Source: a virus. From it: a stretch of DNA of 53,865 bases. The notes below the pieces were generated by a model, which was given only the letters and a program-made list of their open reading frames with translations, made no database searches and was not told the origin of the DNA. The position numbers and the translations under genes are program-made. The stretch spans positions 1 to 53,865 of the IMG/VR virus record IMGVR_UViG_3300032282_004842; one strand, written 5' to 3'. This document shows, piece after piece, positions 1 to 53,865 of the stretch (positions are counted from its first letter, which is position 1; the number at the start of each line of letters is the position of its first letter).

Positions 1-380
1 TCTCTATCAATAACTTTTACAATATAAAATTTACGAGCTCTATATTGACGAGCCAAAACCTTGTCAGCTTCAACTCCTGTCATCATTAGACCTTCATAAA
101 CTTCGTTTAATGGAGAACGTTTACCTTCTTGTTTTGGGTCATAAAGTTTTACCCATTGACCATCCACTTGTAATTCATGGTAGTAAGCCTCTTTAAAAGG
201 AGAACTACCGTCCGTTGTTGGTAGAATCCTGATTCTTTTTTCACCACTTCTAGCACCCTTCGGTAATAGTGTAGTGAAATACTTTTTCATTCTGTCCTCT
301 TGGGATACCTTGTTACTGTTGCCGCCTGCGACTTGTTTGTTTTTCTCGTACTGTGCCAGTACTGATTCAAATGTACTCAT
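1..380 (-). CDS. gp32: gp32-like single-stranded DNA-binding protein, 3' end outside the window
   Basis: The first 126 codons of a minus-strand gene starting at ATG 380-378; the rest lies beyond base 1. The protein begins MSTFESVLAQYEKN, then has a basic segment and IRILPTTDGSSPF, which matches the start of the OB-fold DNA-binding core of T4 gp32 (IRFLP...APF), followed by KFYIVKVIDRE. By family knowledge it coats ssDNA and organises replication, recombination and repair. The zinc ligands of T4 gp32 cannot be judged from this fragment. A TATTTATA motif lies 42 nt upstream, directly after a terminator, so the gene has its own promoter and a long leader, as gp18 and gp19 do. The assignment rests on short similarity and is fairly confident. 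Confidence 0.72.
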   Translation of the reverse strand, partial: MSTFESVLAQYEKNKQVAGGNSNKVSQEDRMKKYFTTLLPKGARSGEKRIRILPTTDGSSPFKEAYYHELQVDGQWVKLYDPKQEGKRSPLNEVYEGLMMTGVEADKVLARQYRARKFYIVKVIDR

Positions 381-422
381 TTTGTTTAAAATTTAATTGT
401 TTAGAAATATATCTATGTAAAG

Positions 423-430
423 TATAAATA
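423..430 (-). promoter_or_regulatory. TATTTATA late-promoter-like motif before the gp32-like gene
   Basis: On the minus strand TATTTATA ends 42 nt before the ATG at 380. It directly follows the T-run of the upstream terminator, so transcription of the tail operon would end and the ssDNA-binding gene restart here. Confidence 0.5.
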
Positions 431-434
431 AAAA

Positions 435-458
435 AAGTCAGATTACAAAACCTGACTT
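435..458. terminator. Bidirectional hairpin terminator between the tail operon and the gp32-like gene
   Basis: A 7-bp stem AAGTCAG/CTGACTT with a 10-nt loop. Reading leftward (minus) it is followed by TTTTTT. Reading rightward (plus) it is followed by T8 at 461-468. It closes the minus-strand operon that ends with the gene at 528. Confidence 0.7.
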
Positions 459-527
459 CATTTTTTTTCAAAATATTTTTTATTTCCCTTAATTTTAAGG
501 ATTAATCTACGATACCTGTTTTGGTTT

Positions 528-1448
528 TTATGGGTGTGCCATCATACAAGTGGTACAACTACCGTAATTTGTTCCAATCGGTGAAATAACTTTATCTATT
601 CCTACGCTCGGTGCTGCTGAATCAACAATTTCATAACATCCTTGTGGTGTTGCTCCATTAAATTGTAAGTAGTAATTTCCACCAACCACAGGTAAATCAT
701 TTATTTGGAATTCTACATTGAATCCAGTGCCCCCAGTACATGGTGCAATTAAATATGATGTCGTTAATACATTTGTTGATGATGGTGTAACAGTATTAGT
801 AGGGGTTAGTGTTTGTGTTGGTGTTTTAGTTGGTGTAATTGTATTTGTTGGTGTTACCGTAGGGGTTAATGTTTTAGTTGGTGTTAAAGTTGGTGTTACC
901 GTAGGGGTTAATGTTTTAGTTGGTGTAATTGTATTTGTTGGTGTTACCGTAGGGGTTAATGTTTTAGTTGGTGTAATTGTATTTGTTGGTGTTTTAGTTG
1001 GTGTAACCGTGTTTGTTGGTGTTAAAGTTGGAGTTAACGTTTTAGTTGGTGTTAAAGTTGGTGTTACCGTAGGGGTTAATGTTTTAGTTGGTGTAATTGT
1101 ATTTGTTGGTGTAATAGTATTAGTAGGGGTATTAGTAGGGGTTAGTGTCGGTGTTGGTGTTTTAGTCGGAGTAACCGTGTTTGTTGGTGTTAAAGTTGGG
1201 GTTGGTGTTGGTTCTAATCCTCCCCAATTAATAAAGTAATCGTAGTTGCTACCTGAGAAGTTGTTTCTCTTTCCAACAACAAAACCATAACCTCTCAAAG
1301 TTGTTGCCATTTCATCGTCTATGTATTGTGATGAAACATAGACATAAAACAAACCTTGTTGAGTTGCTCCAGTAATTAATTGCTCAATATATGTTAATGA
1401 ACTTCTTGATGCGGTCGTTCCGCTAAGTGCTTGGTCTTTTGTTATCAT
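528..1448 (-). CDS. Thr-Pro repeat virion protein (probable fibre or surface-exposed protein)
   Basis: 306 aa. Three parts are visible: an N-terminal domain (residues 1-79) rich in aromatic residues ([22 protein letters not shown]); a linker of about 145 residues made of TPTxT units (TPTKT, TPTLT, TPTNT); and a C-terminal domain with cysteines ending [12 protein letters not shown]. The linker type also occurs in the proteins at 32416-34395 and 34503-35999, so these three probably belong to one surface structure. Thr/Pro linkers are usually extended and stiff. I do not recognise the end domains with certainty. It is the last gene of the minus-strand operon and precedes a strong terminator. No TATTTATA motif lies before it, so it is probably read from upstream. 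Confidence 0.75.
765..1207 (-). repeat. DNA repeat array encoding the TPTxT linker
   Basis: Degenerate 12-24 bp units, seen on the plus strand as GTTGGTGTTAAAGTTGGTG, GTTTTAGTTGGTGTAATTG and the like. Blocks such as GTAGGGGTTAATGTTTTAG recur nearly unchanged several times (for example near 910, 948 and 1068), which suggests expansion by recent duplication. Confidence 0.85.
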
Positions 1449-1462
1449 TTCTATTACTTATT

Positions 1463-1837
1463 TTATTCTAATGTTAAAAGATACTTTAATTTTTGGAATA
1501 AACCTAACATTTCATCTCGAATGTTTAGTAAATTCGTATCAACGGGGTCTAACTCATCCGTAAACCCAATAAAAGATTGACATATGGTTTCAACCATTTC
1601 TAACGGTTTTAATTCAGTTAGGTTAAATAATTCAATGGTTTTGGTTTCTTCATCTAATGAGAATCTACCATATTTACCCATTGATTCTTCGACAAAACTA
1701 TCCATCAAATCTTCCAATTCGTCTCTAGTTTGTGCAAATGCGTTATGTCTTGCATAACCTTTTGTTTGCCAATGAAATATCTTCAATTGTACATGAATAC
1801 CTAACAATAGGTTTACTTTAGAATTTAAATTCATCAT
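1463..1837 (-). CDS. Dps-like/DUF5856-type helical protein
   Basis: 124 aa, all alpha-helical in character. The segment LLGIHVQLKIFHWQT followed by YARHNAFAQTRDELEDLMDSF and EESMGKYGRF resembles the first helices of Dps/ferritin-like proteins (FHWQTKSYAEH...), a family found in T4-like phages and labelled DUF5856 or Dps-like. By analogy it may have a ferritin-like fold, but iron binding is not shown. It starts with two ATG codons and overlaps the end of the 211-aa gene upstream by 20 nt, so the two are co-transcribed. The gene lies among virion structural genes, so it could be a virion protein. The fold assignment is moderately confident and the function unknown. Confidence 0.65.
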   Translation of the reverse strand: MMNLNSKVNLLLGIHVQLKIFHWQTKGYARHNAFAQTRDELEDLMDSFVEESMGKYGRFSLDEETKTIELFNLTELKPLEMVETICQSFIGFTDELDPVDTNLLNIRDEMLGLFQKLKYLLTLE

Positions 1838-2453
1838 ATTCTTGTTCTTCAGGGTTAAAGCTATTTTTTATCATATCTTTTGAATAATCATCGACATCTT
1901 GTTTTGTTAAGATATAATCATTTTTACCTGATACTTTCATTTCACCTTGTTTTTGACTAAAAAACTCTTGTGGGTTTTGATTAAATGGATATGAATCCAA
2001 AGAACGTAATTCAAGTTTTTCTTCTGGTGTTTTTTCTTTCATTGAATCGATTTTTGTACCAAGTTGGTCAATTCTATCAATAACAGAATCCATTTGAGAT
2101 AATTTTTGTTCTAAATCTGTTAATTTAGTAAACACACTATCCATTTTTTCCGTAACACCTAAATGTTCAGATTTACTATCGTCAACATCTTTTTTAATCG
2201 ATTTAGTCATATTAACTAAATCTGTGATATCAATTTCTTCAGTATTATCTTCCATGGGTGCTCCCATATCAGCTGGAGGTGCTCCAGCATCTGCCGGTGG
2301 TGGTAATTCAGCCGGAGGTGCTCCAGCATCTGCCGGTGGCGGTAATTCAGCATCCATTGGTGCATCTTGTTCGTTCAAAAGATTTTTCGCATATTTATTA
2401 ATTGCTCTAAATCTTGATACTTCTTCTAATAATTTCTTTTCTATTTGGTTCAT
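1818..2453 (-). CDS. Ala/Pro-repeat and coiled-coil protein, possible internal or assembly protein
   Basis: 211 aa. Residues 1-30 are helical (KKLLEEVSRF...AKNLLNEQD) and resemble a short targeting or assembly helix. Residues about 31-68 carry two copies of a 13-residue Pro/Ala repeat (AELPPPADAGAPP). An acidic helix and a coiled coil follow (residues about 70-145: DSVFTKLTDLEQKLSQMD, VIDRIDQLGTKID), then a conserved-looking tail containing SYPFNQNPQEFF. The mix of low-complexity linker and coiled coil suits a scaffolding or assembly partner, but I recognise no family. It is co-transcribed with the downstream Dps-like gene, with which it overlaps. Confidence 0.7.
   Translation of the reverse strand: MNQIEKKLLEEVSRFRAINKYAKNLLNEQDAPMDAELPPPADAGAPPAELPPPADAGAPPADMGAPMEDNTEEIDITDLVNMTKSIKKDVDDSKSEHLGVTEKMDSVFTKLTDLEQKLSQMDSVIDRIDQLGTKIDSMKEKTPEEKLELRSLDSYPFNQNPQEFFSQKQGEMKVSGKNDYILTKQDVDDYSKDMIKNSFNPEEQEYDEFKF
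2275..2352 (-). repeat. Two tandem 39-bp repeats in the Ala/Pro linker
   Basis: A block starting GGAGGTGCTCCAGCATCTGC occurs at 2275 and again at 2314, with only a few mismatches. It encodes AELPPPADAGAPP twice. It is G+C-rich compared with its surroundings. Confidence 0.8.
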
Positions 2454-2457
2454 GATA

Positions 2458-2664
2458 TTAATCTTGTAATAGTTGTCTACCGTCTTCGGTGATAACTTTT
2501 TTATTTATTCTTTCTACAATACCGTCTTTTGACCTGATAATATAACATTCCCCAGTTTGGATGTCACATTCTTGTCTTTCCATTCCATCACTTGAAATGG
2601 TTTGTACATTTTTTGGTTTTGAATAATAGTCATTTAAACTATTATTGATTTTATCCTTATTCAT
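2458..2664 (-). CDS. Small uncharacterised protein, 68 aa
   Basis: 68 aa, starting MNKDKINNSLNDYY, with a central pair of cysteines (QECDIQTGEC) and an ending typical of a small beta domain (IVERINKKVITEDGRQLLQD). No family recognised. It has its own TATTTATA motif 12 nt before the ATG, and the next gene starts 5 nt after its stop, so it probably heads the short operon of three small genes. Confidence 0.65.
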   Translation of the reverse strand: MNKDKINNSLNDYYSKPKNVQTISSDGMERQECDIQTGECYIIRSKDGIVERINKKVITEDGRQLLQD

Positions 2665-2676
2665 AGTATTTTATTC

Positions 2677-2684
2677 TATAAATA
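2677..2684 (-). promoter_or_regulatory. TATTTATA late-promoter-like motif
   Basis: TATTTATA on the minus strand, 12 nt before the ATG at 2664. Confidence 0.5.
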
Positions 2685-2710
2685 TCTAATAAAGTGAAAA
2701 ACTCCATAAT

Positions 2711-5700
2711 TTACTTAATTCTAAAGTAAATAACCTGATTAGGATATAAACCTAACTCTGTCATTAAAGATGCTGACATCGACATACCGTATTTGTTTGA
2801 TTTCGGACCATTACTTATAGGACCTTGAGTTACCATTGTACCGGTAAAGGTATAACTTGGATTTAACGTATAAACTTTAGAATTTTTAACATTTGGATTT
2901 ATAAACTCGGTAACACCTCCTCTAATATTTTCAGCTCTCACAACATTTAAATCAAAATGGGTACTATAGAATTTATTTTTTTGATTAATCTCAGACCATT
3001 TTAAACCATTTGCAATGTTCATTGTTGTATCACCATCCAATAAATTATCATCTCCACCAGCTTTAACGACTAATGTTCTTAACCATGTACTGCTACCTTC
3101 ATGAACAAATGATGGATTATCAATTTTTTGAATTAATTTTTCATCATTAAATCCGTTATACGGTATTCCAAATTGTGTCATTCCAACTACAGTATTTGAA
3201 TTACTACCTTTTGTTATATTTTCATTGTTAATATTAATTCCACCCCTATTAGCGGTATAGGTTATATTGTTTTCTCCTGTTACCACTTCTTCATTTGTTG
3301 CATCCGGTTTTTTGTCTTGTTTTAAAACAGCGAGAGCTCTTGACATTAATTTATCAAATAAAACCCTGTAACTTGAAACAAAGGAGTCGGTTGGGTCAGG
3401 TAAAGACGTATATGGAATTCTTGTGCCGGTAAATTTCGTACTAATTGTATTTCCTCCAATATCGTGACTAACTTGGGTTATCCAATATGAACCTCTAAAC
3501 ATTGGAATATTTTTTAAGTAGAAAAACATAGTTGGTTGTATCATCACGTTACCCATACATGTAACGGTACATTCATAGGACGCTTGTTTATAGTAATCAA
3601 ACAAACCAACGTCAACATTATATCCAGCAGCTCCGGATTCTGACCTAGCTAAATTTTCTAATACAACAAAAGATTCTGATGTATTTTTTAATGTGGCTTG
3701 GTCTAATGAAACTCCTTTAAATATACCTTGATTTTGGTCACCAAAACTAACTTCAAATGCAACTACCTTATTAACTTTACTTAAATCATTTGTTCCAAAA
3801 CCTTCTAATGTTGTAACAACCAATGGATTATTATTTACAGAACCAATAAAGAAACTATCATCGGAAAATCTATAGGTTTTATTTTCCATATCGGCCAAGT
3901 GTTTCGATGATTGACCTACCAATTGTATTATAATTTTTGGTGAGGACTCTTGGTAATCAACTTCTAAGAATGTTCCAAATAAATTTTTTGCAACTTTTTT
4001 AGATGGTGTCATTCTACTTTTGTTGTTTACATTTGTTCCGTAAAAATTAACATACGCAGGTAATGCTCTCATATCTAATCCGGTATCCTGAATTAACATT
4101 GAGATTGCACTATATAAATTACTATTTTGGTTTCGAGGGTCTAAAAGAGGTAAAATCTTATCAATATTTAAATAAAATTTATCACCGATATCTCTATTTG
4201 CTTTATCTAAAAATAAAAATTCTTCCAATAATAATCTTTGACCAATTGAGTTACCTGAAGTCCACTTATCATTAAATGATTTGAATGTATTATATTGTTC
4301 TAATTTTGTTTGACTGGTATTGTAACCTTGGGAAATTTTTATTAATTTACTTTCACCTTGTTTTGTTATTCCATCTCTCTTACTTATTTCTGCCAATAAT
4401 GTTTTTAAATAAATTTGCAATCTTTCATCGGCACCAACGGTACCATTTGTGGCGGGCGATTTTAAAATTTTATCTTTAATATGATTACTAAATCCAACTT
4501 TAGTGTTTAATCCTCCATTTTTTACATAACCAGCATAAATTAAAACTAATGGTCTATATCTTAAAATATTATCTTCAGTTAATCTAACATCATTTGTAGG
4601 AAAGAAACTAAAATAGTATACATCAATATCTTCACCAATATATAATTTTATAAGATTTTGATTTGTAACGGTATTGTCCGATGGATAATATGGTTCAACG
4701 GAATAACTTGTCAACAAATCATCAGCATCATTTGCCATACCATAAAAAGTATACGCATCTATTTCTTTTGGATTTGATGAGGTGAATCTAATTATGTTAC
4801 TACTATCTAAAATAGATTGGGTTATTTTTTTTGCCCCATCTTCTTGTCTTGTTTTTAAATTATTAATTAGTTCTTCAATACCTATATTATCATCACCTGA
4901 TTGTTTTGTAACAACAGATAAATCTTTTAAAATATATTGAAACTTATCATAAGGAACATTTCTAAATAATTGTTGTGGTCTCTCATCATTTGATTTTTCA
5001 GATGCAAAATCTAAAAACATAGATTCAAAACTATCTAAAATTTTTGGACTAAAAGTTCCAATTAAATCAATAACTTTTCTGTAATTTGTATCAAAAGAAA
5101 ATTTATCATCGTTATCATTATTTGTCAAATCTATACTTCTTGGATATTGAGAATACGATGCAAATGTTTTACCTGAAAATGTATCACCTATTATGTCGTC
5201 ATTAGACCAAATAGTTCTAAAATTATTTTGTTCAGCATTATTAAATGATTCTGATGAATTATTTTTACCATACCCATTAGAAGGTAATAACGTATATGTT
5301 AAATCGGTTGAAGTATATTTTGAATTATCGGCAATAACTGACCAATAATTAATATTATTCGATGATGTATTCTTTGTATGTAAAATATATCCGGAATTAG
5401 TTCTTGAATTGTATGATGTGTTACCCGATATTATATCATATGTTACATAACCTTTCACAATTTGGTTATACAATGATTGATACGTTGGGTTAAGACCAAC
5501 ATTTGTGTTACCTGAATGAACAACACTAACGGTTGTTCCTGTTGTTGTGTTCTCTCTTGGTGTGACACTAAATGTAGTTAGATTATTATCAACCCCTGTA
5601 ACTGTCGCCCCCGATAATGGTGTTATTGGTGTTGATGATACAATAAATTTTGTACTTCCGGAAATACTCGTTACTGTCGTATTCGAAGCAAAAGAACCTG

Positions 5701-8700
5701 TACCTGAAGTGACCGTCACAACCATACCAACGATTAGTCCGGTTGTTGATGGTACGGTTACGGTTGTTCCTGTACTTGTGGCGCCAGATGCCGATAGGTA
5801 TGTTGAGTTTGTTTGATTTAAATTAAAAAATAAACCTCCATTTATCGGTTGTGTAATATTACTTGAATTTAAAAATCCATCAAGAATATCAACACCATCC
5901 AATATTTTTTTCTTATATCTGTGGTATATTGAACCCCATTTTAATAATAAATGGTAAGGAACAAAATGTGTTGATGATATTTCTCTAAAGAGAGATGACA
6001 TTAAAATGGTCTTACCGTCAAATGTAATATTATCATCCAAATTTAAAAATGGCAATGAATTTAAAAGTAGGTAAGCCGAGCCGGCGTATCTTCCGTACTG
6101 TTCATCTTTGTTAAAATCAGAATATAATTGTTTGTGGAAATAAGGTGTATTTAAAATACTAACTTTTGTTGTACTATCTTTATTATTTATTTTATTTGAA
6201 AATATATTATCTTTGTATCCACTTTGAACCCATGATTTTGGATTTGATGGTGTCACAATAAATCCTATTGTTGAGTCAACATGAAATATTCCAGTATTTG
6301 ATGTTCCTTTATATTTTAAATCATCAATAGTAAATGTTGAGCCGGTAACTTTAGGGGTTGCCGTACTGTTCTTTTTTAAATAACCTAAATAGGTATTTGA
6401 GTTAAAGGGGTAAATATTTGGTCTATATTTTTCAGGTTCGTAATTTTTTAGAATATTATTTATTTCATCTTCCGAATCTATAGATTTTTTAGTACCTAAT
6501 TTTTCATTATTTTCAAATTTAAAAGGAGCCTCAACAACATCCGTGATATATCCTGTTGTTGGTATGTGGCTTCTAAAATAATTAAATCTCTCATATGGAG
6601 ATAATGATGGTAAAAGACCATTAAATAATATTTTTTCTTCTGGAGTTGTTGTTCCATTTGGAATTACTGAGGTTTTAGTCCCATTAATTAAACTTGATTT
6701 ACTCGTAATTTTTTTAACTAAATCAATTAAATCAGTATCATCCTTGATTATAGTTTCAATGTTTCTTTTTTCTTCTTTTGCTAATAGATTTAAAAGGTCA
6801 GTATTAAAAGAATCAAATAAAGTTAGATATTTTGCTCTTTCATATATTTCATAAACAAAAGATGCGTTTGTTTTATCTGTATACGGCACAACATCAGTAA
6901 TAATATCCACACCAGAAATATCGTTTATTGTTGAGTAATCAATATCAGATTCAAACAAATATTCAATATCGCTAACTGTGGGTTCTTTTTTAACATTGGT
7001 ATCTATTCTACCTGTTACAATTTTCATAAACTCCTCAACAAATTCAACTTCGGGCCATAAAACTTTACTATTTGATTTTAATTTTTCTATAAGTTCCGGT
7101 TCGGCCGGATATGCAACAACATTCTGTTTACCCATTGATACGGGTTTTCTAACTTCAGGCCACGGAAATATAGCGTCACCTTTATTTTCTTTACTTAGAC
7201 TACCTATAATTTTTGCCCTATCTTTTGAGGAATCAAATGACCTACTATGAACATCTTTCATTAGTCTAATATAGACCTCAGCATTCGCTAAAAGTATCGC
7301 AAAAATATTTCTTATTGTGGGTTCAAATCCAAACCCTTGCTTTGGGTCTTTGATGATAATATTCATTTGTTTTTCAACATCATCCTCAAGAATGTTTCTT
7401 TGTTCTTCAAATGTTTTGATTACCTCATGTATATCAGAAATTAAATTATCAATACCAACCAATATAAAACCTTTCTCAATGATTTTATAATAATCGGATA
7501 TTCCCTTAATTTTCTTTAATGTGACTTTTTTAAAATCAGCTCTAACCTTACTTCTATCTATTGCTGGCTTATTATTATCTTTCTTTATGTCATTTATTAA
7601 TAATGCGGAACTATTTAATTTTGTAGTATACAAATCAAGTAAATGTTCCAACGTACCATTTGAATCTTTACCCAATAATATTTTTGTATCATCTTTTTTA
7701 TTACCGGAATAATAATACCAATTTTCATATATTACCTCACCATTAACGGTTTTTGGGTTTTTAGGGAGAAAATCCGTATTTGATAGGTTTTGTTTTGACC
7801 AAGATTTAATTGAAATTTCAAAATCTTTAAGGGTTTCACCAACTTCTTTTATTCCTTGAAACACCTTCATGTCAACAACACCATTAAAAATTTGTTTTTC
7901 TAAAATCTTATCTAAAGATTCTGCAATATATCCAATGTCTTTTAATGTTTTAACCGGTTCATTACCTTTTATAAATGTACCTTTTGGTACCAATCCTCTA
8001 CTTTCATATTGTTCGTATATGGATTTCAATATTGCATATCCTCTAGAACTTCTATTAATATTTTTAGTGTACCTTCCTTTTGATTCGTTCCATTTTTTGT
8101 CTTCCGCTTTTTCTACCAAATACATGTATGGACAATTGACAATTGCAGATAATGGAATATCATTTAAATACGCAAAGGTAGAACCAACAAATGTAGTTGT
8201 TACCTCAAAATTACCATTAGATTCATTAAACTTAGATGAAAATTTTGTCATATGTAAACGATATCTAATCGCTTTACCATAATATCCTTTTACTGTTAAA
8301 TAAAATATTGGCCATGGAAGATGAAAAAACGCTTTATATGGTGAATCTTTTGCCGATTCAAATAATGTTTTACCCCTCACATCAACAAAGTTTACTGTGA
8401 CTTGAGGGACAAAATTTGCACCTTTTACTGATATTGAAATAGAATCAATACCGAAACTTTGTCCTGAGTCATCTATAAATTGATTGGGGTCAAAATCTTT
8501 GGTAGCACCTTTTGCGTCTTTAGGTTGAGATGGGTTATAAGATTCAGTCCATGATGTGTTATAATTACCGTCTCCCGTTTGATTTTTTAAAAAATTAAAG
8601 TTTCCTTTTGCAATACTAAGAAGTGTATTTCCTTGTCCACCATCGGCAATAAGAGTTGTTCTAGGAACTAAATCTGCTTCCAAGTTAACGAACATTACCA

Positions 8701-8839
8701 AATTTTCCTGTTTTAAACCTCTTGGTTGAATAATTCCATCATTATCAACAACACTATTTGGGTCAACGTATATTAGGTTATTATGGTCTACTTTTACAAG
8801 TATGTTCTCACTATTTGATAAATCTTTATTGTTCTCCAT
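2711..8839 (-). CDS. Giant baseplate hub-like structural protein, 2042 aa
   Basis: 2042 aa, the largest protein here. The N-terminal part includes an aromatic-rich segment (HLPWPIFYLTVKGYYGKAIR, residues about 172-191), typical of a beta-rich tail module. Residues about 1008-1091 are a Thr/Ser/Gly/Val-rich beta insertion with unlike base composition. Residues about 1746-1813 (MGNVMIQPTMFFYLKNIPMF, then GSYWITQVSHDIGG) look like the gp27/late-control-D hub fold, where a G-x-P-x-x-x-P-G strand is followed by a V.H.I strand. By family knowledge such hubs join tail tube and spike. The start overlaps the end of the gp53-like gene by 14 nt, consistent with translational coupling and a shared baseplate role. 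Other residues are unassigned. The baseplate assignment is good, the exact T4 counterpart uncertain. Confidence 0.7.
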   Translation of the reverse strand: MENNKDLSNSENILVKVDHNNLIYVDPNSVVDNDGIIQPRGLKQENLVMFVNLEADLVPRTTLIADGGQGNTLLSIAKGNFNFLKNQTGDGNYNTSWTESYNPSQPKDAKGATKDFDPNQFIDDSGQSFGIDSISISVKGANFVPQVTVNFVDVRGKTLFESAKDSPYKAFFHLPWPIFYLTVKGYYGKAIRYRLHMTKFSSKFNESNGNFEVTTTFVGSTFAYLNDIPLSAIVNCPYMYLVEKAEDKKWNESKGRYTKNINRSSRGYAILKSIYEQYESRGLVPKGTFIKGNEPVKTLKDIGYIAESLDKILEKQIFNGVVDMKVFQGIKEVGETLKDFEISIKSWSKQNLSNTDFLPKNPKTVNGEVIYENWYYYSGNKKDDTKILLGKDSNGTLEHLLDLYTTKLNSSALLINDIKKDNNKPAIDRSKVRADFKKVTLKKIKGISDYYKIIEKGFILVGIDNLISDIHEVIKTFEEQRNILEDDVEKQMNIIIKDPKQGFGFEPTIRNIFAILLANAEVYIRLMKDVHSRSFDSSKDRAKIIGSLSKENKGDAIFPWPEVRKPVSMGKQNVVAYPAEPELIEKLKSNSKVLWPEVEFVEEFMKIVTGRIDTNVKKEPTVSDIEYLFESDIDYSTINDISGVDIITDVVPYTDKTNASFVYEIYERAKYLTLFDSFNTDLLNLLAKEEKRNIETIIKDDTDLIDLVKKITSKSSLINGTKTSVIPNGTTTPEEKILFNGLLPSLSPYERFNYFRSHIPTTGYITDVVEAPFKFENNEKLGTKKSIDSEDEINNILKNYEPEKYRPNIYPFNSNTYLGYLKKNSTATPKVTGSTFTIDDLKYKGTSNTGIFHVDSTIGFIVTPSNPKSWVQSGYKDNIFSNKINNKDSTTKVSILNTPYFHKQLYSDFNKDEQYGRYAGSAYLLLNSLPFLNLDDNITFDGKTILMSSLFREISSTHFVPYHLLLKWGSIYHRYKKKILDGVDILDGFLNSSNITQPINGGLFFNLNQTNSTYLSASGATSTGTTVTVPSTTGLIVGMVVTVTSGTGSFASNTTVTSISGSTKFIVSSTPITPLSGATVTGVDNNLTTFSVTPRENTTTGTTVSVVHSGNTNVGLNPTYQSLYNQIVKGYVTYDIISGNTSYNSRTNSGYILHTKNTSSNNINYWSVIADNSKYTSTDLTYTLLPSNGYGKNNSSESFNNAEQNNFRTIWSNDDIIGDTFSGKTFASYSQYPRSIDLTNNDNDDKFSFDTNYRKVIDLIGTFSPKILDSFESMFLDFASEKSNDERPQQLFRNVPYDKFQYILKDLSVVTKQSGDDNIGIEELINNLKTRQEDGAKKITQSILDSSNIIRFTSSNPKEIDAYTFYGMANDADDLLTSYSVEPYYPSDNTVTNQNLIKLYIGEDIDVYYFSFFPTNDVRLTEDNILRYRPLVLIYAGYVKNGGLNTKVGFSNHIKDKILKSPATNGTVGADERLQIYLKTLLAEISKRDGITKQGESKLIKISQGYNTSQTKLEQYNTFKSFNDKWTSGNSIGQRLLLEEFLFLDKANRDIGDKFYLNIDKILPLLDPRNQNSNLYSAISMLIQDTGLDMRALPAYVNFYGTNVNNKSRMTPSKKVAKNLFGTFLEVDYQESSPKIIIQLVGQSSKHLADMENKTYRFSDDSFFIGSVNNNPLVVTTLEGFGTNDLSKVNKVVAFEVSFGDQNQGIFKGVSLDQATLKNTSESFVVLENLARSESGAAGYNVDVGLFDYYKQASYECTVTCMGNVMIQPTMFFYLKNIPMFRGSYWITQVSHDIGGNTISTKFTGTRIPYTSLPDPTDSFVSSYRVLFDKLMSRALAVLKQDKKPDATNEEVVTGENNITYTANRGGININNENITKGSNSNTVVGMTQFGIPYNGFNDEKLIQKIDNPSFVHEGSSTWLRTLVVKAGGDDNLLDGDTTMNIANGLKWSEINQKNKFYSTHFDLNVVRAENIRGGVTEFINPNVKNSKVYTLNPSYTFTGTMVTQGPISNGPKSNKYGMSMSASLMTELGLYPNQVIYFRIK

Positions 8840-9152
8840 AATATAGGTTATACAATTCTACGCTTCTTTTATAATCTTGTAAAGATACAACCAAAGGAAA
8901 AGGTATTCTCATTAAAAAATTATCAGGAATTGTAAACTCAATGCTTCCGGCCTGTGGATTGGCCATTAAAATTAACCAACCAAATATTGGTGAATTATAA
9001 TAATCTTGTGAAAGTTTATCTAACCTATCCTTACCTCTTTTGTAAAAAACATATCTATCAGTTGTTTTAATAGGTATTTCTAATCCAGGAACAATCCTAA
9101 ATTTACCGTCATCTATGAAAAATTGGTATCTATCAAAATATTCTCTACTCAT
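8826..9152 (-). CDS. gp53: gp53-like baseplate wedge protein (LysM-like)
   Basis: 108 aa. The core RYVFYKRGKDRLDKLSQDYY followed by NSPIFGWLILMANPQ matches the T4 gp53 pattern (LANAIYGNPQLYWVLLMCN), a LysM-like fold in the baseplate wedge that joins inner wedge parts. T4 gp53 is longer (about 196 aa), so this is the short form common in other contractile tails and injection systems. Its ATG overlaps the stop of the 1645-aa gene (TAATG) and its end overlaps the 2042-aa hub-like gene, which places it in the middle of a baseplate operon. Confidence 0.8.
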   Translation of the reverse strand: MSREYFDRYQFFIDDGKFRIVPGLEIPIKTTDRYVFYKRGKDRLDKLSQDYYNSPIFGWLILMANPQAGSIEFTIPDNFLMRIPFPLVVSLQDYKRSVELYNLYYGEQ

Positions 9153-12100
9153 TATGTTTTTCTATAGTAATTAAGTTTATTATTCTCAGCCTCTAAATTA
9201 TCTGAATGTACTTTGTTTGATTCTTCAATAATTGTCGCGTCAGTTTCAACTGCGGTTACATTTATGTTAAATTTAATTTCTTTACTACTTTTTCTACTTT
9301 TAAAGGTTGTAAATTTAAATTTCTTTTTATCTGTTGGTTCGTTGAATTTCTCAACTCTTTTTAATAATTTTTTTATAGTTTTTTCATCATATACTTTCTC
9401 ATCCAATTTTAATAAACCACTATACGTTGCCGATGGTTTATTGTTAAAATAATTTTGAATTTCAGTATAATTTGTGAAAAGCAATTGTTTCATTATCTTT
9501 TCAAATTCTGGTTGTCCGATTGAGGGGTTAACTAAATTTATAGTACTAGTTAAATCCTCATACATTTTTGGTGTATTTGTTTCAATGTATTCAATACATG
9601 TTTTATATTCGTTGTATATAAAGTCAGATGTAAAACCAGATAATGTGGATGACGTTACTTTTGGTACTTCAACGTAACTGTCTTTTGCAAATTTTACAAT
9701 GAAATTAACACTATCAAGAGATTTAACTAAACTATTTCTGTTTGTTTCAATTTCTGTTAATAAATTTCCATTACTAATTTCTTCTAATACTGTTTTGGTT
9801 AAACCTGAAAAGAATGGTTTTAATATATTGTTATTCATGTCTGTTAGTTTTGACCCGGGTAGTTCCTTATCAAAACCTAACATTTCACATAAATAAGTTG
9901 ATGATGAATTATCAATAAAATCATATAATCCCGTTCTAAGACCTTTTAATAAGAACTCAGTTTCTGCACCTTTTTTTGTTAATCCAAATAACTGTAATGT
10001 TTTTCCCGGAGTTAAACTTGTTGAGGTATAAACATCATACTTATTTATCTCTCTATAATCAGGATGTAATAGTAATGTACCTATTTCAGTACCATATTTT
10101 GTAACAACATTATCATATGTGCTAACGTACTTGTCAAAATAGTTCTTGGTGTTTGTGAATACCTCCTCAACATTTTTTGTGTATATTAATTCTGTTCCAT
10201 TTTGTCCTGCGGCTATGTAACTTTCATTAATGTTATTTGTTTTGGCATTAGGGTCAGCACTTGGAGTTTTATAATTTGGATTTTGAAGTTTACGTAGGAA
10301 ATCATCAGTAAACTCTTTGGCATCCATACCATCAATTTTTTCGTTTGTCGATATTGACCTTTCATCGTACATTTCTGTATTTGCAAAAAAGTTTGATGAC
10401 AATGCGTTTTGTAGTCTTTCAACGGGTTTTGATAAACCTTGACCACCAATAAATGCAATTGAGCATGTTACCGATGCAATCATTGGTTGTACACCGATTC
10501 CTTCAGGATTTAAATCCCATACACCTTCATCGTAAGAAATATTAACATCTCTAATAATAATTTTAGAATGATAAAAATCTCCAATTCTTAAAACACAAAC
10601 AGGTGGTGGTCCAAAAGAGGTATTTCTTGCCGCAATATCTGTTTGGTCGGCAATTCCTTTAACAGGTATGGTATCACCAGGTTTTAAACATTGAAGCATG
10701 AATGTTAATCTACTATTTAACCCTTCAGGTGTTGTTGAATGAAATCCAGGGTGGAAGTATTTTAATTTTTCTTTTAAAGATTTAAATTGAAGTGGTGAAT
10801 CTTCTTCAAGTTTTTTAAAATAATGACACTCGGAAAGAGTTTTCATAATGATTCTCTTCATTGGGTCAATTGCTGGTTTTCTTGATGGTCTACCAGGTAC
10901 ATTTATTGTTACGGGTTTAACTGGTTCTGGTTTTGATGTTGATGTTGGTGGTGTTGGTTGTTTGGGTAATGGTGTTATTTTATAATTAGCACTAAATTTA
11001 GATTGTCTACAATAAAATGCGATAGGTGAATATTCTTTTAAACCTGTTATTTTTATAAATTCTTTACCTCTACACTTTTCTTCGGGTCCTTTTCCGTTAA
11101 GACCCTCACCATAATTTATACTATCAATTATTATTTTACCTTCATAATCATAACCTAAAGATTTAAATGTATATTCTTTTTTAACTTGAATTGCAGTACC
11201 AAGTATTATTTCCCTCAATTCGGGTATTCTAACTTTATCATTATCTGAATTAGTTTTGTCAACTGGGTTTATATCATTAATCCATTGTATAGTAGGGTTA
11301 GAACCTGGAGCTTTAATTTTATCAAATACATCTTGTATTATACTATGACTCCTTCTTAATGAAAGTTTCGCATTATAATCATCGGTTGCGGCAGATGAAC
11401 ATGACGATTCGATTGTTATTGTTATATCTTGGGCTGTCTTACCACTTAAATTGGTTTTTATTTCACTTAATGTTTTAATAAATGTGTCGTAATTTGTTTG
11501 AGCGTCCGTAAACCCCTTTGCTAATAAATTTTTTTGAATATCTACCTCACTATCTGTAAATGATACCACGGGTGGGGTTGCTCCATTTGTTTTTTTCGAA
11601 CCAAAAATATATTCGGTTTCCAATATAATTTGAGGGTCGGTTTTACCCGTCATTGTATGTAGAAGTGAGACGAGTGTATTTTGATAAGTTGTTGAACCTA
11701 AAGGGATATATGATTGGTATAAATCAGAATACTTACCGGATGATTCTAATTTAAGTTTTGAACCCGGTATATCATTTGCGAACTTTAATATAATGTTATC
11801 GGCACCACCTTTTCCACCGTTATCTCCCGAACCACTACCACTACCGTTATTAGGGTCAACATTAACGGGACTATCAACAGCCGGCATGTATTCCAATATC
11901 ATATCAGGTTCTTTATTGTTATTTAAAAACGATTGAATTAATGCAGCGTCACTAGAATCTAATTGTGTATATTTTCTAATTAAAGCATAAAAATCAAGTT
12001 CCTGACATCCAGCAAAAAATGCATTAATATAATTTTCAGTTTCTTCATCACTCATATTCTTAAAGTGTTCTCTAACCAATAAGTTTAAAATACTTGGGTG

Positions 12101-14089
12101 GTCGACAACAACTTTAAATGATAACTGTCCCGTTCTAGTTGCATCTTGATATGTATAAATCGGTTCGGGTCTACCTAAGAAGGTATTGTCCGTCCATCTT
12201 GCACTGTTGTTTTCACTAATTTTTAAATCATATGGTGGAAACCACATAACTCTACCACCATTATTTCCTCTTTCACAATATGGTAAATCGTTATAGGTAA
12301 ATCCAGGTGTGTTTGATGTTTTCCAAGCTAAATTTTCGATTGAAAACATATATTTTTGAGCGTAGAATCCATCTCCTTTTTTAATTATGTTTGTTGATAC
12401 CCCTTTGAAATTTTTATTACCGTCGGACATCGGTGCGATATTTAAATTCCACGGTTTACTTCCGCCTCCCATGACACTATCATCAAATTTTCTAATGTTT
12501 GAGGTTCTTTTCATAGTGTCAGAATAGTTCATATATGCCCTATCTTTTGTCCATACCCTACAGTACTCAACTCCTGTCTCTTCTCCCGAAAATTTATCAG
12601 TATACTTAATATTAGAACCTCTTGACATTACCGTTTCACCTTCCTTAAAGATTCTACTTGTTTGGTCAATAACATTACCCACATGTGTACGTGAGGCTCC
12701 ACCATCCTTTGGCATCGAATCCAAAAGTTGTTGTGTTTTATCTAAAATTGAATCAGGTCTAAATCCATATTTTGTAGATAAGGATTCTTGAAGATGACCC
12801 ATATCTTCTTTTCTTTTGTATGTATTTGTACCTGATTTATTGAGTCCTTCAAATGGAATGGTTATTTTACTTTGACCTAATTTATTTTTAGAGTTCTTAC
12901 TAATCCATGTTAAATTACTTCCAATGTTACCACCTTGTGAAATGTTTATTTTTCTTTCAAATAACGCAGCGGCGATAGGGTCAAACATTAAACTAAGATA
13001 GTAACTACTTTTAACTACATTGTCATTAAAATCGGACATTGTAAGTTTAACATCGTTACTTCTATCATCACCCATGTAAGATTGGCCTTTTGGTGCTTCA
13101 AGACCTAATATGTTTTTAACACCTTGTCCAACATTATCTGTAAATTGGAATAATTTAGATGATTGTTGTGACCTAGCTGTTGTTGTGTAATTAGGTGCAT
13201 ATTTTGAATAAGTTAGTAAATCGAATAATACTTGTTTAGGTCCTTGACCCATATGTTCAATAAACAAATCGGAAGGTTTTCTTCCTGGTTTTGGTCTTCT
13301 TTCTATACCAACCATTGAGCCAATCGCACCTGTGATATCTTGTAAGATAGCACCCTCTTGTGTTTTTGATTCAGGTCTATTTTGTATCGGATTTCTTGGG
13401 TTTGTTAAATAATCACCCGGTATTTCACTAAAAGGTAATTGTGTACCCGCAACTGTTTGTAAGAAATCAATACCCTTACCTATTAAATTTGACGATACTG
13501 TAATTCTATTATTAAATTCAATTAACGGTTCTCTACCTGTTATTAAATTTAAAGCGGTCGGTGTATTTCCATTTAAAGCATCGATGATTCTATCTCTACC
13601 AACAGTTGCCGCTTCTAAATTACTTTGTATTCTCGAAAAAACGGGACCTTGTTTATTGTCACGAATATTACTCGTAGCAAATTTCATTAACCTTGAATCA
13701 TTATCAAAGTTCTGACCTGTCATTATACTAATTAAATTAGTCTCACTTTTAATAAATGAATTAGGATAACCTTGAGCAACAACCCCATTATTTAATAAAG
13801 ATAATGTTGGTAATGATGTATTAATATACTCCTCAATTACGTTATTTGGTTGTGTGTATAGATTAACTGAATTTTGACCGTAATAGTTAGCCCAATTTGT
13901 TTTCACATCACCCGGGTCTATATTTGGCATATCCCTTAGTGTTTGTACTGTATAGTTCGCACTAGTAAAAGTCTGAGGTCCATTAGGTACATTAAGAGTT
14001 CTAGCGATTAAGTAATCTCTAAAACCGTCCTTAGAATCGGGTATTCCCGATTTGTTCCTACTGGTGTCAAAATCTAAATAAGTTGGCAT
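9152..14089 (-). CDS. Large tail/baseplate protein with OmpA-like module, 1645 aa
   Basis: 1645 aa. After an uncharacterised N-terminal half, residues about 610-720 contain a conserved-looking block (GGRVMWFPPYDLKISE, then TGQLSFKVVVDHPSIL). Residues about 885-925 (ITIESSCSSAATDDYN then AKLSLRRSHSI) fit the OmpA C-terminal peptidoglycan-binding pattern NxxLSxxRA. A Pro/Thr/Lys linker follows near residue 1050. Residues about 1176-1240 (RDVNISYDEGVWDLNPEGIG, GVQPMIASVTCSIAFIGGQG) look like a tail-tube or baseplate beta-domain. It starts an operon with gp53 and the hub-like gene, with TATTTATA 13 nt upstream. Its place after the tape measure suits gp48/gp54-type baseplate-tube roles, but that link is inference. 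Confidence 0.65.
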   Translation of the reverse strand: MPTYLDFDTSRNKSGIPDSKDGFRDYLIARTLNVPNGPQTFTSANYTVQTLRDMPNIDPGDVKTNWANYYGQNSVNLYTQPNNVIEEYINTSLPTLSLLNNGVVAQGYPNSFIKSETNLISIMTGQNFDNDSRLMKFATSNIRDNKQGPVFSRIQSNLEAATVGRDRIIDALNGNTPTALNLITGREPLIEFNNRITVSSNLIGKGIDFLQTVAGTQLPFSEIPGDYLTNPRNPIQNRPESKTQEGAILQDITGAIGSMVGIERRPKPGRKPSDLFIEHMGQGPKQVLFDLLTYSKYAPNYTTTARSQQSSKLFQFTDNVGQGVKNILGLEAPKGQSYMGDDRSNDVKLTMSDFNDNVVKSSYYLSLMFDPIAAALFERKINISQGGNIGSNLTWISKNSKNKLGQSKITIPFEGLNKSGTNTYKRKEDMGHLQESLSTKYGFRPDSILDKTQQLLDSMPKDGGASRTHVGNVIDQTSRIFKEGETVMSRGSNIKYTDKFSGEETGVEYCRVWTKDRAYMNYSDTMKRTSNIRKFDDSVMGGGSKPWNLNIAPMSDGNKNFKGVSTNIIKKGDGFYAQKYMFSIENLAWKTSNTPGFTYNDLPYCERGNNGGRVMWFPPYDLKISENNSARWTDNTFLGRPEPIYTYQDATRTGQLSFKVVVDHPSILNLLVREHFKNMSDEETENYINAFFAGCQELDFYALIRKYTQLDSSDAALIQSFLNNNKEPDMILEYMPAVDSPVNVDPNNGSGSGSGDNGGKGGADNIILKFANDIPGSKLKLESSGKYSDLYQSYIPLGSTTYQNTLVSLLHTMTGKTDPQIILETEYIFGSKKTNGATPPVVSFTDSEVDIQKNLLAKGFTDAQTNYDTFIKTLSEIKTNLSGKTAQDITITIESSCSSAATDDYNAKLSLRRSHSIIQDVFDKIKAPGSNPTIQWINDINPVDKTNSDNDKVRIPELREIILGTAIQVKKEYTFKSLGYDYEGKIIIDSINYGEGLNGKGPEEKCRGKEFIKITGLKEYSPIAFYCRQSKFSANYKITPLPKQPTPPTSTSKPEPVKPVTINVPGRPSRKPAIDPMKRIIMKTLSECHYFKKLEEDSPLQFKSLKEKLKYFHPGFHSTTPEGLNSRLTFMLQCLKPGDTIPVKGIADQTDIAARNTSFGPPPVCVLRIGDFYHSKIIIRDVNISYDEGVWDLNPEGIGVQPMIASVTCSIAFIGGQGLSKPVERLQNALSSNFFANTEMYDERSISTNEKIDGMDAKEFTDDFLRKLQNPNYKTPSADPNAKTNNINESYIAAGQNGTELIYTKNVEEVFTNTKNYFDKYVSTYDNVVTKYGTEIGTLLLHPDYREINKYDVYTSTSLTPGKTLQLFGLTKKGAETEFLLKGLRTGLYDFIDNSSSTYLCEMLGFDKELPGSKLTDMNNNILKPFFSGLTKTVLEEISNGNLLTEIETNRNSLVKSLDSVNFIVKFAKDSYVEVPKVTSSTLSGFTSDFIYNEYKTCIEYIETNTPKMYEDLTSTINLVNPSIGQPEFEKIMKQLLFTNYTEIQNYFNNKPSATYSGLLKLDEKVYDEKTIKKLLKRVEKFNEPTDKKKFKFTTFKSRKSSKEIKFNINVTAVETDATIIEESNKVHSDNLEAENNKLNYYRKT

Positions 14090-14102
14090 TTATGTTTTAC
14101 TC

Positions 14103-14110
14103 TATAAATA
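14103..14110 (-). promoter_or_regulatory. TATTTATA late-promoter-like motif of the baseplate operon
   Basis: CTATTTATAG on the minus strand; the 8-mer ends 13 nt before the ATG at 14089. Confidence 0.55.
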
Positions 14111-14127
14111 GATGTTTTTTAATTTTA

Positions 14128-15990
14128 TTATCCAACATTTGTGTAATCTCTTTTATTAAGAGAATTCACAATGCTTTTAGCGAACATCGGGTGATTCTCT
14201 AGGTCGGCTCTCCATCTATCTTGATTAACATTAGATTCAAGGGATATTTTAACATCACTATACCCTGTACGGTTGTCAACAGAGGTTGGGGTTGCGGTTG
14301 GGGTTGGGGTTGGAAGTGATTGAGCTCTTATTTTTTTATTTTCATCATTAGCCATTTTGGTGGTTGTTGATTTAAGTTCATTTGTTACTTTTCCTGCCTC
14401 TCCTTCACCCTTTACAATATCCTTTAAAAATTTATTTGCAAAGGCAATATAGCTATCAACACCACCTCTTAAAGATGGGTTAGCTACCTTAGCAAATTGA
14501 ACTTTCATCATTGCAACTATTTCACTAACGTTTAGTGCCATTTTTTGTGTTTCAGTATATTGAGCCTTTGCAATATCCTCTGTCGACATTTTTTTGAATG
14601 TCTCCTGATTTTCCAATAATATCTTTTTTTGATTTTCAGTTAAATCACCTAACGCAATTTCTTTTAATCCTTGGAATTGGTCTGACATGTTTGATACATC
14701 AATTACCATTCTTCCACCTTTCATTCTAGAAATGTTGGTTAAAAATTCTTTTTGTTCTGGTTTTAAATCTAAACCTCTAGCCATTAATTCAGTTGCCGCA
14801 GCAGACCTTTCCGCTGAAGCAATTGCGATTTTACCTAAATCTTTAAAATCCATACCAAGTTCACCCGCTAATGCTCTAACTTTTCTTAAATTTACACCTG
14901 TAAGTTCAAATTTACCTTGTTCTTTATTATATGTTGCCAATGAACCGGCAACACCAATTAGTGCATCTTGTAATCCCTCAACATTATTTGTTGCCATATA
15001 CATAAGTTTTAATGGGTCATTGAAATCTCCAATTGCACCACCGATTGCCTGTAAATTAGCAGATAAATTTATTGCTTTATCAGGGTCAAAAACATCTTCG
15101 GCAATTTTAAAAATATCAGACATGTTCATTCTAAACTCAACTGATTTTTGAACCATTCGATTTAAACCTTCAACACCTTTAGAGAATCCATATTCATTAA
15201 TTCTACTAATATTGTCTGCCGTTTCTTTAACTACTTTTCTGGCGTTTAATCCTAACCTTAGTGATGATTCCCCACCTTTTTCAAATGAATCTAATGTATT
15301 TTCGGCGGATACACCAACCAATTCATATTGTCTGAAATAACTACCTAATGTTCCCATATCCTCAACGAACGCTCTTGAAACAGATGGTAATTTCCCCATC
15401 ACTTCAGTACTAAATGATGATAATCTACCAGTTTCTCTCATCATTTTAATTACAGTATCGGAAACATCTTCTAATTGATAACCAAAGGCGGCCGCGGGTT
15501 GTATGGTGTCCCTAATATTGTCCCTTAGAGCCTCTGACATATCTCCTGATATACTAAGTGCGGAATTTACATCATTATGTAATTTTACTTGGTCTTTTAA
15601 TATATCCTTTATACCATTTAATGAAGCTACAAGTCCGTTCTGTATTATTGTTTGAAAACCTTTACCGATAGAGCCTTCTTTACCAAAAAAACTCTTTACC
15701 ACATCCGATACCGTTTGAAGTATTACTGATGGTTCAATTATGGAAGGACCACTAGTATAACTTTTTACTGAGGAACTAAGATTTTGAACACTTAAAAAAT
15801 CCGGTGTGTTAATATTTTGTGTGTCAGTTGTGTTTGTTGTTGGTTCTTTTGAATTATATGTTGACCAATAAGAATTAAAATTATTCATTAAAGAAACATT
15901 GGATTTCACTTCTGTGCAGTCCATAAATTCTTTCTTATAGTCATTATAAGAAAGTCCTGATTTAATATCTTTAATAAGATTTGCGGCCAT
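14128..15990 (-). CDS. Tail tape measure protein
   Basis: 620 aa, mostly helical with many small residues. Features typical of phage tape measures: an internal helical repeat-like core (RLGLNARKVVKETADNISRI, NLSANLQAIGGAIGDFNDPL), the segment LAGELGMDFKDLGKIAIASA followed by ELMARGLDLKPEQKEF, and a C-terminal Thr/Pro stretch (PTPTPTATPT). A tape measure sets tail length and is ejected through the tube. At 620 aa it would specify a short to medium tail (T4 gp29 is 590 aa). Directly upstream lie the chaperone and its frameshift extension, the usual arrangement. TATTTATA ends only 3 nt before the ATG; the next in-frame ATG is at residue 23. Confidence 0.85.
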   Translation of the reverse strand: MAANLIKDIKSGLSYNDYKKEFMDCTEVKSNVSLMNNFNSYWSTYNSKEPTTNTTDTQNINTPDFLSVQNLSSSVKSYTSGPSIIEPSVILQTVSDVVKSFFGKEGSIGKGFQTIIQNGLVASLNGIKDILKDQVKLHNDVNSALSISGDMSEALRDNIRDTIQPAAAFGYQLEDVSDTVIKMMRETGRLSSFSTEVMGKLPSVSRAFVEDMGTLGSYFRQYELVGVSAENTLDSFEKGGESSLRLGLNARKVVKETADNISRINEYGFSKGVEGLNRMVQKSVEFRMNMSDIFKIAEDVFDPDKAINLSANLQAIGGAIGDFNDPLKLMYMATNNVEGLQDALIGVAGSLATYNKEQGKFELTGVNLRKVRALAGELGMDFKDLGKIAIASAERSAAATELMARGLDLKPEQKEFLTNISRMKGGRMVIDVSNMSDQFQGLKEIALGDLTENQKKILLENQETFKKMSTEDIAKAQYTETQKMALNVSEIVAMMKVQFAKVANPSLRGGVDSYIAFANKFLKDIVKGEGEAGKVTNELKSTTTKMANDENKKIRAQSLPTPTPTATPTSVDNRTGYSDVKISLESNVNQDRWRADLENHPMFAKSIVNSLNKRDYTNVG

Positions 15991-15993
15991 ACC

Positions 15994-16001
15994 TATAAAT
16001 A
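15994..16001 (-). promoter_or_regulatory. TATTTATA motif 3 nt before the tape measure start
   Basis: The minus strand reads CTATTTATAGGTATG. If this is a -10-type element, transcription would begin at or about the A of the start codon, giving a leaderless mRNA. Confidence 0.5.
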
Positions 16002-16003
16002 GA

Positions 16004-16160
16004 TTAAGTTTTATTTTCTATCTCAATAAGATAGTTTATATAATACCTTCTAATATAGACAGGCATTCCCATAATATCCCCATAAGAGAATCCTCTTTTT
16101 ACTAAGAATAGAATTTCGTCTAATTGACCTTTTTTATAATCCGTAGAAAGGGCGAAAAAA
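16004..16160 (-). CDS. Frameshift extension of the tail assembly chaperone
   Basis: In the +1 frame relative to the chaperone, an open stretch runs from the T6 run (16155-16160) to TAA 16006-16004. It encodes 49 residues after the shift, including KKGQLDEILFLVKRGFSYGD and MPVYIRRYYINYLIEIE. It has no ATG except one 22 codons from its end, so it is most likely made as a fusion. The site reads TTT TTT CGC: P-site tRNA-Phe can move from UUU to the overlapping UUC, and CGC is a rare codon here. A +1 shift skipping base 16154 would give a 292-aa fusion. The helical tail with a MP-x5-R pattern resembles small proteins that follow gp26/51 homologues in contractile injection systems. It ends 13 nt before the tape measure ATG. 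Confidence 0.65.
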
Positions 16161-16883
16161 CTCCACCCCGAACCCAATTTCAACTTGGGTTTTGTCTCCT
16201 GACGGGGTGGTTACTTCTCTTTTTAGGTCTAAACTTGGTTTGTTTTCTTTAATAAATTTTCTGAAATCTTGTGAATCTTTGATTGGTAATTTTTCAATGA
16301 AGTTTCTAATGTTCATCATATCTTTATTACCAGCTACGGTCTTAATCATCATTTCAAGTTGTTTTGTGACGATTGGTGGTACACCGTTCCCATTCCAACT
16401 TTTTTCAATTTCATCAATTTCTTTTTGTTGTTTTGGGGTTAAGAATTTAAATGTAATTTCAATGTTTGATTTTGGCATAACATACTGAAATTCTCCGTTT
16501 GCGTCCGGTTCAAGTTTAAATTCTCTAAATGATATTTCACTTAAATCAACAACGGCAGTAAATTCTTTATCTGTTTTTGTATCATTAAGATAGAACGTAT
16601 ATTCAGGACCGAAAGCCGTACTTCTTAAAAAGATTAAAACCGCCTGTTTATCTTCATCCGAAATTTCGTCAACAATAAAATCCCTATCTAAAATTTTTCT
16701 TTTTAAAAGTTCATCTATTACACTATTATTTTGAATTAAATTCTGAGCGGAAAGAATGTTTTCATCTGAAGCGGTTAGATAACCTACTCTAAGTGATTTC
16801 TTCTTATTTGCATAATGAATACCTCTTGAAGGTAATTCCACGACATCATACGCAATCGTGGGGTCAATTCTATATTCTTCCAT
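16134..16883 (-). CDS. gp26/gp51-family (T4_baseplate) tail assembly chaperone
   Basis: 249 aa. The N-terminal pattern YDVVELPSRGIHY, then VGYLTASDENILSAQNLI, NSVIDELLKRKI and VLIFLRSTAFGPEYTFY matches the T4 gp26/gp51 family (Pfam T4_baseplate), proteins needed for hub or tail assembly. Its place just before the tape measure matches the G/GT chaperone genes of other phages. The zero frame ends EFFRPFYGL, and a conserved +1 extension lies behind a UUU_CGC site (see the entry at 16004). The leader is A-rich. Upstream, a TATAAATA motif (the T4 form) ends 10 nt before the ATG. Confidence 0.78.
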   Translation of the reverse strand: MEEYRIDPTIAYDVVELPSRGIHYANKKKSLRVGYLTASDENILSAQNLIQNNSVIDELLKRKILDRDFIVDEISDEDKQAVLIFLRSTAFGPEYTFYLNDTKTDKEFTAVVDLSEISFREFKLEPDANGEFQYVMPKSNIEITFKFLTPKQQKEIDEIEKSWNGNGVPPIVTKQLEMMIKTVAGNKDMMNIRNFIEKLPIKDSQDFRKFIKENKPSLDLKREVTTPSGDKTQVEIGFGVEFFRPFYGL

Positions 16884-16893
16884 AAATTTGTTT

Positions 16894-16901
16894 TATTTAT
16901 A
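16894..16901 (-). promoter_or_regulatory. TATAAATA motif (T4 late promoter form) before the chaperone gene
   Basis: The minus strand reads TTATAAATAAAAC and the 8-mer ends 10 nt before ATG 16883. This is the T4 late consensus itself and the reverse complement of the usual motif in this phage, so it may be chance. Confidence 0.3.
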
Positions 16902-17021
16902 ACTATATCAATTTACGAAACTTCAATATAAAAGTAAAGGTTATATTATGTTTTTGAATTGAGTGACCCCTTAATGAATTTATTCCATTACATTCTTTTT
17001 GATATATTTTACAAATAAAAA

Positions 17022-17047
17022 TTCCCGTATATATATTTATACGGGAA
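17022..17047 (-). terminator. Terminator downstream of gp19
   Basis: A perfect 10-bp stem TTCCCGTATA/TATACGGGAA with a 6-nt loop. Reading leftward it is followed by TTTTATTTG. It lies 46 nt after the gp19 stop and would end the abundant tube transcript. No clear T-run follows on the plus strand. Confidence 0.8.
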
Positions 17048-17092
17048 CTTACCAATATTGTAAATGGATAGGTGTATTTTAATGTAAAAAAA

Positions 17093-17581
17093 TCAATAAA
17101 CTTGGATACATCTATCCATTCTTAAACCAGCTTGGATAGTTGCTATATCATCTCTTGAGTAATCTAAATCTCCAAAGCTCAAGGTTGTTAAAAACGTTCC
17201 TTGAAGAATCCATTTTTCTACCACGACACCCGTTGGGTCCAACATTTCTAATTCAATATCTTTTTTATAACCAGCAGCATATCCCATACGACCTGTTACT
17301 GACTCCGCATGTAAACGAAACCATTCCATTAACGCTTGTGACGCTGAAGGACCAATAGGGTCTTTAAACGTTACTGACATTTCTTCCCACTCAAATCTAC
17401 CGGCAACATAAGTTGATGTATTGATGAACGGTATTGCTACTGAAGTAATTTTTGCTTTTGGTCTGGATGTTGCCGATACATACCATTCGTTGATACCTAA
17501 TGAAGAAGGAAATCTCAAGATGAATCGGTTAACTCTTTTCGGTTCGTATGGAACCGGCATTTTCATTAATAAATCTGCCAT
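17093..17581 (-). CDS. gp19: Tail tube protein gp19
   Basis: 162 aa, the usual length of T4 gp19 (163 aa). The pattern PKRVNRFILRFPSSLGINEW, then YVSATSRPK, SVTFKDPIGP and ALMEWFRLHAES is typical of the gp19 tube family, which stacks as hexameric rings to form the inner tail tube. It ends with TGA, showing that TGA is a true stop in this phage. It is a single-gene unit: TATTTATA lies 37 nt upstream and a strong terminator follows. This isolated, long-leader layout fits a highly expressed gene. Confidence 0.95.
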   Translation of the reverse strand: MADLLMKMPVPYEPKRVNRFILRFPSSLGINEWYVSATSRPKAKITSVAIPFINTSTYVAGRFEWEEMSVTFKDPIGPSASQALMEWFRLHAESVTGRMGYAAGYKKDIELEMLDPTGVVVEKWILQGTFLTTLSFGDLDYSRDDIATIQAGLRMDRCIQVY

Positions 17582-17618
17582 GTGTATTTTTTGGTTTTAA
17601 TTTTTTTATTTACTTTAT

Positions 17619-17626
17619 TATAAATA
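17619..17626 (-). promoter_or_regulatory. TATTTATA late-promoter-like motif of gp19
   Basis: TATTTATA on the minus strand, 37 nt before the ATG at 17581. The leader is A-rich and has no Shine-Dalgarno sequence. Confidence 0.55.
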
Positions 17627-17664
17627 TACTCTTATTTAAAAAATATTTTTTTTATTGGAAATAC

Positions 17665-17695
17665 TTGACTTTATCAATTATTTTTCGTATTTTTT
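17665..17695 (+). promoter_or_regulatory. Weak plus-strand promoter candidate
   Basis: TTG at 17665-17667 and TATTTTTT at 17688-17695, spaced by 20 nt, fits the Bacteroidota form TTTG-N19-21-TAnnTTTG with one mismatch in each box. It would drive a transcript into the CTAG-rich repeat toward the terminator at 17863. Confidence 0.25.
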
Positions 17696-17702
17696 CTTTA
17701 TA

Positions 17703-17784
17703 CTAGTATTAATTACTAGAAATAAATTAACTAGATTAATAAAACTTGAAAATAAATAACTAGATAATAAAATACTAGTTCTAG
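17703..17784. repeat. CTAG-rich imperfect repeat
   Basis: CTAG starts at 17703, 17716, 17731, 17760, 17775 and 17781. Two imperfect copies of an about 29-bp unit containing TAACTAGAT(T)AATAAAA are recognisable at about 17721-17749 and 17750-17778. Confidence 0.6.
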
Positions 17785-17862
17785 TATACTGGAGCATTTA
17801 TACTGGGTATTATAATTTTATATTTTTTATACTTTTTTTGTTTCACGGGAAACATATAAGTT

Positions 17863-17890
17863 GGGAAGGTTTTTACACCTTCCCTTTTTA
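17863..17890 (+). terminator. Plus-strand intrinsic terminator next to the sheath stop codon
   Basis: An 8-bp perfect stem GGGAAGGT/ACCTTCCC, loop TTTTAC, then TTTTTATTTTATT on the plus strand. On the minus strand the stem is followed by AACTTATATG, not a T-run, so it suits a plus transcript better than the sheath transcript. It could still slow RNA polymerase after gp18. Confidence 0.65.
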
Positions 17891-17895
17891 TTTTA

Positions 17896-20733
17896 TTAAA
17901 TATTATCAAATGAAGCTCCTGTTGGTGTTATTACAAACTCAACATCAATAAATTCAAGTGAACGAGTAGGTTTAATAAATATTTTACCTCTCAATGTATT
18001 TGCATCTATATCAGCTGGGTCGTTAGAAACCGTTACACGGAAATCATATAAACCTCTTTCTCTCTTAATTGCGTCTAATATTGGATTTACTAATCTCAAG
18101 AACTCATTACGAACTTGTTCATCATTTTGTTCAAATATCAATCTAACGGCAACTGCTGAAATTAATTTTCTTGCTCTCAATAATAATCTTCTTACATTAA
18201 TTCTATCAAGCGCTGATTCTCTTACTTGAAGAGTTTTGTTACCCCAAATAATTGTGCCAGTATCAGAGAATGTGGCGATTGGGTTAATTCTATTTTTGTA
18301 AAGTTCATCTCTTTCATCAAGTGTTAATTTCTTAACAGCTTTAATTGATTTAACTAAACCTCTTGAATAACCAGCAACTGCGAACCAAGGAAAAGATACG
18401 TTATCTGTTAATGCGATATTTCTCACTACCTCACCTGTAGGTGGAATATAAAGTTGAGTTGCGTTATCTACATCTCTAATTTGAATCCAAGGGAAGTAAG
18501 TAGCTGAATAGTTTGTATCCATTGCCACACCGTCTAATGCTCCCACTACCTCATCAACAGTACTATAATTAGGTGAACCAATTATATAAAGTGAATCCGC
18601 TCTATCTCCTTCAACCATATCGATTGAGTAAGATGTTAATGAACTATGGTCGTAGAAATTAATACCAGGTGTAGCAAATATGTTGATATCAACCGCTTCA
18701 GGGTTACCGAAAGTATCAATACCTTTAACATATGAATAGTAGTCACTATTTCCTGATGTTGTACTGAATACACCACCGTTGTTTGTATTTCCTGAAACAT
18801 AAGTTTTCTTACCAAAGATATAACCGTCACCATAAGTTCTTACATTTCTGTAGATATCCCAACCATCGAAACCTCCACATAATGCAAATGTAAATTTACG
18901 GTAGTTGATATTTGTTAAGAAATTATCTGCTCCTGTTTGTCCTTCTAAATCATAAGGTGTGGTTAAGAATGTTGTACCTGTAATTGTTGACGCATTTGTT
19001 GATAAATGGAAACCTTTAGTAGTGTCGGCGGCAGCTTTACCTTTATATTTTAACAAATCATCATCATATCCTGTTTGAGTTGAGAATCCTAAACATACTT
19101 TTTTAACTTTATCACCTGAAGTTGTTATTGATGAACCGTCAGAATTATATCCTATAACATCACCAGCATTGTAGTATTCTGTTTTATACATAACAGAACC
19201 TATAGTACTACTACCAAAGTTTGAGTTACTTACAAATCCTTTAAAACCTGATGGGTACGCATCTGTTGGGTGATTACTGGCCATATTCAACATGATGTAT
19301 TTTGAATTTAATTCATATTCAGTATCCGATGTACCAACTTTCTTAGCAATATAACCCGGTACATCTGGATTCATTGAACACCTTGTGAATTTCTCAAGAA
19401 CAACCATATTGTCATCAGTATCATAGTAATCACGAACTAAAAAGTCAAATTCGTAAGTATCTAAATCAATGTTAACAACTGAAATTTTAAGTTGTGTGTT
19501 TGAATCCTCACCGTCAGAAATTGTTATTACTTCAAATAAATCTGCAACATTACCACCTCTAACTTCAGAAACAACAGTTGGTGACATTGGTGTATCCCAC
19601 TCTGTTAAGAAATTATTGGTTTCTGTATTGTAAACTTCAGTTAAACTGATACCTCTAATATAACCTTGTTGAAATGCTTGTAATAAATATTTTGGATATG
19701 ATTCGTAAACATAAATTGGAACATCTGTTTTTAATTTATCATATACATCAACACCCAAAACTTTTGTAACATATTTTGATGATGTTGTATCTAAACTACA
19801 AGTAAATGTTTTCGCTCCACTTGTAGAACCTGTTACATTAACTGTAAATTCAGATAATGGGTTAACCACTAAATCTGAACCAGAAATATTAAAGTTAGAA
19901 TTTGATGTAACTTCTAAATTTAAAGTTTGTCCCGCATATGAACCTCTTGACCTGAAAGCGGCAACAACTTGACCGTCGTAATCACTATATGTGGTTGCGT
20001 TGTACGTGTATCTTGTCACATTAAATCGACTTGTTCCACTACTGTAAACAAATAGGTATGAATATACTTCAGTACCTGCAGTATTAACTAATGTATTATA
20101 CCACTCTTTTGAGTTGTAATTATTTGCGTTATCCAAACCTGTTAATGGTGAGATAACTTCAGTTCCGGTTAAACCCGATGTCCCTGAATATGGTACATTA
20201 CCCAAAACAAACCAATTATTATTGTTACTTGAAGTGTTACCACTAAAGTTTGTAACAATGTAGTCAGTAATAGTGTTACCGTCATAAGCTTTCTTATCAG
20301 ATAAGAAAGTGTAGAAAGTACTACCTGTAATACCTGTTGTTGAAGGGATTGTAGTTCCGGTGGTAGTTCCACTTAACGAACCAACCTCAACACCTCCGAT
20401 TGTTTGAATCGCGAATGTTTTAACTGGTTTATATCCTGTTAAACCAAGAATTCTTGTTACAAATAATTGATTAGATTCTTGAAGATATGCTTTTGCCACA
20501 TAAGGTAATTCATATTTTGGATTATTATTGCCGTCTTTTTCCGGTGATGTACCTCCAAAATATAATTTAAATGCGTCGAAATCTGTTATTAATATTGGTT
20601 CGAAAGCGGGACCTCTTAAAGTTTCACCCACTAACCCTAATGTGCTCACCCCAACACTCTGTGCTACGAATGATAAATCTTTTTCCGATGTATACACACC
20701 TGGAGATACAAACACTTTATTTGAATTTGCCAT
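17896..20733 (-). CDS. gp18: Tail sheath protein gp18
   Basis: 945 aa, far longer than T4 gp18 (659 aa). The N-terminus FVSPGVYTSEKDLSFVAQSV and ITDFDAFKLYFGG are the typical sheath start. The C-terminal domain (GLVKSIKAVKKLTLDERDEL, NRINPIATF, GTIIWGNKTLQ, NVRRLLLRARKLI) is the conserved part that links sheath subunits. The middle (residues about 120-450) is rich in Ser, Thr, Gly and Tyr and accounts for the extra length; it probably forms outward-facing domains. The sheath contracts and drives the tube through the envelope. TATTTATA lies 39 nt upstream with an A-rich leader, fitting strong late expression. Confidence 0.95.
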   Translation of the reverse strand: MANSNKVFVSPGVYTSEKDLSFVAQSVGVSTLGLVGETLRGPAFEPILITDFDAFKLYFGGTSPEKDGNNNPKYELPYVAKAYLQESNQLFVTRILGLTGYKPVKTFAIQTIGGVEVGSLSGTTTGTTIPSTTGITGSTFYTFLSDKKAYDGNTITDYIVTNFSGNTSSNNNNWFVLGNVPYSGTSGLTGTEVISPLTGLDNANNYNSKEWYNTLVNTAGTEVYSYLFVYSSGTSRFNVTRYTYNATTYSDYDGQVVAAFRSRGSYAGQTLNLEVTSNSNFNISGSDLVVNPLSEFTVNVTGSTSGAKTFTCSLDTTSSKYVTKVLGVDVYDKLKTDVPIYVYESYPKYLLQAFQQGYIRGISLTEVYNTETNNFLTEWDTPMSPTVVSEVRGGNVADLFEVITISDGEDSNTQLKISVVNIDLDTYEFDFLVRDYYDTDDNMVVLEKFTRCSMNPDVPGYIAKKVGTSDTEYELNSKYIMLNMASNHPTDAYPSGFKGFVSNSNFGSSTIGSVMYKTEYYNAGDVIGYNSDGSSITTSGDKVKKVCLGFSTQTGYDDDLLKYKGKAAADTTKGFHLSTNASTITGTTFLTTPYDLEGQTGADNFLTNINYRKFTFALCGGFDGWDIYRNVRTYGDGYIFGKKTYVSGNTNNGGVFSTTSGNSDYYSYVKGIDTFGNPEAVDINIFATPGINFYDHSSLTSYSIDMVEGDRADSLYIIGSPNYSTVDEVVGALDGVAMDTNYSATYFPWIQIRDVDNATQLYIPPTGEVVRNIALTDNVSFPWFAVAGYSRGLVKSIKAVKKLTLDERDELYKNRINPIATFSDTGTIIWGNKTLQVRESALDRINVRRLLLRARKLISAVAVRLIFEQNDEQVRNEFLRLVNPILDAIKRERGLYDFRVTVSNDPADIDANTLRGKIFIKPTRSLEFIDVEFVITPTGASFDNI

Positions 20734-20772
20734 TTTTTTTCTTGTTTGGTTAATTAATTTTTATTACTTTTC

Positions 20773-20780
20773 TATAAATA
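20773..20780 (-). promoter_or_regulatory. TATTTATA late-promoter-like motif of gp18
   Basis: TATTTATA on the minus strand, 39 nt before ATG 20733; the leader ends in A8 before the start codon. Confidence 0.55.
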
Positions 20781-20857
20781 TGTTTGTTTTTAGCAAAGAT
20801 TTCCTTGACTTTATTAAAAAATATCCTTATGGACACTAATTTATCCTTTAGTATCAA

Positions 20858-20865
20858 TATTTATC
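20858..20865 (+). promoter_or_regulatory. TATTTATC late-promoter-like motif
   Basis: Plus strand, 6 nt before the ATG of the 58-aa gene at 20872; divergent from the gp18 motif. Confidence 0.4.
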
Positions 20866-20871
20866 TTTATC

Positions 20872-21048
20872 ATGGAAAATACCACCAAAAACATCAAGGT
20901 TAGTGAAAAACACCATAAGATGATAAAAGAATATTGCGATAAAAAAGGATTGAAAATTTATAAAATTGTTCAAAAATGGATTGATGAAACTTGTAAAGAA
21001 GATAAATCCATAGAAATACCAAAGAAAAAAGATATCTATGGTGATTAA
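20872..21048 (+). CDS. Small ribbon-helix-helix-like protein, 58 aa
   Basis: 58 aa from ATG 20872 to TAA 21046-21048. The layout is a short strand (KNIKVSE), a helix (HHKMIKEYCDKKG), and a second helix (YKIVQKWIDETCKE), followed by a basic tail (PKKKD). This is the plan of Arc/MetJ ribbon-helix-helix DNA-binding proteins, so it could be a small transcription regulator; the fold is inferred. It is the only plus-strand gene within the tail block, divergent from the sheath and convergent with the gene ending at 21051 (2 nt apart), and has its own TATTTATC motif. Confidence 0.6.
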   Translation: MENTTKNIKVSEKHHKMIKEYCDKKGLKIYKIVQKWIDETCKEDKSIEIPKKKDIYGD

Positions 21049-21050
21049 TT

Positions 21051-22157
21051 TTAAGATTCGAAAGTTGAAGTTTTTGTTGTTGTAAAATCAAAATTACTTC
21101 TACCTATCGTATTAACCGTTAATCCACTAAAAGTATTAGTTTGACTTAAACCCGAATAAACACCATTAACAGTATATTCGGTCGTACCTGAAATTTGTTT
21201 AGGTTCAATAAATAATTTAACCGGTATTGTAACAGTACCTCCCGTTGTAACACCTAATATGTCGTCAAATGATATTTCAACCGTCTTATCAACTTTACGT
21301 GATGCAATTACGGAATATTGTGAAACAATTGAACCACTTGAATATGAACTTGTTATTGATAAGTTAATTTCTGGTCTTGGTGTACTACTTGACCTTAAAT
21401 CAGTCTCTACCATGGTTAAAATTCTATTGATTGCCGGTTTAACTTCAAACTCCTCTTCATCGATTAGGAATCCTAACATTGTAAAGGTGTAATTTTGGAT
21501 GTAAAATCTTCTACCGTCCAAAGTATCCATCGGGGTATTATCTTCGATTCTATCCAATACTATGGGTATAAAATGACCTTTTACAGATGTATATGATTGG
21601 CGAGATGAGAATTTTTGTAAAACAACCTTATTAAATTTATTAATGTCTCTAAATTTTGTGCAAACAATTGTCACATCAAAAGTTATATCAACCGCAATTG
21701 GTTGTGGTATTTTATAAATGTCAGCACCAAGTTGATTACCGTCCCATGTTGGAACACTAGCGTAAAAAAAATCTCTTCTATCGGGAATTGTTCTTTGTGC
21801 TGCCGGATTAGTTCCAAATTGAACATCTGGCTTTCTTACGATTGCAATAAATGGTAACTTAATATTACCATCATCATCCGAAAATGTCCAATTATTTGTG
21901 AACTCACCCCATCTTTGTATTGTTAATATTTTAGGAATAATAGGGATTTGATTACCGTCAGATACAACTTTGAAATTTTCTTTAACAAAATCAAGCATAC
22001 CCAAATCAAGGTCATCATGTAAAACTGAATCGGGTAAAAAGGTATCAGATTTTGTTATTCTTTCCAATAACTCTTTTCTTCTTCCAATGATGGAACCTTC
22101 CTCATTTTCAGGTTGACCGTAAACTTGTATATTATTTTTTTTCTTAGGTAATCCCAT
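21051..22157 (-). CDS. Tail terminator or sheath-stabiliser-like structural protein
   Basis: 368 aa. The central part contains FIAIVRKPDVQFGTNP, RRDFFYASVPTWDG, DIYKIPQPIAVDITFDVTIV, RDINKFNKVVLQKFSSRQSY and KGHFIPIVLD, with LDGRRFYIQNYTFTMLGFLI. Such alternating beta strands occur in neck proteins of T4-like phages that join tail and head (gp15/gp3 type). I cannot say which one. The C-terminal 100 residues are Ser/Thr-rich. It lies between the sheath and the neck/peptidase genes, 2 nt after the peptidase stop, within one operon. Confidence 0.6.
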   Translation of the reverse strand: MGLPKKKNNIQVYGQPENEEGSIIGRRKELLERITKSDTFLPDSVLHDDLDLGMLDFVKENFKVVSDGNQIPIIPKILTIQRWGEFTNNWTFSDDDGNIKLPFIAIVRKPDVQFGTNPAAQRTIPDRRDFFYASVPTWDGNQLGADIYKIPQPIAVDITFDVTIVCTKFRDINKFNKVVLQKFSSRQSYTSVKGHFIPIVLDRIEDNTPMDTLDGRRFYIQNYTFTMLGFLIDEEEFEVKPAINRILTMVETDLRSSSTPRPEINLSITSSYSSGSIVSQYSVIASRKVDKTVEISFDDILGVTTGGTVTIPVKLFIEPKQISGTTEYTVNGVYSGLSQTNTFSGLTVNTIGRSNFDFTTTKTSTFES

Positions 22158-22159
22158 TA

Positions 22160-22762
22160 TTATCCGTTTTTAACGTAATTGTAAAGTATTTCACTTATAT
22201 CCTCTTTACTACTATAATTACTATCTTTAATTTTTTTAATAAAAATATTAATTAGATTTTTATAATAATCTATGGGAATATTTTCGTAAGTTTTACTTAT
22301 ATTTGAGTTTATTTTGATTTTATCATCAAATAATTTATTAATTTCTCTTAATTTTCTAATTGCAAAATCATCAGCAACATTTTCCAAATATTTCATAAAT
22401 TTTGCACCTTCATCGACGGAAACATCACCATTATAAATTCCGAACATTTTATCAATACCATACTTTTTATATTGATATTGATGAGCAACTTCATGAAATA
22501 AGACATAAAGAAAATTTGATAATGGTAAATCTAATGATTTTTCATTAATAACAACTCTATCGACTAAAGACAAACCCATCGCACCATGTTTAAGTGATTC
22601 AATATTAATTTTTTGACATCCTGATTTTTTAACAAAATCACTTATAAAACGCATTAAATAAACGGAATCAGGATATCTTTCTGAAACTTTAACAGTTAAT
22701 TCATCAAACCCTTCCTGTTCTAACAGTAGTTTTAATTGGTTTTCATTTATTATTATTTTCAT
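22160..22762 (-). CDS. Zinc metallopeptidase-like protein (HExxH) in the neck operon
   Basis: 200 aa. The segment FLYVLFHEVAHQYQYKKYG holds H90-E91-x-x-H94, the zinc-binding HExxH motif, and YLENVADDFAIRKL (E127, D131) supplies the downstream acidic residues of gluzincin-type peptidases. The N-terminus KIIINENQLKLLLEQEG resembles the start of the partial protein at 53596, so it may be a virion-targeting tag. The gene overlaps the neck gene by an ATGA and is 2 nt before the tail terminator-like gene, so the enzyme may act in virion maturation or in cell entry. Substrate unknown; a peptidase activity is inferred from the motif. Confidence 0.65.
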   Translation of the reverse strand: MKIIINENQLKLLLEQEGFDELTVKVSERYPDSVYLMRFISDFVKKSGCQKINIESLKHGAMGLSLVDRVVINEKSLDLPLSNFLYVLFHEVAHQYQYKKYGIDKMFGIYNGDVSVDEGAKFMKYLENVADDFAIRKLREINKLFDDKIKINSNISKTYENIPIDYYKNLINIFIKKIKDSNYSSKEDISEILYNYVKNG

Positions 22763-23289
22763 ATCCCTCTAAATTCTGTTTCTTGTGCCGGAACGCAAAG
22801 TATCGTTCTATAGAATGGTTTATAACCAAACATATTATGTTTATTATCTGCGGTTAATTTACCATCATTAGATACAGTATAATATCTTATTTTTTCTTCA
22901 GATTCCGGATAACCAATGTAATCACCGTATCTAATATCTACTTTTAATTCATCTAAATGGTTTAGGTAAACCGATATTGTCATATTACCAGGTTCCAAAT
23001 ATCTATTTAAACCTTTAGTATAACTGTTATTTTTTGATTCTTCAACCTTAACTAAACCGTAAAATTCAACAGGTGGTAAAAATTTAATATCATCTTTACC
23101 CACTTCACCATATACCTCATCAGTGTCAGTTTTTTGTCTATCAACCCTAAATAATACCAATTTCATACCTAAATCACCATGTAAGTATTCTTCACCCATT
23201 CTAACATTTAAATCAAAGTCATCTTGGGAAAAAAATTTACTTATTCTCGTAATTGGGAGTCGATTATTCATATCAATAAATAGTTCCAT
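22759..23289 (-). CDS. gp14-like neck protein
   Basis: 176 aa. LVLFRVDRQKTDTDEVYGEV, then EFYGLVKVEE, GNMTISVYLNHLDEL and IRYGDYIGY fit the beta-rich layout of T4 gp14-type neck proteins (DMYYLPR...DELFGE...FGDFI), which join the head to the tail. It ends with TGA in an ATGA overlap with the peptidase. A motif resembling TATAAAG lies upstream; the plus-strand helicase starts only 32 nt away, so the promoters are divergent. Confidence in the structural role is fair, in the gp14 label low. Confidence 0.6.
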   Translation of the reverse strand: MELFIDMNNRLPITRISKFFSQDDFDLNVRMGEEYLHGDLGMKLVLFRVDRQKTDTDEVYGEVGKDDIKFLPPVEFYGLVKVEESKNNSYTKGLNRYLEPGNMTISVYLNHLDELKVDIRYGDYIGYPESEEKIRYYTVSNDGKLTADNKHNMFGYKPFYRTILCVPAQETEFRGI

Positions 23290-23308
23290 TATTGATTATA
23301 ATTCTTTA

Positions 23309-23316
23309 TATTTACT
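23309..23316 (+). promoter_or_regulatory. TATTTACT weak late-motif variant before the helicase
   Basis: TATTTACT ends 5 nt before ATG 23322; it differs from TATTTATA at two bases, so weak. Confidence 0.2.
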
Positions 23317-23321
23317 AATAT

Positions 23322-26210
23322 ATGCAAAGTACCATACCTGAAATAGAGGCGAGGGACATATTGACAAAGTATGAGGGTTTTAATAATTATTTATTAGAAT
23401 TCAAAAAAAAGTTCTTAGAAGTTAAGAATTTTAAGTTAACTCGTCCACAAGCTGAATATGTGATTAAGTACCACGAAGTAGTACCTCGTGTTGCAAAAAA
23501 GTATATCAACGTTGCATCAAATTTTGGTGAAAAACTGATGGAAGATAAACATCTTCCAAAAGTACCAGAAAAAATATGGTGTGAAAAATTATTATGTGAA
23601 AGTGATAAAGCTTATCATATTTGGGGTAGGGTAAATGAAAGTGAGAAAAACTACGCAATGTGGTTACCCAAATCATCCATAATTCAAGAAGAAAAAAAAT
23701 TAAATAGAGAAGTCGATTATTCACCATATTCAAAGAGACCACCAATGGAACATCAAAAAGTTGCCATTGAAAAATTATTGGCAAATGATAGGTATATCCT
23801 TGCAGATGATATGGGCCTCGGTAAAGCAGAATTTGTTGAAAATAAAGTATTTACACCTTATGGTAGAAAAAGAATTGGTGACTTAAAAATTGGTGATGAA
23901 GTTATAGGTAGTGATGGTAAAAAATGTAATGTTCAAGGTGTCTATCCTCAAGGAATTAAAGATTTATATAGAGTAACATTTAACGATGGTGTTTCTGTCT
24001 TAGTCTGTAAAGAACATTTGTTTTCTGTTAGGGCACGAAGTTTTGGTCATAATACTAAAAATTCTCGTAATAAAAAAGAAATTGTTTTATCTATTGGTCA
24101 AATGATTGATGAAGAATTATTTTTAGAAGTCTCAGGTGAGAAAAATAATATTAATAGAAATTATAAATTTAAAACTTATTTTAAGGAAAAAGGGGGTAAT
24201 AGTAAGTGGCAAATACCTATTGTTAAACCAATTGAATTTAATTCTAACGAATTGGAATTAAACCCTTATTTATTAGGGTTGATTTTAGGTGATGGGGGTA
24301 TAACACAAAAAGGTGTTTCTTTTACAACTGAGGATGTTGAAATTGTTAATTATATTAAACCTATTTTACCTGAAAATTCACAAATTACGGAAAATAAAAA
24401 TTCAAAATATGGTTATAGATTAACAAAAAAAACAGGACATACTAATCCGATAATTCAAATTTTAAAAGAATTAAATTTGATGGGTTGCGGTTCGCATAAT
24501 AAATTTATTCCAACCAAATATAAATACTCATCAATTAATGATAGATTAGAAATTTTAAAAGGTTTAATGGATACTGATGGGACTTGTTCTATCGGTAAAA
24601 AAGGAAATTTTGAAGGGACTGAATTTTCAACAGTATCAGAAAGATTGTGTGATGATGTTATTGAAATTGTTCATAGTTTAGGTGGTATTGCCAGAAAAAA
24701 AAGTAGAACAACTAACTATACATATAAGGGTGAAAAAAAAGAAGGTAAAAAATCTTATAGAGTTAATATAAAATTACCATCAGGGATGAATCCATTTAAA
24801 CTTAAAAGAAAATACGATTTATACAATACTCCCGAAAAATATAAGGTTGGTAGATATATTAAAGATATTAAATTTGAGGGTAATGGTGAGGCCATTTGTA
24901 TTTCAGTAGATTCTCCTGATAAATTGTATGTAACTGAACACGCAATTGTTACTCATAATACAACATCCGCAATCATTGCGTCCATGGAAAGTGGAGCAAA
25001 AAAAGTTCTTATCATTTGTCCAGCATCATTAAAGATTAACTGGCAAAGGGAGATTGAAAACTATTCTGATAAAAAAGTTTTAATTGTTGAGGGTAAAAAG
25101 TGGGGGTCTACTTTTGATTATTACATCATAAATTACGATATAATTAAAAATTACCATTCTATGGAATCGGTTGCTTTAGGTGAAGAAATACGACAACCAA
25201 TACTAAAAGAAAAATTTGATTTAGTTATCATCGATGAGGCCCACATGATATCTAACCCAACGGCAAACAGAACCAAATTAATTAATGATATAGTTGAAAA
25301 GATACCTAAAGTTTGGTTATTATCAGGAACACCAATGACATCAAGACCAATAAATTATTATAATATTCTTAAAATTGTTAATTCCCCTATTGCATTAAAT
25401 TGGCAGACGTATGTAAAAAGATACTGCGGTGGATATCAATTTACTGTTAATGGTAAAAAGATTTGGAATACGGGTGGCGCAACTAATTTAGACGAACTAA
25501 GAGAAAGGACTAAAAATATTGTTCTTAGAAGAATGAAAACGGATATATTAGATTTACCAGATAAAATCATCACACCTATATTTTTAGATTTGAAAAGTAC
25601 TTTCTATGATGAAGAATTGGAAGACTTCATGAGGATTACTAATGAGAATAAAAATAAAGAATCGTTAAGTATTACTATTAATCGACTAATGAAGGTTAGA
25701 CAGGTTATATCATATGAAAAGGTGGAGTACACTTCGGAAATCATTGATAGATGTTTGGAACAGGGTAAAAAGGTTATTGTATTCACAAACTTCACAATGA
25801 CACTTGATATGTTACACGAAAAATACAAAAAGAATTCGGTCGTTCTTGATGGTAGAATGTCAAAAGAAAAAAGACAACAGAGTGTTGATAGATTTCAGAG
25901 TGAAGATAAGGTAAAGATTTTTATTTCAAATATTATTGCCGGTGGAGTGGGAATTACATTAACTGAAGCTGAGGTTGTAATTATGAATGACTTATCATTT
26001 GTTCCAGCTCACCATAGTCAAGCGGAAGATAGGGCGTTTAGATACGGACAAAAGAAAAATGTAATGGTTTATTACCCGATATTTGAAAATACGATGGAAA
26101 AAATTGTATATAATATTTTAAATAAGAAAAAGAACATTATTGACCAAGTAATGGGTGATGGGGATTTTTCAGAAAGTTTTGCAACATCTTTACTTAAAGA
26201 GTTGGTTTAA
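23322..26210 (+). CDS. SNF2-family (UvsW/SMARCAL1-like) helicase interrupted by an intein
   Basis: 962 aa including a 378-aa intein; the mature enzyme would have 584 aa. Walker A is rebuilt by splicing to DDMGLGK|TTSAII. Further motifs are Ia (KVLIICPASLKINW), DEAH (VIIDEAH, about residue 635), III (VWLLSGTPMTSRP), V (IFISNIIAGGVGI) and VI (QAEDRAFRYGQ, about 901-911). The last one is the SNF2 form QAEDRxxRxGQ. In T4, UvsW remodels branched DNA; SMARCAL1-like proteins anneal strands. It is transcribed divergently from the neck operon with only 32 nt between starts. Start choice: ATG 23322, the first ATG after an A/T-rich leader. Confidence 0.9.
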   Translation: MQSTIPEIEARDILTKYEGFNNYLLEFKKKFLEVKNFKLTRPQAEYVIKYHEVVPRVAKKYINVASNFGEKLMEDKHLPKVPEKIWCEKLLCESDKAYHIWGRVNESEKNYAMWLPKSSIIQEEKKLNREVDYSPYSKRPPMEHQKVAIEKLLANDRYILADDMGLGKAEFVENKVFTPYGRKRIGDLKIGDEVIGSDGKKCNVQGVYPQGIKDLYRVTFNDGVSVLVCKEHLFSVRARSFGHNTKNSRNKKEIVLSIGQMIDEELFLEVSGEKNNINRNYKFKTYFKEKGGNSKWQIPIVKPIEFNSNELELNPYLLGLILGDGGITQKGVSFTTEDVEIVNYIKPILPENSQITENKNSKYGYRLTKKTGHTNPIIQILKELNLMGCGSHNKFIPTKYKYSSINDRLEILKGLMDTDGTCSIGKKGNFEGTEFSTVSERLCDDVIEIVHSLGGIARKKSRTTNYTYKGEKKEGKKSYRVNIKLPSGMNPFKLKRKYDLYNTPEKYKVGRYIKDIKFEGNGEAICISVDSPDKLYVTEHAIVTHNTTSAIIASMESGAKKVLIICPASLKINWQREIENYSDKKVLIVEGKKWGSTFDYYIINYDIIKNYHSMESVALGEEIRQPILKEKFDLVIIDEAHMISNPTANRTKLINDIVEKIPKVWLLSGTPMTSRPINYYNILKIVNSPIALNWQTYVKRYCGGYQFTVNGKKIWNTGGATNLDELRERTKNIVLRRMKTDILDLPDKIITPIFLDLKSTFYDEELEDFMRITNENKNKESLSITINRLMKVRQVISYEKVEYTSEIIDRCLEQGKKVIVFTNFTMTLDMLHEKYKKNSVVLDGRMSKEKRQQSVDRFQSEDKVKIFISNIIAGGVGITLTEAEVVIMNDLSFVPAHHSQAEDRAFRYGQKKNVMVYYPIFENTMEKIVYNILNKKKNIIDQVMGDGDFSESFATSLLKELV
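23826..24959 (+). other. Intein with LAGLIDADG homing endonuclease, N-terminal Ala
   Basis: In-frame insertion of 378 aa starting AEFVENKVFTPYGRKRIGDL after GLGK and ending IVTHN before TTSAI. Blocks visible: A (GDEVIGSDG), B (GVSVLVCKEHLFSV, with Cys for the usual Thr in TxxH), two LAGLIDADG motifs (LLGLILGDGGI about 317-327; LKGLMDTDG about 411-419), and F/G (DKLYVTEHAIVTHN). Removal leaves a perfect GxGKTT. Residue 1 is Ala rather than Cys or Ser, and the +1 residue is Thr; Ala1 inteins such as KlbA splice by a non-standard route. Insertion at the P-loop is a known intein hot spot. Confidence 0.92.
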
Positions 26211-26408
26211 ATCCTCAAATTTTTTATTGATTAGTTTTTTCAGATTTTTATCTTTTTCATTTACGATGTTAATCGTTATTTTTCTTTCAGGTTCAATAGA
26301 AAATTCAATAAAGTTTTCTTCACCTTCTTTTTGATACACAAATTCCATATTGTTTTTTGAAGACAATATTAAAATTTCATTTAATTTATTAGGGATAAAA
26401 TTTTTCAT
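26190..26408 (-). CDS. Small protein downstream of the putative nuclease, 72 aa
   Basis: 72 aa, Lys/Glu-rich (IPNKLNEILILS, ENFIEFSIEPERKITINIVN, KDKNLKKLINKKF). Its start overlaps the end of the nuclease-like gene by 20 nt and its end overlaps the convergent helicase end by 21 nt. It is probably a co-transcribed partner. Family not recognised; the helix-sheet pattern and charge could suit an inhibitor or small binding protein, but this is guesswork. Confidence 0.5.
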   Translation of the reverse strand: MKNFIPNKLNEILILSSKNNMEFVYQKEGEENFIEFSIEPERKITINIVNEKDKNLKKLINKKFEDLNQLFK

Positions 26409-27303
26409 TAACTTTTAAATTTATTGGGAAGAATACACCATCTTTAGTCCATTCCATCTCATTTTTATCGTTTTTTAATATAAGTATTCTGTAATCGTCA
26501 CAAACAAAAACATATAAATTACATTTAGATGTTTGACTTAATGCTGAATTAACTAAATAACCACCATTGACTGATGTTAAATCACATGTACCCTTTATTT
26601 GGTGTTTTAAAACTTTGTCATCACTATGTTTAGTCCAAACATCAACTCCTTTTTTTCTGTCTTCAAAATCACCAAGTCCGCCCGACTCTTTTATGTCTAC
26701 AATATCATTAAAAAAATCATGTATTTTATCAACATAAAATTTTTGTGTATTATCTCCTCTTGACATTGTGTTTGAACATATTTCAACCATGGTATCAAAA
26801 ATTTCATTACCTGGTAAAAATATCTTACTTTTAAAATGGTCGACAATAATTAATAGTTTTTTAAATCTATGTATTGTCTCTTTCTCGTCTTTTAATGTCT
26901 CTTCATCAATAATAATTGGGTCTTTATATGAAAAAGTCTCATCTAATATCTTAATACTTTCAATACCCTTTTTTCTATATAAATTTAAAATTGATAAATT
27001 ACATCTATTAAATAAAACCTCTTGACAAGAATAATTCGTATCAAATAAATTTTGAATTGCCCAATTTCCATTTTCATCCAAAACCCCCAAATCGACATCT
27101 TTTGATTTTGGATTCTGACCCCACAAACCTAATGGACTGTAAAGTTCTTTCAATATTCTGTTGATTTCTATTGAAATTGGTATTTTGTACGCATTTTTTC
27201 TTTGTACTTGTAACATAACTTCTCTTGAAACTGATGTTTTACACAATGGGTCTATGGTAATATTCTTCAGTCTTTCTTTTATGTCCATTTTATTATTCAT
27301 CAT
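26389..27303 (-). CDS. Putative PD-(D/E)XK nuclease
   Basis: 304 aa. The C-terminal half carries GDFEDRKKGVDVWTKHSDDK and then KHQIKGTCDLT: D221 followed by Q235-I-K237 fits the second acid and the (E/Q)xK of PD-(D/E)XK nucleases, in a strand-turn-strand setting, and GGLGDFEDRKKGVD resembles the region before the active site in restriction-like enzymes. The N-terminal 150 residues are unknown. If right, it may degrade host DNA or act in recombination or defence against other phages. It overlaps the downstream 72-aa gene and diverges from gp13. It starts with two ATG codons at 27303 and 27300; the weak point is that only short motifs support the fold. Confidence 0.5.
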   Translation of the reverse strand: MMNNKMDIKERLKNITIDPLCKTSVSREVMLQVQRKNAYKIPISIEINRILKELYSPLGLWGQNPKSKDVDLGVLDENGNWAIQNLFDTNYSCQEVLFNRCNLSILNLYRKKGIESIKILDETFSYKDPIIIDEETLKDEKETIHRFKKLLIIVDHFKSKIFLPGNEIFDTMVEICSNTMSRGDNTQKFYVDKIHDFFNDIVDIKESGGLGDFEDRKKGVDVWTKHSDDKVLKHQIKGTCDLTSVNGGYLVNSALSQTSKCNLYVFVCDDYRILILKNDKNEMEWTKDGVFFPINLKVNEKFYP

Positions 27304-27320
27304 AAACTAAAATATACAGA

Positions 27321-27328
27321 TATTTATT
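27321..27328 (+). promoter_or_regulatory. TATTTATT late-promoter-like motif before gp13
   Basis: Plus strand GATATTTATTAAT; the 8-mer ends 13 nt before ATG 27342. Confidence 0.45.
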
Positions 27329-27341
27329 AATAAAAACAAAT

Positions 27342-28460
27342 ATGAGTGCAACTATTATTACAAATCCACAAAAACAAAAATTATATACTCAGGTTTTTCA
27401 TTTATTAGGATTACCCGTTAGAGGTATTGAATTAACTGAAGAACAGATGGACACATTTTTGGAATTGTCTTTATCTGAATATGAACAATATGTAAGTGAT
27501 TGGTTAATAGAATCACAATGGTCAGCATTAATAGGTATTGACGTGGATACTCAATCATTAACAAGAGCTTTTACAACTAGAAGTTTAGATTACGAAACAC
27601 AATACTCACATGCTTATTCAAAAATAGTTGGATTACAAACAGGTGGTAATAGTGAATTAAAAAAAGATTATATTGAATTATCCGCAAATACGCAAACTTA
27701 TGTAATTCCCGCCGGAAGAGAAATTAATGAACTTTTATGGTTCTCAAGGGCTGAGTTAACCGATTCAATTGTCGACCCATTTTTAGGTGGATTCGGTGGA
27801 TTGGGTGGTGTTGCATTTGGTGGTGTAGGTGGATTCGCTCAACAAGGTACATCTGGTTCATATTTTATGATGCCAGCTTTTGACCTTTTATTAAGAATGG
27901 GTGACAGAAATTTAAAGAATAGATTAATTGGTGGTGACTTAACATATAGAATTACAGCAGGACCAAACGGTACTAAGATAATTCACTTATCCAATGTACC
28001 GGGTGGTAAATATGATTTCGGTTCAATACAAAACAATAGAAGTAAAGTTTGGTATTGGTATTATGATACGATGGATAGAGATACGTGTTTAGATAAAAAT
28101 AAAGATATAATTAAATTACCATCAGATGTTCAAACCGAACAATTAGTTTGGGATGACTTAAATAAACCAGCACAAAATTGGGTTAGAAAATATCTTATTG
28201 CCTATTCTAAAGAAGGTTTAGGAAGAATATGGGGTAAGTTCTCAGGTGATTTACAAGTTCCGGATAGTCCAGTTAAATTGGATTATACTTCATTACTTAC
28301 TGAAGGTAAAGATGAAAAACTTAAATTAGTTGAGGAGTTAATGTTAAGATTAGAAAGACTCCGCCCCGATAAAGTTCTCGAAAGAAAAGGTATGGAGGCG
28401 GAGAATCTCAATAAAGCTTTAAAGTACAGACCGATGCAATCACCATATAACGTAATCTAA
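27342..28460 (+). CDS. gp13: gp13-like neck protein
   Basis: 372 aa (T4 gp13 has 309). The C-terminal half has NWVRKYLIAYSKEGLGRIWG, then VPDSPVKLDYTSLLTEGKDE and KLVEELMLRLERLRP, the typical gp13 pattern in which a trp-rich helix is followed by KFS...P...LD...LL.EG. Gp13 forms the connector ring between head and tail. A Gly-rich loop (GGFGGLGGVAFGGVGGFAQQ) inserts near residue 150. The gene stands alone on the plus strand with a TATTTATT motif 13 nt upstream, and is convergent with the polymerase without a gap. Confidence 0.85.
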   Translation: MSATIITNPQKQKLYTQVFHLLGLPVRGIELTEEQMDTFLELSLSEYEQYVSDWLIESQWSALIGIDVDTQSLTRAFTTRSLDYETQYSHAYSKIVGLQTGGNSELKKDYIELSANTQTYVIPAGREINELLWFSRAELTDSIVDPFLGGFGGLGGVAFGGVGGFAQQGTSGSYFMMPAFDLLLRMGDRNLKNRLIGGDLTYRITAGPNGTKIIHLSNVPGGKYDFGSIQNNRSKVWYWYYDTMDRDTCLDKNKDIIKLPSDVQTEQLVWDDLNKPAQNWVRKYLIAYSKEGLGRIWGKFSGDLQVPDSPVKLDYTSLLTEGKDEKLKLVEELMLRLERLRPDKVLERKGMEAENLNKALKYRPMQSPYNVI

Positions 28461-30443
28461 TTATATATCAATGGCGTGGTAAGCATAATCAACACCATCG
28501 GTTTTGATTATTTCATCCTCATTACTGATTGTACTTTTTTCTTGTGATAATAAAACTTTGCGGTTGTAATCAACCCAATTTTTATCCACCAATTTAATAC
28601 TATCATCAACATACATAAAGAATGGGTCTCGTTTAATTTTATTCCAAAATATAACTTCACTATCTGATAGTGTCATTACCTCATCATACTTATCTTGACC
28701 ATCCTCACTTATTGGAAATCCGTTAACTAATTCACATTGTTTACTTGTGAAGTATTGTCTATCTTCTGGTTTTTCAACTAAGATATCATTACGAATTTCA
28801 GGACTAAAAACCACTAATAAAGGTTCAATACGTTTGTTAAAGTTACTCAAATATCTCGGTACGTTATAATCTCCCGTCATATCGGGGTTTTCATTTAGTT
28901 CCTTTTCAGAAATCATATAACAGTTAATCTCAAGATAATTGTTTGGCATTGATTTACCGTGTGTATTATAATATTCCTCTTGTTGTTTTTTTGTTGGTTT
29001 ACTTATTTTCTGAACATCCCCTGAAGACTTCTTAGTACCATTATTAATGTAATAAATTGTTTCACCAAGACCCGCATTATAGTTATTCTGTAAAATCAAT
29101 TCCATATGGGCTTGTCTTGACATTAATGACCCAGCTTTCGTTACCTTCTGTATGTGTTTCTTATAATCCTCAACAGATTGTTTAACACGAGATTTGTTTG
29201 CTATTTTTGATAATGGAATCTGTTTATTATAAATCTTTTCTACATATTGGAAATACAATTCAACAAATGATATACCATCACCATTTAATAGGTATTTAAA
29301 TCCTTCATCCAAGAATTCAACAATGTATTGTTGTAATTTTTTAGACTTAATGGTATTACCCGTTAATTTGATTTTTTCTTTTCCTTTCTTCATCAATTTA
29401 ATGATGTAGTTTTTTCTTGATACATTAATACATGATGGAGCGATATAGTCGATATCAAGACCCATTTCATTTCTCATGAAGATGTCATTAAATTCTGCGG
29501 TGTCCGCTTCAATTCCTTTATATTCTTTACCTTCAATAACTAACTCGTTATACCCTTTACCAACATAAACTGTATCATTTATATTCTCAGGAGTCTCAAA
29601 GTTTACACCGTCCGTATCCATTACAAGTGGTTTATAACCTTTCTTTTCAAAGAACATAATCATCATACGAAGACATTGACGACCAATACATGTAATTGTT
29701 TCACCCGAATCCATCTCACCCCACGGAAATACATGTGGTGCGGACAATGAACCAAAATAAGCATTGATAAAGATTTTAATTGGTAATTGTTTACGGTCGT
29801 ACATTTCCGACTGAACCGGGTCACTATCTTTTAGTTCTCCGGCCAAATGTTTATATTTTATACGAATGTTACGGAAATACTTCAACATCGATTTCTGTAC
29901 ACCCATGATATCACAATCAGGGAAAATATCATATACTAATTGTATTGATGGATAAAGTGAAGAATAGTCAAACTTAACAATGTTCTTAGCATAACCCACA
30001 GTTAATAAACGAGATAAACCACCTGTGAATGGTCGTTTAGAATCTTTCGCGGGAACAGCTAAATTATTTTCATATGACCAAGCTAACATGATAATTTTCC
30101 ATAAAGTGGCGGTACCCATTGTTGCAATTCTCTCATATGTTGTTGGTACAAGTTTTGAAATCAAAAATGTTGACTGACTAAAAGAATCATCAACCACCAT
30201 AGTTTCATACAAGTCATCATCAAGATATTGTTCAACAATTCTACTACCTGACCATATTTCAAATTTACCCGGATATTTCTCCAATAAATTATCAGTTCCA
30301 GGTTCACCAATTTTCTTGTAGTTACCCGTTTTTGGATTTACATAATATAATTCATTATCCAAATATATTTTTGAAATCCATGCACCGTCCACATAAACAC
30401 GATTAGGTTTTTCTTTTTCTAAGTACTTGGTGATGTATTTCAA
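28461..30443 (-). CDS. gp43: Family B DNA polymerase, C-terminal part (palm, fingers, thumb)
   Basis: 660 codons from the TTG at 30443; the frame is open back to 30515, directly after the TGA that ends the N-terminal part. Polymerase motifs A (FDYSSLYPS, residues 158-166 of this part), B (KQLPIKIFINAYFGSL) and C (MDTDG, D276 and D278) are present. It has no ATG near its start; the first internal one is at codon 82. It is therefore most likely the continuation of the same gene. It replicates phage DNA. It ends flush with gp13 on the opposite strand. Confidence 0.9.
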   Translation of the reverse strand: MKYITKYLEKEKPNRVYVDGAWISKIYLDNELYYVNPKTGNYKKIGEPGTDNLLEKYPGKFEIWSGSRIVEQYLDDDLYETMVVDDSFSQSTFLISKLVPTTYERIATMGTATLWKIIMLAWSYENNLAVPAKDSKRPFTGGLSRLLTVGYAKNIVKFDYSSLYPSIQLVYDIFPDCDIMGVQKSMLKYFRNIRIKYKHLAGELKDSDPVQSEMYDRKQLPIKIFINAYFGSLSAPHVFPWGEMDSGETITCIGRQCLRMMIMFFEKKGYKPLVMDTDGVNFETPENINDTVYVGKGYNELVIEGKEYKGIEADTAEFNDIFMRNEMGLDIDYIAPSCINVSRKNYIIKLMKKGKEKIKLTGNTIKSKKLQQYIVEFLDEGFKYLLNGDGISFVELYFQYVEKIYNKQIPLSKIANKSRVKQSVEDYKKHIQKVTKAGSLMSRQAHMELILQNNYNAGLGETIYYINNGTKKSSGDVQKISKPTKKQQEEYYNTHGKSMPNNYLEINCYMISEKELNENPDMTGDYNVPRYLSNFNKRIEPLLVVFSPEIRNDILVEKPEDRQYFTSKQCELVNGFPISEDGQDKYDEVMTLSDSEVIFWNKIKRDPFFMYVDDSIKLVDKNWVDYNRKVLLSQEKSTISNEDEIIKTDGVDYAYHAIDI

Positions 30444-30515
30444 ACCCCAAGATTTTATTTCAGAATTGATTGCTTGGGCTCTACGAACAGAATGTGCGAT
30501 ATCAATAATATTGAA

Positions 30516-31358
30516 TCACCATATATTATGTTGAATGTATTCTTCTTGCTCGTTTGCAAGTTTCAACATACCCTTCTTCTCTCTAATTCCTTGTTTTGTA
30601 AATATTTGAGTTAATTCCTTAATATTAACTCCCAATATTTCTGCTCGTTTTAAAATAAACGGCCAATCAAAAAATGCTGAGTTATAACCACCAATAATTG
30701 TTGGTTTCTTTTCTTTTATTATGTTGAAGAATTCCTCGATACATTTCTTTTCACCGTCCTCACCAAATGCGGGGATTGTCTTTTCCAAACCACGGTTATC
30801 CTTAACACCAATCAATATAATATTACAGGTTAAAGGGTCTAAACCCGTGGTCTCGATATCAAAAACAAATCTATTTACACCAGAATAATCTTCAATACCT
30901 TTAAAAAGTCTTTTCTTTTTCTGTATAAGGTACTGTTCAACAGGGTTTAGTATTGTAAAAGATGATTTAAATTTATCACCCCATGGGTCAATTCCACCCT
31001 CTTTAAAAAAATTGATTAATTCAGTATACCCTTTTAAACTTTTAACCAAAAAAGTTTGTCCATTTTCTAATCGAGTATTCCCTTCCGTTCTTAATTTTTC
31101 AATCAAGATACCATATTCACCCATTTTTTTCTTTTGAAGTGTTTTGTTTCCTTGATAAAAATTAAATTCAGATAAGTCACCAACCCATAAAAATGGTGTG
31201 AAGGTGTCAGGTTTAACGATTTTACCCCTTTCCGGGTCTTGGATAACTTTGTAGATTTTGTTGGTTCGGTAATCATACTCAACCCCTACTATGTATTCTT
31301 CAGGGTCCCAACCATTTAAGAAGTTTTCAATAACTTCTTGCGAAATAATTTCTTTCAT
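30516..31358 (-). CDS. gp43: Family B DNA polymerase, N-terminal part (3'-5' exonuclease), ended by in-frame TGA
   Basis: 280 aa. Exonuclease I (FVFDIETTGLD, D167 and E169) and II (GGYNSAFFDWP, Y225/N226 and D231) are present. The frame stops with TGA at 30518-30516 after EYIQHNIW, and continues with FNIIDIAHSVRRAQAINSEI, the expected next residues of this family and the exonuclease III motif (YNxxD type). The whole frame would give about 965 aa (T4 gp43: 898). The TGA may be a nonsense mutation (GGA to TGA is one change), a sequencing error or a readthrough site. A Bacteroidota-type promoter and a leader hairpin lie upstream. Confidence 0.88.
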   Translation of the reverse strand: MKEIISQEVIENFLNGWDPEEYIVGVEYDYRTNKIYKVIQDPERGKIVKPDTFTPFLWVGDLSEFNFYQGNKTLQKKKMGEYGILIEKLRTEGNTRLENGQTFLVKSLKGYTELINFFKEGGIDPWGDKFKSSFTILNPVEQYLIQKKKRLFKGIEDYSGVNRFVFDIETTGLDPLTCNIILIGVKDNRGLEKTIPAFGEDGEKKCIEEFFNIIKEKKPTIIGGYNSAFFDWPFILKRAEILGVNIKELTQIFTKQGIREKKGMLKLANEQEEYIQHNIW

Positions 31359-31387
31359 TATGTATATTTTTTAAGTGACACATTATC

Positions 31388-31404
31388 TTACGGAACATCC
31401 GTAA
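31388..31404 (-). promoter_or_regulatory. Leader hairpin upstream of DNA polymerase, possible operator
   Basis: A perfect 7-bp stem TTACGGA/TCCGTAA with a 3-nt loop, 29 nt before ATG 31358; an outer pair TGACA/TGTCA (31376-31380 and 31412-31416) can close it. No T-run follows, so it is not a terminator. T4 gp43 represses its own mRNA at a leader hairpin; a similar role here is inference. Confidence 0.4.
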
Positions 31405-31414
31405 TTAGTCTTGT

Positions 31415-31447
31415 CAAAAATATACAGAAAAAAATTTGATTATCAAA
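31415..31447 (-). promoter_or_regulatory. Bacteroidota-type host promoter for DNA polymerase
   Basis: On the minus strand TTTG (31447-31444), 21-nt spacer, TATTTTTG (31422-31415), a perfect match to TTTG-N19-21-TAnnTTTG. Transcription would start near 31409, just before the leader hairpin. The -33 box overlaps the stop codon of the gene upstream. Confidence 0.6.
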
Positions 31448-31811
31448 ATATGGTGATAAATAATTTTTCCTTAACGGGTAAAATCAATTTTGTTGTTGGA
31501 TTTAGATTGGTATCTAAGAACTGAACGGTTACCTTTCCCTCGTATTTTCCTATGTTTGCGGTTTGAGATTCAGTAAATCTATGAACAATATAATATTCAT
31601 CAGTTGTTTGGTCGTATTTCTTATCTCTTGTTGTGATTTGACATCCTGAATTTAAAATTTCATATTCACCATTTTCAATATTAAACATTTCAAATGTAAT
31701 ATCACAATTTTCAAGTGCATCGTTAAATCCAGACTTATCGTTTTTACCGTCGTCTATTAATCTTAATTTTAAGATTGGTTCTGATGCTCCTTGTCTAATA
31801 AAAAATTCCAT
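31443..31811 (-). CDS. Small tail/baseplate-associated beta protein
   Basis: 122 aa. It starts MEFFIRQGASEPILKLRLID and contains ITFEMFNIENGEYEIL, YIVHRFTESQTANIGKYEGK and VTVQFLDTN, a beta-sandwich pattern seen in small virion proteins next to fibre genes (BppU-like). It ends TGA directly followed by TAA. TATTTATA lies 4 nt before its ATG and again before the next gene, so it is transcribed separately. Family assignment tentative. Confidence 0.6.
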   Translation of the reverse strand: MEFFIRQGASEPILKLRLIDDGKNDKSGFNDALENCDITFEMFNIENGEYEILNSGCQITTRDKKYDQTTDEYYIVHRFTESQTANIGKYEGKVTVQFLDTNLNPTTKLILPVKEKLFITIF

Positions 31812-31815
31812 ATTC

Positions 31816-31823
31816 TATAAATA
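31816..31823 (-). promoter_or_regulatory. TATTTATA motif 4 nt before the 122-aa gene
   Basis: The minus strand reads CTATTTATAGAATATG, so any transcript would be leaderless or nearly so. Confidence 0.5.
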
Positions 31824-31824
31824 G

Positions 31825-32385
31825 TTAGATTTGTACAAGTGTAACTATAACCGATGGGATTGCGGGTATACTATTTGATGGTGTGGCAAAAACAATTATA
31901 TTTGGACTCGTTACTTGAAACGTTAATTCTAAATATTCATTTGATAATAATGTTATCACAAAATTCCAAGAAGCGACCAATAAAACACCATTATTGGCTA
32001 AGGTTATTTTTGTGTTGGAAGATGGAACATCCGCTCCATTTTTTCTCAACCATATATACATATCTTCAGAAGAACCTCCCTGTGTTTTTTGTACTTGAGC
32101 GGAAAATTGTAAATTATATGTTGCACCACTTGAAACGGTAAACTTAGTTCCATCATTGACTGTTATACCATTATTTTCTGAAATTGTTGAAGCACTTAAA
32201 ACATATGTGGTATTTGCGGTAAATCCCGACTGTGTAGTTGTATGGTAAAAAGAACCGTAAAACTTACCTGTGGCCATATTACCTCTCTTAATTTTATACG
32301 TTACCCCACCTTGTGAAACTGGTAATTCAGAATTTGAGGTTAATCCTGTTAATTCTGGTAATTGTGATATTGGTAAACTAGCCAT
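31825..32385 (-). CDS. Tail-fibre-like protein with C1q/TNF-type beta domain
   Basis: 186 aa. The N-terminus MASLPISQLPELTGLTSNSE is a common fibre attachment segment (ISQLPE... type). Residues about 85-186 form a beta sandwich resembling C1q/TNF-like trimer heads (YNLQFSAQVQKTQGG, EDMYIWLRKNGADVPSSNTK, VASWNFVITLLSNEYLELTF). Such heads sit at the tips of fibres and trimerise. It lies between a small beta protein and a TPT-repeat adhesin and has its own TATTTATA, 4 nt before the ATG. Confidence 0.65.
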   Translation of the reverse strand: MASLPISQLPELTGLTSNSELPVSQGGVTYKIKRGNMATGKFYGSFYHTTTQSGFTANTTYVLSASTISENNGITVNDGTKFTVSSGATYNLQFSAQVQKTQGGSSEDMYIWLRKNGADVPSSNTKITLANNGVLLVASWNFVITLLSNEYLELTFQVTSPNIIVFATPSNSIPAIPSVIVTLVQI

Positions 32386-32389
32386 ATTG

Positions 32390-32397
32390 TATAAATA
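32390..32397 (-). promoter_or_regulatory. TATTTATA motif 4 nt before the 186-aa gene
   Basis: The minus strand reads TATTTATACAATATG. Confidence 0.5.
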
Positions 32398-32415
32398 TTG
32401 TTCTTTTTATTTTAA

Positions 32416-34395
32416 TTAAAATCCATTTGTTGATGGATTATAAAAAACTAAACCTGTCACATTTGTTGTTTTTGTTATGGTCGGTGTTGAGTAGTTAAAT
32501 GTCATAACATCACCACCACCAATCTCACCAAATTGTATTCTTATTGGGTAATAAGTTCCGGCGGTTAATGAAAATGTACCTGATACTTCCTGAGTTCCAT
32601 GTGCTCCACCATTGTTTATATTGGCATTAGCGGTGGTAAAACCTGATAATGCATTTGCACCAATCCAAAGATAAGAACCATCATCACTCGATAAGTAGAA
32701 TGTATATGTTTCTGTTGTTGTCGATTTGAAATATCCTAACCATTGACAACTAAAATTAGACCCATCATCAGTTCCAGGTTCAGTTATTGTTGTTGTTTGA
32801 ACCGAGGTTGCGGGATTCGCACCAAAAGTTGTTGGAGTTGCAGTTGCGAAAAACGCCGGATTTTCGTTATGGTATCCAGAATACGTTGTTTTATATAAAC
32901 CAGCACTAAATGTGTTTGTTGGTGTTACTGTTGGTGTTGGAGTTGGAGTTGGAGGTATCGACGTTGAGGTATATGAACCATTTCCTGTAAATGTAAGGAT
33001 TGTGTAAATACCGTTTGTTGTAACTGTCGGTGAACCTGAATATGTACCAAGTTGGTTTGTTGGTATGGATAAAATAACAACACCATTAGAACCATTACCT
33101 CCATTACCGCTATTTGTGGCACCACCTCCACCACCAGAACCATATCCTGTTGCGTTGGCGCCCGCACCACTTGTAGTGTTTCCACCATTACCTCCACCAC
33201 CGGTACCGCCAGATGCTAAAGTCGAACCATTAGCCCCACCTCCACCACCACCGCCGGCATAAACTACCGCCGAACCTGTGATGTTGAATGTCGTACCGTT
33301 ACCACCATTTCCACCTGCATCGGGAAATGAACCATTTGTACCTACCTGAGATGAACCACCTCCACCACCTGCACCGTTACTATCGGCAGTTACACTACCT
33401 CCGTTAAATCCATTAGTTCCCGTTCCACCTGTTGACCTTGAAGTTCCACCTCCTCCACCACCACCGCCTGATGCTCCGTTAGAACCATTAGTTGCAGTTG
33501 ATGGTGTTGTGTTGTAACCCCCACCGCCACCACCTATTGCAGTTACAGATAAACTTGTCCCACTAAATGTCGTTGTACCACCATTGGTTCCTTGACCTGT
33601 ACCTGTTGAACCTGTACCACCATTTGCTATTATAACATTGTATGTAACATTTTTAGATAAATTGGTTGAACCTGTGACAACTTGTCCGGCACCACCACCA
33701 CCTCCCCAGTTACCACCACCACCTCCACCACCACCTACAACTAAGTACGTGATTGGGGTTAATAATGGAGTCGATGTCGGTGTTGGGGTAAGAGTATTAG
33801 TTGGTGTTAATGTTGGAGTAGGCGTTAACGAACTTGTTGGGGTAAGTGTATTGGTTGGGGTAAGTGTCAGAGTAGGGGTTCTTGTTGGGGTTAAAGTATT
33901 GGTTGGGGTAATAGTGTTAGTAGGGGTGAGAGTAGGTGTGAGGGTTCTTGTTGGGGTAAGAGTATTAGTTGGTGTTAATGTTGGAGTAGGCGTTAACGAA
34001 CTTGTTGGGGTTAAAGTATTGGTTGGGGTAATAGTGTTAGTAGGGGTGAGAGTAGGTGTGAGGGTTCTTGTTGGCGTAATGGTATTGGTTGGAGTAAGAG
34101 TATTTGTTGGTGTTGGACTAACAGCGGACTCAATTAATATTTTGGAATAATTTTCTTGTAAAATTGGGTCTAAGTTTTCCTGTAAAAGAACAGAACTAGA
34201 GTCTTCAATATATAATGTACATGTTTTGTTATAAAACGAAAAATATAACTCATAAGTACCATAAAAATAGTCAGTACTATAATAATAAGGGATAACGACA
34301 GAGCCAAGGCTAATCGTACCGCCTGTGTCAGGATAGTAAGTGATGTCTGCAGTCTGTCCACTATAGTTGTTTGACGTTAATATTATGGTTGTCAT
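32416..34395 (-). CDS. Adhesin with TPT linker, poly-Gly domain and PA14-like C-terminus
   Basis: 659 aa. Parts: a small N-terminal beta domain (1-92); a Thr/Pro linker (about 93-213); a Gly-rich domain (about 217-445: [17 protein letters not shown] and many G3-G9 runs), resembling the polyglycine sandwich of T-even gp38 adhesins; a second short TPT linker near 495; and a C-terminal PA14/GLEYA-like domain (about 508-659: [41 protein letters not shown]), a type known to bind carbohydrate. It is a strong candidate receptor-binding protein. TATTTATC lies 23 nt upstream. The linker DNA shows long exact duplications. Confidence 0.78.
33757..34119 (-). repeat. Duplicated DNA in the TPT linker of the adhesin
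   Basis: A 74-bp stretch at 33881-33954 is repeated exactly at 34001-34074 (120 bp apart). A second block of about 60 bp near 33782-33842 recurs near 33950-34010 (168 bp apart). The pattern points to recent recombination or slippage. Confidence 0.88.
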
Positions 34396-34418
34396 TATTG
34401 ATTATTCGACTCTTTAAA

Positions 34419-34426
34419 GATAAATA
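34419..34426 (-). promoter_or_regulatory. TATTTATC late-promoter-like variant
   Basis: Minus strand AACTATTTATCTTT, 23 nt before ATG 34395. The remaining 107-nt space up to 34502 holds only a weak 6-bp hairpin (ATAACT/AGTTAT at 34485-34499). Confidence 0.35.
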
Positions 34427-34502
34427 GTTAAAATACATGAATTAGTAAACGGTATATAAAAAGAAGATATAATTAAAGTTTTGTATAACTTGGAGTTATT
34501 GT

Positions 34503-35999
34503 TTACGAAGTACTTGGGGTTGGGGTTGGTGTGATAGTTCTTGTTGGGGTTGGTGTAATGGTTCTTGTTGGTGTAGGAGTAGGTGTGATAGTTCTTGTTG
34601 GTGTAGGAGTTGGAGTAACATTAATAATTCCCACAACAGAATCAACACAGTTCACATTACATTCAACAATATTAAAGTTTGGTTTTATTTCGGATAGATA
34701 ATGGTGTCTAACATGTACAAAATCTAAAGGTTGTTCATAAAATTGAATTTGTTTAAAATTAAAACATGATGTACCCATATTATGTACACCACCGGCATAT
34801 TGAGTACCTGAACCCCAAGATTGTATAAAAGGTTGTTCACCCCTATCAGATGGAATAACTTCTTCCCAATCTTTTAATTTATATATCGGTCTACCGTTTA
34901 GATAAATTTTTAAAATACCTAATCTTCTTTCTTTTTCATCAGCCCATTTTTTATTTAACTCCTCAACCTCAGTATATATTGTTGTTTGTGTTGATGTTAC
35001 GGAACTACCAGATTCTGGTACATATGGAATAACCTTTACTCCGGGAATTAAATCATTCCAACCCCCATCATTCTCAAGATTACAATCGGTATATCTACTG
35101 TATCTATCAAATGTTATTGTAATATTAAAATCATCACTTGTTCCATTATTACATAATGGTAGTGTTTGTCCCGATGCAATATAATATGATTCTGTATATC
35201 CCGATAAGGTATTACATATACCCGAATAATGAATTGATGTCCATTTAAGTCTACCATCATCTGTAAATGAGAAAGATAAATTATTATCGGCGTAATCTTC
35301 TATATCAGATTCATTTCTAACCCCAAGATAGTATATGACATTACCGTCAGACCATGGAAGAGAATCTTTATTTAAAACAAAATCAATTGTCCATCCTTTT
35401 TCTGTTCTTCTTTTAACTGAATAATCACAATTATTAACACCAGCACCATGGTTAATTTGGTACGCCCATGGTTTTGCTGATGGAATTGGGTCTCTTGGAC
35501 AACAAATGGTTGTCGTTATCCCTGTTCCTGAAAATTGTAAAGTACAATCAACGGTAGAACCCGTTGTAAATCCTGTAACATTTAAAGAAAACGGATTTGA
35601 AAGTGTATTATTATACCCATTTTCAATAAAATAATGGGTTTCCCCACTACTATTAATAAATTCGTAAACATCATTTTTTAAAATAGTATCAGAATTACTT
35701 AATCGGTTGGTAAAACCACTATATGATAGTGTCCATGTGTATGCTGAATATGGATATGTTGGGTTATTAACCGTATTATTGAATTCAGATAAAGATATTG
35801 TATTTCTTACACAATCCGCATTTGTTAGTCCTGTGGTGTTTACACTTAAACCGGAATAGTTAATTGCGGTGTTAATATTTAACACATCAGAATTGTAATC
35901 TGATTCTGTTTTGGATATCTCATAATCATGATATTCTGAAGAATCAATCTTCAAATCCATGTACGTACCCCAAAATTTTAATATATTTTGACTATTCAT
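34503..35999 (-). CDS. Beta-rich structural protein with C-terminal TPT tail
   Basis: 498 aa. A large Asn/Ser/Tyr-rich beta region with repeated strand patterns (YTWTLSYSGFTNRLSNSD, WTIDFVLNKDSLPWSDGNVI, NITITFDRYSRYTDCN, LGILKIYLNGRPIYKLKDWE) resembles concanavalin-like (LamG) domains in tail proteins. It has several cysteines (CCPRDP, CNVNCVD) and ends with about 37 residues of Thr-Pro repeats (ITPTPTPTRT). The C-terminal tail is the same linker type as in the other two TPT proteins, here without a domain behind it. TATTTATA lies 7 nt before the ATG. Confidence 0.68.
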   Translation of the reverse strand: MNSQNILKFWGTYMDLKIDSSEYHDYEISKTESDYNSDVLNINTAINYSGLSVNTTGLTNADCVRNTISLSEFNNTVNNPTYPYSAYTWTLSYSGFTNRLSNSDTILKNDVYEFINSSGETHYFIENGYNNTLSNPFSLNVTGFTTGSTVDCTLQFSGTGITTTICCPRDPIPSAKPWAYQINHGAGVNNCDYSVKRRTEKGWTIDFVLNKDSLPWSDGNVIYYLGVRNESDIEDYADNNLSFSFTDDGRLKWTSIHYSGICNTLSGYTESYYIASGQTLPLCNNGTSDDFNITITFDRYSRYTDCNLENDGGWNDLIPGVKVIPYVPESGSSVTSTQTTIYTEVEELNKKWADEKERRLGILKIYLNGRPIYKLKDWEEVIPSDRGEQPFIQSWGSGTQYAGGVHNMGTSCFNFKQIQFYEQPLDFVHVRHHYLSEIKPNFNIVECNVNCVDSVVGIINVTPTPTPTRTITPTPTPTRTITPTPTRTITPTPTPSTS

Positions 36000-36006
36000 A
36001 TTCTAT

Positions 36007-36014
36007 TATAAATA
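36007..36014 (-). promoter_or_regulatory. TATTTATA motif, divergent pair
   Basis: Minus strand GATATTTATAATAGAATATG, 7 nt before ATG 35999. Confidence 0.5.
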
Positions 36015-36031
36015 TCTTTCGTTTCTTTTGA

Positions 36032-36039
36032 TATTTATA
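36032..36039 (+). promoter_or_regulatory. TATTTATA motif, divergent pair
   Basis: Plus strand GATATTTATATAATAAAC, 16 nt before ATG 36056. With the minus-strand motif at 36007 it forms a divergent late-promoter pair at the junction of the two strand blocks. Confidence 0.5.
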
Positions 36040-36055
36040 TAATAAACTTGTTATA

Positions 36056-36808
36056 ATGGATAAATACATAAAAAACATAATTGAAGAGACTTTTAAGTCT
36101 AAAAAACAACAAAGATTATTTTTTGCTAAAGCGAATGATAAGTCTTTATCCAAAAAAGAAAGATTAAAGTGGGGAAATATGGCTAAGGAATTTTCTGACG
36201 ACACCAATTATAAAAAATTACCTGATGAAGTTAAAAAAGAAGTTGATGAAATTGTGGATGCAAAAGGTAATTTTGGTATGAGTAAAATACCAAAAACAAG
36301 AGAATCGAGTGGTACGAGTAAAAAAACGACCGACCAAATTGTAAAAACAGCATACGGAACTATGGGTAGTACCGCGGCTCGTGGTGCTGTCACATCTTTA
36401 AGATATTGGGCGGAATCTGATATGAGTAAAACTCTTGGATACGAAAAAACATTAGGTCAAGATGTAGACAAGGATGATGCGGAAGATTACTTTAAAGATG
36501 AATTAGGTATAAAAGAGCCAGAAGCGGATGAAAGATTAAGTCAAATGGGCTACGATGATAATTTAAAAGGTGATAAAGTTAGATTAATTGAGAACCCCAA
36601 AAAATATGTTCAAGATTATGTCGAAAGTGTACTTTCAAAAAAATCAAAATCATCTGATTTAGTTAATAAAGAGGTTGATGAGGATATTGAGAAAGATATT
36701 GAACCAATTATTAAAAAACAAATTTTAGCATTAAAAAATACATTAACCAAAAATAACGTATCTGTAAAAGATGTAATTAAAATTTTGAATAAAAAAGATA
36801 ATGAATAA
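36056..36808 (+). CDS. Virion-associated protein with KSKxQQR motif
   Basis: 250 aa, charged and mostly helical. The N-terminus MDKYIKNIIEETFKSKKQQR contains a short amphipathic helix with an IxE motif, then KSKKQQRLFFAKAND, like the KSKAQQRF motif of small phage proteins (DUF3008-like). MAKEFSDDTNYKKLP follows, then a KPIRES-like linker and a long helical C-terminal part (EKDIEPIIKKQILALKN). I do not know its role. It overlaps the next gene by 8 nt, and has its own TATTTATA 16 nt upstream, so it begins the first plus-strand operon. Confidence 0.65.
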   Translation: MDKYIKNIIEETFKSKKQQRLFFAKANDKSLSKKERLKWGNMAKEFSDDTNYKKLPDEVKKEVDEIVDAKGNFGMSKIPKTRESSGTSKKTTDQIVKTAYGTMGSTAARGAVTSLRYWAESDMSKTLGYEKTLGQDVDKDDAEDYFKDELGIKEPEADERLSQMGYDDNLKGDKVRLIENPKKYVQDYVESVLSKKSKSSDLVNKEVDEDIEKDIEPIIKKQILALKNTLTKNNVSVKDVIKILNKKDNE

Positions 36809-37298
36809 AGATTTAAAAGGTAGAATTTTTAATGTTCCACAGGATATTCTGGATAAAATAAACCATACCATTGTTAGTTTAAATGGTCAAAATGTGCGTG
36901 GGATACAAAGAGCAAAAAAAATTTTACAAGATAAATCAGTAAAATACGGTCAATTAAAGAGAATAATCCACGACATTCAAAACATAGATAAAGTAAAAGA
37001 TAGATTAAAATATGATTTATGTGGTGGTGATTTAATGGAAAGATGGGCTAATCAACATTTACAAGGTGAAAGAGATTTAATTAGTAATCGTAAAGATTCT
37101 AAGAAAAATGCGGATGAAATGTCAAGTATGACGGGTGAAAGAAAAAATAGTCACCTAAAAAAACACACAAAAAAATTCAGTTTTAAAATACCGACTAATC
37201 TTATTAAAAGTAATTCACATAAAAGCTCAATATCTCCAATTACATCACTTGGTTTATTTGAAGAGGTCGATAAAATAAAAAAATTAATTAAATACTAA
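36801..37298 (+). CDS. Uncharacterised phage protein, 165 aa
   Basis: 165 aa, Lys-rich. The conserved-looking core is VKDRLKYDLCGGDLMERWAN followed by QHLQGERDLI, preceded by a helix pair (IQRAKKILQDKSVKYGQLKR). The C-terminal third is low complexity and basic (KKHTKKFSFKIPTNLIKSNS). It overlaps the gene before it (8 nt) and the 731-aa repeat protein starts 1 nt after its stop, so they form one operon. Function unknown; a DNA or virion-binding role would suit the basic tail. Confidence 0.6.
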   Translation: MNKDLKGRIFNVPQDILDKINHTIVSLNGQNVRGIQRAKKILQDKSVKYGQLKRIIHDIQNIDKVKDRLKYDLCGGDLMERWANQHLQGERDLISNRKDSKKNADEMSSMTGERKNSHLKKHTKKFSFKIPTNLIKSNSHKSSISPITSLGLFEEVDKIKKLIKY

Positions 37299-37299
37299 G

Positions 37300-39495
37300 A
37301 TGCCAACACCATTAGAAATTATTGCAATTCAACAAAGAGCTTTATTGTTGGCAGCAAATGGGTATAACTACCCAAATAATTACAATTCAACGAGTTCAAA
37401 TGCGTTATCTGACGGAGACGACAAGGGTAAAGGTGAATTAAATGGTAATGTTGGGACTAGAACTGATATTAATGAAAGAAATGTTTTATTATCTAAAAAT
37501 AACTATAATTCAACAAATAATTATAGTGCATCCAATTTAGATTCATTATCTGATGGCGACAATAAAGGTAAAGGTGAATTAAATGGTAATATTGGTTCGA
37601 AAACAGATATAACCGAAAGAAACACGTTAATTTCAAAAAATAATTACGGACCAACAAATGGTTATGGATTAACAAATAAAGATTCATTATCTGATGGTGA
37701 TGAGAAAGGTAGAGGAGAAAATACCAATGGACAAGTTGGTAATAAAACTGATATTAACGAAAGAAATGTTTTATTATCTAAAAACAATTACAATTCATTA
37801 AATGGTTATGGATTAACCAATAAAAATGCGTTATCTGACGGAGATGACAAGGGTAAAGGTGAATTAAATGGTAATGTTGGGACTATAACTGATATTAATG
37901 AAAGAGCAAAATTATTAGCGAAAAACGATTATAACTACACAAATAACTATAGTTCTATTAATAAAGATGCTATATCCGATGGTGACGAAAAAGGTAAAGG
38001 TGAATTAAATAACAATATCGGTTCAAAAACCGATATTAACGAAAGAAACACTTTATTATCTAAAAATAATTACGGACCAACAAACGGTTACGGATTAACA
38101 AACCCAAATGCATTATCTGACGGAGATGAAAAAGGTAGGGGAGAAAATGTAAATGGACAAATTGGAACTAGAGCTGATATTAATGAAAGAACAAAATTAT
38201 TAGCAAAAAACGATTATAATTCATTAAACGGATATGGGTTAACAAATAGGGATGCGATATCTGACGGAGATGAAAAAGGTAGGGGAGAAAATGTAAATGG
38301 ACAAATTGGTACCATAACAGATATTAATGAAAGAATAAAATTATTGGCGATTAATGATTATAACTACAATAACAACTATGGATTAACAAATGGAGATGCC
38401 ATATCTGATGGTGATGAGAAAGGTAGAGGAGAAAATGTAAATGGACAAATTGGAACCAATACTGATATTAATGAAAGAACAAAATTATTAGCGAAAAACG
38501 ATTATAACTACACAAATAACTACGGTTCAACCAATAAAGACGCAATATCCGATGGTGATGAAAAAGGTAGAGGAGAAAACTCATCAGGACAAATTGGTAC
38601 CAATATTGATATTAATGAAAGAAACACATTGTTGGCTATTAATGATTATAATTACACTAATAATTACGGTTATGGTAATCCAGATGCTTTATCTGATGGT
38701 GATGAGAAAGGTAGAGGAGAAAATAGTGCTTATCCACTTATTGGTACAAAAACTGATATTTTTGGTAATAGTGTAGGTCCCGGTAGAATAGGACTGCAAG
38801 CTATGAACATATACGATGATAACTTCAAGTATAATGTTAATAATCCAAATGCGGTATCTGATGGGGATGAAAAGGGTAGAGGAGAAAACGCTTCAGGACA
38901 AATTGGTACGAAGACCGATATCTTTGGTAACTCAATAGCACCTGGTAGGGTTGGTTTAAAAGCTATGAATATTTATTCTGACTTTTTCCAATATGATGTC
39001 AATAATCCTAATGCAATATCTGACGGAGATGAGAAAGGTAGAGGAGAAAACGCTTCAGGACAAATTGGTACGAATACCGATATATTTGGTAATTCAATAG
39101 CACCTGGTAGATTAGGTTTATTAGCTAAAAATATCTATGACAAAAGTTTTCAGTACAGCTCAATCAATCCAAACGCATTATCTGATGGTGATGAAAAAGG
39201 TAAGGGTGAGTTTGGTGGTAGCATTGGTTCTAAAACTGATATCTATGGTAATGCTGTGGGAGACCCGGGTAGGGTCGGTTTATTGGCCATTAATACTTAT
39301 AATAGTCTTTTCCAATACAACACAATCAATCCAAACGCATTATCTGATGGTGATGAAAAAGGTAGGGGTGATAATAGTGGATATCCTCTTATTGGTACAA
39401 AGACCGATATCTTTGGTAATTCTATAGGGCCAGGTAGAATTGACCTATTGGCAAAAAATAAATACACAACGATTAAATCATATCCAGATTTTTAA
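37300..39495 (+). CDS. 14-repeat structural protein (SDGDxKGxGE repeats)
   Basis: 731 aa, almost wholly made of 14 tandem repeats of about 47-55 residues. Each has the core (A)LSDGDEKGRGE, an Asn/Gly stretch ending IGTKTDI, then NERN (9 copies) or FGNSxGPGR / YGNAVGDPGR (5 later copies), and a Tyr-rich stretch (NDYNYTNNYG). The D-x-D-x-x-G-x-G-E core resembles dockerin or thrombospondin calcium-binding loops. The repeats change type after copy nine, so two subarrays were amplified separately. It ends LAKNKYTTIKSYPDF. A whisker, spike-coat or internal scaffold role is possible but unproven. Its stop overlaps the next ATG (TAATG). Confidence 0.72.
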   Translation: MPTPLEIIAIQQRALLLAANGYNYPNNYNSTSSNALSDGDDKGKGELNGNVGTRTDINERNVLLSKNNYNSTNNYSASNLDSLSDGDNKGKGELNGNIGSKTDITERNTLISKNNYGPTNGYGLTNKDSLSDGDEKGRGENTNGQVGNKTDINERNVLLSKNNYNSLNGYGLTNKNALSDGDDKGKGELNGNVGTITDINERAKLLAKNDYNYTNNYSSINKDAISDGDEKGKGELNNNIGSKTDINERNTLLSKNNYGPTNGYGLTNPNALSDGDEKGRGENVNGQIGTRADINERTKLLAKNDYNSLNGYGLTNRDAISDGDEKGRGENVNGQIGTITDINERIKLLAINDYNYNNNYGLTNGDAISDGDEKGRGENVNGQIGTNTDINERTKLLAKNDYNYTNNYGSTNKDAISDGDEKGRGENSSGQIGTNIDINERNTLLAINDYNYTNNYGYGNPDALSDGDEKGRGENSAYPLIGTKTDIFGNSVGPGRIGLQAMNIYDDNFKYNVNNPNAVSDGDEKGRGENASGQIGTKTDIFGNSIAPGRVGLKAMNIYSDFFQYDVNNPNAISDGDEKGRGENASGQIGTNTDIFGNSIAPGRLGLLAKNIYDKSFQYSSINPNALSDGDEKGKGEFGGSIGSKTDIYGNAVGDPGRVGLLAINTYNSLFQYNTINPNALSDGDEKGRGDNSGYPLIGTKTDIFGNSIGPGRIDLLAKNKYTTIKSYPDF
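37399..39420 (+). repeat. DNA array of 14 units of about 141-165 bp
   Basis: Repeats of TCTGATGGTGATGAGAAAGG-type cores. Neighbouring copies are similar but rarely identical, so the array is older than the TPT arrays. Confidence 0.85.
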
Positions 39496-40385
39496 TGATA
39501 AACTTAAATAATATATTGTCTCGAATTTTATTAGAAGCGCCGAATGGTAGTATCAATAAGAGATTAAAGGATGCAATTATAAACCGAAATCCTGTTTCGT
39601 TTTATTACAATGGACCTAAAGGTGAGGTTTTACCGGGAAGAAGAGTTAGAGCCGAATTGGTTGCCATGGGATTAACAAAAAAAGGTAATTTGGTTGTTAG
39701 AGGTTGGGTTCAACCACCTTCCACATCCAAAAAAGGTTTCGATAGTAGTAAACAAAATACGGCCGAATACGGTTGGAGATTGTTTATCATATCGAGAATG
39801 TCAGGTATCAACATTTATGAAGATGAAACTTTTAACCAAAAAAGACCTGGTTATAATGAAAACGGAGATAAAAGTTTAACAAGTATTGAAGTAAAAAGTA
39901 ATTGGGGAACATTACCAACACCCCAAAAAGAAATACCGAAACCGACTGTTACACCTACTTCTGAACCTGAAAAATCAAAAACCGAATTACCTCAACCTAA
40001 ACCAAAAGAAAAACCTTCACCATTACCTCAACCCGAAGTTAAAAGGGACATTGAAGTTTACAATGATTTAAAAAATAAAATAACCAACATAAACAACAAT
40101 AAAGAAATATCACCTGAAAATGTTAAAATAGGTATTGATACGCTTTACAAGAAAAAATTAGATGATTGGGTTAAATCACAGTCTGAAGTTGGTGGTAATA
40201 CAAAACCGGGAGAAGGAACTAGAAGAAAATTAGAAAAAGATTCAGAAACCGAATTGTTTAGATTATTAAAGAATGATAATGTAAAGGTTGGTAATACCGA
40301 ACCACAACCGGAAACCGACATTGATAATAACGAAACCCCATTAATGGAATCAATAAAAAGAATAAAGACTTTAATTTTCTTTTAA
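39495..40385 (+). CDS. WYL-like domain virion protein
   Basis: 296 aa. The N-terminus MINLNNILSRILLEAPNGS is a short helix ending LLE|A, like a capsid-targeting peptide with a gp21-type cleavage site. Residues about 20-130 (LKDAIINRNPVSFYYNGPKG, RRVRAELVAMGLTKKGNLVV, YGWRLFIISRMSGINIYEDE) follow the WYL-domain pattern (AIxxRxxVxxxY...R.V.P..LG...G...WRLF.I.RI..). WYL domains are ligand-binding modules usually seen in defence and transcription regulators. A Pro/Lys/Glu linker and a helical, charged tail follow. The gene overlaps the repeat gene by TAATG. Confidence 0.55.
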   Translation: MINLNNILSRILLEAPNGSINKRLKDAIINRNPVSFYYNGPKGEVLPGRRVRAELVAMGLTKKGNLVVRGWVQPPSTSKKGFDSSKQNTAEYGWRLFIISRMSGINIYEDETFNQKRPGYNENGDKSLTSIEVKSNWGTLPTPQKEIPKPTVTPTSEPEKSKTELPQPKPKEKPSPLPQPEVKRDIEVYNDLKNKITNINNNKEISPENVKIGIDTLYKKKLDDWVKSQSEVGGNTKPGEGTRRKLEKDSETELFRLLKNDNVKVGNTEPQPETDIDNNETPLMESIKRIKTLIFF

Positions 40386-40415
40386 AAATACTTATTATAT
40401 AATAAAAAAAATATT

Positions 40416-40994
40416 ATGGAAACAGGACAAGGTGTAATATCACAAAATGATTTAATGATGAAATTGGTACAGGCCAAGAAAGTCATGAATAAAGTTGAAA
40501 CGGGTAGTTTTGAAAGAGGAAATGTAGATGAATCAGTATTAAGAACTGACCCGGAAGAATTATCGGCACAATATAGTCAACAACCACAAGTTAGACAACC
40601 ACAACAAACCAATGTTAATAGAATAATGGAGTCTAAATTACCTGACGCAATTAAAAAAGCAATGATTGAAAATCCAATTCCACAAATTAGTTTAACGGAT
40701 TCATTAGATATAAATTTCGTTGAGAAGACAAAAAGATTAATGGAGAGCGAAGGTGTATCAACAAAAAAAACCGCAAATAGGCAACAATCATCTAATAATT
40801 CAACATCTAATAATAGTGACTTAGTTCCAATTATTGAGAATATTGTAAGAAAAACTGTTACAGAAATACTCGATGCTAAGTTAAATCAAATACTCACAGC
40901 CCAACAAACATTATCAATTAATGAAAATTTAGTGTTAAAAGTTGGAGATTCAATATTTAAAGGTAAAATTACTGGAGTAAATAAATCCAAGTAA
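40416..40994 (+). CDS. Uncharacterised virion-type protein, 192 aa
   Basis: 192 aa. It starts METGQGVISQNDLMMKLVQA and contains a Gln-rich linker (QQPQVRQPQQTN), RIMESKLPDAIKKAMIENPI, RLMESEGVSTKKT, and a long C-terminal helix (DLVPIIENIVRKTVTEILDA) before a small beta hairpin (LVLKVGDSIFKGKITG). The two [LI]MES motifs resemble prohead protease sites. Related arrangements occur in other large phages, but I know no function. It has A-rich sequence before its ATG. Confidence 0.6.
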   Translation: METGQGVISQNDLMMKLVQAKKVMNKVETGSFERGNVDESVLRTDPEELSAQYSQQPQVRQPQQTNVNRIMESKLPDAIKKAMIENPIPQISLTDSLDINFVEKTKRLMESEGVSTKKTANRQQSSNNSTSNNSDLVPIIENIVRKTVTEILDAKLNQILTAQQTLSINENLVLKVGDSIFKGKITGVNKSK

Positions 40995-41047
40995 AGTTTG
41001 ATTATTCATTTTTTTTTCTTATTATTTAGACATACAAATATAACTTG

Positions 41048-42265
41048 ATGTCAAAAATTAAAATATTAGCAATTCCTCCCGATACCTATGGTGTTGGGAA
41101 GTACAGAATCTTAGACCCTTTTAAATATATTGGGGATAATTACTCGGATGAATTCCATGTAGATATAATTACAAATGTTGAACAAAACGATGAGTTCTTT
41201 AAAAACTACGATATTGTGGTTTTTCACAGTTTTATTCATCAATCCAGTCACGAAGATAATATCGAAAGAATCAAAAAACTAAAATCTCAAGGGATTAAGG
41301 TTATTATGGATATTGACGATTATTGGTCTGCAGACCAAAGACACCCACTTTATCACCAAATCAAAGCAAATGAACTACCTCGTAAAAAGGTTGAGTTGAT
41401 GAAAGCTTCTGATTATGTTACATGTACTACTGAATATTTTGCCAATACAATTAGAACAAAGGTTGGTGTTAAGAATGTTCTTGTTTTCCCAAATGCAGTT
41501 AATCCAAATGAATCACAATTTCAACCAAAACCAACTAAGTCAGACAAAATAAGATTTGGATGGTTAGGTGGTTCAACCCATTTACATGATATTGAACTAC
41601 TAAAAAGTGGTATTTCAGTAACAAACTCAAATTATGACAATGTACAATTTGTGTTGTGTGGATTTGATTTAAGAGGTAATGTTACGGAAATTAACCAGGA
41701 AACCAACGAAAGAAGAGTTAGACCGATTAAACCAATGGAAACTGTTTGGTACAAATATGAACAAATATTTACCGACAATTATAAATCAGTAGATGATTTA
41801 TATAGATTAAATTTACATAACTTTATAGAATCAAATTTCGACGCATCGAATAAAAAATATGTGAGAGTATGGACACAACCTGTTGGAAAATATGCGTCAA
41901 ATTATAATTTATTTGACGTATCTTTGGCACCGTTACATCCAAGTGAGTTTAATGGAAATAAATCACAATTAAAAGTAATCGAAGCTGGTTTCCACAAAAA
42001 ACCAATCATTGCAAGTGAAACATTACCATACACAATAGATTTAACTTCGGCATATAATGAGGGTAAGTTTAATGATAAAGGTAACGCACTATTGGTGTCA
42101 CCAAATAAAAACCACAAACAATGGGCACAACATATGAAAAGACTAATTGAGAATCCAAATATGATTGAGGACCTTGGTAATCGTTTATACGAAACAGTAA
42201 AAGACAAATATTCATTAGTAACAGTATCAGAAAACAGAACACAATTTTTCAAATCAATAATTTAA
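41048..42265 (+). CDS. Family 4-type glycosyltransferase
   Basis: 406 aa (ATG 41048; a TTG lies one codon before). GT-B fold hints: N-terminal AIPPDTYGVGKYRILDPFKY, DIVVFHSFIHQ, IKVIMDIDDYWSADQRHP, CTTEYFANTI; C-terminal IRFGWLGGSTHLHDIE and VSLAPLHPSEFNGNKSQLKV followed by IEAGFHKKPIIASETLPY, with the usual E-x7-E pattern region. It is likely to transfer a sugar to phage DNA, to a host surface or to virion proteins; substrate unknown. It begins the plus-strand group that also holds the two transferases at 45341 and 46411. Confidence 0.82.
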   Translation: MSKIKILAIPPDTYGVGKYRILDPFKYIGDNYSDEFHVDIITNVEQNDEFFKNYDIVVFHSFIHQSSHEDNIERIKKLKSQGIKVIMDIDDYWSADQRHPLYHQIKANELPRKKVELMKASDYVTCTTEYFANTIRTKVGVKNVLVFPNAVNPNESQFQPKPTKSDKIRFGWLGGSTHLHDIELLKSGISVTNSNYDNVQFVLCGFDLRGNVTEINQETNERRVRPIKPMETVWYKYEQIFTDNYKSVDDLYRLNLHNFIESNFDASNKKYVRVWTQPVGKYASNYNLFDVSLAPLHPSEFNGNKSQLKVIEAGFHKKPIIASETLPYTIDLTSAYNEGKFNDKGNALLVSPNKNHKQWAQHMKRLIENPNMIEDLGNRLYETVKDKYSLVTVSENRTQFFKSII

Positions 42266-42282
42266 AAAAAAAATAAAAATTT

Positions 42283-42516
42283 ATGCATTATTTAGTAACA
42301 GTAGGTTATGAAACCGAACAATTAGACAGAAACGGTAATCCAAGATTACAAAAAGTTAAGTACATCGTTGAAGCCGAAACCGTAGAGGAGGCAACAATAA
42401 TTACATCAAAATACCGAGCAGGTGACATGAGAGGTAGTGAAAGTTTATCAATTGCAAAGATGCCAATTGAATGTATTATTGACCCTAAAAACACACCTGA
42501 ATACTTTAAATCTTAA
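42283..42516 (+). CDS. DUF4494-like small protein
   Basis: 77 aa. YLVTVGYETEQLDRNGNPRL, KVKYIVEAETVEEATIITSK and the ending match the DUF4494 pattern (YLVTVKYE... VEALSFTEAE), a family found mainly in Bacteroidota and their phages. Function unknown. The leader is A-rich (A10 about 15 nt upstream). Confidence 0.6.
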   Translation: MHYLVTVGYETEQLDRNGNPRLQKVKYIVEAETVEEATIITSKYRAGDMRGSESLSIAKMPIECIIDPKNTPEYFKS

Positions 42517-42521
42517 TAACT

Positions 42522-43094
42522 ATGATATCCGCAGAACAATTAGAATCTAACAAGAAAAAGTTTTTAGAAACAAATTCTAAGTATAAAATTTTTACAAAGG
42601 AACTTGAAAATTTTTTAGGAGACAATTTTTATACCGCACCGGCAACCACAACAATTGATATGTATGGTTGTTATCCGGGAGGTTTATTAAACACATCATT
42701 GAAAGCTTGCAAATATGCAATCAAAATAAATGAGTTATTACCTGAAAATATGAGACAAGAAACCTCAACAATCCTTAAATGTATTTTTTTGTCCCAAATA
42801 GGTAAGGTATTTCTTTTTTGCCCAAATCAAAATGAATGGCAGAGAAAAACATTAGGAAAAATGTATGAGTTCTGTAATGGTTTAGTGTCACTAAGGGTAG
42901 GTGAAAGGTCGGCTCACTATGCAACTAAGTATGGTGTGGAACTTAATGAAGAGGAGTTTCAAACAATTTTAAACACAGATAAAGAATCTGATGATAAAAT
43001 GGTAAAATATCACTCTTCAAATTTATCAAACATAATAAAACTCGGATTCGAGTTATCAATTTTAGAAGAAAAAAATGGACAAAAACGAAATTAA
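42522..43094 (+). CDS. Degenerate HD-domain protein
   Basis: 190 aa. The fold pattern of phage HD phosphohydrolases is clear (GGLLNTSLKACKYAIKINEL, CIFLSQIGKVFLFCPNQNEW, YEFCNGLVSLRVGERSAHYA, ELNEEEFQTILN, DDKMVKYHSS), but the metal ligands are replaced: LLNTSL instead of LLDHSL, and SQIGKV instead of HDIGKV. The protein is thus probably not an active phosphohydrolase, or has taken a binding role. It lies next to dUTPase, which may indicate nucleotide handling, and overlaps its start by 20 nt. Confidence 0.7.
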   Translation: MISAEQLESNKKKFLETNSKYKIFTKELENFLGDNFYTAPATTTIDMYGCYPGGLLNTSLKACKYAIKINELLPENMRQETSTILKCIFLSQIGKVFLFCPNQNEWQRKTLGKMYEFCNGLVSLRVGERSAHYATKYGVELNEEEFQTILNTDKESDDKMVKYHSSNLSNIIKLGFELSILEEKNGQKRN

Positions 43095-43674
43095 AGACTA
43101 CATTGAAAAACTAAAAGAATTTGAAAAAGGATTTTCTGAATCAGATTCAGAAGAAGGAATCGATTTAAAAATGTTTAGTGAATTAGATAACCTTTTATCA
43201 ATATTAGGAGGTGAAGTGGAGAAAGAAGTTAACAAAATCAGTAATCAAATTGATGTAAGAATTAAAAAATTACATACTGATGCAGTTATTCCAACTTATT
43301 CAAAAGACGGTGACGCTGGTATGGACTTAACAATTACTGAAGTAATATCCAACACAACATTCGATGTCACATATGGATTTGGTATTGCTATGGAAATCCC
43401 AATGGGTTATGTTGGGTTAGTATTCCCTCGTTCATCTGTACGTAATATGGATTTAAATTTATCAAATTGTGTTGGGGTAATCGATAGTGGATATCGAGGT
43501 GAAATACAAGCAACATTCAAAAAAACACAAGGTTTAGATTCAATAAAATATAAAGTTGGTGAAAGAGGTGCTCAAATAATCATCATGCCGTATCCCAAAA
43601 TAAAGTTTGTTGAAGTTAATGAATTATCATCAACAGATAGAGGGGATGGGGGATTTGGTAGTACTGGAAAATAA
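43075..43674 (+). CDS. dut: dUTPase with N-terminal extension
   Basis: 199 aa. All five dUTPase motifs are present: I DAGMDL (80-85), II PRSSV (118-122), III GVIDSGYRGEI (134-144), IV RGAQIIIMP (164-172), V RGDGGFGSTG (189-198). It hydrolyses dUTP to dUMP and keeps uracil out of DNA. About 58 residues at the N-terminus, helical and acidic, precede the usual trimeric core. The start ATG overlaps the end of the degenerate HD gene. Confidence 0.95.
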   Translation: MDKNEIKDYIEKLKEFEKGFSESDSEEGIDLKMFSELDNLLSILGGEVEKEVNKISNQIDVRIKKLHTDAVIPTYSKDGDAGMDLTITEVISNTTFDVTYGFGIAMEIPMGYVGLVFPRSSVRNMDLNLSNCVGVIDSGYRGEIQATFKKTQGLDSIKYKVGERGAQIIIMPYPKIKFVEVNELSSTDRGDGGFGSTGK

Positions 43675-43724
43675 AAAATTATAATAACTAAAAGGAAACC
43701 AACAATAAAACAAGAAAAAAAATA

Positions 43725-44459
43725 ATGGAACAAAAATCATCGAGACCTAAAAATAAAAAAAATGTTGTAACTCCTTTAGTGGATAGAAAGACAACTAAAA
43801 AGGAAAGAATTAGAGAAATCATTAAACAACCTAAAGAAAAATTCCTAACAAAAAATCAAGAAGAATATTGGAAAATATTAGGTGAAAATGAAATCACTCT
43901 TTGTTTTGGTCCAGCTGGTGTTGGTAAATCATATATCGCAATGAAGAAAGCGGTAGATTTATTGTGGGATGATACGAATAAATATGAAAAAATAATCATT
44001 GTTAGACCCGCGGTTGAGGCTGAGGAAAAATTAGGTTCTTTACCTGGTGGTATCGAAGAAAAATTAGACCCATATATCTACCCTTCATACTACCTTTTAA
44101 ATAAAATAATTGGTAAGGAAGCGAGAGAAAAATTAAAAGAAGAAGAATTTATTGAAATTGCAGCTTTGGCTTATATGAGAGGATGGAATGTCGATAACAC
44201 TATTCTTGTGTTTGAAGAAGCTCAAAATACAACTCCATCACAAATGAAATTATTATTAACGAGAATCGGGTTTAGTTCTAAATTTTTCATATCGGGAGAT
44301 TTGGAACAATCTGATAAATTTAAAGACAAAACAAAAACAGGTCTTTATGACGCAAAAATGAAACTTCAGGATTTACGTAATGTTGGGGTATTTGAATTTG
44401 ATAATAAAGATATTGTAAGAAACCCAATTATTGGTGAAATTCTAAAGAGATACGATTAA
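43725..44459 (+). CDS. phoH: PhoH-like ATPase
   Basis: 244 aa. Walker A CFGPAGVGKSY (about 60-70), Walker B ILVFEEAQN (about 159-167), and the PhoH segments VRPAVEAEEKLGSLPGG and FFISGDLEQSDKF are all present. PhoH-like proteins are ATPases common in phages, with unsettled roles in RNA metabolism or phosphate stress. The first 40 residues are basic and poorly ordered. The 50 nt upstream are A-rich without clear promoter. Confidence 0.93.
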   Translation: MEQKSSRPKNKKNVVTPLVDRKTTKKERIREIIKQPKEKFLTKNQEEYWKILGENEITLCFGPAGVGKSYIAMKKAVDLLWDDTNKYEKIIIVRPAVEAEEKLGSLPGGIEEKLDPYIYPSYYLLNKIIGKEAREKLKEEEFIEIAALAYMRGWNVDNTILVFEEAQNTTPSQMKLLLTRIGFSSKFFISGDLEQSDKFKDKTKTGLYDAKMKLQDLRNVGVFEFDNKDIVRNPIIGEILKRYD

Positions 44460-44460
44460 G

Positions 44461-44468
44461 TATTTACT
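44461..44468 (+). promoter_or_regulatory. TATTTACT motif variant, 29 nt before the HAD-like gene
   Basis: TATTTACT at 44461-44468, 29 nt before ATG 44498; a weak variant at two bases. Confidence 0.2.
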
Positions 44469-44497
44469 TACAATATTTTTAGGATTATATTTCTTTT

Positions 44498-45103
44498 ATG
44501 GAAATATTCGTAAACATTGATGGTGTACTTAGAAATACACTACAAAAATTTGATTATCACTATAAGGATTACTTTTTAAATACTGACCCCGACTCTGAAG
44601 AAACTTTTGAGTATGGGATAAACGGAATCTCTACGATTGAGAATATTATGGATACATATAAATTCCAATCTATGGACGAATACCTTAAATTTTTATATTT
44701 TGATTTTCCAATAGAGATTTTTGGTCACGCCGGTTTAAGTTATAATCAAGCCGTAACAGATTTTAATACTTTAGTTTTTGAAAATAAAGATATTAATTTC
44801 ACTCTAATTGGTTTAAATGAAAAGGGTAAAGCTAAGCCTTCAACTCTTTTTTTCTTATCTAGAAATGGTGTCATCTGTGATACTATCAAATTCTCATCAC
44901 CAGAAAATATTGATGAATTATGGTCAAAATGTGACCTATGGATTACTGATGATAAAAGAGTTGTTGAATCGTGCCCAATAGATAAATCAGTTATTAAATT
45001 TAATACCTTTTACAATAATCACTTTACAAATACCTTAGAAATAAATAAATTATCAGAAATAGAAAAAACATGGTTGAATTGTTCGGAAAAAGTTACTACA
45101 TAG
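44498..45103 (+). CDS. HAD-superfamily-like protein with a changed nucleophile
   Basis: 201 aa. The start EIFVNIDGVLRNT fits the HAD motif I DxDG(V/T), but the first Asp is Asn (N6-x-D8). The later parts, FFLSRNGVICD and CDLWITDDKRVVESC, fit the usual core and the acidic motif. The Asp-to-Asn change removes the residue that forms the phosphoaspartate, so the protein is likely not a normal phosphatase. TAG ends the gene and the next gene overlaps it by 34 nt. Function unclear; perhaps a 5'-nucleotidase relic. Confidence 0.6.
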   Translation: MEIFVNIDGVLRNTLQKFDYHYKDYFLNTDPDSEETFEYGINGISTIENIMDTYKFQSMDEYLKFLYFDFPIEIFGHAGLSYNQAVTDFNTLVFENKDINFTLIGLNEKGKAKPSTLFFLSRNGVICDTIKFSSPENIDELWSKCDLWITDDKRVVESCPIDKSVIKFNTFYNNHFTNTLEINKLSEIEKTWLNCSEKVTT

Positions 45104-45351
45104 ATATCGACGGGATTACCAAAAAATGTCAGACGGGTGATACCCTTGAAAATGAAGATGGCACTGAAAGTTTAGAAATAAACATTTTTAAATATGAAAT
45201 AATAAAAGTTTGTTTAGAAAGGGTACTAAATGAATATGAAGAAGTTGATGAGGAATTAGGTCAATTAGCGGAAGAAGGTCTCTCAATATCTTTTAAAATA
45301 GCATTCAATACACTAATAAAATATGAAATATTAATCGAAGATGATGAATAA
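45070..45351 (+). CDS. Small acidic protein, 93 aa
   Basis: 93 aa, strongly acidic. It starts MVELFGKSYYIDIDGITKKC and continues with a helical part (KYEIIKVCLERVLNEYEEVD, LGQLAEEGLSISFKIAFNTL). No family recognised. It overlaps the HAD-like gene by 34 nt and the transferase by 11 nt, so it is tightly coupled to them. Confidence 0.65.
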   Translation: MVELFGKSYYIDIDGITKKCQTGDTLENEDGTESLEINIFKYEIIKVCLERVLNEYEEVDEELGQLAEEGLSISFKIAFNTLIKYEILIEDDE

Positions 45352-46411
45352 AAACAATGAAAACGTAGAAAAACTAGAACTAGCATTAAGTAAATTGAAC
45401 TCAAATGAGAATGTGATTTACTTTTTGGTATATGATACTCGTAACAATGCTAGAGCTTCTGTTAAACATATCTATGATATGGCTTTAACATTAAAAGAAT
45501 CCGGATTCCAAACCAAATTATTGGTGGAAGATAAAACATACGGAGGTGTCTCAGGTTGGTTAGGTGAGAAATATGACTCATTAGAAGTTGTAACCATTAA
45601 AGACGATAGAGTTGAGATAAAAATTGAAGACATTATCGTAGTACCTGAATACTATTCAAACGTACTTGAAAATCTAGCAAATATTAGATGTGTAAAAGTA
45701 ATGTTGGTACAACAAAAAGAATATATCTTTGAAACTCTACCTATTGGTAGTAGATGGTCAGATTTTGGTTTTGATAGAGTAATAACAACAACAGAAGAAT
45801 CTAAAAAATATATTAACGGATTATTCAATGAAACATTGGTACATATAATCCCACCAATGATTGGTGAACAATTCTCACCATCTGAAAAATCACAAAAACC
45901 AATTGTCGCTATTTCATGTAAAGATAGGTCAATAAATAAAAAAATTATTTCCGAATTCTACATTAGAAACCCACATTTAAGATGGATTACATTTAGAGAT
46001 ATGGTTCAAATGTCATATGATGAGTTTGCGACAAACCTAAAAGAATGTATGGTATCTATTTGGGTTGACGATGACTCAACATTTGGAACATTCCCATTAG
46101 AATCAATTAAGTGTGGTGTTCCTGTTATTGGTAAAATTCCAAAGAATGAACCAGATTGGTTAACTGAAAATGGAATGTGGACATATGACGAATCAAAAAT
46201 AGTTGAAATACTTGGAACATATGTTTTAGCTTGGTTGGACGGTGTTGAGTTAACTGACGAGGTTAAACAAAAAATGAAAGATACTCTATTACCTTATGAT
46301 AGTGAAATCACCAAAACTAACATAGTGAATATCTTTAATTCATTTAAAAATAAACGTATTGAAGCAATTGAAAAAGCTTTAGAAAAAGTTAAACAAGAAG
46401 AACAAATATAA
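45341..46411 (+). CDS. GT-B-type glycosyltransferase
   Basis: 356 aa. Pattern: ENVIYFLVYDTRNNARASVK (N-terminal Rossmann start), VVPEYYSNVLENLANIRCVK, RVITTTEESKKYINGLF, HIIPPMIGEQFSPSEKSQKP, and KECMVSIWVDDDSTFGTFPLESIKCGVPVIG, the classic C-terminal E-x-x-x-x-G segment of GT4/GT1-like enzymes. Probably transfers sugars, with the neighbouring transferases, to a common acceptor. TAATG links it to the next gene. Confidence 0.78.
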   Translation: MMNKNNENVEKLELALSKLNSNENVIYFLVYDTRNNARASVKHIYDMALTLKESGFQTKLLVEDKTYGGVSGWLGEKYDSLEVVTIKDDRVEIKIEDIIVVPEYYSNVLENLANIRCVKVMLVQQKEYIFETLPIGSRWSDFGFDRVITTTEESKKYINGLFNETLVHIIPPMIGEQFSPSEKSQKPIVAISCKDRSINKKIISEFYIRNPHLRWITFRDMVQMSYDEFATNLKECMVSIWVDDDSTFGTFPLESIKCGVPVIGKIPKNEPDWLTENGMWTYDESKIVEILGTYVLAWLDGVELTDEVKQKMKDTLLPYDSEITKTNIVNIFNSFKNKRIEAIEKALEKVKQEEQI

Positions 46412-47190
46412 TGAAAAACATAACAGTAATATTACCAATCCATTTATGGGATGAGGATTATAAAATAATGTTCAAAAATGCTGTAGAATCAGTTGAACAA
46501 TTTTATAATGATGTTAAATTAATAGTAATAGCACCAAAACAAATTTCATCAGATATTCAAATTGAAACTGATAAATTGGAATATAAAATTATCACCAATA
46601 AATCTCTAACAGACTTCTGTAGTCAAGTTAATTTAGGTATTGAAAATTGTGATACTGAATGGTTCTCAATATTGGAGGTTGACGATGAATATCAGAAAGG
46701 ATGGTTAAACTCAATGAATGTATACAGAAACGAAAATTCAAATGTTGATGTTTTTTTACCAATCGTTAGAGATATCAATGTTGAAGGTAAATTTTTAAGT
46801 TTCACAAATGAAGCCACTTGGGCTTATGGTTTTACAGAGAAACAAGGTTTATTAGATAATGAAGCACTTTTAGAATATCAAAATTTTCAAATTAGTGGTG
46901 GTCTATATAAAACATCAACAATTAAAGAATACGGTTCACTAAAAGAGAATATCAAATTAACTTTTGGATATGAATTTTTACTTAGATTAACACATAATAA
47001 TGTCGCAATTATGACCGTACCTAAAATTGGGTATCAACATGTTAATTTCAGAGAAGATTCTTTGTTTTGGTCATACAAAAACTCAGAGAAAACCAAAATG
47101 TCAGCGGATGAGGTTAAATTTTGGTTAGAAACAGCAAAAAAAGAATTTTTCTTTAAAAATAAAAGAGACATAAACTATGTAGAGAACTAA
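46411..47190 (+). CDS. Family 2 glycosyltransferase (GT-A)
   Basis: 259 aa. NITVILPIHLWDEDYKIMFK, CDTEWFSILEVDDEYQKGWL (D91/D92 as the DxD-like metal site), and FLLRLTHNNVAIMTV are typical GT2. It uses a nucleotide-sugar donor. The start overlaps the stop of the previous gene (TAATG). The three transferases of this stretch may modify hydroxymethylated DNA, or glycans on the virion; the sequence does not decide this. Confidence 0.8.
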   Translation: MKNITVILPIHLWDEDYKIMFKNAVESVEQFYNDVKLIVIAPKQISSDIQIETDKLEYKIITNKSLTDFCSQVNLGIENCDTEWFSILEVDDEYQKGWLNSMNVYRNENSNVDVFLPIVRDINVEGKFLSFTNEATWAYGFTEKQGLLDNEALLEYQNFQISGGLYKTSTIKEYGSLKENIKLTFGYEFLLRLTHNNVAIMTVPKIGYQHVNFREDSLFWSYKNSEKTKMSADEVKFWLETAKKEFFFKNKRDINYVEN

Positions 47191-47193
47191 AAT

Positions 47194-47892
47194 ATGCCGC
47201 GCAAGAGAACCCAAAAAATTTATTTTGGGGAGGAGCAAGAACAAGCGGTTGTACGATACTTAGAATCTGAATCCGAAATAGAAAAGAACAAGATATTCAA
47301 TGAATATTTAAAAGAACCTCTCATAATAATGGTCGAAAGTATAATTCGACGTTACAAACTTTACAGGAAGGATTTTGATTTTAACGAAGTCCATACTGAT
47401 ACTATGTCATTTTTAATAACAAAAATTAATAAATTTGACCATACAAAAAATACTAAAGCATATTCATATTTTGGTACTATTTGTAAAAATTATCTAATGG
47501 GAGCAATCCAGAAAGATACTAAAGAAACAAATAGAAGTATTTCATATGATGATATTTCTTCAGATTTGGAGGAGAGTTTAAATCACTCATATATCATTGA
47601 TGAAGTTCACGTTGATTATAAAGATGTTGTTATCAAATTTATAATGCAAATGGAAGAATTCATGGAAAACAATGAATTAACTGAAAATGAACAAAAACTA
47701 GGGTATGCACTAATTGAGGTCTTTAGTAATTTTGAAAAAATCTTCCAAGTTGGAGACGGTAATAAATTTAATAAAAACTTGATTTTATTGTCTTTACGTG
47801 AAATGACATCATTATCAACTAAAGAAATACGAGTATCATTGAAAAAGTTTAAAAAAGTTTATGAAAGTATCATGGTAGGATTCATAAATTAA
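47194..47892 (+). CDS. gp55: Late sigma factor gp55-like
   Basis: 232 aa (T4 gp55: 185). The segment KFDHTKNTKAYSYFGTICKN, then YLMGAIQKDTKETN is the sigma region 2 pattern of T4 gp55 (FDETKYKNPHAYITQAC...RIKKERKE), which recognises the late -10 element. The C-terminal part (SLREMTSLSTKEIRVSLKKF) has a helix-turn-helix-like pattern that T4 gp55 lacks, so it may also hold a sigma region 4-like or clamp-binding part. It should read the TATTTATA sites in this window. It lies 3 nt after the GT2 gene. Confidence 0.78.
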   Translation: MPRKRTQKIYFGEEQEQAVVRYLESESEIEKNKIFNEYLKEPLIIMVESIIRRYKLYRKDFDFNEVHTDTMSFLITKINKFDHTKNTKAYSYFGTICKNYLMGAIQKDTKETNRSISYDDISSDLEESLNHSYIIDEVHVDYKDVVIKFIMQMEEFMENNELTENEQKLGYALIEVFSNFEKIFQVGDGNKFNKNLILLSLREMTSLSTKEIRVSLKKFKKVYESIMVGFIN

Positions 47893-47901
47893 AAATATAC
47901 C

Positions 47902-47909
47902 TATTTATA
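47902..47909 (+). promoter_or_regulatory. TATTTATA motif 3 nt before the 125-aa gene
   Basis: Plus strand CTATTTATAGATATG. Same spacing as the tape measure motif on the other strand. Confidence 0.5.
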
Positions 47910-47912
47910 GAT

Positions 47913-48290
47913 ATGAGAGAAAGAAAAAACTTAATATCGCTCGATACAGATTCAGCCTTAGCATTGATGCAAGAAATCTACAATGATATTGTAGAACAAA
48001 AAAATACTGCATCCATGATTACTAAGAAAATGTTGACCTTTATGAAGGACGCTGAGGATATGAGTGTTATCGGACCTGTCATTAAAGAACAACAAAAAAT
48101 TCTAAACGATTGTACCGAAAAGAAAATTTCATTAGTTAAATTACAAAGTGCTTTATTAAAACAAACCCAAGGTGCTGGAAACAGTAGTTCAGGTGGTAAA
48201 CTTCAATTAACCGATGAGGATAGGAGCATATTAGCAAAACTAATGGATGAACCCGACGTAGAATCAAAAGAAGGAACATATAAAGTCTAA
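47913..48290 (+). CDS. Helical protein, 125 aa, function unknown
   Basis: 125 aa, helical. DSALALMQEIYNDIVEQKNT, ASMITKKMLTFMKDAEDM, SVIGPVIKEQQKILNDCTEK, and LTDEDRSILAKLMDEPD. The helix pair followed by a short Ser/Gly linker is the outline of small terminase-type or scaffold proteins, but there is no diagnostic motif. It has a late-type motif 3 nt upstream and its stop overlaps the next ATG (TAATG), so it belongs to the baseplate operon 47913-51967. Confidence 0.6.
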   Translation: MRERKNLISLDTDSALALMQEIYNDIVEQKNTASMITKKMLTFMKDAEDMSVIGPVIKEQQKILNDCTEKKISLVKLQSALLKQTQGAGNSSSGGKLQLTDEDRSILAKLMDEPDVESKEGTYKV

Positions 48291-50197
48291 TGGCTAATTT
48301 AAAAAAAACAAAAAGAAAGTTACAATCTAAAATTGAGGCAATCAAAAAAATTAATGATAACCCTCAAGAAAGTTTTGATGACGTTTCAGATAAATACCTC
48401 AATAATATACCTGACATAAACAGCGTTGTCGGTAAAAAAATTGATGCCCTTAATAAAAAGATAAACAAAAAGAAACAAAATTTCAAAGATATTTTTTCCG
48501 ATATGCTCGATATCGTAGAACAATTTATGGGGTCGGAAAAAAATTCTAAAGATAATATAAAACAATCAGATAATAGTACAAAACAAAAAATCAAGAAGCA
48601 TGCAATAGCTGCAATGGAAATTACTTTAAACTCAGCAAAGGAAATTGCGGTTAAAAATATATCTGAATCTCTTTTTATGGGTGAAGGTATTTGTGGAACA
48701 GAATCCGTTTTTTCGGGAGATACGATAACATTAAAACCGGAAGAATTTGATTTTTTAGACTCATTAACAATTGACCCCGATAGTAGCTGTGGTAAAATAA
48801 TATACGAACCTAAAACTCCCGATATTAATAAAGAAAAAGTTAATAGGAATCTTTATAATGCTTTCGGTGGAACTCCATATACATTTACTTCAAATAACGG
48901 TAAAGATTTATTTACGGCAACATGGGATAGTGGAAATCAAAGATATGATATCACGGGATTAACACAAGGAGCACCTGGAGTAACAAAAGTACAAGATTTT
49001 ATATCTGATTATTATTCTTCAATGGAATTTCCGGACATAAATCACATTATTAAAACTTCAATGTTACTCACAATACAAGGTGGGTCACAATTTGGAGATT
49101 CAAAAAAGTTTAATCTATCATTGGATAAAGTAATGAGATTACTTAAAAAACTAATGTCAATTTGTAATGCACCACAAAATACCAACCAAGTAAATGCTAT
49201 CAATATGTTCGATGAAACAGATGAAGACGTTGAATTTTATTTTGATTTTGATGACGTGGAAGGTATTGATTTAGACGATGAAGATGCAAGATATCGTAAA
49301 GTTTTAAGATTTAAAGATTGTTATAATTTTGAGGTACCTGTCGACACCGACCACATTAAGGATTTTATTTATTTAACAAAAAATAAAAACCCAAAACTTG
49401 CCGTTGATGAAATTTTAAACAAAGTGGCATTAGATGCCACCCAACAATCCGATAGTGGATTATCGATTAATGATTTTTTAAATAATCTTTTAAATAATTT
49501 TATTTTAAGTTTACCGAAGGCGTTAATGATAACAATATTATCCGGTAAATTGTTTTTACCATTGGTTATCTTATATAAGAAGTTTAAATCAATTATAGGT
49601 AGTATTGATATAAAAGAATTGGCAAAGAAATTTTATAAGGCGATAACTAAAACAGTAAAAGAATTATTTTGGTTGTTCATTAGAGAATTTTGGAAATTAA
49701 TAAAAAGTGATTTATTGGCATTTGTGTCTAAATTAGTAAAAAAAATAATAAAAAATAAATACAAAAGATACCTTATAATTATTACGTCATTAATTGCACT
49801 ACTTAAAAAGATATTGGAAGAGAAAATTGATAACTGTTTTGAATTGTTTCAAACCGTTTTAGGAACATTAAATTCATCATTATCGATGAAAGTACCTATG
49901 AACGTACCTTCCATTTTGTTAACCTTATCTGAGGGATTACCCGGATATAGCCAAGACAGAGCATTTATGAATGTGATGGAAAGATTGGAGGCTGCGGGAG
50001 TACCTACAGGACCTTTATATGGAGAATCAAACGATATTGGTAATTTAATTAAATCTATTATCGATGGTCATACCGAAGAACATGACACAAATGGATTTAT
50101 TAAAACAACAAATTCTCTACCGATTATATCGGGAAATGCTGGTGGACCAATTATAATTCCTCCGGGAATACTTAATATTGTAGGTAAAAGTTTTTAA
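48290..50197 (+). CDS. Large structural protein with hydrophobic helical segment
   Basis: 635 aa. The N-terminus is Lys-rich and helical (KKTKRKLQSKIEAIKKINDN). The middle is beta-rich (ITGLTQGAPG, DEDVEFYFDFDDVEGIDL). Residues about 396-525 are hydrophobic and helical (SLPKALMITILSGKLFLPLV, WLFIREFWKLIKSDLLAFVS, YLIIITSLIALLKKIL), and the end is Gly/Pro-rich. The hydrophobic part could insert in a membrane after contraction or pack in the baseplate. No family recognised. Context (OB-fold protein downstream) points to the baseplate. Confidence 0.6.
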   Translation: MANLKKTKRKLQSKIEAIKKINDNPQESFDDVSDKYLNNIPDINSVVGKKIDALNKKINKKKQNFKDIFSDMLDIVEQFMGSEKNSKDNIKQSDNSTKQKIKKHAIAAMEITLNSAKEIAVKNISESLFMGEGICGTESVFSGDTITLKPEEFDFLDSLTIDPDSSCGKIIYEPKTPDINKEKVNRNLYNAFGGTPYTFTSNNGKDLFTATWDSGNQRYDITGLTQGAPGVTKVQDFISDYYSSMEFPDINHIIKTSMLLTIQGGSQFGDSKKFNLSLDKVMRLLKKLMSICNAPQNTNQVNAINMFDETDEDVEFYFDFDDVEGIDLDDEDARYRKVLRFKDCYNFEVPVDTDHIKDFIYLTKNKNPKLAVDEILNKVALDATQQSDSGLSINDFLNNLLNNFILSLPKALMITILSGKLFLPLVILYKKFKSIIGSIDIKELAKKFYKAITKTVKELFWLFIREFWKLIKSDLLAFVSKLVKKIIKNKYKRYLIIITSLIALLKKILEEKIDNCFELFQTVLGTLNSSLSMKVPMNVPSILLTLSEGLPGYSQDRAFMNVMERLEAAGVPTGPLYGESNDIGNLIKSIIDGHTEEHDTNGFIKTTNSLPIISGNAGGPIIIPPGILNIVGKSF

Positions 50198-50198
50198 T

Positions 50199-50396
50199 AT
50201 GGATAAAGATAAATTTTTTAATATCATTAATGACATAGAAAATAAATCAAATAAAGATTTGTTAGATGTTGAAACTTTTTTATTTCAAGAATTTGAAAAC
50301 ACAAAAAAAATTGCTCTTGAGTTAACCAAACATATGGATATGATAGAAGAAATTTATATAAAAGTAACTAAGGAAATAGAAAAAAGGAAAGTATAA
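50199..50396 (+). CDS. Small coiled-coil protein, 65 aa
   Basis: 65 aa, a nearly continuous helix (FNIINDIENKSNKDLLDVET, IALELTKHMDMIEEIYIKVT). It starts 1 nt after the structural gene and overlaps the next gene by TAATG. Could be a small chaperone or baseplate pin; unknown. Confidence 0.6.
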   Translation: MDKDKFFNIINDIENKSNKDLLDVETFLFQEFENTKKIALELTKHMDMIEEIYIKVTKEIEKRKV

Positions 50397-51967
50397 TGCA
50401 AATAGTTAAGTTAGCCATATGTATCAACAATAACGACCCGGCGGGTTTAAATAGAATCAGATATATTGATTATACTGATAATGTTGGTGCAAAAGAAAGT
50501 TCTAGAAATTATGAGGATTGGGATGTAAATGACCCATTCATAGCCGGTCCGTTCTTACCAACTAACATGAATCACGTACCTGAAATAAATCAAGCTGTAA
50601 GGATTATTAGGTATAATACTGAAAAAACAACAGTAAATGCTGAGTACATTGCTGGTCCATTTACTACAAACTACGATTTTCAATCACAAACATACGCACA
50701 ACAAACTACAACAACAACCTTTAATCAGGCGGGTAAAAAACCAAAAAATATTTTAAATAAAGATGGTGAATTACCTCCAGATTCAAAAAACGCCTTTGCT
50801 AAAAATAAACATTTTGGTATTGATGGAAAGTACGGTTCTGATGTTATTTTTACTGATAATGGCATAGTGTTAAGAGGAGGTAAACTACTAACTAAGGAGA
50901 GTGCAACCAAAAAAGAAAGAAAGAAAATATCCGATTACCCAATTGTAAGTAAAAAAGTAGCAAAACTACAACTTAAAAAATTTCCACAGAAAAAAGTTCC
51001 AACAAACGAAAAAACCAATAGAGAAGTATTTGAGAATGCAAATTTAAAATATATTATAGAATATAGTGTTAATAGTATTACCAATCCAACTATGTTAGAT
51101 TTTTATGTTAGACAGGTAACATCCCAATATGAATATCTTTTAAAATCAAATTCATTTACTGAATTTACCGTAATACCTTCAGGTACCACAAATCTTTTAA
51201 ATATTGATAATACAACAACAACACCGACTTGGAGTTATGATTTAACCCAAGAATACCCTAACTGGTCATCTTTATCTATTTCTGAAAAAATAAGTGATGT
51301 TTGTTCCGAAATTAGACTAAAATTATTATATATCCAATCGGAGGGTTTAGGTTTGGTTATGCCTGTAGCGGTTCAACAGAAATTCTCTAATCCAGAAAAA
51401 GATTTAAAAGACGTATATCCGTTTTATTTTAGACCAACTAGTGAATTTAGACATAGACCCGTATCAAATGATACTGAAATGAATTTAAAACAATCCATTC
51501 TAAGTGGTGTTAAATTGGGTGGTGAAAAAAGTCCCATAGAATCAGGTTTAGTTTGGTCACAAAAACAATTCAATCCCCCAAGTAATATTGTTACAGAAGA
51601 GATTACAAAATTAAAAACAGACACAGGAACAAGGGAACAAACATTTGGTAGTTTAGTGGGTGATAGATTATATCTTTTATCCATGGATACAAATTTAACG
51701 GGAGTACCCATAGATTTCACTCAATTAGATTCATATGAATACACCCAAGAAGATTATCTTAATAAGATAGACCCAAACACTTACGCATTGGTTAGGGGTG
51801 AGGTTTTATTGGAGTTTTTAAGAGCAATGTATAATGTCTTAACCAGTCATGTTCATAATATTAACAAACCATACGCTCGTGGTGATTATGATGCTCACAA
51901 CATAATGGAAGATTTATTTAACAAATTAGAGAATGACTTATTAAATAAATCGATTAGAACCAACTAA
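50396..51967 (+). CDS. Baseplate protein with N-terminal OB-fold (gp5/gpV-like)
   Basis: 523 aa. The N-terminus (NDPAGLNRIRYIDYTDNVG, DPFIAGPFLPTNMNHVPEIN, QAVRIIRYN, AEYIAGPF) has the OB-fold outline of baseplate spike or hub proteins (GRvkv...P...P..Ge.V.v...). The middle is Thr/Lys-rich; the C-terminus has SHVHNINKPYARGDYDAHNI, with H-x-H as a possible metal site of a spike. In T4, gp5 carries lysozyme and the needle; no lysozyme motif is seen here, so it is a spike or wedge-type protein only. Confidence 0.5.
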   Translation: MQIVKLAICINNNDPAGLNRIRYIDYTDNVGAKESSRNYEDWDVNDPFIAGPFLPTNMNHVPEINQAVRIIRYNTEKTTVNAEYIAGPFTTNYDFQSQTYAQQTTTTTFNQAGKKPKNILNKDGELPPDSKNAFAKNKHFGIDGKYGSDVIFTDNGIVLRGGKLLTKESATKKERKKISDYPIVSKKVAKLQLKKFPQKKVPTNEKTNREVFENANLKYIIEYSVNSITNPTMLDFYVRQVTSQYEYLLKSNSFTEFTVIPSGTTNLLNIDNTTTTPTWSYDLTQEYPNWSSLSISEKISDVCSEIRLKLLYIQSEGLGLVMPVAVQQKFSNPEKDLKDVYPFYFRPTSEFRHRPVSNDTEMNLKQSILSGVKLGGEKSPIESGLVWSQKQFNPPSNIVTEEITKLKTDTGTREQTFGSLVGDRLYLLSMDTNLTGVPIDFTQLDSYEYTQEDYLNKIDPNTYALVRGEVLLEFLRAMYNVLTSHVHNINKPYARGDYDAHNIMEDLFNKLENDLLNKSIRTN

Positions 51968-51972
51968 TCCGA

Positions 51973-51980
51973 TATTTATT
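51973..51980 (+). promoter_or_regulatory. TATTTATT motif before the homing-endonuclease remnant
   Basis: Plus strand GATATTTATTAATATG; the 8-mer ends 3 nt before ATG 51984. It may originally have served the 455-aa gene behind. Confidence 0.4.
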
Positions 51981-51983
51981 AAT

Positions 51984-52193
51984 ATGAATGTAATTAAAAG
52001 AAATTGCCCCATATGTAATAAAATTATTACATATTGTAATAAATATGTATATAATAAAGCAATAGAGAACAACTCATCATGTAAATCGTGTTCACAAATA
52101 GGAAGAGAATTTAGTATTATTCATAGAAATAATTTAGGAAAGTCTAAACTGAATAAAAAAATTTTGTTTAGTGAAGAACATAAAAAAAGTTGA
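51984..52193 (+). pseudogene. Truncated homing endonuclease (zinc ribbon plus NUMOD3 start)
   Basis: 69 codons. NCPICNKIITYCNK and SSCKSCSQIGREFS form a CxxC...CxxC zinc ribbon as in free-standing homing endonucleases of Bacteroidota phages. LGKSKLNKKILFSEEHKKS is the start of a NUMOD3-type DNA-binding helix (typical SEEHKKK). The frame ends in TGA at once, without HNH or GIY-YIG nuclease domain, and the next gene starts 20 nt later. It is therefore probably a relic left by deletion, or a small DNA-binding protein still made. Confidence 0.65.
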
Positions 52194-52212
52194 ATTAAAA
52201 ATTATTAAATAA

Positions 52213-53580
52213 ATGAGCATCTATAGAAGCTATTTTGAAAAAAACAACACAGTACTTAAAAAATCATATGTAAATACGGCTAAAAACCCCACTACAGAGA
52301 TTTTTTACGGTTCTTTGTATTCTAAATTTATCTTTAAGGTAGATTTAACAGACCTAAAAGATAAAGTAGATAATGGTGACTTAGTTATAGGTGCACAAAC
52401 AAAACATTATCTAAAAATGACCAATACCGTTATTGGTGATAGTAAACTAATCGGTCAAAGTACCGGTTCAGGTAGAAATCGTGCAACATCCTTCGATTTA
52501 ATAGTTTTTGAAGTTCCAGAATTTTGGGATGAAGGAGTTGGATTTGATTATGAGTACACCAATAATGATATGTTGGGTAATAAAACCTATGATACTAGAG
52601 CATCCAATTGGTTTAATAGAATATCAACTAGTGGATGGACAACCGAAGGTGTATATACCGGTAATACGGTTGTTGGTACTATACATTTTGACAACGGTAA
52701 TGAAAATATTAATTTAGATATTACAAATTACGTTAATGGTATTGTTTTATCAGGAAATCCTAATAATGGTTTGGGTATTTCTTTTGATTATCCATACCTA
52801 ACAATGAGTACAGATAATGACCAATCGGTTTCATTCTTTTCAAAATATACGCAGACATTTTTTGAACCCTTCGTTGAAACGGTTTTTAATGACAGAATAG
52901 ATGATAATAGAGAAAGTTTTATTGGGGAAAGACAAAACAATCTTTATTTATATGTCACCAAAGGAACTAATTACTATGATTTAGATAATAACCCGACAGT
53001 TGATATATTAAATTCATCAAGTCTCCCAATTTCAGGTTTAACCGGACTTACAACAACAAAAATTAGAAAAGGTATCTATAAAGTTACATTTGGGATAACC
53101 GGACAACTTTGTGACGGAAAAAGATTTTTTTATGATAAATGGAAGAATCTGACAATTGATGGTGTACAAATAAGTGACGTTATACAAAAATTTGTACCAA
53201 AACCATTTACAAATGGATACACTTTCGGCACAAACCCGACAGATACCAATAAGTTTACATTACAATTCTCCGGCATTAAACAAAATGAAAAAATAAAAAG
53301 AGGAGAATTAAAGAAAATTGTTATAAATCTTAGGTCAATATCACAACTAAGAACTGATTTATATGAAGATGTTTATTATCGTATTTTTGTTAAAGAAGGT
53401 AAAACTAATGTTATCGTTTACGATTGGACTCAGTTTGATTTGACAAATGAAAATTCATTTTATTTAGATACATCATATATGATTCCTAGAGAGTATTTTA
53501 TGGAATTTAAAACTAAAACACATACCGAGGAGATATTTTATGATGAATATGTTAAATTTGAAATAATATCAGAAAAATAA
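52213..53580 (+). CDS. Virion structural protein, 455 aa
   Basis: 455 aa, beta-rich. Start MSIYRSYFEKNNTVLKKSYV, then NTAKNPTTEIFYGSLYSKFI, FKVDLTDLKDKV and SSNWFNR-like Asn/Ser-rich segments (KTYDTRASNWFNR). Later parts: VSFFSKYTQTFFEPFVETVF and VYYRIFVKEGKTNVIVYDWT. Conserved-looking but no recognised family; its position after baseplate genes favours a wedge or fibre-attachment role. The leader lacks a Shine-Dalgarno sequence. Confidence 0.6.
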   Translation: MSIYRSYFEKNNTVLKKSYVNTAKNPTTEIFYGSLYSKFIFKVDLTDLKDKVDNGDLVIGAQTKHYLKMTNTVIGDSKLIGQSTGSGRNRATSFDLIVFEVPEFWDEGVGFDYEYTNNDMLGNKTYDTRASNWFNRISTSGWTTEGVYTGNTVVGTIHFDNGNENINLDITNYVNGIVLSGNPNNGLGISFDYPYLTMSTDNDQSVSFFSKYTQTFFEPFVETVFNDRIDDNRESFIGERQNNLYLYVTKGTNYYDLDNNPTVDILNSSSLPISGLTGLTTTKIRKGIYKVTFGITGQLCDGKRFFYDKWKNLTIDGVQISDVIQKFVPKPFTNGYTFGTNPTDTNKFTLQFSGIKQNEKIKRGELKKIVINLRSISQLRTDLYEDVYYRIFVKEGKTNVIVYDWTQFDLTNENSFYLDTSYMIPREYFMEFKTKTHTEEIFYDEYVKFEIISEK

Positions 53581-53586
53581 AATTTC

Positions 53587-53594
53587 TATTTAAT
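53587..53594 (+). promoter_or_regulatory. TATTTAAT weak motif before the last gene
   Basis: TATTTAAT ends 1 nt before ATG 53596; it differs from the consensus at the last two positions, so it may be chance. Confidence 0.15.
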
Positions 53595-53595
53595 T

Positions 53596-53865
53596 ATGAA
53601 AAATTTAATAATAACAGAAAACGAAAGGGAGCGAATTAAAAAACTACATAAAACATATAGTTTTGGTTCAATTTTAACTGAGGCGGTAACACCGGAAATA
53701 CTACAGCAAAAATATGTTGAGACGGGTAAAGTTTTAATGAAAACATTCAAAGAAATAATGGATGTTTCCAATAATAAAATTAATTATGCGTTGTGGTTAA
53801 CCAAAATGGTTGCGGAAAATAATATATTACCCGAAGATGTTTACAAGTATAAAGAATATATTCAA
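53596..53865 (+). CDS. Partial gene with virion-tag-like N-terminus, 3' end outside
   Basis: The first 90 codons of a gene that runs off the window. KNLIITENERERIKKLHKTY then FGSILTEAVTPEILQQ: the KxIIxEN start resembles that of the metallopeptidase (KIIINENQLKLLL), and ILTE|A fits a gp21-type cleavage site. This suits a protein packaged in the capsid or a structural protein cut during maturation. What follows is helical (EIMDVSNNKINYALWLTKMV). Function unknown. Confidence 0.6.
   Translation, partial: MKNLIITENERERIKKLHKTYSFGSILTEAVTPEILQQKYVETGKVLMKTFKEIMDVSNNKINYALWLTKMVAENNILPEDVYKYKEYIQ

What the first reader, a model, noticed from the sequence alone, without database searches (positions are those of the whole stretch)
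16004..16883. Probable +1 ribosomal frameshift (UUU_CGC) in the tail assembly chaperone
The gp26/51-like gene ends in zero frame with EFFRPFYGL. A 49-codon extension lies in the +1 frame with no usable ATG, and ends 13 nt before the tape measure. The junction TTT TTT CGC is the same kind of site as the influenza PA-X +1 site (UUU_CGU): tRNA-Phe can re-pair from UUU to UUC while a rare Arg codon waits. The gene order matches G/GT chaperones. A +1 site in this family is unusual; I do not know of one described.
Basis: partly seen in the sequence, partly recalled or inferred. Interest (0 to 1): 0.85.

Follow-up and report, generated by a model that had tools for sequence, protein, structure and literature searches.

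The report
Plus-one frameshift in phage tail chaperone
A phage gene needed to build the viral tail appears to make a second, longer protein by having some ribosomes skip one RNA letter at a fixed spot; the spot is preserved in over 200 related phage genes, whereas the better-known T4-like relatives use the opposite shift or separate genes.

Summary
Observation confirmed. The gp26-like gene (16134-16883, minus strand) ends in zero frame as ...EFFRPFYGL*. A 49-codon extension (16007-16153) lies in the +1 frame and stops 13 nt before the next long ORF, the presumed tape measure. Relatives make chance or sequencing error untenable: 210 distinct genes keep the extension in the +1 frame at a C/UUU-U/C site (window clade UUU_UUU_CGN), and 53 of them offer no ATG/GTG/TTG for separate initiation. 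The frame under coding constraint switches at the site. CGC, the A-site codon here, is otherwise almost unused. T-runs of only 3-4 in 50 genes argue against polymerase slippage, and imperfect re-pairing argues against a -2 shift. The extension is homologous to the C-terminal domain of T4 gp51 and to the domain that cyanophage/proteobacterial T4-like phages encode in the -1 frame at the same junction. Best reading: programmed +1 frameshifting yields the long tail assembly chaperone (TAC-NC). That T4-like phages have such chaperones, several with frameshifting, is reported (Vladimirov 2022, not readable here), and a +1 chaperone has been proposed for HSTV-2. New here: a clade-wide +1 signal in T4-like phages, matching UUU_CGN of influenza PA-X, and opposite shift directions at one homologous junction. 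No protein-level proof exists.

The parts
16137..16883 (-). TAC-N: zero-frame short tail assembly chaperone, 249 aa, T4 gp26/gp51-like
   Evidence: PF12322 E 5.5e-7 above its cut-off; phrog_150 E 8.4e-10; predicted fold (pLDDT 88) matches T4-like gp26 proteins and the SP-15 homologue
16134..16136 (-). zero-frame stop codon TAA
   Evidence: sequence
16151..16160 (-). shift site TTT TTT CGC C: second TTT (16157-16155) in the P site, re-pairs to TTC; CGC (16154-16152) waits in the A site
   Evidence: TTT TTT CGN in 45 of 47 distinct window-clade genes, with TTC TTT CGC and TTT TTT CAG in the other two; +1 re-pairing to UUC available in all
16134..16163 (-). dual-coded overlap GAG TTT TTT CGC CCT TTC TAC GGA TTA TAA
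   Evidence: near-invariant nucleotide block in the clade; third positions constrained in both frames
16007..16153 (-). TAC-C: 49-codon extension in the +1 frame
   Evidence: conserved in the +1 frame in 210 distinct genes; profile match to the -1-frame TAC-C/gp51 C-terminus, hhalign 96.5%, E 1e-9
16004..16006 (-). stop codon of the extension
   Evidence: sequence
14128..15990 (-). next gene, 620 aa, presumed tape measure protein (by position)
   Evidence: 13 nt downstream; same place as annotated tape measures in immuto and LIS04; no family match of its own
17093..17581 (-). tail tube protein gp19-like, upstream neighbour
   Evidence: phrog_4542 E 5e-23
17896..20733 (-). tail sheath protein, upstream
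   Evidence: phrog_23 E 1e-56

Best explanation
The gene encodes the tail assembly chaperone pair of a T4-like myophage, probably of a Bacteroidota host. Most ribosomes make the short form TAC-N (249 aa). A minority pause at UUU UUU CGC with the near-unused Arg codon CGC in the A site; [quoted passage not shown] The short and long forms would then coat and link the tape measure to the tube subunit, as lambda gpG/gpGT do. Shown here by comparison: the +1-frame coding, its conservation, the lack of another start, and homology to gp51 and to -1-type TAC-C. Inferred: the exact slip codon, the pause, the efficiency, and the chaperone role.
For: 210 distinct genes keep the extension in the +1 frame. 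53 of these have no ATG/GTG/TTG upstream or in the first 15 codons; 12 of 47 in the window clade also lack CTG/ATT/ATC/ATA upstream. Variability peaks at zero-frame third positions before the site (0.53/0.35/0.99) and at +1-frame third positions after it (0.57/0.34/1.12). In 205 of 210 the P-site codon is UUU or CUU followed by a pyrimidine, so +1 re-pairing gives UUU/UUC; the other five have CUA preceded by UUU_C. CGC is 0 of 11010 codons elsewhere in window-clade genes but sits at the slip site in about two thirds of them, and is 1 of 5086 in long window genes. Adding the extension raises the phrog_150 match from 39.5 bits (to profile position 233) to 47.1 bits over the full profile. TAC-C matches the -1-type TAC-C/gp51 C-terminus. 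Gene order sheath-tube-chaperone-next large ORF.
Against: No protein, ribosome-profiling or reporter data. No stable downstream RNA structure, and the clade-invariant GGGG upstream is not shared by the other clades, so no stimulator beyond the A-site codon is identified. Two relatives (L303, L308) have an ATG-started extension, and gut Bacteroidota relatives (L281-L285, L290, L291) show none beside TAC-N. Conservation of CGC could partly reflect the Ala codon (GCC) of the +1 frame rather than rarity.
Confidence: 0.9

Rival explanations
1. The +1 frame is reached by a -2 slip (as in phage Mu), which would add one residue (EFFFALS...).
For: Same final frame; in UUU_UUU sites -2 re-pairing to UUU is possible; Mu gpGT uses -2 (stated in PMC3498833).
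Against: In CUU, CUA and UUC_UUU variants (50 of 210 distinct genes) the -2 codon would be UUC under a Leu tRNA or UCU under a Phe tRNA, a poor pairing, whereas +1 re-pairing works.
Confidence: 0.04
2. RNA polymerase slippage on the T-run makes a mixed mRNA population that is then read in the fused frame.
For: Runs of 6-8 T in 160 of 210 genes.
Against: 50 of 210 have runs of only 3 or 4 T (e.g. TTTCTTTGG, TTCTTTTGG) with the same +1 extension.
Confidence: 0.02
3. TAC-C is an independent small protein made by re-initiation or termination-coupled initiation.
For: L303 and L308 have an ATG-started TAC-C; Ackermannviridae have ATG overlapping the stop (TAATG); a TTG exists in the window at 16183.
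Against: 53 of 210 genes have no start codon available; +1-frame coding conservation begins at the slip site itself (FFAL/FFGL), inside the zero-frame gene.
Confidence: 0.03
4. Assembly error: the real gene is one uninterrupted frame.
For: Homopolymer of six T at the junction.
Against: The same frame relation in 210 distinct genes from independent assemblies, and in phages recorded as isolates (immuto, SP-15, LIS04, RM378, Mel-JY01).
Confidence: 0.01

Closest known systems
T4-like tail assembly chaperones, gp26/gp51 (Vladimirov, Gautam and Davidson 2022, Virology 566:9-15; cited in PMC12846349 and PMC10885494; not readable here)
   Same: Same family (PF12322/phrog_150), same two-domain N and NC architecture, position near the tape measure; frameshifting reported for several T4-like groups (from memory of the abstract)
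   Different: The window clade shifts +1; the classical T4-like phages tested here have the extension in the -1 frame (P-SSM2, S-PM2, HTVC008M, Cr30, phiM12, phiW-14, KVP40, pf16, S-SSM7), and T4 has separate genes 26 and 51
Influenza A PA-X (UCC_UUU_CGU) and amalgavirus UUU_CGN +1 sites (PMC3498833, PMC5052127)
   Same: Same P-site UUU_C and A-site CGN; no obvious downstream structure
   Different: Eukaryotic ribosomes and unrelated genes; E-site codon UUU here, not UCC
Lambda gpG/gpGT and other -1 tail chaperone frameshifts; Mu -2
   Same: Short and long chaperone forms from one gene upstream of the tape measure; 3' extension reached by frameshift
   Different: Direction +1; no X_XXY_YYZ tandem slip; different protein family
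HSTV-2 haloarchaeal myovirus G-T counterpart ('very likely +1', PMC5009743)
   Same: A +1 shift proposed for a tail chaperone of a myovirus
   Different: Archaeal virus; homology and site not compared here
Bacterial RF2 (prfB) CUU_UGA +1 site
   Same: The immuto clade of this family uses CUU_U (CUU_UGG), the same P-site re-pairing
   Different: [quoted passage not shown] no matching Shine-Dalgarno spacing identified; structural rather than autoregulatory use

Membership tests
T4-like tail assembly chaperone (PF12322 / gp26-gp51) | Sequence match to the family profile above cut-off | tested here: met
   PF12322 29.9 bits, cut-off 24.5; phrog_150
T4-like tail assembly chaperone (PF12322 / gp26-gp51) | C-terminal domain (TAC-C) homologous to the gp51 C-terminus | tested here: met
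   Fusion aligns to phrog_150 positions 17-281 of 282; hhalign of +1-type vs -1-type/gp51 TAC-C 96.5%, E 1e-9
T4-like tail assembly chaperone (PF12322 / gp26-gp51) | Gene lies between tail tube and tape measure | tested here: met
   Tube 17093-17581, chaperone, then 620-aa ORF 13 nt on; the tape measure identity of that ORF is by position only
T4-like tail assembly chaperone (PF12322 / gp26-gp51) | TAC fold | tested here: inconclusive
   Strong match to predicted T4-like gp26 folds; only a weak match to the HK97 chaperone 2ob9 (probability 0.38, E 1.5)
T4-like tail assembly chaperone (PF12322 / gp26-gp51) | Binds tape measure and tube protein, absent from virion | not testable with these tools
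   needs experiment
+1 frameshift of the UUU_C class (UUU_CGN) | Downstream ORF open and conserved in the +1 frame, no independent start | tested here: met
+1 frameshift of the UUU_C class (UUU_CGN) | P-site UUU followed by C, slowly decoded A-site codon | tested here: met
   45 of 47 window-clade genes UUU_CGN after UUU, the other two TTC_TTT_CGC and TTT_TTT_CAG; CGC nearly unused; slow decoding itself inferred
+1 frameshift of the UUU_C class (UUU_CGN) | Trans-frame product shown and abolished by site mutation | not testable with these tools
   needs experiment
-1 frameshift (X_XXY_YYZ), as in other tail chaperones | Extension in the -1 frame | tested here: not met
   The extension is in the +1 frame in the window and all its clade
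RF2-type +1 frameshift | CUU_U P site with stop codon in A site and Shine-Dalgarno-like stimulator | tested here: not met
   Window has UUU_CGC with a sense codon in the A site; GGGG upstream lies 8 nt from the P-site codon and is not conserved beyond the clade

The most novel reading that the evidence does not exclude
One large lineage of T4-like phages (Bacteroidota-associated, plus Bacillus SP-15, Listeria LIS04 and Rhodothermus RM378) has an ancestral +1 frameshift signal, YUU_Y with a slow sense codon (CGN, UGG, UAC) and, in the Bacteroidota-type members, an invariant CCU codon next, at the same junction where the sister lineage shifts -1. The direction of frameshifting thus changed while the two-form chaperone was kept, and UUU_CGN arose in phages independently of influenza and amalgaviruses.
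Probability: 0.65. Interest if true: 0.7.

Novelty: new variant of a known kind. Interest (0 to 1): 0.6.

Why it matters
Tail chaperone frameshifting is a textbook example of recoding, nearly always described as -1. Here more than 200 natural variants of a +1 site are lined up with -1 relatives at one homologous junction. That gives a rare data set for asking what makes a bacterial ribosome shift forward, and how a frameshift direction can change in evolution without losing the product ratio. It also corrects annotation: in the annotated records checked (immuto, SP-15, Mel-JY01, LIS04) the extension is unannotated or called a separate hypothetical protein.

Tried and rejected
Downstream stimulatory RNA structure: folding z-scores 0.32 and 0.43, nothing beyond shuffles. 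A Shine-Dalgarno-like GGGG stimulator: invariant in the window clade but absent in other clades and not at RF2 spacing; left open. Solved-structure sequence search gave only spurious Rab hits. Length-based frame calling mislabelled three loci as -1, with a TAC-C profile, corrected this. The first site tally mis-picked some sites; one search replaced it. The Vladimirov 2022 and the two HSTV-2 papers are not held. Position of Atu_ph07, LR756511 and L292 at the base of the +1 clade is unresolved.

Full report
What is there. On the minus strand of the window, 16883..16134 is a 249-aa gene with a PF12322 match (T4_baseplate, the T4 gp26 family; E 5.5e-7, above cut-off) and a phrog_150 match. Upstream lie a gp19-type tail tube gene and a sheath gene; 13 nt after the extension begins a 620-aa gene in the place where immuto and LIS04 have their annotated tape measure. 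The zero frame ends GAG TTT TTT CGC CCT TTC TAC GGA TTA TAA. A 49-codon extension lies in the +1 frame.

Is it real? A scan of viral contigs gave 76 relatives. All of the close ones that span the junction keep TTT TTT (or TTC TTT) followed by C, and all keep the +1-frame extension. Wider searches and a TAC-C profile brought the set to 210 distinct +1 genes. Fifty-three have no ATG, GTG or TTG for separate initiation. In several close relatives the +1 frame has a stop only two codons before the site. Column entropy shows the expected hand-over: third positions of the zero frame vary before the site, third positions of the +1 frame after it, and both are constrained in between.

Where and how does the shift happen? 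Over the 210 genes the P-site codon is UUU (174), CUU (31) or CUA (5). After UUU or CUU the next base is always U or C, so tRNA-Phe or tRNA-Leu can re-pair with UUU/UUC one base on; in the five CUA genes the preceding UUU_C serves. The A-site codon is UGG, CGC, CGU, CGA, UAC, CAG or UUC. In the window clade it is CGN in all but one gene; CGC occurs 0 times in 11010 other codons of these genes and once in 5086 codons of eight long window genes. This matches the UUU_CGN class known from influenza PA-X and amalgaviruses (PMC3498833; PMC5052127). Firth et al. predicted a class of +1 stimulators built on UUU_C. A -2 slip would not re-pair properly in 50 of the 210 genes, and 50 have T-runs of only 3-4, too short for polymerase slippage by general knowledge. 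No downstream structure was found.

What is the extension? Adding it lets the protein match phrog_150 from end to end (17-281 of 282; 47.1 against 39.5 bits). That profile is also matched end to end by T4 gp51 (3-281). In P-SSM2, S-PM2, Cr30, phiM12, phiW-14, HTVC008M, pf16, S-SSM7, Marzo and KVP40 the homologous domain lies in the -1 frame at the same FF junction, usually after a T-run that allows the canonical tandem slip. T4 itself has gene 26 and gene 51 apart, and Ackermannviridae appear to use an overlapping ATG. A profile comparison of +1-type and -1-type/gp51 domains gives 96.5% probability, E 1e-9. The zero-frame domain folds confidently (pLDDT 88), like predicted T4-like gp26 proteins and the SP-15 homologue, with a weak resemblance to the HK97 tail chaperone.

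Evolution. A tree of 72 chaperone N-domains puts a fully supported branch between classical T4-like phages (-1 or separate genes) and a lineage that holds all +1 members. That lineage includes the window clade, Flavobacterium phage immuto, Mel-JY01, RM378, LR756508 and the Bacillota-labelled phages SP-15, LIS04 and GXN1 (GXN1's listed host, Streptococcus agalactiae with a pond-water source, should be read with care). Exceptions inside it: gut Bacteroidota relatives without an adjacent TAC-C, two contigs with an ATG-started TAC-C, and -1 members L292 and Atu_ph07 whose place is unresolved. Named bacterial contigs carrying relatives are mostly Bacteroidota, which suggests but does not show the window's host.

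What is known. Vladimirov, Gautam and Davidson (2022) identified gp26/gp51 as T4-like tail chaperones and, as I recall its abstract, report frameshifting in several groups. I could not read the paper, so whether it covers +1 sites is open. PMC12846349 cites it for polyT -1 signals. PMC5009743 states that G-T frameshifting is conserved except in T4 and calls the haloarchaeal HSTV-2 case very likely +1. The kind of thing is therefore known; the +1 direction as a clade-wide rule in T4-like phages, with UUU_CGN, was not found in the nine library searches made.

Verdict. A real, conserved, very probably programmed +1 frameshift in a T4-like tail assembly chaperone. Confidence 0.9 in the reading, on comparative evidence only; efficiency and trans-frame peptide are untested.

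Noticed in passing
window 23322-26210, + strand: SNF2-type helicase interrupted by an in-frame intein with a LAGLIDADG domain, inserted in the Walker A motif (GLGK|AEFVENK...VTHN|TTS); the first intein residue looks like Ala rather than Cys or Ser.
   Followed up: partly
L281-L285, L290, L291: Gut Bacteroidota contigs whose chaperone N-domain is sister to the window clade show no TAC-C next to it in any frame; how they make a long form is unknown.
   Followed up: partly
L303, L308: Two contigs nested in the +1 lineage have TAC-C as an ATG-started ORF after the stop, apparently a secondary loss of the frameshift.
   Followed up: partly
L292 versus L081 (GXN1): L292, found with the GXN1 chaperone as query, has its extension in the -1 frame (GAT TTT TTC), whereas GXN1 has it in the +1 frame (TTC TTT CGT).
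   Followed up: no
window 16161-16175, - strand: GGG GTN GAR just upstream of the site: GGGG invariant in the window clade although GGG is a minor Gly codon; could be a stimulator, untested.
   Followed up: partly
window 9152-14089, - strand: 1645-aa ORF beside the presumed tape measure with a weak OmpA-like stretch; function not pursued.
   Followed up: no

Follow-up and report, generated by a model that had tools for sequence, protein, structure and literature searches.

A tandem-repeat protein of variable unit number at a fixed position in T4-like phages

The repeat gene and its operon

The window, by which we mean the whole 53,865-bp virus fragment analysed here, contains an ORF (37300–39495, +) whose translation gives a protein of 731 aa with 14 tandem units. 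The chain opens with an N-terminal cap, MPTPLEIIAIQQR, and the first N-x-Y-x5-Y half-motif (37300–37407, +), and 36 residues precede the first core here and in nearly all relatives. Copies 1–9 (37408–38691, +), of the type written TDINER, follow at a spacing of 47–48 aa, and then copies 10–14 (38692–39492, +), of the type TDI[FY]GN...PGR, at 54–55 aa, the last of them continuing into a C-terminal cap (KNKY....YPDF; 39454–39492, +) that is kept in most of the family. Outside the two caps, M[PA]T-x-LE... at the N terminus and KNKY...YPDF at the C terminus, the chain is made of units, and since the C-terminal cap is itself the last half-motif, a protein of n units has n + 1 half-motifs (15 here).

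The original prediction of 14 repeats in two types, nine and five, is borne out by the translation, which gives 14 cores. The exact sequence SDGDEKGRGE occurs eight times and D-x-D-x-x-G-x-G-E 13 times, against a mean of 0.006 and a maximum of 1 in 2000 residue shuffles; D-I-x-E-R follows the core in nine units (as exact TDINER in only six) and [FY]GN...PGR in the other five. The full frame, R-x6-N-x-Y-x5-Y-x6-A-x-S-x-G-D-x2-G-[KR]-G-...-[IV]-G-x3-D-I-x2-R, is longer than was first described. The repeat protein has neither Cys nor Trp, with N, G, S, D and P making up about 40–52% of its residues, and the chain is acidic (net −24).

The operon's first gene (36056–36808, +) encodes a 250-aa protein with the leader-like N terminus MDKYIKNIIEE and precedes the repeat gene in almost all loci. 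It is followed by a conserved neighbour of 165 aa (36801–37298, +) with a C-terminal FEEVxxIKKL motif, found in 39 viral contigs and supported by synteny and alignment, whose stop ends at 37298, leaving the single base originally noted before the repeat gene starts at 37300. Downstream, the repeat gene adjoins the gene of a 296-aa protein (39495–40385, +) with a leader-like MINLNNILSRILLE|APNG, a proline-rich linker and a C-terminal IKRIKTL motif; we keep the description WYL-like, which the original prediction used, on the strength of weak matches in relatives, six of the seven scanned scoring E 0.001–0.06, below threshold. The last gene of the conserved block (40416–40994, +) encodes a 192-aa protein ending in VGDSIFKGKITGVNK. 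The order 250 aa, 165 aa, repeat, WYL-like, ~190 aa and glycosyltransferase-like is constant in essentially every readable locus, and the genes of the operon overlap or nearly abut and so are probably co-expressed. Assignment of the 250-aa protein as clamp loader A was not accepted, as only two of ten members match and do so below the cut-off. A motif L.E.I.RIK.L, related to the leader-like N termini described below, is seen at the C terminus of both the 165-aa and the WYL-like protein and at the N terminus of a protein in L146 (11215–11622).

A family of variable unit number

Relatives were gathered from viral contigs using as queries the repeat protein, each of its neighbours, a ten-member alignment and a neighbour-gene profile. 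The ten-member alignment search shows the repeat family to be encoded in at least 328 stretches of IMG/VR viral contigs, 80 of which were kept. Among 86 distinct repeat proteins, the number of copies is two (11 proteins), three (5), four (49), six (16), seven (1) or 14 (4), counts to be read with the caveat that metagenome assembly can collapse repeats; four degenerate relatives exist besides. Lengths run from 125 aa, in the two-unit members, to 731 aa, and the 14-copy protein of the window is thus the extreme of a family in which four copies are commonest, a peak also found in the neighbour-based sample, which was not selected by copy number. A recognizable repeat gene is present in 73 of the 80 loci found via a neighbour gene; of the remaining seven, three lie on contigs that end on that side and four have a degenerate relative at that position. 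Eight larger records (168–311 kb) have one repeat gene each, the two matches in G006 overlapping in one frame.

The expectation that the repeat belongs to no described family agrees with the searches of Pfam, PHROGs v4, PDB sequences and phage records. Neither the 731-aa protein nor its relatives gave a convincing or consistent match in the first three; the Pfam, PHROG and PDB-sequence matches were weak and scattered, covered short stretches, differed between members and were taken as chance. With four family members and the four neighbouring genes as tblastn queries, no match came from 50,697 phage records. A pattern scan for the repeat gave none in bacterial genomes, and no convincing match to the family was found among 84,980 genomes. 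A repeat profile run against the 8394 ORFs of the fetched loci found the unit in no second protein. The family is new to the libraries searched, and tandem-repeat phage structural proteins are already known as a kind.

The original prediction took the change of unit type after copy nine as a sign of two rounds of amplification. The switch itself is real and common to all four distinct 14-copy proteins, falling at the same point in L002, L006 and L007, and is therefore ancestral to them, while two rounds are too simple an account. Copies 1–3 align in order with copies 4–6 at 76, 85 and 75% protein identity, a pairing that fits duplication of a three-unit block. Many copies, though by no means every one, have their best match at the corresponding position in other phages, an imperfect correspondence which suggests that some exchange has occurred within arrays. 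Single-unit changes also occur: over 13 kb, L034 and L036 share 99.7–99.9% identity, and one of their repeat genes is longer than the other by exactly one 141-nt unit, a difference that may be an assembly collapse. Compared with the close phage L005, the window shows 80.7% identity in the repeat protein and 88–98% in its operon neighbours. At the protein level the repeat gene is thus less conserved than any other gene of the operon, which places the constraint on the motif and not on the linker.

Tape measure proteins are long and largely helical, with a length proportional to that of the tail. A protein whose copy number changes by whole units could likewise be a length ruler of tail or head, in which the number of units sets the size, and the repeat units of tape measure genes have been studied (PMC3271669). 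The likeness to such proteins extends to being phage proteins that change in length by whole repeats; unlike them, the family consists of 47-aa units with a fixed loop motif in chains of 125–731 aa, and no sequence relation was found. A candidate of tape-measure size (14128–15990; putative) is moreover a separate gene whose product stays at 629–658 aa whether the repeat protein has 14, 7, 4 or 3 units, and contigs of 310 kb have only three or four units. This near-constant length weakens the ruler explanation, which we regard as improbable.

Conservation and predicted structure of the unit

Conservation was counted over 293 distinct units, and over 260 for the second half of the unit. Conservation is 88–100% at R, N, Y, Y, A, S, G, D, G and in the IG...DI block, and other positions drift; the second half was picked by its own [IV]G...D pattern, present in 313 of 327 units, so that the values of 100% there in part reflect this selection.

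The core had been proposed to be a calcium-binding loop, and the D-x-D-x2-G-x-G-E present in most units, together with the acidity of the chain, would suit such a role. In EF-hand and D-x-D calcium loops, the acidic ligands are conserved at positions 1, 3 and 5 along with a terminal acid. The resemblance to EF-hand or RTX repeats, a D-x-D in a glycine-rich loop, is superficial, as the ligand positions vary: position 1 is D in only 78% of the 293 units (N in 13%, T in 7%), so that the first Asp is substituted in about 22%; position 5, where an acid would be expected, is K or R in 83%; and the last acid, E at position 9, is kept in 84%. Two loop positions favour basic residues, and Pfam scans of the 731-aa protein and ten relatives gave no EF-hand, RTX or other match. 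Four orthologs that occupy this locus in other phages (L190, L200, L213 and L228) have no D-x-D-x2-G-x-G-[ED] motif, the loop being lost in all or nearly all of their units (e.g. ISPLGEGQ, YLPEDKIAV), and yet retain the DI..R and N.Y.....Y frame. As the frame outlives the loop, the helix and tyrosines are the essential part, and the calcium reading fails as a property of the family. The repeat protein is probably not calcium-binding, and we rate the opposite view as very improbable.

Both a short relative and the whole chain were modelled with AlphaFold2, and no confident fold emerged. A 220-aa relative of four units (78 sequences) gave a mean pLDDT of 59 and a pTM of 0.23, with a helix of about 13 residues in every unit and also a small hairpin, at low confidence. 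The 731-aa chain (21 sequences) gave a pLDDT of 33, with helices in copies 1–9 and copies 10–14 as periodic strands at a pLDDT of about 40–50. The short helices, spaced by loops of ~35 residues, are again of low confidence. Neither predicted model supports an autonomous fold, low confidence here not being equivalent to disorder, as a chain that folds only as a trimer, or a solenoid built on an unusual core, could fail in the same way.

Such a protein, an elongated folded fibre or solenoid on the virion surface (for example an intertwined trimer or beta-solenoid) with a length set by the number of units, would fit with regular glycine-rich units at fixed spacing, with the strands modelled for the type 2 units and with the position of the repeat gene as the least conserved in the operon, next to fibre-like genes with PTPT linkers. 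The four-unit relative, however, was modelled, at low confidence, as helix and loop with no strands, no fibre match was found in Pfam, PHROG or PDB, and members of two units (125 aa) are short for a fibre; a fibre or solenoid is in our judgement unlikely. The PTPT-linker proteins of the window resemble the repeat protein in being low-complexity repeats and probable virion proteins, one of them sharing the divergent promoter-like element described below, but differ in composition and have no motif in common with it. Fibre-like proteins with long linkers are encoded at 528–1448 (−), 32416–34395 (−) and 34503–35999 (−); that at 32416–34395 aligns only partially between close relatives, and 31825–32385 is missing from those relatives.

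Phage context and a possible role

The window has a sheath match and profile matches to tube and baseplate hub. In seven large relatives, beyond the extent of the window fragment, a T4-type (gp23-type) capsid gene and a gp21-type prohead protease gene lie about 17–22 kb to the right of the repeat operon, and beyond these come genes whose size and position would suit portal and terminase (assigned by eye). With a T4-type sheath in the window and capsid and protease in its relatives, the phage classes as T4-like on gene content.

Between the fibre-like gene at 34503 and the operon lies a divergent promoter-like element (36007–36039, no strand assigned), an inverted pair ATAAATATC / GATATTTAT that is kept ahead of the 250-aa gene in almost all of the 59 relatives compared. 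On the coding strand, TATTTATA occurs within 60 nt of 11 of the 47 gene starts of the window, where 1.07 are expected; the genes so preceded include those of the sheath, the tube, a fibre-like protein and two large proteins of the tail region, and among the same 47 starts do not include the helicase, DNA polymerase, PhoH or dUTPase genes. From this one 8-mer we infer a candidate late promoter. A reading of TATAAATA as a T4 late promoter was considered and set aside, the sequence being not enriched overall; its reverse complement is enriched on the coding strand before gene starts. Coding-strand TATTTATA / GATATTTAT stands before virion-type genes at 36007–36039 and upstream of 17581, 20733, 14089, 15990, 31811 and 32385. 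Synteny, the capsid and protease genes of relatives and the promoter-like element together make a structural context for the repeat gene likely.

In T4, the protease gp21 cuts after L/I-x-E, and proteins are directed into the head by leaders some ten residues long (PMC9026906). As with the T4 internal head proteins of that study, the 250-aa and WYL-like neighbours have [LI]xE leaders, and relatives encode a gp21-type protease. The broad range of residues 6–24 is too permissive for such leaders, a dUTPase control reaching 78% there. A narrower count still favours both neighbours: the motif falls at residues 8–20 of the 250-aa protein in 98% of relatives and in the leader of the WYL-like protein in 81%, against 0–11% elsewhere in that protein. 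In the WYL-like protein, Glu14 hardly varies among aligned rows of 32–48% identity. Unlike the T4 internal head proteins (PMC9026906), the repeat proteins have no conserved leader (59%), and the window's copy, beginning MPTPLEIIAIQQR, has none. The two leader-bearing neighbours may be packaged proteins, which does not by itself fix the location of the repeat protein. Other leader-like N termini ending in [LI]xE, possibly capsid-targeting, occur at 1818–2453 (−), 22160–22762 (−) and 53596, the second belonging to a small protein with a HEVAH metalloprotease-like motif within the tail gene region.

An overlapping operon, probable late expression and a flexible, low-complexity chain are also what might be seen for an assembly factor outside the virion, a scaffold or chaperone gone before maturation. 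Nothing specific speaks against this; a scaffold-like gene beside the capsid gene, as well as the protease gene, is located elsewhere. We consider such a factor unlikely.

The reading we favour, if tentatively, is that the repeat protein is a late, virion-associated, flexible multivalent tether with its units as docking sites. It is preferred over the others for the combination of conserved motifs with drifting spacers, variable copy number, no confident fold and a constant position in an operon that is probably late and structural. The protein would be made late and act in the virion or its assembly in this clade of T4-like phages, the chain, with no compact fold of its own, serving as a flexible row of docking sites. 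Every unit of ~47 aa would comprise a short helix (D-I-x2-R-x6-N), then N-x-Y-x5-Y and then a glycine-rich NA-x-SDGD-x2-GKG loop, and would bind a single partner subunit, the most plausible partner being another protein of the virion. The number of units would then determine the partners per chain, or the reach of the chain, and units would be gained and lost through recombination or slippage.

A more ambitious version, doubtful as it stands, would make the protein a core part of the virion in a widespread clade of uncultivated T4-like phages, with the number of docking units as an evolvable dial: each unit would recruit one copy of the partner, gain or loss of a 141-bp unit would tune stoichiometry or reach, and the second unit type of the 14-copy lineage would serve a second partner or a different geometry. 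The single fixed place of the repeat gene across the clade, on contigs of up to 310 kb, makes it probably important to these phages, and natural pairs one exact unit apart offer a clean way to ask what repeat number does in the virion.

Three further features of the window were seen. The Walker A motif of an SNF2-like helicase (23322–26210, +) is interrupted, in translation, by what looks like an intein (GLGK|AEF...VTHN|TTS). The DNA polymerase is apparently split between 28461–30443 (−) and 30516–31358 (−), the polymerase part matching PHROG 262 and the next gene having an exonuclease-like DIETTG motif. A Dps-like protein (1463–1837, −; PHROG 858, E 5.6e-16) adjoins the tail genes.
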